Origin: Lentisphaera araneosa HTCC2155
GTDB lineage: Bacteria; Verrucomicrobiota; Lentisphaeria; Lentisphaerales; Lentisphaeraceae
DNA length: 37,996 nucleotides
Assembly (NCBI GenBank): GCA_945877655.1
Contig: CAMCSH010000003.1
Span: forward strand, 1-37,996
Direction of reading: 5' to 3'
Position 1 is the stretch's first letter, and every line of letters begins with the position of its first letter. A program made the position numbers and the translations under genes. Under the pieces are notes generated by a model. The model saw only the letters and a program-made list of their open reading frames with translations. It did no database searches and had not been told where the DNA came from. This document shows positions 1-37,996 of the stretch, in pieces.

Positions 1-272
1 CGGTAGAATTGGGCTCGGGAGACGCTCACTCCGGCAAGCTTCAGATCGGCCAGGATCCGCACCGGCGGCGCGCCATCGAGCAAGCGTTTAGCGATCGTCA
101 CCCGGTGTTCATCGAGCTTGGTCTCGCGAGGTTTACGTGGACGCGGCTCAGTTTTGAGGAGAATTTTCCTGATGGTGTTGCGGGCGCGACCGGTTTTGCG
201 AGCGATCGCCACAAGGGAATGGCCTTCGCGCTTCATTTGAATGATATCCATTTTCTCAATATCCTTGACCAT
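1..272 (-). CDS. istA: IS21-family transposase IstA, N-terminal part (truncated by window edge)
   Basis: Reverse strand from 272: MVKDIEKMDIIQMKREGHSLVAIARKTGRARNTIRKILLKTEPRPRKPRETKLDEHRVTIAKRLLDGAPPVRILADLKLAGVSVSRAQFY. HTH-type IstA N-terminus with GGAGG upstream of the ATG. Absent from the ORF track because it runs off the edge. Confidence 0.8.
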   Translation of the reverse strand, partial: MVKDIEKMDIIQMKREGHSLVAIARKTGRARNTIRKILLKTEPRPRKPRETKLDEHRVTIAKRLLDGAPPVRILADLKLAGVSVSRAQFY

Positions 273-357
273 AATGACCTCCGGCGTCGTAATGACGCTG
301 GAGAATCTGATTGGGGTTTCACGAAAAACTTATCGGGTGTGGAGGAGCCGACGCCCC

Positions 358-397
358 CCCCCCTGCCCAGACCCCCGCGGGGGTCTGGGCAGGGGGG
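358..397. repeat. 40-bp perfect palindrome without loop
   Basis: CCCCCCTGCCCAGACCCCCG|CGGGGGTCTGGGCAGGGGGG, centred between 377 and 378. Confidence 0.95.
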
Positions 398-470
398 AAT
401 CACTGGGGATGGCTGGGGATGGTCAGTTTTTCGTGAGACGCAGATGGTCAATTCTACATGAGACTTTTCA

Positions 471-805
471 ATGAGAAGGTCTGCGCTGCCGTCGGGCTGC
501 AGGCTCTGCTGCCCTTGTGGCAGGAAGATCGCCTCGTTCTGGCGCGTCAGATGCTGGCCTCCGGGATGAGCTGCGTCATCACCTCCTGCCAAACCTCGTT
601 GGGCGAGGAATTCATCGGCCGCGAGCTCGATGAAGAAGTCATCGCTGACTTGATCGCCCGCGGCGTCTGCCCCTGCGGCGAAAACGGCGAATTCCACACC
701 GTGGTCACTGACTGCCCGCTCTTTGAAAAGCCCCTTGACTTGCCCAGTCACCGCGTCCTGCGACATGGTGACTATCTCTTTGCGGAGTGGACAATCGATG
801 AGTAG
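471..805 (+). pseudogene. C-terminal fragment of a DPH6-like / PP-loop adenine nucleotide alpha hydrolase family protein, 5'-truncated by the IS element
   Basis: NEKVCAAVGLQALLPLWQEDR...GVCPCGENGEFHTVVTDCPLFEKPLDL matches the C-terminal GxxPCGENGEFHT..(D)xPLF signature; the N-terminal PP-loop is missing and the homology starts at the predicted IS tip. Confidence 0.75.
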
Positions 806-814
806 ATTCTGAGC

Positions 815-1468
815 TTATTTCTCGCTCGGAGCTTCCGTCGCTGCCGCCATTTTCTGACGGTGTTTCCACCATGTCAGGACCGGCGGGATCATGGAGATGA
901 AGATGACGGCTAGGATGATCTTTTCGGTGTGGCGTTGAACGAAAGGGATGCCGAAGAAGAAATAGCCGAGGATCGACAGGCTGACGACCCAGAGGAAGGC
1001 GCCGATGACATTGAAGAAGCCGAAGCGGCGGTAGCTCATGTCGCCCATGCCGGCGACGAAAGGGACGAAGGTGCGCATGAAGGGAGCGAAGCGGGCGTAG
1101 ATGACGGCCTTGCCGCCGTGCTGCTCGAAGAAATCGTGCGTCGCGTCGATGTGTTTCTGCTTCACCCAGTTTTTTCGCAGCATCCATTCGCCGAACTTGT
1201 GGCCGACGCTGAAATTGAGGAAGTCGCCGGCAATGGCAGCGAAACAAAGCAGCGGAATCATGATCATCAGGCTCATGCCGGTTTCGGCTTTGGCGCATAG
1301 GCCACCGGCGACCAGAAGCAGGGAATCGCCGGGCAGGAAAGGGACGAAAACCAGGCCGGTCTCGCAGAAGATCACCAGGAAGAGGAGGGCGTAAATCCAC
1401 AGGCCGTAATCATGGACGAACTCGATCAGGTGCTTGTCGACGTGAAGAATGAAGTCTACGAGGTTCAT
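815..1468 (-). CDS. DedA family membrane protein
   Basis: 217 aa; FCETGLVFVPFLPGDSLLLVAGGLCA and YARFAPFMRTFVPFVAGMGDMSYRRFGFFNVIGAFLWV are DedA signatures. Confidence 0.95.
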   Translation of the reverse strand: MNLVDFILHVDKHLIEFVHDYGLWIYALLFLVIFCETGLVFVPFLPGDSLLLVAGGLCAKAETGMSLMIMIPLLCFAAIAGDFLNFSVGHKFGEWMLRKNWVKQKHIDATHDFFEQHGGKAVIYARFAPFMRTFVPFVAGMGDMSYRRFGFFNVIGAFLWVVSLSILGYFFFGIPFVQRHTEKIILAVIFISMIPPVLTWWKHRQKMAAATEAPSEK

Positions 1469-1498
1469 GATTTCGGTCCTTATCTGTTTCGGCTGCCG

Positions 1499-1526
1499 AT
1501 TCTACCCGGATACCGCCGTCCTGCAA
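1499..1526 (-). promoter_or_regulatory. Putative sigma70 promoter for dedA-like gene (TTGCAG-16-TAGAAT)
   Basis: Reverse strand: TTGCAG (1526-1521), 16-bp spacer, TAGAAT (1504-1499), upstream of start at 1468. Confidence 0.4.
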
Positions 1527-1565
1527 GGGGGAGATGATGAAGGATAGATGAAGGCAGGGACAGGA

Positions 1566-1856
1566 TCAGGTCGATTTCGGCTTCAGAATCAGTGCCATGG
1601 CGGCGAGCGACCAGAAGGGGAAGACTCCGATCCAGGGGATGCATTCAGCGATCAGAACGGGGATGAGCCATTTCGGCTTGCCGGCAAGCCAGAACAGAAT
1701 GACGGCGGTGATCGCGTCGATGCAAATCATCAAGGGTGGAATCGGCTCAGCCGGAATGCCGATGGCATCGGAAAGGAGGGCGACTCCCATGATCAAGGCG
1801 CGCCGCCGTCCGTTCAAGGGCGGCGGCGCGTCGGGTGCAGGGAGCTCGGGGTTCAA
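1566..1856 (-). CDS. Small predicted membrane protein, unknown function (start uncertain)
   Basis: 96 aa with hydrophobic segments; ORF-track start is a TTG overlapping the tal stop codon, internal ATG possible at 1790. Confidence 0.55.
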
Positions 1857-2788
1857 GCGAGGCGACCCTTCACCATCTGTTCGAGTTTGACGGTGTCTTT
1901 GGCGAAGTTGCGGATGCCTTCGGAGAGTTTTTCAGTGGCCATCGGATCTTCGTTCATCATCCAGCGGAAGGTTTTCTCGTCGACCGTGATCTTGGCGTCT
2001 TTGGAGACTGACAAGGCGGGGGAGAGGAGCTGGGTGACGGCGACCGGATCGGCGCTGAGTTCTTCGATCAATTTCGGGCCGATGGTGAGCAGGTCGCAGC
2101 CGGCGAGAGCTTTGATTTCACCGATGTTGCGGAAGGAGGCGCCCATGACCACGGTCTTGTAGCCGAAGGTCTTGTAGTAGGCGTAGATGCGGCGGACCGA
2201 GAGGACGCCGGGATCTTCCTCGGCAGCGAAGTCGCGGCCTTCGTTCTTTTTGTACCAGTCGAGGATGCGGCCGACGAAGGGCGAGATGAGGTAGACGCCG
2301 GCTTCGGCGCAGGCGACGGCTTGGCCGAAGCCGAAGAGCAGGGTGAGGTTGCAGCGGATGCCTTCTTTCTCGAGGACTTCCGCGGCTTTGATGCCTTCCC
2401 AGGTCGAGGCGATCTTGATCAGGATGCGTTCCTTCGGCACTCCGGCGGCAGCGTAGAGGGCGATGATTTCACGAGCTTTGGCGAGGGTCGCGGCGGTGTC
2501 GAAGGAGAGGCGGGCATCGACCTCGGTGGAGACGTAGCGCGGCACGATCTTGAGGATTTCGCAGCCGAAGTTGACGGCGATCTTGTCCATCGCGGCGCCC
2601 AGGCCCTTGGCGCGGCCGTAAGCGACGGCGTCGTCGACGAGAGCCTGATAGGCGGGCATCTGGGCGGCTGCGAGGATGAGCGAGGGGTTGGTGGTGGCGT
2701 CGGTCGGCTTGACCTTGCGGATGGCTTCGACATCGCCGGTATCGGCGACGACGGTGGTGAGGGCGGCGAGGGATTCGAGGGCGTTCAT
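1853..2788 (-). CDS. tal: Transaldolase
   Basis: 311 aa; [71 protein letters not shown]. Confidence 0.97.
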
Positions 2789-2928
2789 GTCTGTATCTCC
2801 TGTGGGTTCATGGTAGATGAGCGGGTGCGAACCAGTACAGCGTTTTTGCCAGCTTGTTCCTGTGTGTGCTCGCTTCGTGTTTGCCTAGTTGAGGCTTACT
2901 TGTATCCAATCAAGTTTTTGTGCTCAGA

Positions 2929-3480
2929 TCAGCCTTGCAGGCCGGCGTCGACGCCAGCCATGGCGCTGGTGTCGCTGAGGCGGCGGAGGAAGTGCAGGCC
3001 GGCGTAGACCTTCAGGTCGATGATGCAGCCGCGTTGGCGGCAGCTGTCGAGGAAGGCGTCGATCTGCTTCAGGGAGACGACATGGGCGACGATGTTTTCG
3101 TCGTGGACGCCGCCGCCTTTGCCGATCCGTTCGAGGCCGGTGGCAACATAGATGTCCATCAATTCATTGCTCAGGCCGGGGGAGGGGGTGCCATGGGCGA
3201 CGAGGTCGTAGCGCCGGGCGCGGAAGCCGGTTTCTTCTTCGAGTTCGCGGGCGGCGGCGTGGGCCGAGTTTTCGGGGTCGCCATCGCCGACCAGGCCGGC
3301 GGGGAATTCGATGCAATTCTTGCCGAAGGGGCGGCGCAACTGCTCCACCAGGACCGTTTCGCCGCGGTTGCTGAGAGGGACGATCATGACGCCGAAGGTG
3401 TCGCCGGCGCGGGAGACGTATTCCCAGCCGCGATCGTCGTGGAAGGTCAGCCAGCGGCCGGTGTAACGGACCGAGTCCAT
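2929..3480 (-). CDS. NUDIX hydrolase (ADP-ribose pyrophosphatase-like)
   Basis: Nudix box region AGLVGDGDPENSAHAAARELEEETGF; ATG at 3480 overlaps the upstream stop codon (TGATG); a GTG at 3483 is an alternative start. Confidence 0.92.
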   Translation of the reverse strand: MDSVRYTGRWLTFHDDRGWEYVSRAGDTFGVMIVPLSNRGETVLVEQLRRPFGKNCIEFPAGLVGDGDPENSAHAAARELEEETGFRARRYDLVAHGTPSPGLSNELMDIYVATGLERIGKGGGVHDENIVAHVVSLKQIDAFLDSCRQRGCIIDLKVYAGLHFLRRLSDTSAMAGVDAGLQG

Positions 3481-4226
3481 CACAGATCCTTGACGATGAG
3501 GTTGCGGAAGGTGATGCCGCGGCTGGGGGCCGAAATGGCGATGTGGCCGGAGGTGCGGCCTTTGCCGCGGGCGAAATTGCCTTCGGCGATGTCCAGGTCC
3601 AGATCCGATTCGCAGATGAGCAGGCTGTTGATCATGACGCTGAGCTGGCGTCCTTTAACTTGGATGGTGCAGTTATTCCATTTGCCGGCTGGCTGCAGGC
3701 TGCCGCGGCGGGCGGCTTTGATGCCAACCAGCGAGCCGCTGTACTGCCATTCGCGCAAATTGGAATATTCCGCGAAGTAGTCGTCAATCAGGTTGATTTC
3801 CATCGACGATTGAGACAGGTCCTTGCGTCCTCCTGCAGACGCCGGATCATAGGCCTGGAACATTTCGCGCGCCTTGCTGCTGTTGCCGGAGTCGCCGGAC
3901 TGGCTGTCGCCACCGGGAGGAGCGCAGCGCAGGGCGATGCCGCTGTGGCCGCCGGCCGCAAGCTTGAATTCGAAGCTCAGGAGGAAGTCGGTGAAGCGCT
4001 CTTTGGTGTAGAGGTTGCCAGCCGTCTGGCCGGGCTTCACCTGCAGTTCGCTTTCGTCGATGACGACAAAGGCGTCGACGTCGCCTTCCCAGTTGTCGAG
4101 CTTGCTGTCTTTTAGGAGGTGGCGGCTGGTGTCGAGCCCGACCGCCGCCTGCATACTGTTGAACGAGCTGCAAGCTGAAGTCAGGCCGATGAGGACGAGG
4201 CAGGCGCTGGCGCGGAAAAAGCTCAT
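3480..4226 (-). CDS. DUF1080 (3-keto-disaccharide hydrolase-like) family secreted protein or lipoprotein
   Basis: From MSFFRASACLVLIGLTSACSS; GNLYTKERFTDFLLSFEFKLAAGGHSGIALRC, EINLIDDYFAEY, LVGIKAARRGSLQPAGKWNNCTIQVKGRQLSVMIN. The longer ORF (to 4664) is over-extended into coaX. Confidence 0.85.
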   Translation of the reverse strand: MSFFRASACLVLIGLTSACSSFNSMQAAVGLDTSRHLLKDSKLDNWEGDVDAFVVIDESELQVKPGQTAGNLYTKERFTDFLLSFEFKLAAGGHSGIALRCAPPGGDSQSGDSGNSSKAREMFQAYDPASAGGRKDLSQSSMEINLIDDYFAEYSNLREWQYSGSLVGIKAARRGSLQPAGKWNNCTIQVKGRQLSVMINSLLICESDLDLDIAEGNFARGKGRTSGHIAISAPSRGITFRNLIVKDL

Positions 4227-4942
4227 GGGGACATCCGGGGTTGGCTGAGGTGATGATGAATGCGGTCGAGGCCGCGGAGAGTGAAGTCGGCAGGAGCTGC
4301 GGTCAAGCCGCTGTGCCGCAGGAACCAAGGGGCGTCGCCGCCGGTGAGGAAGACTTGCTGGCCGGACGCGGTGGCAAGGGCGGCGAGACCCTTGACCGCC
4401 TCGACCGTGCCGAGATCGATGCCGGAACGGATCGCCGCCGCGGTGTCGAGCCCGAGCAGGTCTGGCGTCTCGTCGACCAGCGCCACCTCCGGCAGTTGAC
4501 CGGTGCCGCTCGCCAGGGCGAGGCGGGCGAGCTTGCGGCCGGGCAGGATGAAGCCGCCGAGCACCTTGCCGCGAGGGCCGATGGCGGTGCCGGTGAGGCA
4601 GGTGCCGCAGTCGATCACCAGGGCCGGCAGCGGCAGCAATTCCAGTGCGGACACCGCATTGCACAGGCGGTCCATGCCGATGCCGCTGATCCCTTCGAGG
4701 TCGAGAAGCCCAGCGAAGTCGGCGGCGGCAAGAAAGCGGAAGTGCGCCTCCGGGTGTTGGCGCGCCAAGATATCGCGCAAGGCGGGCACGACGCCGGCGC
4801 AGAAGACGCGGCAGGGCTCATTCAGCTCCGTCAAAGGCGACTCGCCTAAAGAAGCGGTGGCGACACGGCGAGACCAGCTCAGGCCCGGCGAAGCCAGGAC
4901 TGCGTGGGTGTTGCCGATGGAGAGGAGGAATTTTTTGGACAT
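4223..4942 (-). CDS. coaX: Type III pantothenate kinase
   Basis: 239 aa; LLSIGNTHAVLA, GMDRLCNAVSA, VIDCGTCLTGTAI, LGGFILPGRKL. ATGA overlap with downstream gene. Confidence 0.88.
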   Translation of the reverse strand: MSKKFLLSIGNTHAVLASPGLSWSRRVATASLGESPLTELNEPCRVFCAGVVPALRDILARQHPEAHFRFLAAADFAGLLDLEGISGIGMDRLCNAVSALELLPLPALVIDCGTCLTGTAIGPRGKVLGGFILPGRKLARLALASGTGQLPEVALVDETPDLLGLDTAAAIRSGIDLGTVEAVKGLAALATASGQQVFLTGGDAPWFLRHSGLTAAPADFTLRGLDRIHHHLSQPRMSP

Positions 4943-5023
4943 GTCGGCAATCTAATGGCGCATCTCCGATTCGCCTTCTTCACGGAGACTTAGGAAAATC
5001 TTCAAAAATCATTTTCACTCGCC

Positions 5024-5051
5024 TTGACGCTTTCAGGATGGGCAGTATTCT
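5024..5051 (+). promoter_or_regulatory. Putative sigma70 promoter of tRNA-Phe (TTGACG-16-TATTCT)
   Basis: TTGACG at 5024-5029, 16-bp spacer, TATTCT at 5046-5051, 38 bp before the tRNA. Confidence 0.65.
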
Positions 5052-5089
5052 CGACACCGTTCTGCGGCCCAAGCTGCAAAACAAAGTGT

Positions 5090-5165
<76 letters not shown>

Positions 5166-5195
5166 TATTTTTTGCCCAAATTGACCCACTTCCCC

Positions 5196-5996
5196 ATGAT
5201 CCTCACAAGCCTACAAAATGACCGAGTCAAAGCCATTGTCCGCCTCCGCGAGAGACGTGACCGGGACCGGGAAGGCTTGATGCTGATCGAAGGTTATCGA
5301 TCCCTGATCCGCGCTGTCGACAACGGCGTTTTCCCCAAAGAAGTCTACACCTGCCCCGGTTTCTACCTCGGCGACAATGAAGACGCCCTGATCGAACGCT
5401 GCCGCGCCGCCGGAGCCGAGATCTTCCAGTGCACCCCGCCAGTCTTCCAGAAGATGACTTACCGCGAACGCCCCGAAGGCCTGCTCGCCGTCGCGCCTTA
5501 TCTCAGCCGCAAGCTCGAAGACCTGAAACTTGGTCCCTCGCCCTTGCTCATCGTCGCCCAATCGATCGAAAAACCCGGCAATCTCGGCACCATCATCCGC
5601 TCCGCCGACGGCACCGGCGCCGATGCCCTGATCCTCTGCGACCGCTGCACCGACTTGTGGAACCCCAATGTCATCACCGCTTCGACCGGCATGTGCTTCG
5701 CCCTGCCGATCGCCGAAGCCGGTACCGCCGACACCTTGAAATGGCTGAAGGCGCAAGGCATCGCCATCCTCTCCGCCACGCCCCACGCGACGACCATGTA
5801 CACCGATGTCGACATGACCGGCCCCGTCGCCATCGTCGTCGGCGCCGAGCAATATGGTTTGACCGAAGAGTGGATGAAGGAATCGACGATCAACGTCCGC
5901 ATTCCGATGCTCGGCAAGGCCGACTCCCTCAACGTCGCCACCGCCACCACTCTGATCCTCTACGAGGCGGTCCGTCAGCGCGGCCGCCGCGGCTGA
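5196..5996 (+). CDS. TrmH/SpoU family RNA 2'-O-methyltransferase
   Basis: From MILTSLQNDRVKAIVRLRERRDRDREGLMLIEG; IEKPGNLGTIIRSADGTGADALIL, IVVGAEQYGLTEEW, IPMLGKADSLNVATATTLILYEAVRQ are SPOUT motifs. ORF-track start inside the tRNA rejected. Confidence 0.95.
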   Translation: MILTSLQNDRVKAIVRLRERRDRDREGLMLIEGYRSLIRAVDNGVFPKEVYTCPGFYLGDNEDALIERCRAAGAEIFQCTPPVFQKMTYRERPEGLLAVAPYLSRKLEDLKLGPSPLLIVAQSIEKPGNLGTIIRSADGTGADALILCDRCTDLWNPNVITASTGMCFALPIAEAGTADTLKWLKAQGIAILSATPHATTMYTDVDMTGPVAIVVGAEQYGLTEEWMKESTINVRIPMLGKADSLNVATATTLILYEAVRQRGRRG

Positions 5997-5999
5997 GAC

Positions 6000-6416
6000 A
6001 TGCTCACTCGCGAAGAGGAGCGGATCTCTCGCATTCCGCGCAGCATCGGTCTCATCCTGCTACTTCGTTTCCTCATCTACGCAGAATGCGCCTGGAGCGG
6101 TGAAAATCTTTGCGTCTTCCGCATTCTTGTCGTCGCCGATCTGATCGCCGGTATCCTGCTTTTCCTTGGCCGCCATCGCGCCGCCCGATTGCCAGTTTTG
6201 ATTGGCTTCCTCGCCTCCGGCGCGGGTTTTCTGCCTGGGGTTCTCCTGCACGATGCCAGCTGGCGGATCGGCATCGAGGGCCTCGCCACGTTGATCGCAA
6301 CACTGACCTATTTCCAGGCCCTGCGCCTGATGACCCGTTTCGCTGAAAACGAGCAGCGACTGGCTCAGCAAAAGCCGGTCGTTGCGAAAGAAGACGAGGA
6401 AGGGACGGCGGATTGA
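6000..6416 (+). CDS. Hypothetical membrane protein
   Basis: 138 aa, several hydrophobic segments, 3 bp after the methyltransferase stop. Confidence 0.7.
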   Translation: MLTREEERISRIPRSIGLILLLRFLIYAECAWSGENLCVFRILVVADLIAGILLFLGRHRAARLPVLIGFLASGAGFLPGVLLHDASWRIGIEGLATLIATLTYFQALRLMTRFAENEQRLAQQKPVVAKEDEEGTAD

Positions 6417-6429
6417 CAGTCTGCTGACT

Positions 6430-7332
6430 TCACCACTCAAGTTCGGCCGAGATCGGCAGGTGATCGGAGCCGATGTCGGGTCCGCGTTGGAAGTCTTTCA
6501 GGCGGAATTCGGGGCTGACGAGGATGTGATCGAGGGTCAGGCCGAAGGGGCCGGCCCAGGTCGGGAAGGTGCCGCCGTGGCAGTAGCTGCCGGAAGTGCC
6601 GCGCATGTTGAGGCGCTGGGCGAAATCGCTCAAGGGGGCGTTCCAAGGGACGGAGTTGAAATCGCCGGCGACGATCAAGGGCTGAGACGCGGATCCCGGC
6701 GGCAAGAGTTCAGCCAGCCGTCGGAGCTGGCGGTCGCGGCGCTCGCGACCGGTGTCGCCGAGGGGTGGGAAGGGATGGCTGGCGAGCAGTCGCAAGCTGC
6801 GGCCTTCAAGTTGGATGTCGGCGTAGATGCTGGGCAGGATATCCTCATCCTGGAGCAGTTGGAAACGGCCGGGGAAGCGCGAAAAGACGGCGATGCCGAA
6901 GGGGGTGTTTTGCGGTGACCGCAAACCGAAGGGATGGCTGCGGTGCAGTTCGGCCAGGGCGGCTTGTTGCTCGAAGCCGAATTCGGTCAGGATGATGAAG
7001 TCCGGCTGGGTTTTTTGCAGGTGTTGCAGCAGCGGATCGAGCTCGGTGTTGCCGATGTAGAGATTGGCGGCGAAGACTCGCAGGGGACGCCCTTGCTGCT
7101 TGGCCTCTTCTGCTTGGTGCAGGGTGTGACAGGAAAACAGCGAAAGGCTGCCGAGGCAGAGGACCAGGCTGAGCCCGAGGTCTTTCCAACGTCGGAGGAG
7201 GATGGCGAGGACGGCGGTCGCGGCGATCAGGGGCAGGAGCATTTTGACTCCGTGGGCGAGATGAGATTCGGGGGAAAATCCGAGAGTGAAGGCGCCGAGG
7301 GAGGGCAAGAGGATGAGGAGGGCGCTTTTCAT
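6430..7332 (-). CDS. Endonuclease/exonuclease/phosphatase family protein, N-terminal membrane segments
   Basis: RVFAANLYIGNTELDPLLQHLQKTQPDFIILTEF, PLIVAGDFNSVPWNAPLSDF, LTLDHILVSPEF, GSDHLPISAEL. Confidence 0.92.
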   Translation of the reverse strand: MKSALLILLPSLGAFTLGFSPESHLAHGVKMLLPLIAATAVLAILLRRWKDLGLSLVLCLGSLSLFSCHTLHQAEEAKQQGRPLRVFAANLYIGNTELDPLLQHLQKTQPDFIILTEFGFEQQAALAELHRSHPFGLRSPQNTPFGIAVFSRFPGRFQLLQDEDILPSIYADIQLEGRSLRLLASHPFPPLGDTGRERRDRQLRRLAELLPPGSASQPLIVAGDFNSVPWNAPLSDFAQRLNMRGTSGSYCHGGTFPTWAGPFGLTLDHILVSPEFRLKDFQRGPDIGSDHLPISAELEW

Positions 7333-8309
7333 CGAGAGCGAAGTTCCTCGGTGACTCGGCCTTCGTCATCAATGCTGAGTCGCATCAGGTCGCGTGCGAG
7401 AATGAGCTGACCTTTGTAGACGCTGCGAGCTTCGTCTTCGATCTCTTTTAAGGGTCGGCCGTTTTTGCGCTCGTTGTCGACAAAACGCGGGCTGAAATGA
7501 GTCAGGCAGAGCGTCGGGAGATTTGCGGCTGCCGCAGTGTTGGCGACGGCGAGCGCGGTGGAGTGGCGCAGCTTGCGTTTGAGTCCGGCGCTGACTTCTT
7601 CGGTGTGGGTCGCTTCGTGGATGAACAGGCAGGCGCCTTGCAGGGCTTCGGCCAGCAGCTCCGGCTTGTCGTTGTCGCCGCCGATGATGATGCGGCGTCC
7701 GGGACGTGTCGAGCCGACGAAGGTTTTGCCGTCGATGATGCGGCCATCGGGGAGGGTGATGCTTTCGCCTTGAGATAGGCGACCGAAAAGAGGGCCGGAG
7801 GGGACTCCGGCGGCTTTTGCGGCGGCCGCATCGAAGGGGCCGGGGCGATCGGCTTCGGTGATGACAAAGGCGTGGCTGATGACGTCGTGGGCGAGCTTCA
7901 CCGCCTCGACCCGGAGGTCGGGTTCTTCCAGGATCAAACCGGTGTTGTATTCGACGAAGTCAACCTCGTAGGCGAGTTTGACGCGGCTGAGTTCGAGGAC
8001 GACGCGGACCATTTCGGTGATGCCGCGCGGGCCGTAGATGGTGACCGGCCGGTCTTCGCAGCCTTGCAGCAGGCCGCGTGAAGCGAGGATGCCGAAAAGG
8101 CCGTAGCAGTGGTCGCCGTGCAGGTGGGTGATGAAGATCTTGTCGATCTTGAGCAGGCTGAGACCAGCGCGCATGAGGCGACGCTGAGCGCCGTCGCCGC
8201 AGTCGAAGAGCCAGAGGCCGGGGCGCCGGCGGAAGCTGAGGGTGAGCCCGGTGACGTTGCGGTCGAGCGTGGGCGAGCCGGCCGAGGTGCCGAGAAAAGT
8301 CAGTTGCAT
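7329..8309 (-). CDS. rnz: Ribonuclease Z
   Basis: 326 aa; FLGTSAGSPTLDRNVTGL, ITHLHGDHCYGL, FIHEATHTEE, LTHFSPRF. ATGA overlap with the EEP gene. Confidence 0.95.
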   Translation of the reverse strand: MQLTFLGTSAGSPTLDRNVTGLTLSFRRRPGLWLFDCGDGAQRRLMRAGLSLLKIDKIFITHLHGDHCYGLFGILASRGLLQGCEDRPVTIYGPRGITEMVRVVLELSRVKLAYEVDFVEYNTGLILEEPDLRVEAVKLAHDVISHAFVITEADRPGPFDAAAAKAAGVPSGPLFGRLSQGESITLPDGRIIDGKTFVGSTRPGRRIIIGGDNDKPELLAEALQGACLFIHEATHTEEVSAGLKRKLRHSTALAVANTAAAANLPTLCLTHFSPRFVDNERKNGRPLKEIEDEARSVYKGQLILARDLMRLSIDDEGRVTEELRSR

Positions 8310-8385
8310 TCCGTCATGTCTCCTGTGGCGAATCTGAGCCGCGCACTAATTTTGGCAAACCGAAAATCCAAATTGAGGAACGCAG

Positions 8386-9528
8386 ATGAATTCATTTGAC
8401 CGCATCATCGACCGCAGCGGCACCGGCAGCATGAAATGGGAACGCTACGCCGGCAAGGACATCCTGCCGCTGTGGGTCGCCGACATGGATTTCGCCACGC
8501 CGGCCGTCGTCCTCGATGCGGTCCGCCGCGAGCTCGATCACGAGATCATGGGCTACCCCGTGCCGCGTCCGTCGCAAACCGCCGCGGTGATCGAGTGGCT
8601 GGAGAAGAAGCATGGCTGGAAGACCCGTCCCGAGTGGTTCATCTGGCTGCCCGGCGTGGTCCCGGCCCTGCACGTCGCTCTTCGCGCCTACCTGAAGCCG
8701 GGCGAAAAGGCCTTGATCAACGCTCCGGTATATCCTCCCTTCATCACCGCGCCGGACCTCTCCGGACGCGACTACCGCGACGTCCCTTTCCGCCTCAAGG
8801 ATGGCAGATGGCAGCTTGATGCGGCAGAGTTTGCGGACGCCGCAAAAGAGACGCCGCTGCACCTGCTGTGTTCGCCGCACAATCCGGTCGGACGCGTCTT
8901 CAGCCGAGCCGAGCTCGAAGAGATGGCCAAGGTCTGGCTCGCCAACGATATGGTGATCTGCTCCGACGAGATTCACTGCGATCTCGTGCTCAACGAAAAG
9001 ACGCCGCACATCGTCACCGCCACTTTATCGCCCGAGATCGAGGCGCGCACCGTCACTCTGATGGCTCCGAGCAAGACCTGGAATGTACCCGGCCTGTGCA
9101 CCGCCTTCGCCATCATCCCGGATGCCGGCTTGCGGCTGAAATTCCAGCGCACCTTGAAGGGCATTGTCCCCGATCCCAACGTCCTCGGCTTGGTCGCCTG
9201 TGAAGCCGCCTATCGCCATGGCGGGCCCTGGCTGGACGAGCTGAAGGATTATCTCCGTGGCAATCTCGACTACATGATGAACTTCTTCGCTGTTCGTCTG
9301 CCCGAGCTGACGATCTGGCGTCCGGAGGCGACCTATCTCGCCTGGATCGACTGCCGCAAGCTCGGCGTAGCGAGCCCCAAGGAGCACTTCGAGAGCTTCG
9401 GCGTCGGCCTGCACGAGGGCGCCTTGTTCAATGCTCCCGGCTATTTGCGGATCAACTTCGGCTGCCCGCGCAGCACCTTGGTCGAGGCACTTCACCGGAT
9501 GGAGAAGGCGGTGGAGGCTAAGCGCTGA
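8386..9528 (+). CDS. patB: MalY/PatB family aminotransferase / cystathionine beta-lyase
   Basis: FDRIIDRSGTGSMKWERY, LPLWVADMDFATP, SPHNPVGRVFSRAEL, CSDEIHCDL, APSKTWNVPGL. Confidence 0.93.
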   Translation: MNSFDRIIDRSGTGSMKWERYAGKDILPLWVADMDFATPAVVLDAVRRELDHEIMGYPVPRPSQTAAVIEWLEKKHGWKTRPEWFIWLPGVVPALHVALRAYLKPGEKALINAPVYPPFITAPDLSGRDYRDVPFRLKDGRWQLDAAEFADAAKETPLHLLCSPHNPVGRVFSRAELEEMAKVWLANDMVICSDEIHCDLVLNEKTPHIVTATLSPEIEARTVTLMAPSKTWNVPGLCTAFAIIPDAGLRLKFQRTLKGIVPDPNVLGLVACEAAYRHGGPWLDELKDYLRGNLDYMMNFFAVRLPELTIWRPEATYLAWIDCRKLGVASPKEHFESFGVGLHEGALFNAPGYLRINFGCPRSTLVEALHRMEKAVEAKR

Positions 9529-9558
9529 AGAAGATTTTCACGCGAAAGGCGAAGACAA

Positions 9559-9596
9559 GAAATCACCCCCGCCTCTTACGAAGCGGGGGTGATTTC
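9559..9596. terminator. Bidirectional intrinsic terminator between convergent patB and ppdK
   Basis: GAAATCACCCCCGC-N10-GCGGGGGTGATTTC perfect inverted repeat. Confidence 0.85.
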
Positions 9597-9613
9597 AATC
9601 AACTGCGATCGAC

Positions 9614-12367
9614 TCAGTCTTTGAGGGCGGCCTGGGCGGCGGCGAGGCGCGCGACCGGGACGCGGTAGGGGGAGCAGGAGACGTAGTTGAGGCCGATGCG
9701 GTGGCAGAACTCGACCGAGCTGGGCTCGCCGCCGTGTTCGCCGCAGAGGCCGATCTTGAGCTTGGGCTTGCACGCGCGGCCGCGCTCGACGGCGATCTTC
9801 ATCAGCTCACCGACGCCTTCCTGGTCGAGGACCTGGAAGGGGTCATTGGGGTAGACTTCGAAGGCCTTGGTGGCGTTGGCGTAGGGGTTCTTGACACCCT
9901 CGACGTAGGGAGGCAGGAACTTGCCGGCGTCGTCGCGCGAGATGCCGAAGGTGGTCTGGGTCAGGTCGTTGGTACCGAAGGAGAAGAACTCGGCGTGCTC
10001 GGCGATCTGCTTGGCGCGGAGGGCGGCACGGGGGAGTTCGATCATGGTGCCGACGGTGTACTCGATCTTGGCGCCCTTGGCGGCGAAGACCTCTTGGGCG
10101 GTCTTGTCGATCAGGACTTTCTGGTGTTCGAGTTCGCGCTCGTTCATGACGATGGGGACCATGATTTCGGGCTTGACGGCGGTGCCTTCAGCCTGGACGG
10201 CGAGGGCCGACTCGAGGATGGCGCGGACCTGCATGGCGGTGATGTCGGAGTTGACGACGCCGAGACGGCAGCCGCGGAAGCCGAGCATGGGGTTGTGCTC
10301 ATGCATGCCGTCGAGAGCGTGCTTGATCTCTTCGGTGGTGACGCCGAGGGCCTTGACCAGGACTTGGATTTCTTCGTCGGTGTGGGGCATGAATTCGTGC
10401 AGGGGCGGGTCGAGGAGGCGGATGGTGGCGGGCAGGCCTTTGAGGGCCTGGAAGATGCCTTTGAAGTCCTTGGCGAGGAAGTTCTTGATTTCCTCGAGGG
10501 CCTTCTTCTTGACATCTTCGACGGAGCTGAGGACGAGCTTGCGCAGGGGCAGCAGGCGCTCGGTGCCGTTGATCATGTGCTCGATACGGGTCAGGCCGAT
10601 GCCGACGGCGCCGAAGTCGATGGCGATCTGGACGTCGCGGGGGGAGTCGGCGTTGGTGCGGACTTCGAGTTTCTTGATCTCGTCAGCCCAGCCCATGACC
10701 TTCTTGAAGTTCGAATAGACTTTCGAATCTTCGGCCTTGAGGGAGCGGTCGACGATGACCTGGTTGACTTCGGAGGGGGAGGTCTTGATGCTGGAGAAGA
10801 AGACTTCGCCGGTGGAGCCGTCGATCGAGATCGGGTCGCCTTCCTTGATCATCTTGTCGCCGCAGTAGAGGACGCCTTCGGCTTCGTTGATGCGGAGGGT
10901 GCCGAGGCCGCAGACGCAGGGCTTGCCGAACTGGCGAGCGACGACGGCGGCGTGCGAGGTGGCACCGCCGCGGGCGGTGAGGACGCCTTCCGCGGCCATC
11001 ATGCCGGGGAAGTCTTCGGGCGAGGTATCGGCACGGACGAGGACGCAGCGCAGCTTGTTGGCTTTGTACTCGAGGGCTTTGTGCGAGGAGAGGACGAGGG
11101 CGCCAGTGGCGGCGCCGGGGCCGGCGTTGAGGCCTTTGCCGACGAGGCTGGCCTTGGCGGCCTTCTTGTCAGCGAGGTTGAAGATGGGCGACAGGAGCTG
11201 GACGAGCGAGTCGGGCTTGATGCGCGAGACGGCGACTTTTTTGTCGATCAGGCCTTCTTCGACCATGTCGACGGCGATGGCGACTTCAGCGAAGCCGGTG
11301 CGCTTGCCGTTGCGGGTCTGGAGGATGAAGAGCTTGCCTTCGTCGATGGTGAACTCGATGTCCTGCATGTCTTTGTAGTGACGCTCGAGCTTATTGAAGA
11401 CGGCGGTCAGCTCTTTGTAGGCGCTGGGCATGACTTCTTCGAGCGACTGGCCGGCGAAGCCTTTTTCGGCGGCGGCTTCTTTGCGGATGCCGATGGGGGT
11501 GCGGACGCCGGCGACGACGTCTTCGCCTTGGGCGTTGACGAGGTATTCGCCGTAGTAGAGGTTTTCACCGCTGGAGGGGTCGCGGGTGAAGGCGACGCCG
11601 GTGGCGGAGGTGTTGCCTTTGTTGCCGAAGACCATGGCCTGGACGTTGACGGCGGTGCCCCAAGCGTCGGGGATGGATTCCATCTTGCGGTAGAGGATGG
11701 CGCGCTCGGTGTTCCACGAGTTGAAGACGGCGGCGATGGAGGCGTAGAGCTGTTCGCGCGGGTTCTGGGGGAAGTCTTCGCCGAGGGCGGCCTTGTAGAC
11801 CTGTTTGTACTTGGCGCAGAGTTCTTTCAGCTGCTCAGCGGTGAGGTCGGTGTCGAGCTCGACGCCGGCGGCTTCTTTGGCGGCGGTGAGCTGGTGCTCG
11901 AACTTCTCGCCGTGGACGCCTTTGACGACGTCACCGAACATCTCGATGAAGCGGCGGTAGGAGTCATAGGCCATGCGCTCGTTGTTGGTCTTGCGGGCGA
12001 GACCTTCGACGGCTTTGTCGGTGAGACCGAGGTTGAGGATGGTGTTCATCATGCCGGGCATGGAGACGCGGGCGCCAGAGCGGACCGAGACGAGGAGAGG
12101 GTTGGATTCGTCGCCGAATTTGAGGCCGAGTTCTTTTTCGATCTTGGCGACGGCTTCGTCGATCTGACTGGAGAGCCAAGCGGGGATTTTCTTGCCTTCA
12201 TCGTAGTAGACCTGGCAGATGTCGGCGCAGATGGTGAAGCCGGGGGGGACGGGGATGCCGATGGCGGTCATTTCGGCGAGGTTGGCACCTTTGCCGCCGA
12301 GTTCGTTCTTCATTTTGCCGCTGCCTTCGGTGCCGAGTTGGCCGAAGTAATAGACTTTCTTGGACAT
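9614..12367 (-). CDS. ppdK: Pyruvate, phosphate dikinase
   Basis: 917 aa; GGKGANLAEMTAIGIPVPPGFTI, GGATSHAAVVARQFGKPCVCG, FGTNDLTQTTFGISRDDAG, IGLCGEHGG. Confidence 0.97.
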   Translation of the reverse strand: MSKKVYYFGQLGTEGSGKMKNELGGKGANLAEMTAIGIPVPPGFTICADICQVYYDEGKKIPAWLSSQIDEAVAKIEKELGLKFGDESNPLLVSVRSGARVSMPGMMNTILNLGLTDKAVEGLARKTNNERMAYDSYRRFIEMFGDVVKGVHGEKFEHQLTAAKEAAGVELDTDLTAEQLKELCAKYKQVYKAALGEDFPQNPREQLYASIAAVFNSWNTERAILYRKMESIPDAWGTAVNVQAMVFGNKGNTSATGVAFTRDPSSGENLYYGEYLVNAQGEDVVAGVRTPIGIRKEAAAEKGFAGQSLEEVMPSAYKELTAVFNKLERHYKDMQDIEFTIDEGKLFILQTRNGKRTGFAEVAIAVDMVEEGLIDKKVAVSRIKPDSLVQLLSPIFNLADKKAAKASLVGKGLNAGPGAATGALVLSSHKALEYKANKLRCVLVRADTSPEDFPGMMAAEGVLTARGGATSHAAVVARQFGKPCVCGLGTLRINEAEGVLYCGDKMIKEGDPISIDGSTGEVFFSSIKTSPSEVNQVIVDRSLKAEDSKVYSNFKKVMGWADEIKKLEVRTNADSPRDVQIAIDFGAVGIGLTRIEHMINGTERLLPLRKLVLSSVEDVKKKALEEIKNFLAKDFKGIFQALKGLPATIRLLDPPLHEFMPHTDEEIQVLVKALGVTTEEIKHALDGMHEHNPMLGFRGCRLGVVNSDITAMQVRAILESALAVQAEGTAVKPEIMVPIVMNERELEHQKVLIDKTAQEVFAAKGAKIEYTVGTMIELPRAALRAKQIAEHAEFFSFGTNDLTQTTFGISRDDAGKFLPPYVEGVKNPYANATKAFEVYPNDPFQVLDQEGVGELMKIAVERGRACKPKLKIGLCGEHGGEPSSVEFCHRIGLNYVSCSPYRVPVARLAAAQAALKD

Positions 12368-12441
12368 CGTCTTTCCTGGGTTCTTGGTTGCGTGGGTTCA
12401 AGTGTCATTCCGCCGAGATAGGGGGCGAAAAATCGCCCGCT

Positions 12442-12469
12442 AAGATATCCTGCCGTGGCAGGGGCTCAA
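12442..12469 (-). promoter_or_regulatory. Putative ppdK promoter (TTGAGC-16-TATCTT) with palindromic spacer
   Basis: Reverse strand TTGAGC (12469-12464), 16-bp spacer, TATCTT (12447-12442); spacer contains CCTGCCGTGGCAGG (6-bp arms, 2-bp centre). Confidence 0.5.
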
Positions 12470-12513
12470 GGGCTAGTGCCTGCAAGAGTGTAATAATGCT
12501 CCAGCTTCCATGG

Positions 12514-13044
12514 TTACTGGGGTAGATCGCAGCTGGTAGCGGATCCTGGCTGAGCCGGCAGGTCGGCCGGGGCGTTGGCGACCCGGAGGTCGAGGCCTTT
12601 GAGAAAGATCTCGCTAAGCAGCTGTCGCGAGATCAGTGCCTGCCCCTTCCACAAGGCGAGGCCTCCGAGGAGCTCGCCGCCGAGCTGTTCATGGAAGACG
12701 AAGACGACGCGCCATTTGTCGAATTCGCCTTGCAGACTGAAGTGGATCTGTTCGTAAAAAACCTGCGAACCGGCGGCGAAGGTGAGGAGGATGTAGCGGG
12801 TATGATTGGGCCACACTTCGCTGATCAGCTGGATGTTGTCGTCAGCGAAAGCACTGGGATAACAACGGCGGATCACCGAGTGGATGCGCGAAGTGAAGCG
12901 GGCGTCTTCTTCGAGATAGCGTCGCTGGTCGCCTTCCCCGAGGAAGCCTGCAAAGGCCAGTGAACTGGCCTGCAACCAAGCCTCGAAGCTGACAAAGTCG
13001 TCAACCACATAGAGGTCCTGAAGGAGGGCTTCGCGGGCGCTCAT
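12514..13044 (-). CDS. Hypothetical protein downstream of dapD
   Basis: MSAREALLQDLYVVDDFVSFEAWLQASSLAFAGFLG..., 176 aa, starts 4 bp after the dapD stop; the longer ORF to 13413 is an out-of-frame overlap with dapD. Confidence 0.75.
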   Translation of the reverse strand: MSAREALLQDLYVVDDFVSFEAWLQASSLAFAGFLGEGDQRRYLEEDARFTSRIHSVIRRCYPSAFADDNIQLISEVWPNHTRYILLTFAAGSQVFYEQIHFSLQGEFDKWRVVFVFHEQLGGELLGGLALWKGQALISRQLLSEIFLKGLDLRVANAPADLPAQPGSATSCDLPQ

Positions 13045-13048
13045 GGGG

Positions 13049-14071
13049 TCAACCGTTTTTGTGAAGAAGGGGATTGAGCTCCACCGTCTTCGGGTTGGGT
13101 TTGGCGACCAGTTGTCCGGTGGTGCTGTCGGTGTAGAAGAGCAGCTTGTCGCGGCCGGAGAGTTCGAGGCCCTTGAAGAGGTTTTTGCCGGCCGGGACGT
13201 TGTGGCCCTGGAGGTCGACGGGGTAACCGGCGGCATCAAGGAGGGCGATCTTGGCGCCGGCGGTGACGTAGGTGCCGGCGGCAACGGTGCAGCCGAAGCC
13301 GAGGGAGATGCCGATGCCTGAGTTGGCGCCGAGAAGGCATTTCGAGCCGATGGAGATGACCTGTTTGCCGCCGCCGGAGAGGGTGCCCATGATCGAGGCG
13401 CCGCCGCCGACATCGGAGTCCTTGGCGACGAAGACGCCGGCGCTGACCCGGCCTTCGATCATAGCGTTGCCTTCGGTGCCGGCGTTGAAGTTGACGAAGC
13501 CTGCCTGCATGATGGTGGTGCCTTCGCCGAGGTAGGCGCCAAGGCGCACTTGGGCGCCGGAGGCGATGCGGACGCCGGAAGGCAGGAAGTAATTGACCAG
13601 GTAGGGGAATTTGTCGACGTGGGTGATGTTGAGTGACTCGCCGCTGAGGATCATCTCGAGGCGAAGGTTTTCGACTTCATCGGGCAGCACCGGGCCGACA
13701 TTGCTCCAAGCGAGATTGGGAAGCTTGGGGAAGATGCCGGCGAGGGGAATGCCATGCGGTTTGATCAGACGGCGGGAGAGGAGCTGCAGGCGCAGGTAGG
13801 CGTCTTCGGTGCAGGTGACCTCCGCGGAGGTGATCGAGAGGGTGGCGCGGACCCAGCTGCGCTGGCTGTAAGAGGCGGGGGTGTTCGCACTGGGCACGGC
13901 GACCCCGAGAGCGGCGGCGACCTGCGACTCGGAAAGATCTTCAAGAGCGAAGCCGCTGGCCGACAAGGAGGCTTCGGTCAGTTCCTCGACCTTGACATAG
14001 TTGACATCAAGCGTCTGACCTTTACGGCTGCGGCGCAGACCGATGGCGGAGAAGAAACGGGTGCTGCTCAT
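13049..14071 (-). CDS. dapD: 2,3,4,5-tetrahydropyridine-2,6-dicarboxylate N-succinyltransferase
   Basis: 340 aa; left-handed beta-helix hexapeptides GAQVRLGAYLGEGTTIMQAGFVNFNAGTEGNAMIEGRVSAGVFVAKDSDVGGGASIMGTLSGGGKQVISIGSKCLLGANSGIGISLG. Confidence 0.93.
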   Translation of the reverse strand: MSSTRFFSAIGLRRSRKGQTLDVNYVKVEELTEASLSASGFALEDLSESQVAAALGVAVPSANTPASYSQRSWVRATLSITSAEVTCTEDAYLRLQLLSRRLIKPHGIPLAGIFPKLPNLAWSNVGPVLPDEVENLRLEMILSGESLNITHVDKFPYLVNYFLPSGVRIASGAQVRLGAYLGEGTTIMQAGFVNFNAGTEGNAMIEGRVSAGVFVAKDSDVGGGASIMGTLSGGGKQVISIGSKCLLGANSGIGISLGFGCTVAAGTYVTAGAKIALLDAAGYPVDLQGHNVPAGKNLFKGLELSGRDKLLFYTDSTTGQLVAKPNPKTVELNPLLHKNG

Positions 14072-14161
14072 GATTTCCTCGTGTAGGGATGGGTTTGGGG
14101 CTGCCGAATATAATCCCGGATTGGGCGAAACCCCAGACCGGAATCGATTGACTGTGGCTGC

Positions 14162-14194
14162 TAAAAAATCAAGGCCGCCCCGAGAGGCGGCCTT
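14162..14194 (-). terminator. Intrinsic terminator of the acidic-protein gene
   Basis: AAGGCCGCC-CCGAGA-GGCGGCCTT; reverse strand continues GATTTTTTAG. Confidence 0.85.
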
Positions 14195-14200
14195 GAGGGC

Positions 14201-14833
14201 TTATTTTTTCTTGGCCGGAGCTTTGGCAGGAGTCTTTGCCGGGGCTTTGGCGGAGGACTTCTTGGCCGGAGCGTCGTCTTCATCGTCATCGAGCTCGATG
14301 TCCTCGTCGAGGTCGATGTCGTCGTCTTCAAGAGCCGCGCCGGGCTTTTTGATGTCTTCTTCGAGGTCGTCCTCGAGATCATCACCGAAGACTTCCTCGT
14401 CGTCCGCGACTTCCTCGTCGTCGTCTTTGCCGGCGCCACCGAGGACGGTGAGAAGGCGCTCTTCGGCGGCTTCTTCGTCGACGAAGTCTTCTTCGATTTC
14501 TTCTTCCTCGATTTCTTCTTCCTCTTCCTCGTCCTCTTCCTCTTCGATGACTTCGTCTTCGACGTCATCGGCATCGGCGGACTTGGCGGATTTTTTGCCT
14601 TCCTTGAGGTATTCGGACTTGCCGTCGGTCATGTACAGGTGTTCATGGATGTTCTGGCCGTCGATGTCGAGCCATTCATCCCATTCGCCTTCGAGCTTCT
14701 CTTCGAAACCGGAATTGCTTTCATCGAAGCTCGAATTCTTCTTGACGAACTTGATCGCCTGGGCGATGGTCGCGAAATATTCGTACTTGGGCTTCTCGGA
14801 AGGACCGAACCAGACTCTGAACTTCTTTTCCAC
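14201..14833 (-). CDS. Acidic low-complexity protein with Lys/Ala/Pro-rich C-terminal tail
   Basis: GTG start after AGAGG; VEKKFRVWFGPSEKPKYEYFATIAQAIKFVKK..., a long D/E-rich block, ending KKSSAKAPAKTPAKAPAKKK. Confidence 0.8.
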   Translation of the reverse strand: MEKKFRVWFGPSEKPKYEYFATIAQAIKFVKKNSSFDESNSGFEEKLEGEWDEWLDIDGQNIHEHLYMTDGKSEYLKEGKKSAKSADADDVEDEVIEEEEDEEEEEEIEEEEIEEDFVDEEAAEERLLTVLGGAGKDDDEEVADDEEVFGDDLEDDLEEDIKKPGAALEDDDIDLDEDIELDDDEDDAPAKKSSAKAPAKTPAKAPAKKK

Positions 14834-14960
14834 TTTGGACCTCTTGTTCTCTAACCTTGGCGATGTTGCACCGCGCTCAATACAGCGGTGCCGCCAAAAG
14901 GCAAACGCCGACAGTGAAGACTTGGCCATTTTTTATGATGATGGGGCCTCTTCGTCATCA

Positions 14961-14996
14961 AAAACACCAGCCCGGTCCGCCAAGGACCGGGCTGGC
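14961..14996 (-). terminator. Intrinsic terminator downstream of rimO
   Basis: CCAGCCCGGTCC-GCCAA-GGACCGGGCTGG; reverse strand continues TGTTTTTG. Confidence 0.85.
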
Positions 14997-15015
14997 TCAG
15001 ATTCAAGCGAAGAGA

Positions 15016-16383
15016 TCAATCGGCGACAACACCCTTCAAATCGTGGGCGTCGGCAGAGAGGATTTTCACCGAAACGAAGATCTTGTCGCCGATGGCCTCG
15101 GACCATGGGAAGTGGATCATGTTGTCGACGTCGGGGGCATCGCCGCCGCTGCGGCCGGTGCAGGAGCGGACGCCGTCGTCATCTTCGAGGACTTCGTCGA
15201 TGATGACGCGCAGGGTCTGACCGACCAGAGCCTGGTTCTTCTCCTTCGAGATCTCCTGCTGGGCCAGCATGAGGGAGCTTTCGCGCTCCTTGGCGACGGC
15301 GTTCGGGACATCGTTTTCCATGCCGAAGGCGTGGGTGTTCTTCTCGTGCGAGTAGGTGAAGACGCCGACACGGTCGAAGCGTTCGTGGCGGATGAATTCC
15401 TGCAGGGCGGCGAAGTCCTCTTCCTTTTCGCCCGGGTGACCGACGAGGAGGGTGGTGCGCATGGTGACGCCGGGGATGCGGTCGCGGAACTTGGCGAGAA
15501 GCTTGGTGGTGCGGTCCGGGGTGATGCCGCGGCGCATCGCCGTGAGCATGTTCGCCGAGGCGTGCTGGAGCGGCATGTCGATGTATTTGAGGACATGTTT
15601 GGCTTCGGCGAAGGTCTGGATGAGTTCATCGGTGACGCTGGTCGGGTAGAGATAAAGGACGCGGATCCAGTATTCGCCGGCGGGGGCTTTGAGATCATCA
15701 AGGGCGCGCAGGAGCATGCTGAGGCTGGTGCCGTCGCCGAAGTCGGAGCCGTAGTCGGTGGCGTTCTGCGACACCAGGATGAGTTCATGGACGCCGCGGT
15801 TGAGGAGGGCCTGGCATTCTTTCACCAGCGACTGCACGGCGCGTGAGCGGAGCTTGCCGCGGAAGGTCGGGATGGCGCAGAAGGAGCACTTGTGGTTGCA
15901 GCCTTCCGAGATCTTGACGTAGGCGTAGTGGGCGGGGGTGACGAGGAGGCGAGGGGTGTTCTCGTCGTAGAGGTAGACGGGAAGATCCTCTTTGACGAAG
16001 GTGTGGACCGAGTCGAGCTTGCGAAGCATGTTTTGCACCATGGTGCCGATGCTGGCGATCTCATCGAGGCCGAGCATCAGGTCGATGCCGCTATGGGCCT
16101 TCTGGGTCTCTTCCGGCTCTCGTTGCGCCAGGCAGCCGGCGACGACGACCTTGCGGCTGCGGCGTTTCTTCTTCCATTTCAGGGCTTTGGCGATGGTCTC
16201 GTTGGACTCGTCGCGGGCCGGGCCAATGAAGGAGCAGGTGTTGATCACGTAGATATCGGCATCACTTTCGTCGCCGGTGATTTCCAAGCCGGATTTGGCC
16301 AAGGAGCCGAGCATGACTTCAGTGTCAACGAGGTTCTTGGAGCAGCCGAGGCTGGAGACGCAGATTTTGGCGGAACGGGGCAT
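15016..16383 (-). CDS. rimO: Ribosomal protein S12 methylthiotransferase RimO
   Basis: MPRSAKICVSSLGCSKNLVDTEVMLG, YVINTCSFIGPARDESNETI, radical-SAM CNHKCSFCAIPTFRGKLRSR, C-terminal TRAM-like region. Confidence 0.96.
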   Translation of the reverse strand: MPRSAKICVSSLGCSKNLVDTEVMLGSLAKSGLEITGDESDADIYVINTCSFIGPARDESNETIAKALKWKKKRRSRKVVVAGCLAQREPEETQKAHSGIDLMLGLDEIASIGTMVQNMLRKLDSVHTFVKEDLPVYLYDENTPRLLVTPAHYAYVKISEGCNHKCSFCAIPTFRGKLRSRAVQSLVKECQALLNRGVHELILVSQNATDYGSDFGDGTSLSMLLRALDDLKAPAGEYWIRVLYLYPTSVTDELIQTFAEAKHVLKYIDMPLQHASANMLTAMRRGITPDRTTKLLAKFRDRIPGVTMRTTLLVGHPGEKEEDFAALQEFIRHERFDRVGVFTYSHEKNTHAFGMENDVPNAVAKERESSLMLAQQEISKEKNQALVGQTLRVIIDEVLEDDDGVRSCTGRSGGDAPDVDNMIHFPWSEAIGDKIFVSVKILSADAHDLKGVVAD

Positions 16384-16795
16384 GATGATGGGGGTCCTGG
16401 TTTTTGAAGGCGTCAAATAAACGCAAGCGAGAAGAATTTTCAAGGCTGACGGAGTTTTTAACCGGGTGTGAAATCGGCGCGGGCGTCATTTGCCAGCAAA
16501 AGCTTGCAGCCGACCAGCTCCTGATGCTAGGTTGCAAGTGAAGCATTCAGGAGAATGAGACAATGACTTTGAATTTTCTGTTCAGTTTCGTTCCCGCCGA
16601 GCTTCATCCTACCTTGGGTTTGGCCGCTGCCGCGGGGACGGCAGGAATGAAAACCTTCTTCTCTCGACACCTTAACCAGTTCGCTTGGTGCTTAGCCTGG
16701 CTGGAGCACAACCACTGGGGCGGTCGATATTCGTCATTCCGGGCCCTCTTTCGCCGTTGTTTTCCCAAGCCTGGAACCCTGCCGGTAAAAGCGAA

Positions 16796-17194
16796 ATGAC
16801 CCTCTTCCTCACCATCCTCTGCGATCTCTACCTGCCCCTGCTGGTGGCGCTGTCGCTCTGGCCTTTGCGGCAGCCGCAAGCGTGGCCACGTCTGCGCTCG
16901 GGATTGCTGTTTCTGGCTTTGGGTTTTGCGCTGATGGCGATCGACCGGGTGCTTGGAATCTGGGCTTGTTGGGGCGGGGATTACAGCACGCATACGGCGG
17001 TGGCGGCGGCTTTGACGCTCCATCTTTGGGGCGTGGAGCTGAAGAGGCGCGGCCTGCTGATCGCCGGTCTCGGCCTTTATTTGAGCTTGATGAAAGTCCT
17101 CGGCTACCACACTTGGGCCGACATGTTCAGCACCCTGGCGGCTTTGGCGCCGGGCTTCTGGCTGATTCGGCGACACTGTGTGTCTTCTGGTTGA
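16796..17194 (+). CDS. Small membrane protein, possibly PAP2-like
   Basis: MTLFLTILCDLYLPLLVALSL...GGDYSTHTAVAAALTLHLW...GYHTWADMFSTLAALAPGFWLIRR; STHTA and H..AD resemble PAP2 motifs, but the protein is short. Confidence 0.5.
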   Translation: MTLFLTILCDLYLPLLVALSLWPLRQPQAWPRLRSGLLFLALGFALMAIDRVLGIWACWGGDYSTHTAVAAALTLHLWGVELKRRGLLIAGLGLYLSLMKVLGYHTWADMFSTLAALAPGFWLIRRHCVSSG

Positions 17195-17250
17195 ATCTTC
17201 TTCGACATCTCTTAGCTTGCCGGGTGTAAAACCCCTAGGAATCCCCTTTT

Positions 17251-17874
17251 ATGCTTTGTATCGTCGACTACGGCGCCGGTAATCTGTGCAGCGTCGAGCT
17301 TGCCTTCCGGCGCCTCGGCATTCCCTGCCAAGTCAGTGCCGATCCCGCCGACCTGGCGCGCGCCAGCCGCATCGTCTTCCCCGGCGTCGGTGCCGCCGGC
17401 AGCGCCATGCGCGAGCTGCTTTCCCGCAATCTCGCCGACGCCATCCGCCAGGCCGCGGCCGAGAAGCCCTTCCTCGGCATCTGCCTCGGCACTCAGATCA
17501 TCCTTGATTCCTCCGAAGAAGATGGCGGTGTCAATTGCCTCGGCATCGTGCCCGGCGCCTGCCCACGCTTCCGTTTCCCCGCTGAAGTGCGCGCCACCGT
17601 GCCGCACATGGGCTGGAATGCCGTGACTCGCCGTCGTGATCACGCCATCTTCACCGACATCCCGCAGGATGCCAACTTCTACTTCGTCCACTCGTATTTC
17701 CCGCAGCCGAAGCTCGCCAGCGATGTCCTCGCCGACACCGAACACGGCGGCCTCAGCTTCTGCTCGGCGATCAGCCGCGGCCAGCTCGTCGCGACCCAGT
17801 TCCACCCCGAGAAATCGGGCCGCTTCGGCCTGCAACTCTTGGCCAATTTCGCGCAATGGGACGGGAGGTCCTGA
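17251..17874 (+). CDS. hisH: Imidazole glycerol phosphate synthase subunit HisH
   Basis: IVDYGAGNLCSVELAF, FPGVGAAGSAM, FLGICLGTQI, HMGWN, ATQFHPEKSGRFG. Confidence 0.97.
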   Translation: MLCIVDYGAGNLCSVELAFRRLGIPCQVSADPADLARASRIVFPGVGAAGSAMRELLSRNLADAIRQAAAEKPFLGICLGTQIILDSSEEDGGVNCLGIVPGACPRFRFPAEVRATVPHMGWNAVTRRRDHAIFTDIPQDANFYFVHSYFPQPKLASDVLADTEHGGLSFCSAISRGQLVATQFHPEKSGRFGLQLLANFAQWDGRS

Positions 17875-17877
17875 ATC

Positions 17878-18654
17878 ATGCTTAACAAACGCGTCATCGT
17901 CTGCCTGGATGTCCGCAACGGCAAGGTCACCAAAGGGATCAAATTCGAAGGCAATGTCGACATCGGCGACCCGGTCGAAATGGGCCGAGCCTACGCCGAA
18001 TCGGGCGTCGACGAATTGGTTTTCTACGACATCACCGCTTCCGCCGAAGGCCGCCCGATCGATCTGGAAATGGTCCGTCGCGTCGCCGCCGAAGTCTTCA
18101 TTCCCTTCTCGGTTGGCGGTGGCATTCGCGACGAGAACGACATGCGTGCCGTGCTCCTTGCCGGGGCCGAAAAGGTGTCGGTCAACTCCCTCGCCGTGCG
18201 CAAGCCGCAAATCATCAGCGCCGGTGCCGAGATCTACGGACGCCAGTGCGTCGTGCTCGGCATGGATGTGCGCCGGACGCAAGATCCCGCCTTCCCCTCG
18301 GGCTTGCAAGTGGTGGTCAAGGGCGGTCGCGAGCCGACTTCGTTTGACGCCGTCGACTGGGCCCGCCGCGCCGAAGATCTCGGAGCCGGCGAGATCTGCG
18401 TCAACTCGATCGACGCCGACGGCACCAAGGAAGGTTACGACCTGCTTGCCACCCGCTTGATCGCCGACGCGGTGGAAATTCCGGTGATCGCCTCGGGCGG
18501 TGCCGGTACTCCCGCCCACCTCGCCGCCGTCCTCAAGCAGACCCGCGCCGAAGCGGCGCTGGTCGCCTCGATGGTTCACTATGGCACCTACAGTATCCCG
18601 CAGATCAAACAGGAATTGCAGCGTCACGGCGTCGCTGTGCGGATGGACTGGTGA
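17878..18654 (+). CDS. hisF: Imidazole glycerol phosphate synthase subunit HisF
   Basis: [72 protein letters not shown]. Confidence 0.97.
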
Positions 18655-18665
18655 TTAGAAAAACC

Positions 18666-18706
18666 ACTGGGACACAACTGGGACACAACTGGGACACAAC
18701 TGGGAT
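18666..18706 (+). repeat. Short tandem repeat, 11-bp unit ACTGGGACACA x3.7
   Basis: ACTGGGACACA ACTGGGACACA ACTGGGACACA ACTGGGAT directly after the hisF stop. Confidence 0.95.
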
Positions 18707-18724
18707 AACTCTGATGCCATGAGT

Positions 18725-18759
18725 GAAGAAAAGCGGCGCCTTGCGGCGCCGCTTTCTTC
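18725..18759. terminator. Bidirectional terminator between hisF and lpoB-like gene
   Basis: GAAGAAAAGCGGCGCC-TTGC-GGCGCCGCTTTCTTC. Confidence 0.85.
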
Positions 18760-18772
18760 TGCTCGGATCCGA

Positions 18773-19366
18773 TCAGAACCCGACGCGGCTCTTCGAGCCT
18801 TGTTTGGTGATGGTTTTTTCATCTTCCCAGATGGCTTCGCCATCGAGGGTGGTGAGGGAGAGTTGGAAGATGTAGGAAGCTTGTTTGATGTTGCCGCTGC
18901 GGGCGCGGTCTTCGAGGATTTTGCCGGAAAGGGTGAGGTTCGGACGCTTGCGGGCGGCCGGATCCTTCTTCTTCAAGAACTCATCTTCTTGGTTGAGGGC
19001 GCGGGCGCCGGGAGCTTCCGCTTCGGCTGCACTGCCGAAGTTGAGCAAGGTACGGACTTGTCCGCTCTTGTTCAGTTTGACCCGGATTTTTTTGGTCAGC
19101 AGGTCGACATCGAAGCGCTGGCTGGTGTTGTTGGTGACCTTGTCGATCATCAGGTAAACCGGGCGATCCTCGATCTCTTTGAAGACGGGCGAGTCGATCA
19201 TCGAATCGACCATGTTGTCTGCGGCCATGGCGAATTCTTGCAGGTTGATCTGATCGACGTCGACAATCATCTGGTTGCCGTTGGGGTCGATATAGGCAGC
19301 GGGGGTGCTGCAGGAGGCGCCGAGCAGGGTGGCGAAGGCGGCGGAACCGAGGAGGAGGTGTTTCAT
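18773..19366 (-). CDS. lpoB: LpoB-like penicillin-binding-protein activator lipoprotein
   Basis: 197 aa; AYIDPNGNQMIVDVDQINLQEFAMAADNMVDSMIDSPVF...RPVYLMIDKVTNNTSQRFDVDLLTKKIRVKLNKSG; NLTLSGKI...YIFQLSLTTLDGEAIWEDEKTITKQG. Confidence 0.85.
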   Translation of the reverse strand: MKHLLLGSAAFATLLGASCSTPAAYIDPNGNQMIVDVDQINLQEFAMAADNMVDSMIDSPVFKEIEDRPVYLMIDKVTNNTSQRFDVDLLTKKIRVKLNKSGQVRTLLNFGSAAEAEAPGARALNQEDEFLKKKDPAARKRPNLTLSGKILEDRARSGNIKQASYIFQLSLTTLDGEAIWEDEKTITKQGSKSRVGF

Positions 19367-19434
19367 GGGGATTCCTGAGTTGTAGGAGTGTAGGGTGAAG
19401 GTGTTGTAGGAGTTGAGGAGATTCTAGCTTGTGG

Positions 19435-19477
19435 GCCCTTAAAACCCCTAAAACCCTTCCAACCCCTAAAACCCTTA
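19435..19477 (-). repeat. Dispersed G-rich intergenic element, copy A (starts on the ycfL-like stop codon)
   Basis: Reverse strand TAAGGGTTTTAGGGGTTGGAAGGGTTTTAGGGGTTTTAAGGGC; 40/43 identical to 34854-34896. Confidence 0.9.
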
Positions 19478-19885
19478 TTTGGTTTCGATGACTTTGAAGC
19501 GGAAGTCGTGGGCTTTTGGCGAGGGGGCTACGAGAGTCAAGGACTTGCGTTCGCGGCCGGACATGACGAAGGTGCGCCATTGGGCGTCGGCATTGAGGCA
19601 GAAGCCGCTGTCATCGTACCATTCGCACTTGTAGTTGACGGCGAGGGTGGAGTTGCTGTCGTTGGCGAGTTCGAGGTTGATTTTGCGGAAGCCGCTGTCG
19701 GTTTCGCCTTCGTTGATGCCGTAGCAGAGCAGCTTGTTGCTGAGGGTGGTGTCAGGCTCAAAGCGTTTGTCTTTGACGATGTCGCGGCGGGCCTGGTTGT
19801 TGGCGGCGGTGATTTCGTTGACATCGTGGGCGCAAGAGCTGCCGAAGGCGGCGGCTAGGAGCGAGCAGAGGAGGAGTTTTTTCAT
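19475..19885 (-). CDS. YcfL-like lipoprotein (DUF1425/COG5633)
   Basis: MKKLLLCSLLAAAFGSSCAH...INLELANDSNSTLAVNYKCEWYDDSGFCLN...WRTFVMSGRERKSLTLVAPSPKAHDFRFKV. Confidence 0.8.
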   Translation of the reverse strand: MKKLLLCSLLAAAFGSSCAHDVNEITAANNQARRDIVKDKRFEPDTTLSNKLLCYGINEGETDSGFRKINLELANDSNSTLAVNYKCEWYDDSGFCLNADAQWRTFVMSGRERKSLTLVAPSPKAHDFRFKVIETK

Positions 19886-21348
19886 TTCGGATTTCCTTGT
19901 TTGGCTTCGAGAACAATCTGGTGGATCGAGAAGGGGCCGGCGGGGGAGGGTGCCTTGACCAGAATAAGCAGGCCGCGGCCGGATTTGAGATCGATGTATT
20001 CAGTGGCGCCGGATCCGGAGCGGATACCGAGGCGGCCATCTTCCGGCATCGGCATGCGGGCATAAAGCACTTCGCGCGGCAGGGTGAGCCAGGTGCGGCG
20101 GTCGGCTTCGTTCATGGCGATTTGGTAGCCGGCGCCGATGACGTCCGCCGCGAGTCCGGCCCAGACCGCGTTGTCTTTACCAGCCGCAGCTTTGGCGGCT
20201 TTTTTGGCGCCCCAGGTGGCGGCGGCTTTGGCTGCGGTGGAAATCAGGGTGCGGGTGATCACCATCGGCAATTCCTGGGAGAAATGAGTGGCAACGATGT
20301 CATCGACATTGACCAATGAAGCGGTGCCGGCGTCTTGATTTCCGGCGCGGACGCTGAAGCCCGAGGAGCTGAGGGGATGCGGCACCAGGGTGGGGAAGGC
20401 GGCGCCGACATAAGGCACGGTGCCATCGACGATGAAGACCGGCAGGTCGATGCGAATCTGGTCCCGGGAAGGAGCTCGTCCGGTTTCAACGATGACGTGG
20501 ACGCAGGGCGGCTCAGCTTGTTTGGTGTCGATTCTTTGCAGCATCGCATCAATGGTTTTTTTCAGGTCGGGCTGGTGCTTGGCACACATGGCGGCGAGGC
20601 GGCGCAGCGAGGCCCGGCTACGATCAAGGTCGGAGGAGTCAGCTGGGCGGTGAAGGAAATAAATCGCGTTGACGAGGACGGCGGCGGGGTTGTCAAAGTC
20701 TTTGATGGCTTTGTAGTGTTCGAGGTCGCCATAGGTCTGGTCGAGTTTATTTTTGACGCCGGGGTCATTGAGGGTTTTTTCGGACTTGTAGGTTTTGTCC
20801 TGCGAGGCCTTGGTTTCGATTTCTTCGCGTTCGGCGACTTCTGATTGGCTTTGGCGTTGGGCGTCTTGCTGGGCGAACTCGGTGGCGCGGAGCTCGGCTC
20901 GGGCGTCGTCCCAACGGCCCATTTCCATCAGGATGAGGGCTTTCGAATTGTGCATCATGATCCGGTCGTACCAGCGTAGGCGGTAGGGCAGGTAGGAGAG
21001 GTTGGTCATTGTGCCGGAGAGGATTTCGCCGACCCGGACATCGGCCTGCTGATCTTGTTCTTTGGCAAAGGCATCGGCCTGGTCATATGCTGTGAGGGCT
21101 TCGTCGAGGCGACCGGCGGCGTGGAGGGCGGCGCCTTTTTCCAGTTGACTGACGACCCGGTCGCGACTGGGGGATTTTTCCGCCAGTTCGCAAGCTTCCA
21201 CAGCCGATCCCTGGAAGTCGGCTCGTTCCCATTGGCTGGCGAAGCGCTTGGTGCGGTCGTTGTAGCTGTTGCAAGAGGCCAGAGCTAAGACGAGGGCGCC
21301 GCAAATAAGATGTTTGCTGGAAGCGATCGAGGCGGTGAGTGTGATCAT
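19882..21348 (-). CDS. COG3014-like lipoprotein with TPR-like N-terminal part
   Basis: 488 aa; lipobox LASC; QLEKGAALHAAGRLDEALTAYDQAD, SYLPYRLRWYDRIMMHNSKALILMEMGRWDDARAELR, NPAAVLVNAIYFLHR. ATGA overlap with the ycfL-like gene. Confidence 0.75.
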   Translation of the reverse strand: MITLTASIASSKHLICGALVLALASCNSYNDRTKRFASQWERADFQGSAVEACELAEKSPSRDRVVSQLEKGAALHAAGRLDEALTAYDQADAFAKEQDQQADVRVGEILSGTMTNLSYLPYRLRWYDRIMMHNSKALILMEMGRWDDARAELRATEFAQQDAQRQSQSEVAEREEIETKASQDKTYKSEKTLNDPGVKNKLDQTYGDLEHYKAIKDFDNPAAVLVNAIYFLHRPADSSDLDRSRASLRRLAAMCAKHQPDLKKTIDAMLQRIDTKQAEPPCVHVIVETGRAPSRDQIRIDLPVFIVDGTVPYVGAAFPTLVPHPLSSSGFSVRAGNQDAGTASLVNVDDIVATHFSQELPMVITRTLISTAAKAAATWGAKKAAKAAAGKDNAVWAGLAADVIGAGYQIAMNEADRRTWLTLPREVLYARMPMPEDGRLGIRSGSGATEYIDLKSGRGLLILVKAPSPAGPFSIHQIVLEAKQGNPK

Positions 21349-21534
21349 GGCGTTTTTTGGGGGATAGAGTTCTGGTGTTTGGAACTGTCTTTCGGCCTGC
21401 GCAGATTAGACATGGTGGCGTCTTGCGCGCAGATTCCGATTTGAATGGGGCTTAAGAACGGTTTCGAGATTATATCCCGGCCTCGGCCTGATGGTAATCG
21501 TTTTGAAGTAAAATCCGACGAAAGCTTCGAAGGC

Positions 21535-21562
21535 AAAACCGCGCCCGATGAGGCGCGGTTTT
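21535..21562 (-). terminator. Intrinsic terminator after the CsgG-like pair
   Basis: AAAACCGCGCC-CGATGA-GGCGCGGTTTT. Confidence 0.8.
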
Positions 21563-21569
21563 GAGCACT

Positions 21570-22595
21570 TCAGCGGTCGCTAGGAGGGGCCGGAGGAGGA
21601 GGCAGGGGAGCATCCTCCGAAACTTCGACCTTGACCGCGCGGCGGGGAGCGGGTTTGGGTTTTTCGAGGCTGAGGCGGCAGATCTGGCCGCGGTCGATGC
21701 CGTTGTCCTCAAGGATTTGGGCCTTCGAGAAAAGCGGCTGGATCTCGGTGATGCGGACCTTACCGAGCTTGACTTCCTGGCTGCCCAGGACGGCACCGGT
21801 GTCGGGGTCGATCAGTTTCTCGCCGAGGCCGAAGACGTCCCAGATTTCGCCAACGGCGATGTTGGTGCCTTGGCCGCGCGAGATGGAGGCGATGTTGTCG
21901 ATCGGGTGGGAGAGGATCTTGGCCGGCATGACGCGGTCGAGAATGTCAGCAACGCCGCGTTTGGCGAACTCACGGGCGACCAGGCGGTAGAGCTCTTCGT
22001 CGTTGTTGCTATCGCGGACGGCGTATTCCTTGTTCATCACCGTGTCGTCGAGTTCGGCGCGCACCGGAATCGAGGCGGCGAGGACGCCACTGGTCGAGTC
22101 GATGATCTGGATCGTGCCACCGAGGCGGACGGTGCGGCGTTCAGCGCTGCGGCCGGTGTCGAAATGGGCTTTTTCGACGATGTCGCCGAAGTCCGAGATG
22201 TTGGCGAGGACGAGCCAGCGGACGCCGCGGATCTGGAAGGATTTTGCGGCGGCGGTATCGCGGGGGTCGATGATGCCGGATTCGGCCAACTTCTGTTCGC
22301 TGAGGACGCGGGCCAGTTCATCGCGGGCGACGACTTGGAATTTGCCGGTGGCGGCAAAGGCGTCGGAGAGCTCGGTGCTGAGAGCTTCGGCGGTGCGCTG
22401 GATCGAGGCGGCCTTGGCGTGTTTCTCGAGGGCCGAGGCGATTTTCACCGCGGAGATGCCGAGGGTGTTTGTGTTGGTTTTCGGATCGGGAGCCTGGGCG
22501 GCGGGGCGAGGATCTTGAGCGAGAGCTTCGATCGAAGAAGCCAAGCAGAGAGTCATCAGACCGCAGGCGATGCGGGAGAGTGAACGCGTATTCAT
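21570..22595 (-). CDS. CsgG-like exported protein
   Basis: MNTRSLSRIACGLMTLCLASSIEALAQ signal; ALSTELSDAFAATGKFQVVARDELARVLSEQKLAESGIIDPRDTAAAKSFQIRGVRWLVLANISDFGD is a CsgG-type pattern. Confidence 0.75.
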   Translation of the reverse strand: MNTRSLSRIACGLMTLCLASSIEALAQDPRPAAQAPDPKTNTNTLGISAVKIASALEKHAKAASIQRTAEALSTELSDAFAATGKFQVVARDELARVLSEQKLAESGIIDPRDTAAAKSFQIRGVRWLVLANISDFGDIVEKAHFDTGRSAERRTVRLGGTIQIIDSTSGVLAASIPVRAELDDTVMNKEYAVRDSNNDEELYRLVAREFAKRGVADILDRVMPAKILSHPIDNIASISRGQGTNIAVGEIWDVFGLGEKLIDPDTGAVLGSQEVKLGKVRITEIQPLFSKAQILEDNGIDRGQICRLSLEKPKPAPRRAVKVEVSEDAPLPPPPAPPSDR

Positions 22596-22596
22596 A

Positions 22597-23787
22597 TCAG
22601 TCGTCGACCTTTTTGACTTCGATGTTCTTGCGTGAATCGGTGTTTTTCTTCTCATCGACCTTCAGGTCGAAGGAGACCTTCGAGTTCTTGTAGAAGTCGG
22701 CCATGCCGGTGAGTCGTGCGGCTTCCGCTTCGGTCAGGATCTGGCCGGCCTTCAGGCCTTGCAGCAGGAGCAGGTCTTGCGAATGACGGTCGTGCATGGC
22801 GGCAGTCATGGCGAGGCTGAGATTGAGGCGCTGGCCGGGGATGAAGTTGACGAAGCGGCTGAGCTCGACGTAGCCGTCGCGGCTGAGGCGGAGCTTGTGC
22901 AGGCCAGGACGGACGCTGAGGGCGCCACCGGCGGTGCCGACCATGATGCCGTCGACTTCGACGACGACGTCGTTGGCGACGGCGCTAGCGGTTTTGGTGC
23001 CGACGACCCAGGTGTTGTCCTTCTTCAGGATTTCCGGCAGGGTGAAGCCGTCGACGTTGCAATTGAGCTCGATTTCGATCAGACCGGCATCGGCCTTGTT
23101 AGGACCGGCGACGGCGAGATCGGCGATCTTGTCGCTGATCTGGGTGGCGGCGTCGGTGAGCAGGGCGCCGCCGGTGACGGCGTCGATCTCAGCTTTGCTG
23201 CCGGCATTGGCATCGGCGCGGGCGACTTTGAAGGCGTTGACCATGCCGGCCTTGATCGCGGCGCCTTGTTTGAGCTCGATCAACTTGAATGTGGCGTCGA
23301 GGCTGCTGACCAGGTTCTTCTCGTGGAGACCGATGCGCTCGTCGTCGATGCTCTTGGTGATCTGGCCGAGCTGGGCCAGGGTGACGACGAGGGCGTAGTC
23401 GGCGCCGACATCACGGGAGAGGGAGAGGATGGTCTGGTCATCGTAGTTGAAGCCGCCTTTCTCCGCGTCCTTGCGGTTGCCGAGGAGGGTTTCCTTGGCG
23501 ATCAGGGAGAAGCCCCGTCCGGCGACTTGGGCAGTGACGAAGTCTTCCATCACCGGCAGGTAGTCGTCCATCTTCACGCCGCCGCGGTTGAGGACGAAGA
23601 TGGCGACGCTGTGCTGGGCCTTGGGGGCGATCTTGGTGACGGTTTTGACCGTTTCCAGAGTTTCGACACTGGTGCTTTTTTTGACCGTGGTCTGCTGGGT
23701 GACGGTGTCTTGCTGGGTTTCTACCGTCTGGGCCAGAGCGGACTGGATGCAGACGAGTGAGAAGACCAGCGTCATCGCTGTTTTCAT
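22597..23787 (-). CDS. Exported protein with CsgG-like N-terminal part and PEGA-like C-terminal segment
   Basis: MKTAMTLVFSLVCIQSALAQ signal; VEDFVTAQ-type helix, GRGFSLIAKETLLG..., VGADYALVVTLAQLG; later VVVEVDGIMVGTAGGALSVRPGLHKLRLSRDGYVELSRFVNF resembles PEGA. Confidence 0.6.
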   Translation of the reverse strand: MKTAMTLVFSLVCIQSALAQTVETQQDTVTQQTTVKKSTSVETLETVKTVTKIAPKAQHSVAIFVLNRGGVKMDDYLPVMEDFVTAQVAGRGFSLIAKETLLGNRKDAEKGGFNYDDQTILSLSRDVGADYALVVTLAQLGQITKSIDDERIGLHEKNLVSSLDATFKLIELKQGAAIKAGMVNAFKVARADANAGSKAEIDAVTGGALLTDAATQISDKIADLAVAGPNKADAGLIEIELNCNVDGFTLPEILKKDNTWVVGTKTASAVANDVVVEVDGIMVGTAGGALSVRPGLHKLRLSRDGYVELSRFVNFIPGQRLNLSLAMTAAMHDRHSQDLLLLQGLKAGQILTEAEAARLTGMADFYKNSKVSFDLKVDEKKNTDSRKNIEVKKVDD

Positions 23788-24002
23788 GGGGTGTCCTTGC
23801 AGTGTGTGGAACATGTTTTGGCGGCCTCCGCCGCGGATCTGGGGTTGGCGGCCCGTGTGGGCCGTCGCTTAAATGGACGCGTCCGACGCCGGTTTATCGG
23901 CTCCGATTCGCGACCGTGTTCGGAAGAGATGTCGCTGAATTTAATCGGGGATTGCGACTTCGCGATGCCGCAGCTTCACCAAGGACGAAGCTCAGGCAAG
24001 GC

Positions 24003-26207
24003 TCAGCGGTGTTTTTTCTTCGAGCTGTCATCGCTTTGGGCCGCTTCGCGTTCGCTAATCTGGGCGTCGCGTTCGGCACGTGCGGCCTCGGCGCGTTGAC
24101 GGGCTTGCGATTCGCGTTCAGCGCGGGCTTGCGCATCTCGTTCGCGCTCAGCGCGTGCGGCTTCGGCGCGTTCACGGGCTTGCGATTCGCGCTCAGCGCG
24201 TGCGGCTTCGGCGCGTTCACGGGCTTGCGATTCGCGTTCGGCGCGGGCTTGGGCATCTCGTTCGCGTTCGGCGCGAGCTTGAGCTTCGGCCCGTTGCTGC
24301 GCTTCTTGATGAGCCTGCTCTCGAGCGGCGCGCTGCTGTTGATCGCGCTCGGCGCGGGTTTGAGCTTCGCGGTCGCGTTCAGCGCGTGCAGCTTCGGATT
24401 GCTGGCGGGCGCGGGCTTCCTGTTCGGCCCGTTCCTGGGCGTCGCGTTGCTGAGCGGCTTGACGGCTGGCCTGCTGCTGGGCCTCCTGTTGCGCTTGTTC
24501 ACGGGCGGCACGCTGTTGAGCGTCGCGACCGGCCTTGGCTTGCGTCTCGGCGCGATGCTGGGCTTCTTGGGCCTGACGAGCTTGCTCCTGAGCCTGGGCT
24601 TGACGATCAATCTGAGCTTGACGCTCGATCTGGGCGATCGTTTGTTTTTCGCGTTCGGCCTGGGCCTGTTGTTGAGCTTGGCGTTCGGCAGCGGCGGCGT
24701 CCGCGCGTTGACGGGCCTGAGCTTCACGTTCGTTCCTGGCGTCGCGCTGAGCCCGTTCATAAGCAGCTTGCTGGGCGCGGACTCGGGATTCCCGCGCTTC
24801 GGCCTCTTCCTGGGCTTTGGCCTGGGCGGCGCGTTCAGCCCGGGCCCGAGCCTCGTTCAGCCTGGCTTCCTGCACGGCTTTGGCTTGAGCGTCAGCTTCG
24901 CGATCTTGTTTTGGGCTGCTGGGCTGGGGCTCGCGTGGGTTGTTTTGGCCAGCCCGGGCGGCTTCAGCGCGGCGACGAGCCTCGTTGAGCTGGTTTACCT
25001 GAGCCTTGGCTTGAGCCTCGCGAGCGGCTGCGGCGCGTTCGCGGGCTTCGTTCAGCCTGGCTTCCTGCTGCGCCTTGGACTGAATCTCGGGGGTTTGAGT
25101 TGTCGACTGCGGGTGACGACCTTGGGCTTCGGCGCGTGCGGCTTCGGTGCGGCGACGGTCTTCATTCAGTTGGGCGTCCTGTTGAGCTTGGGCTTGCGCG
25201 GCGCGTTCGTTGCGGGCCTGGGCCTCGGCGCGTTGCTGGGCCAGGGCTTCCTGCTGATTACGAGGCTGGCCGCTGTGGTTATTCAGGCGGTTTACCTGTT
25301 CTTCCCGGAGGCGCGCCTCTTCCTGGCGTTGCAGTTGAACCCGGGCCTGTTTGTCGGCTAGGTTCTGCGTCTCCTGCTGTTTTTTCAGCAGATCCGCCTG
25401 GCGACGCTGGGCGGCGTCTTCGAGATTGCGGGCTTCACGTTGTTGACGTAGCTCTTTGTCGCGGGCGATCTTGGCGGCCTCGGCCAGACGCTGCTGCTCC
25501 AGCTCTCGTTCGCGCTGGGCTTTGAGCTCGGCCTCGCGCTGCTTTTTCAGACGTTCGGCTTCAAGACGGGCAGTGCGTTCGGCTGCGGTCTCGACATGGC
25601 CGTGGTTGCCGCCATTTTGGCCGTTGTGGCCGTCGTTTCCGTGCTCATTGTGCCCGCCGGAATGGCCGGCGTGACCGCGGTCGTAGTTGCCTCTGCCGCG
25701 ATGACGGTGTTCTTCGACATAATAAAATCGCAGGTACCAGGTTTCGCAGCTGCGGCGGTGCAGCAGCTCCCGTTCGTGGCATTCGCGGGCGCAGCGATCC
25801 CGTTCCATCTGGTCATGCCAGGCGCGGTGGTCCAAGTCCCAACGCATCCGGTCGAGCTCCATCCGTTGATATCGCAGGCGGCATTCTTCATCGTCGAGCA
25901 ATCTCTGGCGCTCTTCGTACCAGACTTCGGACTCGACGCTGGGAGGGGCCCAATAAGGATCGTCATTGAGGCGACGCTCCATCACTAGCGGTGCCTCGCG
26001 GCAGACCGGCGGCGGCGGCAAGGGAGGGCACTCGCGGACGAGCGGCGCCGGGCTGATCAGGCTTTCATAGCGCTGTTGCGGCGGACAAGCTTCGACGGGG
26101 CGGCTTTCCAAATAGACCCGATCGGGTTCGGTTCGATAGGGGGCACAGGCGGCGAAAGTGCTCATCATCAACAAAGCCGCGACCGGCACGGTGACACGCG
26201 AGTTCAT
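24003..26207 (-). CDS. Large lipoprotein with His/Gly/Asn-rich linker and long Arg/Glu/Ala/Gln helical repeat region
   Basis: MNSRVTVPVAALLMMSTFAACAPYR; linker HRHRGRGNYDRGHAGHSGGHNEHGNDGHNGQNGGNHGH; then about 500 residues such as AERESQARERAEAARAERESQARERAEAARAERERDAQ; ends SSKKKHR. Confidence 0.85.
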   Translation of the reverse strand: MNSRVTVPVAALLMMSTFAACAPYRTEPDRVYLESRPVEACPPQQRYESLISPAPLVRECPPLPPPPVCREAPLVMERRLNDDPYWAPPSVESEVWYEERQRLLDDEECRLRYQRMELDRMRWDLDHRAWHDQMERDRCARECHERELLHRRSCETWYLRFYYVEEHRHRGRGNYDRGHAGHSGGHNEHGNDGHNGQNGGNHGHVETAAERTARLEAERLKKQREAELKAQRERELEQQRLAEAAKIARDKELRQQREARNLEDAAQRRQADLLKKQQETQNLADKQARVQLQRQEEARLREEQVNRLNNHSGQPRNQQEALAQQRAEAQARNERAAQAQAQQDAQLNEDRRRTEAARAEAQGRHPQSTTQTPEIQSKAQQEARLNEARERAAAAREAQAKAQVNQLNEARRRAEAARAGQNNPREPQPSSPKQDREADAQAKAVQEARLNEARARAERAAQAKAQEEAEARESRVRAQQAAYERAQRDARNEREAQARQRADAAAAERQAQQQAQAEREKQTIAQIERQAQIDRQAQAQEQARQAQEAQHRAETQAKAGRDAQQRAAREQAQQEAQQQASRQAAQQRDAQERAEQEARARQQSEAARAERDREAQTRAERDQQQRAAREQAHQEAQQRAEAQARAERERDAQARAERESQARERAEAARAERESQARERAEAARAERERDAQARAERESQARQRAEAARAERDAQISEREAAQSDDSSKKKHR
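24144..24233 (-). repeat. Exact tandem duplication of a 45-bp coding unit (15 aa)
   Basis: GCGCTCAGCGCGTGCGGCTTCGGCGCGTTCACGGGCTTGCGATTC twice in tandem. Confidence 0.9.
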
Positions 26208-26346
26208 TCGGGATCCTTGGGATGGGGACAACTGCACCACGTTTTGGGGAGCTTGGCTGTCCTTGCCCTTAATCTGCAGCCGGAAGGGGGGTGGAATCAA
26301 GTCTTATCTGCAAGGAAAATCGTAATCGGGCCGGAATTGTTGGGAT

Positions 26347-26595
26347 TCAGCTCCCCTTGCCGACGCGATACCAGAACAAGACCCGCTCTCCCGGACGCAA
26401 AAGCGGCCCGGATGGCGGCGCGATCCATAGGAGACTGCCGTCGTCGAGGCGGCGCAAGTGGCCGATCGGGGCGTCGAAAGCGGTCGCGCAGCAAGGAGAC
26501 AAGGGAAGCTCCCGGATCAGGCTGGCATCGAACACCGCAGGGCGTGCGGCGGACCCTGCAGCAGCAAGAGATCGATGGGTGTGGAGGTTGTTCAT
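26347..26595 (-). CDS. Small hypothetical protein, translationally coupled to the upstream TPR-like gene
   Basis: MNNLHTHRSLAAAGSAARPAVFDASLIRELPLSPCCATAFDAPIGHLRRLDDGSLLWIAPPSGPLLRPGERVLFWYRVGKGS; ATG overlaps upstream stop (ATGA). Confidence 0.65.
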   Translation of the reverse strand: MNNLHTHRSLAAAGSAARPAVFDASLIRELPLSPCCATAFDAPIGHLRRLDDGSLLWIAPPSGPLLRPGERVLFWYRVGKGS

Positions 26596-28367
26596 CCGTT
26601 GATCCGGTGTTTCCAGATGAAGCGCGCCAGAATTCCGGCCAAGAGCAGCAGACCGAGAAGGAAACCGACCTTGATCAGGCGTTTCTTCCAGCGCAAATCG
26701 CCAGGATCGAGCTGGGCCAGATTCTTCAGCTGTTCGTCGCTGAGGAACCAACGTTGCTGATCGGCGACTCGGCCGATGGGCAGATGCCGGCATCGTTTGA
26801 CCAGGGCCTTGTAGAAGCGGTCAGCATCGGTGGCGCCGGCGCAAGTGAAGACCCAGCGTCCGGCGCGGTTGAGGCGAAGGCCGAGCTCGGGGTCATCCGG
26901 CATCAAGGCGCAGGCTTCCCAGGCGAGATCGGCGGCGAGGATGCGATAGTGGAAGCGGGGGGTGGGGAGTTTTTGAATCTCCCGAACAACTCGACCCTTC
27001 TCATCCTGACCTAATCCGCAGAGGTTATCGGCCGTGTGTGTTCGATTGAGTTCAGCCGGCATTGGGTAACTCCCTTCGTACATCCCCCCATCCGGACCGA
27101 GCCAGGTGCCCATCAGTTCCATCCCCTCCATCCGGCAGATGACCGCGGCCTTCCACAGGGCATTAGCGCGTACGGTCGCCGACTTTTGCGTATCGTGGCC
27201 AAGCTTGAGATTGTCGACATACTCATGCAGCGATTTCTGCAGCGTCGGCGGGAAGAAGGGGATCGCTTCGTCGTAGCGCTTGTCCCGCACCAGACGGCGG
27301 GCGAGGATGGCGGCGGTGTCGCGGCGGAGGCGGGCGACTTCAATGCCTTCCCAGAATTCTCTCTCATGGACGCGGAATTGTTCGGCGCAGCCGCTGCTGT
27401 CGACACTAGGCGCGGGCGGGGCTGACCACTTGGCTTGCGGGGGCTTTTCCTCGCCGAGGATTTTCTGTTCGCGGCAGAACTTGAGCAGTTCGTCGCAAGT
27501 CATGACGCGCTCGGCGACATAGGCGCTGGCGTAGTGTTCGCGGGCGAGGATGAAGTGCAACAGGGCTTCTGGGTATTTCTCCTGACTGAGCAGGAGCAGG
27601 GCGTATTCGAGGTTCGGGTCGCTGTTGATCACATGAGTGCGACTGCTGCCCTCGGGCAAGCTCGGACAGACAAGGGCTTTCCAGGCGCCACGGTCGAAGC
27701 TTTTGCTGTCTTGCCCGAGGAGTTCGCGGTAGGCGGCCTCGGTGGCGGGCAAATCGCCTTTACGGAAGGCGCATTTCGCCTTCAGCCAACGGCAGAGAGG
27801 CGACTCGGGGGAACGTGCCAATAGTGCTTCGCATCGCTGGTAGCGGGCGAAGCGGTAGCAGGCGAGGGCGAGCAGGTCGGCGCCGATGAAGTCATCGGGG
27901 GCGAGGATGATCTTGTCGAAGCGCTCGACGAAGCGCAACAGGTCCTCTTCGCGCTCGAAGCTGTTGCAGACGGCATAGAGGATGAGGGCGGCGCGCGGCC
28001 CCGGTTGTTCCATGACTTCCTGGATCTTGCGATCGTCGGGATCCTTGAGCAGGTCGCGGGCGGCATAGCAGCAGGACATCGGAGCGTGGTTGCGGCCGAG
28101 TACGCCCATACGCAGGTAGTCTTCCAGTCGGCTGCGGTCGGAACGGAGCTTGACGCCTTTCTCCTTCAACGACGCTATGAGATCCTTGATGCCGTCGAGA
28201 AAGTCGAAACGCAGACGCTCGCCGAGGATTTTATCGGGCTTGGCTAGGCAATCGCCGGAGTTGTGATCCCGGTCGGAGGCCTGACCAGGACAGCAGTGGT
28301 AAAAGAAGATGCCGAGAGCCGTCGCGCCGAGGAGGGCGACGGGTCGCAGCCAGGCGCGGAGAGCCAT
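26592..28367 (-). CDS. Hypothetical TPR-like protein with N- and C-terminal membrane segments
   Basis: MALRAWLRPVALLGATALGIFFYHCC ... KCAFRKGDLPATEAAYRELLGQD, YALLLLSQEKYPEALLHFILARE ... LIKVGFLLGLLLLAGILARFIWKHRING. Confidence 0.75.
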   Translation of the reverse strand: MALRAWLRPVALLGATALGIFFYHCCPGQASDRDHNSGDCLAKPDKILGERLRFDFLDGIKDLIASLKEKGVKLRSDRSRLEDYLRMGVLGRNHAPMSCCYAARDLLKDPDDRKIQEVMEQPGPRAALILYAVCNSFEREEDLLRFVERFDKIILAPDDFIGADLLALACYRFARYQRCEALLARSPESPLCRWLKAKCAFRKGDLPATEAAYRELLGQDSKSFDRGAWKALVCPSLPEGSSRTHVINSDPNLEYALLLLSQEKYPEALLHFILAREHYASAYVAERVMTCDELLKFCREQKILGEEKPPQAKWSAPPAPSVDSSGCAEQFRVHEREFWEGIEVARLRRDTAAILARRLVRDKRYDEAIPFFPPTLQKSLHEYVDNLKLGHDTQKSATVRANALWKAAVICRMEGMELMGTWLGPDGGMYEGSYPMPAELNRTHTADNLCGLGQDEKGRVVREIQKLPTPRFHYRILAADLAWEACALMPDDPELGLRLNRAGRWVFTCAGATDADRFYKALVKRCRHLPIGRVADQQRWFLSDEQLKNLAQLDPGDLRWKKRLIKVGFLLGLLLLAGILARFIWKHRING

Positions 28368-28608
28368 GGGGGAGGGACCTAGGGGATTGAGTTGAGTGGA
28401 GGCGGCGGCGAGCAGTGAGACCGGCGCTTCAAATTGCGCTTGCCGCAAACGAAAAACAAGATGCGATCACTAATCACTATAAGTCCGAGGAAACATATCG
28501 ATGGATTTTCACCGCTGCATTTGTAGCCCAAACTATTGCGGCGATAAGCGCGCAGGAGAGGGCTGCATTCGTCTTCTGGAGATCTGAATTGAGCGGACTT
28601 CGCCCAGC

Positions 28609-29064
28609 TCAGACTTTTTTATGATAGGTGCCTTTTTCGCAGGAGCGAACGAAACTTTCTGCGGTGGATTTGAGCTCTTCCCATTCATCCCGGATGCGCT
28701 GCGATTCCGGGGGAGATACGATGCCGTCGCGGGTGCTGCGGGAGATTTCGCTGAGCATGTCGGAGAAGTCGCCGACGATACCTTGGGTGGCGATGAGCAG
28801 GTCGGAGTGGACCAGTTCGGTGGGGGCTTTGTGGCGGACAAAGCTGCCGCCGGTTTGGCTGCACAGCCATTCGAGCAAGTGGTCGTCGCCGGTGATCCGA
28901 TGCAGGTCGAGGACGCGGTCCAGCGGGTTGTCAGCTGCGGCTGCATGATACTGCTTGCTCTGGCTCCATTTGTGGACGAGTGATTGAGATACGCCCAGTT
29001 CGGAGGCGATGGCTTTGGCGCCTTTGGCGGCGACGGCTTGGCGGATGACTTCGTCTGATTCCAT
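28609..29064 (-). CDS. Phage CII-like (Phage_CP76-type) DNA-binding protein
   Basis: MESDEVIRQAVAAKGAKAIASELGVSQSLVHKWSQSKQ (HTH) + NPLDRVLDLHRITGDDHLLEWLCSQTGGSFVRHK...DFSDMLSEISRSTRDGIVSPPESQRIRDEWEEL. Confidence 0.7.
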   Translation of the reverse strand: MESDEVIRQAVAAKGAKAIASELGVSQSLVHKWSQSKQYHAAAADNPLDRVLDLHRITGDDHLLEWLCSQTGGSFVRHKAPTELVHSDLLIATQGIVGDFSDMLSEISRSTRDGIVSPPESQRIRDEWEELKSTAESFVRSCEKGTYHKKV

Positions 29065-29122
29065 GGTGTTTCCTTTTGGCTTCTGACAAGTATCGGACAA
29101 GAAGCCGTCGATTGCAAGTTTT

Positions 29123-30385
29123 TCAGTAAGTCGATTGCGTGTTGGTCTGATTGCCGAGGACATGGCTCGGCATCTTGCCGGCTTCGATGGCGGCGTCACG
29201 GCTGCGTTTTTCGGCGTCCAGGGCCTTCAGTGTTCCAGGAACCGGCAGGGTCCGGACGGGCGCAGTGCTGACGGCGAGTTTTTTGCCGGCGTCGCGGATC
29301 AGGCTGGCGCACTGGTGCAAGTCGGCAGCGAGCTTGGTCAGGCGCTGGCGCTCGGCCTCGGCGGCCGGCGCGAGGACCAGGCGTTCATAGCTGGGAGTGC
29401 TTTGCGCTGCGAGCAGCTCGGTGTCGCGCAAGAGCTTCAGCAGCTCGTCGGACTGGCCACCGAGAAGGCTATTGAAGCCGCCTTGGCGGTAATCGGAAGC
29501 GACTTCAGGCCAGCGGCCGGTGATCACCGAAGCGACGCCGCGGATGCCGGCGCGGAGGTCGTCGAATCCGGTGTCGCTGAAGCGCGAGGGTTCGTTGACG
29601 CCGGCCTGTTTGCCGAAGGGGTGTTCGAGGTAGTGGACGGCGAGCTGATCACAGGTGGCGGCGAGGGTATCGAGGCGGTCGCCGAGGAACTCCTTGCGGC
29701 TGAGGCGGCGCAGGCGGGTGTTCTCGTTGTCGGCTTGGAAAGCGCTCCACTGGTGGGCGCAGAGAGTGAGGTCTTCGACCAAGAGGCGCGAGGCGATGAT
29801 CAAGGCGGCGCGGCGGCGGCTGGCGGCGAGAGATTCACCGACGAAGTCGGCGGCGGCGCGGGTGCCGGGGTGGTCGAGATCGTGGTCGGTGCCCCAGAGA
29901 AGGAACTCAATCGCGTGGAAGCCGGTGCTGACTTCATCGGGAGCGTAGAGACGGTGGGCTTTGCGTAGGCTGTCGCGGTTGATCTTGATCACGGCATCGG
30001 TGGTGAGCAGGCCTTGTTCGCCTTCGAGGAAGCTTTCGGACACCGGTTCGGCGGCGATGCGATTGGCAGGCACTTGGCCTTGGGCATCCTGGCAAGGAAG
30101 GAAGTCAGGGCCGCCATGGGCGTGCAGACGCATCCAGGAAACGTGGGCGCTGCGCCAGGCTTTGCGGGTTTCGGCCAGTGTGGCTTCATCGGGCTGTGCA
30201 GCAAAAGTGCTGATCGAGTCGCGCAGGGCGGTGGCGGCGGCCCAGGCGTTCTGGTGGTCTTTCTGCGCCAGAGACAGGCAGCTCTCGCGGAAGAGGAGCT
30301 CGCTCTCGGTCCAGTCAGAAGTTATCTGGCTCGAGCAGGAGGCAAGGCTGACGAGGGCGGCGAAGCAGGGAAGGATGAAGCGCAT
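29123..30385 (-). CDS. Imelysin family (peptidase M75-like) lipoprotein
   Basis: MRFILPCFAALVSLASCSS; AWRSAHVSWMRLHAHGGPDFLP; DEVSTGFHAIEFLLWGTDHD (GxHxxE); LASRRRAALIIASRLLVEDL. Confidence 0.88.
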   Translation of the reverse strand: MRFILPCFAALVSLASCSSQITSDWTESELLFRESCLSLAQKDHQNAWAAATALRDSISTFAAQPDEATLAETRKAWRSAHVSWMRLHAHGGPDFLPCQDAQGQVPANRIAAEPVSESFLEGEQGLLTTDAVIKINRDSLRKAHRLYAPDEVSTGFHAIEFLLWGTDHDLDHPGTRAAADFVGESLAASRRRAALIIASRLLVEDLTLCAHQWSAFQADNENTRLRRLSRKEFLGDRLDTLAATCDQLAVHYLEHPFGKQAGVNEPSRFSDTGFDDLRAGIRGVASVITGRWPEVASDYRQGGFNSLLGGQSDELLKLLRDTELLAAQSTPSYERLVLAPAAEAERQRLTKLAADLHQCASLIRDAGKKLAVSTAPVRTLPVPGTLKALDAEKRSRDAAIEAGKMPSHVLGNQTNTQSTY

Positions 30386-30491
30386 AGCGGTCTCCGGGGA
30401 TTGATCCCCCGACTCTAAAGCCGGAGCGCGGCGCTGCAAGTGAGCTTGATAGAGCAGATGCGGCAGAACTTATTAAAAAGTCGCTGGGGTT

Positions 30492-31259
30492 TCACCGGAT
30501 CGCGTTGAGGAGCGGCAGGGTCGCATCCCAAAGACGAAGGCGCGCCGTCAGTGCCAGTTTGGCCGCTTCCAGGGCTTCGCGACGCTTCACCGGGTCGCCG
30601 TCGACCGCGAGCGCCACCAGGCGTTTCGACATCGGGCCATGTTCGCCGCCGTCGATCTCAATGTGGCGCTGCAGGTAGTAGAGGAAGGGTCCCCAGCGCT
30701 GGCTGTCGCTGGCGGCGGCGGCGCGGGTCAAGCCTTCGAACATTTCGGGAATGACGTCTTCGCGTCCGTAGGTGAAGACGGCGGCGATGCGGTGCAATTG
30801 ACCGCGGCGGAGTTCAGAGAAAGTGGCTTCGAGGAACTCGGCGACGCCGGCAGGAGCCAAAAGGCGGCGAGCAGCTTGTTCGGGCGCTTCACCGGCTTCG
30901 GCGGCGCTGAGCAGGCCTTGGAAGGCTAACGCCGGAGCTTCGGCGGCAAGCATAGATTCGAGGTAGAGTTCGAGGTGCGAAGTGTGGCCGCCGTCGGGGT
31001 GGACATCGCTCTCTTCGCCGAGGACAATTTCATTAACCAGGCGACGGATTTCGCGGTCGCCGCGCGGCACCCAGGGGATGCTGCAGCAGGTGCAGGCGAG
31101 CTGTAGCGATTTCAGGATCGACATGAAGTCCCAGACGCAGTGGACGTGAGTGGCCATGAAGACTTTCAGGCGATCGGGACTGTTGACGGCGGCATAGATC
31201 GGGTGGCGAGTCAGTTGCTGGCGCAGCGGGGCGAGCTCGGCGTCGAATTCAATATCCAT
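30492..31259 (-). CDS. DUF3050 family protein (heme-oxygenase-like fold)
   Basis: FMATHVHCVWDFMSILKSLQLACTCCSIPWVPRGDREIRRLVNEIVLGEESDVHPDGGHTSHLELYLESM; FLYYLQRHIEIDGGEHGPMSKRL. Confidence 0.88.
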   Translation of the reverse strand: MDIEFDAELAPLRQQLTRHPIYAAVNSPDRLKVFMATHVHCVWDFMSILKSLQLACTCCSIPWVPRGDREIRRLVNEIVLGEESDVHPDGGHTSHLELYLESMLAAEAPALAFQGLLSAAEAGEAPEQAARRLLAPAGVAEFLEATFSELRRGQLHRIAAVFTYGREDVIPEMFEGLTRAAAASDSQRWGPFLYYLQRHIEIDGGEHGPMSKRLVALAVDGDPVKRREALEAAKLALTARLRLWDATLPLLNAIR

Positions 31260-31345
31260 GATGTCTCCGTTTTTTTGCGCTGGGAAACTACGCCGGAAGC
31301 GAAGCGGCGCAATGGAGAGAGGTGTTCAGCGGTATCGATGCCATT

Positions 31346-32980
31346 TTATTTGGCTTTGCGGCGACGCATCGTCGCGATCAATTGCGACGCTTCGCGGCCG
31401 CCGCAAAGGCGCAACAGGACGAAGTAGAGTCCGCCGGCGACCAGGCAGATGAAGCTCAGGCGGCAGGCGAGGCGGAGGAAGGGCGAGCCGATTTGCTGCC
31501 ATATGGCCGTCAAGGAATCGACGGCGAATTTCGCCGCGAGGGTGGCGACGAGGCAGCAGGCGGCGATGCGGAGGAGGGCCCACAGGCAGCTCAGGCTGGG
31601 TCGGTGTTGATGGCGTCGCGAGGCGAAGATCAGCAGCAAGATGAGGTTGAAGGATGACGAGATGACGGTCGCAAGTGGCAAGCTGGCCCATTTTAGGCCG
31701 GGTGCAAAGCACAGCAGGCCGACGCAGGCGAGCAGATTGATGACCAGGCAGCTGAGCGAGATTTTGACTGGCGTCCGGGTGTCTTTGTGGCTGTAGAAGA
31801 GCTGCAGCACCACCTTCACCGCGGTGAAAACCGGGATGCCGATGACGAAGTATTTCAGCGCCAGCCAGGTGTCGAGAACGCTCTGGTGATTGAAGGCGCC
31901 GCGTTGATAGACCAGGCTGACGATGTCCTGACCCCAGACTAAGAACAAAGCGGTAAAAGGCAGGCTGAGAAAGAGTGCCTGGCGCAGGCCGAAATCCAGT
32001 GCATCGCTGACTTCGGAAGGCTTGTTGTCGGCCACCGCTTTCGACATGATCGGCAGGCAGGCGACGCCGAGTGAGACGCCGAAGATCCCGACCGGCAGAT
32101 AGACGAGGCGTTCGGAGTAGTTGATCGCGGCGAGGGCTCCGCTTTCCCCCCATTGCCAGGCGTCCATACAAACCGCGATGTTGCGGTCGATGAAGAGCGA
32201 CAGCTGCGTGCAGGACGAGCCGATCAGGGCGGGGACAAAAAGCACCCACAGATGCTTGAGTTTGTCGCGGTCGAAATGCGGCGTCCAATCAAGGATCATG
32301 CCGTTTTTCATCAGCGCCCGCAGCAGCAGCCAGAGCTGCAGCGAGCCGGAGAGGATGACCGCTGCCGGAAGCAGCCAGATCCGCATCTCTTTGTCGGGAT
32401 TCAGGACCGGGCCGATCAAGCAGGCAGCGGCGACGAGGAGGTTGAGCAACGAGGATGACACCGCGGCGAGTCCATAGGCCTTGCGGATGTTGAGGAGTCC
32501 GGCGATGAAGGCGGAGAGGCAGACGAAGGGCATGAACACCATCATCAGTGCCGCCATGCCGGTTTGCAGTCCCCAGGAATCCGGCAGGACCAGGCTGGAG
32601 AGAAGCAGGGCCAGCGCCGTGAGCACGGCCAAAGCGCTGGTGGTCAGAGCCAGAAGAGTGAAGACCATCGAGGCGAATTGACGGGCGGCGGATTCCCCGT
32701 CCTTGCTTTCGACTTCGCTGAAGAGCGGGATGAAGGCCGCCGTCAAGGCGCCTTCGCCGAGGACGTTGCGGAAGAGGTTGGGGAGATTGAAGGCCCAGAA
32801 AAAGGCGTTGGCGACTGGCCCGGTACCGAAGCTGGCGGCGAAGGCGAGGTCACGCAGGAGACCGGAGACGCGGCTGAGGAAATTGCCGAGGCTGGTCAGA
32901 AGCATCGCGACGGAAAGCTTTCTACTGGTCTCCAAAACTCGAGGTCCTTTTTGCTGATCGCCCGCGAATCTAATCCGCAA
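31346..32980 (-). CDS. murJ: Lipid II flippase MurJ (start uncertain; TTG near LETSRKL likely)
   Basis: SVAMLLTSLGNFLSRVSGLLRDLAFAASFGTGPVANAFFWAFNLPNLFRNVLGEGALTAAFIPLFSE; multiple TM segments. Confidence 0.95.
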   Translation of the reverse strand: MRIRFAGDQQKGPRVLETSRKLSVAMLLTSLGNFLSRVSGLLRDLAFAASFGTGPVANAFFWAFNLPNLFRNVLGEGALTAAFIPLFSEVESKDGESAARQFASMVFTLLALTTSALAVLTALALLLSSLVLPDSWGLQTGMAALMMVFMPFVCLSAFIAGLLNIRKAYGLAAVSSSLLNLLVAAACLIGPVLNPDKEMRIWLLPAAVILSGSLQLWLLLRALMKNGMILDWTPHFDRDKLKHLWVLFVPALIGSSCTQLSLFIDRNIAVCMDAWQWGESGALAAINYSERLVYLPVGIFGVSLGVACLPIMSKAVADNKPSEVSDALDFGLRQALFLSLPFTALFLVWGQDIVSLVYQRGAFNHQSVLDTWLALKYFVIGIPVFTAVKVVLQLFYSHKDTRTPVKISLSCLVINLLACVGLLCFAPGLKWASLPLATVISSSFNLILLLIFASRRHQHRPSLSCLWALLRIAACCLVATLAAKFAVDSLTAIWQQIGSPFLRLACRLSFICLVAGGLYFVLLRLCGGREASQLIATMRRRKAK

Positions 32981-33025
32981 TCGCGACTTGAAAGGGTTGA
33001 GTTCTTATAGCGGTGGAATGAAGAG

Positions 33026-34009
33026 CTACAAACCCAAAACTCGTCGAGCCTCATCTTCAGACATCCCCCTGGCGATCAAGGTCGCTAGCGCGATGCGCAA
33101 TTGCTCCCCTACCTTCTGAGCTTGCATCCCGGCTTTCTGAGCTTGCTCTTCGGCTTTCTGAGCTTGTTCCTCGGCTTTCTGAGCTTGCTCTTCGGCTTTC
33201 TTGATTGCCGCCTCGGCTTGTGCCTCGGCATTTTTGATTACCACTTCGGCGCGAGCCATGGACTCGCGCTCGAGATTCAGGATGCTCTCGAGAAAATCAT
33301 CTTCGAGCGTCATTTCCTTCCGAACTGCCGAGGATTCTCCGGCACGGACCAGGCTGCGCGCAATGCTTCGGAATTCCGGCGTCACGCTGTCTTCATCAAT
33401 GATCAACTGATGCTCGTTGTCAGGATCGGCATGATGCTGATCGAAGAAGTTCAGCAGTTTTTCCAAACGGCTGCGAGCCGGCTCCTGGAGAAGAGGGATC
33501 TGAATGACGAAGCTGTCGTGGGAGAGACATTCGATAAACTGGGCCCGGGCTTTCAATTCTTCGCGAGTGATGGCATCGAAATATTGACGGCGCACCTTGA
33601 TCACAGGAGCCTGGATGCCATCCAATTGGTGGCCGAGGAAATAGATGCTGATGATCGGCAGTGGCGAGCTCACCTCACGGCCGTTTTTAATCTCGGTGAC
33701 AAGGTTGTTTTTGTTGGCGTACTGCTCGCCGAGATAACGCCGGAAACGCATGATGTCTTCCGGTAATTTGGCTTTCTGGATCTCAATCAGGACCAGCTGC
33801 GTTTCGCCATTGGCGAGACGGATCCGAGCACAGAAGTCAAGACGGAAGACGCAGAGTGCCGGACTGAAACGCCCGATCTGCTCGGTGTTGTGGGGTTCGA
33901 CGGAGACGATGTCGAGCTCGGTGATGGTCGAAATCATCAAGCGGGCGACTTCGGGATCGCTCAAGAGATATTTGAAGACGCTGTCATAGATCGGGTTGGC
34001 GATGCGCAT
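33026..34009 (-). CDS. Rpn / PD-(D/E)XK nuclease family transposase-like protein with heptad-repeat tail
   Basis: NPIYDSVFKYLLSDPEVARLMISTI; FRLDFCARIRLANGETQLVLIEIQKAKLPEDIMRFRRYLGEQY; C-terminal KKAEEQAQKAEEQAQKAEEQAQKAGMQAQK; ARGMSEDEARRVLGL. Confidence 0.88.
   Translation of the reverse strand: MRIANPIYDSVFKYLLSDPEVARLMISTITELDIVSVEPHNTEQIGRFSPALCVFRLDFCARIRLANGETQLVLIEIQKAKLPEDIMRFRRYLGEQYANKNNLVTEIKNGREVSSPLPIISIYFLGHQLDGIQAPVIKVRRQYFDAITREELKARAQFIECLSHDSFVIQIPLLQEPARSRLEKLLNFFDQHHADPDNEHQLIIDEDSVTPEFRSIARSLVRAGESSAVRKEMTLEDDFLESILNLERESMARAEVVIKNAEAQAEAAIKKAEEQAQKAEEQAQKAEEQAQKAGMQAQKVGEQLRIALATLIARGMSEDEARRVLGL
33112..33216 (-). repeat. 21-bp in-frame coding tandem repeat (about 5 units, KAEEQAQ heptads)
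   Basis: GCTTTCTGAGCTTGCTCTTCG-type units at 33133, 33154 and 33175, with diverged flanking units at 33112 and 33196. Confidence 0.9.
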
Positions 34010-34172
34010 GGAAGAAATCTCGGTTTTGAATTCAGCCGCAATCTAGCACAAATGAAGCGCATCGCCAAGACTCGGCGGAAGGAAGTCTACAGCTGCTGAC
34101 CATTCGCCACTGCCCTTGCAATTTAGCCTTTCGCCTTTTAAGTCCGGCCAAGCAAACTCACAAGGTCGACTC

Positions 34173-34856
34173 ATGGACAAAGAACAGATCGCGCTCGATG
34201 GCCCCGCCGCCTCCGGCAAATCCACCCTCGCTAAACGCCTCGCGGACCGCCTCGGAGCTTTCTTCGTCAATACCGGTGACATGTATCGCACCTTGACCTG
34301 GGTCGCACTGCACAAAGGCCTGGATCCGGCCAAGGATATCGCCGAAATCACCAAGCTTTTGCACTTCGTCGATATCCGCTATGTCCGCACCCAGGCCGGC
34401 ACCATGGAGCTGTGGATGGATGATCGCCCGGTCGATCTCGCCAAGGTGCGGGTTTCGGAAGTCACCGCTCAAGTCTCTCATGTTGCCAAGATCGGCAACG
34501 TCCGCGAGTGGATGGTGTCGCGTCAGCGCCAAGCCGCACCTCTCGGTCTCTTGGTGATGGAAGGCCGCGACATCGGCACCGCCGTTTTTCCCCATGCCCG
34601 CTACAAATTCTACGTCACCGCCTCGCCTGAAGTGCGCGCCAAACGCCGCTTCGCCCAGACCGGCGAAGTTGCCGCAGGAGCCTCCTTCGAGCGCGTCGTC
34701 GCCGAAATCGCCGAGCGCGACCGGATGGATATGGAGCGCGAGCACTCGCCCCTCCGCCCTGCCCCTGACGCCATCCATGTCGACACCTCCGATCTCGACA
34801 TCGATCAGGTTCTCGAAATCCTGGCCCAACACATCGAAGCGAAACGACCGGAGTAA
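34173..34856 (+). CDS. cmk: Cytidylate kinase
   Basis: MDKEQIALDGPAASGKSTLAKRLADRLGAFFVNTGDMYRTLTW; VMEGRDIGTAVFPHARYKFYVTASPEVRAKRR; RDRMDMEREHSPLRPAPDAIHVDTS. Confidence 0.95.
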   Translation: MDKEQIALDGPAASGKSTLAKRLADRLGAFFVNTGDMYRTLTWVALHKGLDPAKDIAEITKLLHFVDIRYVRTQAGTMELWMDDRPVDLAKVRVSEVTAQVSHVAKIGNVREWMVSRQRQAAPLGLLVMEGRDIGTAVFPHARYKFYVTASPEVRAKRRFAQTGEVAAGASFERVVAEIAERDRMDMEREHSPLRPAPDAIHVDTSDLDIDQVLEILAQHIEAKRPE

Positions 34857-34896
34857 GGGTTTTACGGGTTGGAAGAGTTGTAGGGGTTTTAAGGGC
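34854..34896 (+). repeat. Dispersed G-rich intergenic element, copy B (starts on the cmk stop codon)
   Basis: TAAGGGTTTTACGGGTTGGAAGAGTTGTAGGGGTTTTAAGGGC; 40/43 identical to the copy at 19435-19477 (reverse strand). Confidence 0.9.
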
Positions 34897-34949
34897 GAGC
34901 AAGAAGCTTGACCATGAGCCCTGTCTCTTCTTTCTTCCTATCCACTACA

Positions 34950-34983
34950 ACGCCTAAAACCTTTCCAACCCCTAAAACCCTCA
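34950..34983 (-). repeat. Inverted partner arm of copy B
   Basis: ACGCCTAAAACCTTTCCAACCCCTAAAACCCTCA matches the reverse complement of 34854-34887 at 28/34 positions. Confidence 0.85.
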
Positions 34984-34987
34984 CAAA

Positions 34988-35392
34988 ATGACCAGCATCT
35001 CCTACCGTGTGCCTTATGCCGATACCGACCAGATGGGCGTTGTTTACTACGCCAATTATCTGGTCTGGTTTGAGCGTTGCCGCAACGAGATGCTGCGCGA
35101 CGCCGGCCTTCCCTACACCCGGCTCGAGGCCGAAGGGGTGATGCTGCCGGTTGTCGAGGCTCATTGCGATTACCGCATTCCAGCGCGTTATGATGACTTG
35201 CTCAGCATCACGGCTGCCGTCGAAAAAATCGAAGGCTGCCGGATTCGCATCGTCAACACCGTGGTCAACCAGGCGGGTCAGCAGATCGCGAAAGGCCACA
35301 CAGTCCATTGCTTCATGTCCGCATCGAGCCGCAAGCCGATCCGCCCGCCTGACAGCCTGCTCGCAGCTTTGGGTTGGACTGGCGAGATTTGA
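34988..35392 (+). CDS. ybgC: Hotdog-fold acyl-CoA thioesterase, YbgC/4HBT family
   Basis: YRVPYADTDQMGVVYYANYLVWFERCRNEMLRDAGLPY; GVMLPVVEAHCDYRIPARYDD. Confidence 0.95.
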   Translation: MTSISYRVPYADTDQMGVVYYANYLVWFERCRNEMLRDAGLPYTRLEAEGVMLPVVEAHCDYRIPARYDDLLSITAAVEKIEGCRIRIVNTVVNQAGQQIAKGHTVHCFMSASSRKPIRPPDSLLAALGWTGEI

Positions 35393-35478
35393 GCTGAAAA
35401 CCCTGGCTGGCCGATCGCTGCAGTGCGCCGCTAACAGAAAATCATGAGCCCAGCCGCCTTCATCGCTCCTTACGCTGT

Positions 35479-36306
35479 TCAGGGCGTCGCTTTTTCATTG
35501 ATGACGCTGACCCAGAGTTCTTTGGCCGCCTGTTCCATGGTGAGTGCGCGCCCGGCATCAAGGACGCTGTTGATCGCACGGATGTTGATGTAAACATGCG
35601 AAGCGATGAGGCCGTGTTTGAGCAGCGGTCCCAGATTCTCGGCAGTCTGCAAGGTGTAAATCGGCGGCAGACCAGCGACGGACGAAGTGATTTCCAGATC
35701 CGTGGCGGCGGGCATCCCCGGCGCCGGGTAGAGGCGTTCCAGCGCCTCGATGTCGCCCAGCTCCTCCGGCGGCGGCAGGCCATGGAGAAAGACCAATGCA
35801 GCTGACTCGGGCTGCTGCTTGAGAAGCTCATTCATCGCTCCGCCTCGGATCACCTCGGGGTCGATCAAGGAGTCGGTCGTGCGGCTCATATTGAGTTTGG
35901 CATTGAGGCTGGCGGCGTTGATGATCAACCAGGGATAGGCTCTGGCGCCACCAGCACCCTGTTGAAAGGCATCGACGAGGGATCGTCCGTTGGTCCCGGG
36001 CTTCAAGTCTTGATCACCGCAGATGATGATGACCGGTGTCTTGGCGGCAGGCAGGCTGCTGGCGATATCCCGCCCCAGCTGCCAGGCGCCGGCGAGGTGC
36101 ATCTGATCTTCGGCCGGGGTCAGTTTCTGCTGATAGGGATCAGGCAGCGCCGAGTGGAGGATCGCCAGGATCGACGCCATCACCAGGCAGCAGATTCCGG
36201 CAAACCGGCCGCGGATGGCGCGTGGAGTCCGATTGTTCCGATTGACAAGAAGGAGAACAAATCCGATGACCGGAAGAATCAGGGTGGCGCAGAGTATGGG
36301 GTGCAT
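35479..36306 (-). CDS. Hypothetical membrane-anchored protein
   Basis: MHPILCATLILPVIGFVLLLVNRNN + second hydrophobic segment; IIICGDQDLKPGTNGRSL, VFLHGLPPPEELGDIEALERL. No family recognised. Confidence 0.7.
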   Translation of the reverse strand: MHPILCATLILPVIGFVLLLVNRNNRTPRAIRGRFAGICCLVMASILAILHSALPDPYQQKLTPAEDQMHLAGAWQLGRDIASSLPAAKTPVIIICGDQDLKPGTNGRSLVDAFQQGAGGARAYPWLIINAASLNAKLNMSRTTDSLIDPEVIRGGAMNELLKQQPESAALVFLHGLPPPEELGDIEALERLYPAPGMPAATDLEITSSVAGLPPIYTLQTAENLGPLLKHGLIASHVYINIRAINSVLDAGRALTMEQAAKELWVSVINEKATP

Positions 36307-36328
36307 GGGCAAGCCTCAGGGATGGAGT

Positions 36329-37294
36329 TTAGGGGTGGTTTTCAAGAGCTTCCAGGATCACCGTGCAGCCTTGGTCGCCGCGGCACGGCAGGCTCAGCTG
36401 GGTCGCCTCCTCCGTCACCTGCGCCGAGGCCCCACCCTGGAGCAGCTTCCAGCGGCCGGACAGGCTCAGGGTGTAGGGACGCTGATCCGCTTCATCCCAC
36501 GAAGAGGCGATCAGTTCCAGCCGATGCCCGTCGATGTGTCGGACGATCAAGGACGTTGGTCGGCCCAGCTGGCGCAGCGGGCCGCAGGCCTGCCACGCGG
36601 TGTCCGGTTTGAAGGAGGCGTAGATCCATGTCTGGGTGGCGGCGTCATAGGCGCCGTGGGCATCCGAATCAAGACGTTTGACCTCGAGTGCCATCGGCCC
36701 GGCCCGGGTGCTCATCGCATAGGCGCAGGAGGCGTCGTGCGGCTTGACGCCGTGGTCGACATAGGCGACGGCGAAATCGCCTTCGCCGGGAACGAAATCC
36801 TGCAGCATCGTCGCCATCGTCGGGCGGGCTTTGCCGGGGCTGGGCTGGTTCTTGAAACCGAGGAGCGACAGGAGGGGCGACTGGATGATTCCCGGCTTCA
36901 AATTCTGGAGCGAGGCGGTGCGCCAGGTCTGATGCCGAGTGGTGGCATGCAGGGTGGCGGCGGCGGCACCTGCGTTGAGCAGGGTCAAGCGCAGACCGGA
37001 GGGTGCCGTGAGCTCGGGTCCAGCGGCTGGCGTCTCGCCCAAGGCTGAGGCTGGCGCCAGGATTTCCTGGTAGAGGGTGGTGACGCAGGGCTGCGCGGCG
37101 ACGGAGTTGATGGCGCTGGTCATGACCAGGGCTCGGCCGCCTTGCAGGTAGAGGCTTTTGTGGAAGGAGATGCCATCGTTCTGGTAATCTGTGCCCTTGT
37201 ACTGCATCGTCAGCAGGCCACCGGCATCGCGGCCTTGGCCGAAGTCGAGAACGCCCCCGACTGGAGATTTGTTGACGGTGCCGGCCAGGCTGGT
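36329..37294 (-). pseudogene. Truncated polysaccharide lyase family 8-like protein (C-terminal beta domains only)
   Basis: In-frame stop TAA at 37297-37295, then TSLAGTVNKSPVGGVLDFGQGRDAGGLLTMQYKGTDYQNDGISFHKSLYLQGGRALVMTSAINS...PCVTTLYQEIL...FAVAYVDHGVKPHDASCAYAMST...PYTLSLSGRWKLL; PL8-like pattern already present upstream of the first ATG (37207). Confidence 0.5.
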
Positions 37295-37377
37295 TTAGGC
37301 AGCTTTTGACGGTGTTGACGGGACGGAGTGACGACGAAATAATTCACGTACCTGCAAGCTCTCAGATTGGCGGCGCT

Positions 37378-37880
37378 TTAATCGTCTTCGTCCCCCTCAT
37401 CGGTCATCACCAGCGAGGCGATCTCGTTCTCGTCAGCCTGGGAACGGAGCAAATCGAGGAAGGTCGGCAGAATCGCACGAATGCGCGTGATCAAGCGAAC
37501 GCTAGCGAGTGAGCGGGTGCTGAGCAGTTCGTCCAAGTAGAGATATTCGGCGCTTTCCGCTGCCAGGAAGCCCACCTGATAGCGACGCCGCTTGAGTAGG
37601 TGCATGACGGATTCCAAGGCATTGCCGAGAAGTTGCGGTTTCTTGAGGGTGTAGGCGCGTTTGACATGGTTGATGAGGACGCTAAGAAGCTTGCTGGATT
37701 CGTCGTCATTCAGACAGGAGAGCGCATCCTCGTTCAGGCGGATTATGTTGCGGCAAGCCATGAGCCAGGCGTTGGGGGTGGGATTGTCCGGGAGATGCTC
37801 GAAAGCCAGGAGCCAGAAATTGCGGATTTCTTCCGTGGTATTGAAGGAATTCCCCAAGACTTGTAGATCTCGAGAGTCAC
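37378..37880 (-). CDS. Hypothetical protein, apparent frameshift near the 5' end
   Basis: GTG at 37880-37878 preceded by GGGAGGAG; VTLEIYKSW then, after a shift in GGGG (37855-37852), GNSFNTTEEIRNFWLLAFEHLPDNP...; ORF-track start is an unsupported TTG at 37857. Confidence 0.55.
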
Positions 37881-37928
37881 GAGTTCTCCTCCCTGATCCC
37901 TAGCAGCTCCAGCTGGCCGGGAGGCAAA

Positions 37929-37962
37929 GAAACAGGATCAGGCGGCGGCTTGATCCTGTTTC
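37929..37962 (-). terminator. Hairpin overlapping the stop codon of the edge gene, putative terminator
   Basis: GAAACAGGATCAGGC...GCTTGATCCTGTTTC, 14/15 paired arms. Confidence 0.5.
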
Positions 37963-37996
37963 AATTGCTGCGCCTGGATGATCATCGCGATGAGGA
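37938..37996 (-). CDS. C-terminal end of an unidentified CDS running off the right edge
   Basis: Reverse strand from 37995: LIAMIIQAQQLKQDQAAA-stop (TGA at 37940-37938). Confidence 0.5.
   Translation of the reverse strand, partial: LIAMIIQAQQLKQDQAAA

Follow-up and report, generated by a model that had tools for sequence, protein, structure and literature searches.

Introduction

Bacterial REP and REPIN elements, which go together with RAYT transposases, are intergenic, present in many copies and palindromic in appearance, and they often lie close after stop codons. Dispersed tandem repeats of another kind, with the heptamer units GGGNATC or GGGGA(C/T)T, were described in Xanthomonas and Nostoc by Rehm et al. 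(2015; PMC4692102), where they are mostly intergenic, prefer about four units and number 183-186 per Xanthomonas genome. For these repeats the coding strand is G-rich up to 50 bp after stops, some arrays overlapping the stop itself, and the non-coding strand is G-rich up to 50 bp before starts; convergent pairs form inverted repeats in Xanthomonas, the neighbouring genes have no common function, and quadruplexes were formed in vitro with no function found (PMC4692102). The TAACTGA direct repeats of the Beggiatoaceae and others are positioned a few nucleotides upstream of starts, occur sporadically across phyla and have been proposed to play a post-transcriptional role (MacGregor, 2015; PMC4679880). 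Here we describe a repeat with a 9-nt unit that lies, among other places, between cmk and a ybgC-like gene in a 37,996 nt stretch of DNA from Lentisphaera araneosa, this whole analysed stretch being referred to below as the window.

Results

An earlier note on the window had recognised two copies, A and B, of an intergenic element, of which copy B was said to start exactly on the stop codon of cmk. Its sequence and coordinates were correct, as was the statement that TAAGGGTTTTACGGGTTGGAAGAGTTGTAGGGGTTTTAAGGGC (copy B, starting on the cmk stop at 34854-34856) and copy A (19435-19477, minus strand) are identical at all but 3 of 43 positions, the number of matches with three mismatches or fewer expected in the shuffled window being 0. 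The arms are built of tandem copies of the 9-nt unit GGGTTKTAR (in the G orientation), a G-quadruplex-type motif, and the arms and their flanking genes are listed in Table 1. A quadruplex requires four GGG tracts; the G arm of copy B has four intact ones, and its C arm, with only two, would have too few for a three-layer quadruplex. Together the two arms of copy B make up an inverted repeat (34853-34905 / 34932-34984) of 53 nt with 77% complementarity, which when folded as RNA gave z = -4.46, with 0 of 200 shuffles folding equally well. The C-rich arm does lie just before the ybgC-like gene, the ATG of which is found 7 nt past the end of the arm, and no Shine-Dalgarno-like word was present upstream of this gene. 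The assertion that both copies share the same architecture holds in part, as copy A has one good arm only (its second arm scores 16.6 versus 57) and an RNA fold z of -1.99. An Rfam scan of the window at the gathering threshold returned tRNA only, the repeat matching no known family. The window also has, at 24003-26207 on the minus strand, a large gene that contains many degenerate direct repeats (families D1, D4, D5 and others).

Table 1. Positions in the window of copies A and B of the nonamer repeat and of the genes flanking copy B
Feature	Position	Strand	Description	Evidence
cmk	34173..34856	+	cytidylate kinase, gene upstream of copy B	PF02224, E = 1.2e-66
TAA stop of cmk	34854..34856	+	in phase with the 9-nt unit, at the place of unit positions 7-9	sequence; TAA enrichment at G arms
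Copy B G arm	34857..34895	+	four 9-nt units and a closing GGG: GGGTTTTAC GGGTTGGAA GAGTTGTAG GGGTTTTAA GGG	unit scan score 49
Copy B inter-arm spacer or loop	34896..34944	+		sequence
Copy B C arm	34945..34980	-	four minus-strand units: GGGTTTTAG GGGTTGGAA AGGTTTTAG GCGTTGTAG	unit scan score 47.5
ybgC-like thioesterase gene	34988..35392	+	gene downstream of copy B	PF13279, E = 4.6e-21
Copy A G arm	19439..19474	-	four units; adjoins the TAA (19475-19477) ending a DUF1425 gene	score 57; Pfam
Copy A weak second arm	19392..19427	+	precedes an lpoB-like gene, on the coding strand (minus) of which it is C-rich	score 16.6 (L003:1458-1493); Pfam

By BLAST, the genome (3.9 Mb in 370 contigs) yielded 43 matches at E <= 10, and a pattern search for GGGTTNNARGGGTTNNARGGG yielded 29 exact matches, with none for the reversed control. 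Merging of the BLAST and pattern matches, on which all copy counts rest, gave about 29 places, so that the additional genomic copies called for by the proposal of an intergenic repeat family are present and the family is confirmed. A unit scan covering about 1.10 Mb, made up of the window and 60 stretches of which some had been picked for holding copies, identified 9-nt units in 36 arms; four or five units were present in 27 of these, at least four GGG tracts were kept in 22, and the commonest unit cores were TTTTA, TTGTA and TTGGA. The arms vary in unit number. The full inverted repeat, although real at copy B, is not supported as the basic unit of the family, since many copies are single arms and the arms of one element are no more complementary than those of different elements (see below). 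The genes neighbouring the arms have no common function as judged by Pfam. By pattern search, a match was obtained in one of 197 other genomes of the same class. A text search for the repeat sequence retrieved one paper, which was unrelated. A second palindromic intergenic repeat, GACCCCTTCAGGGTC ... CCCAGGGTGTCGCCGATGCGGCTCAACCCTGGGCT, is represented in the 1.10 Mb sample by 34 core matches, 5 of which fall within called genes, and in the window by none; it often stands beside nonamer arms, as at L009, L010 and L028, where it adjoins C arms, and at L036 and L241, where it lies beyond the arms, and also occurs at L006, at about 2790-3030.

The arms obey a placement rule which, like their 9-nt period, does not figure in the earlier note, namely that the G-rich strand begins at a gene end and runs outward from the gene. 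Genes were called by codon usage, with distances and a few start codons set by hand, and copies at contig edges (C64, C200a) were left out of the placement judgement. Among solo arms, 14 of 15 were nearer to the gene on the 5' side of the G strand, with one tie, and the distance from the gene end was 0-13 nt in 14 of 15, even where the intergenic region exceeded 100 nt; uniform placement within the intergenic span was rejected (p = 2.9e-9). Paired arms were in G-then-C order in 11 of 11 cases. The stop adjoining a G arm was TAA in 8 of 12 cases as compared to a genome background of 22% (p = 0.0012). TAA keeps the phase of the 9-nt unit, and two copies have their stop within the array. Just 1 of 16 starts behind C arms had a Shine-Dalgarno-like 4-mer, as compared to 53% in the genome (p = 9e-5), a depletion that is automatic once an arm fills the site and hence reflects tolerance rather than benefit. 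Coding sequence holds two arms, each of them C-rich on the coding strand: one (L008:1297-1332) in MutL, where it codes for part of the linker from DNA_mis_repair to MutL_C (residues about 412-424), and one in the gene of an AMP-binding enzyme, where it falls in a variable loop. An in-frame insertion into the latter gene could not be claimed, since at this point the loops of homologues (about 30-34% identity) are similarly long.

In five relatives of the same family a ybgC-like gene lies within about 10 nt of cmk and the array is absent. Because these junctions are tight and array-free, the present lineage gained roughly 130 nt at cmk-ybgC, while the cmk stop stayed at about its former position. 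The earlier note had suggested that the element may supply the stop codon, and that element-free cmk-ybgC junctions might then end cmk elsewhere: the frequency and phase of TAA and the stops inside arrays speak for the former, whereas the comparison with element-free relatives, which end cmk at about the same place, revealed no shift. At rpmE-prfA, ordinary intergenic regions of roughly 100 nt, free of arrays, were seen in two relatives in which an rpmE neighbour was detected; since in the present genome this region also contains another repeat, the support for a second empty site is weak.

Compensatory changes between the two arms had been set beforehand as a check, on the logic that in a co-evolving stem an arm should pair with its own partner better than with foreign arms. 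Pairing within elements was no better than between elements in this genome (mean score 15.2 versus 15.5, p = 0.66), nor was it in a Gemmatimonadetes genome, G198 (20.0 versus 20.6, p = 0.82), and a strict-register form of the test on five elements gave p = 0.17. A co-evolving hairpin is not supported by these comparisons, in which numbers are small, the two-arm copies being few and not orthologous, and a weak effect would be possible. A lack of compensatory variation is what the earlier note had named as refuting its proposal. RNA folding gave z values of -4.5, -7.4 and -6.4 for C3B, C297 and C268, respectively, and of about -1.5 to -2.4 for other pairs. Two arms that each follow the outward rule account better for the inverted repeat, the one at cmk-ybgC existing because both flanking genes carry an arm, though the best pairs are still able to fold into a hairpin.

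A wider scan took in about 85,000 species genomes, and the genomes named from it are a sample, taken from among the matches listed. One of these listed genomes, the above-mentioned G198, had 36 pattern matches and none for the control; its pairs (L274-L291) were in G-then-C order in 17 of 17 cases, with the unit variants GGGTTSTAA, GGGTCATAA and GGGATGTAA, and the nonamer pattern was found in none of 60 relatives of G198. The genome RUG334 (G205; L292-L306) carries long GGGTTGGAA arrays of up to 29 units that are mostly unpaired and intergenic, which represents a different pattern with a similar unit. Also among the matches listed, several unrelated genomes of Bacteroidales, Mucilaginibacter and Uhrbacteria (L067, L084, L087, L095, L099 and others) have similar G-rich nonamer arrays between genes, some of them with a C-rich arm nearby, and a few arrays occur in some other listed genomes.

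Discussion

We give an even chance to the reading that the nonamer is a dispersed, boundary-anchored tandem repeat which grows by slippage or template switching and is kept for a role at the ends of messages. Each arm is an array in its own right, commonly with four or five units, which extends outward from a gene end, its G-rich strand in the lead; the coding strand is therefore G-rich just past stops and C/A-rich just before starts. Arrays may be seeded at gene ends, where TAAGGG offers a ready-made unit junction, may then grow by unit slippage or template switching, and would be retained for their effect in the message. Following a stop, the G-rich strand or transcript could adopt a quadruplex or hairpin and thereby pause transcription or protect the upstream message, while ahead of a start the C/A-rich leader could stay open and permit initiation without a Shine-Dalgarno sequence. 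In favour of this reading are the 9-nt units in 36 arms, 22 of which keep four or more GGG tracts, the outward rule, the G-then-C order of pairs here and in G198, the TAA and Shine-Dalgarno figures, the absence of the element from the five relatives with a tight cmk-ybgC junction and the same rule as published for GGGNATC repeats (PMC4692102). Against it, the neighbouring genes share no function and the C arm of copy B has too few intact GGG tracts for a three-layer quadruplex, and the restriction to a lineage (1 of 197 class genomes) fits a functionless burst as well. Such a neutral or selfish burst, in which replication errors, recombination or break repair expand and spread the nonamer while selection purges copies from coding sequence and from harmful orientations, is in our judgement less likely but a serious alternative: it agrees with the sporadic occurrence (29 matches here and 1 of 197 other class genomes; 36 in G198 and 0 of 60 relatives), with the variable unit number and with the two copies in tolerant protein regions, the MutL linker and the AMP-binding enzyme loop, yet it would predict scatter, whereas 14 of 15 solo arms lie 0-13 nt from a gene end even in intergenic regions over 100 nt, and the phase with TAA stops also speaks against it.

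The strong folding of C3B, C297 and C268, the tight ancestral junction and a stem base located at the stop codon and adjoining the start codon would be expected of a functional RNA hairpin, in which pairing of the G and C arms joins stop and start and keeps a tight operon coupled, or acts as a terminator or attenuator; we regard this as unlikely, given that complementarity within elements is not in excess, many arms are single and other pairs fold weakly. That the repeat is a mobile element, as the earlier note had proposed, is unsupported. A palindrome of REP/RAYT or MITE type that a transposase has dispersed would be in keeping with dispersed intergenic copies, with the gain at cmk-ybgC and with eight PF01797 (Y1 transposase) matches in the genome, one of which (contig C64) is about 3.3 kb from an array, the contigs of the others being absent from the array matches. 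However, the arrays have no fixed core or ends, vary in unit number and include single arms, relatives without repeats have similar or higher PF01797 counts, and no arrays surround the one transposase locus of this genome that was read (L359). We consider this explanation very improbable. Scarcely any weight is given to the reading that this outward nonamer system has appeared separately in single genomes of distant phyla through an activity, itself transferable, by which GGGTTNNAR repeats would be added to the ends of DNA where genes meet; under it, the head-to-head G-then-C order of nonamer pairs would be that of fused telomeres, and no enzyme for GGGTTNNAR end addition was found. As regards a boundary-anchored repeat with a role at message ends, the TAA phase, the lost Shine-Dalgarno words and the element-free ancestral cmk-ybgC junction make simple reporter tests possible.

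When compared to known systems, the nonamer arrays share with REP and REPIN elements their intergenic position, multiple copies, palindromic look and closeness to stops, but differ from them in having no conserved palindromic core, in that arms also occur singly, and in that no link to a Y1 transposase was found. The TAACTGA repeats resemble the C arms in being short tandem repeats just before starts that occur sporadically, whereas their unit is of 7 nt without G tracts, they are direct, with one indirect set reported, and they have no G arm after stops. Relative to the repeats of Rehm et al. (2015), the unit described here is a nonamer, GGGTTKTAR, and not a heptamer, it is found in another phylum and in far fewer copies (about 29 places, as compared to 183-186 repeats per Xanthomonas genome), and quadruplex formation is here predicted from tract counts. 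The TAA-stop phase and the Shine-Dalgarno depletion were not found reported in that study (PMC4692102). That boundary-anchored G-rich repeats with different units follow the same rule of placement in bacteria that are unrelated speaks for a constraint or function of a general nature at the ends of genes. The nonamer repeat is of the same kind as the boundary repeats of Xanthomonas and Nostoc, and stands outside their sequence family because unit length and sequence differ, while the two have in common dispersed tandem arrays of G tracts with about four units, the same rule of strand and distance, overlap with stops and convergent pairs.
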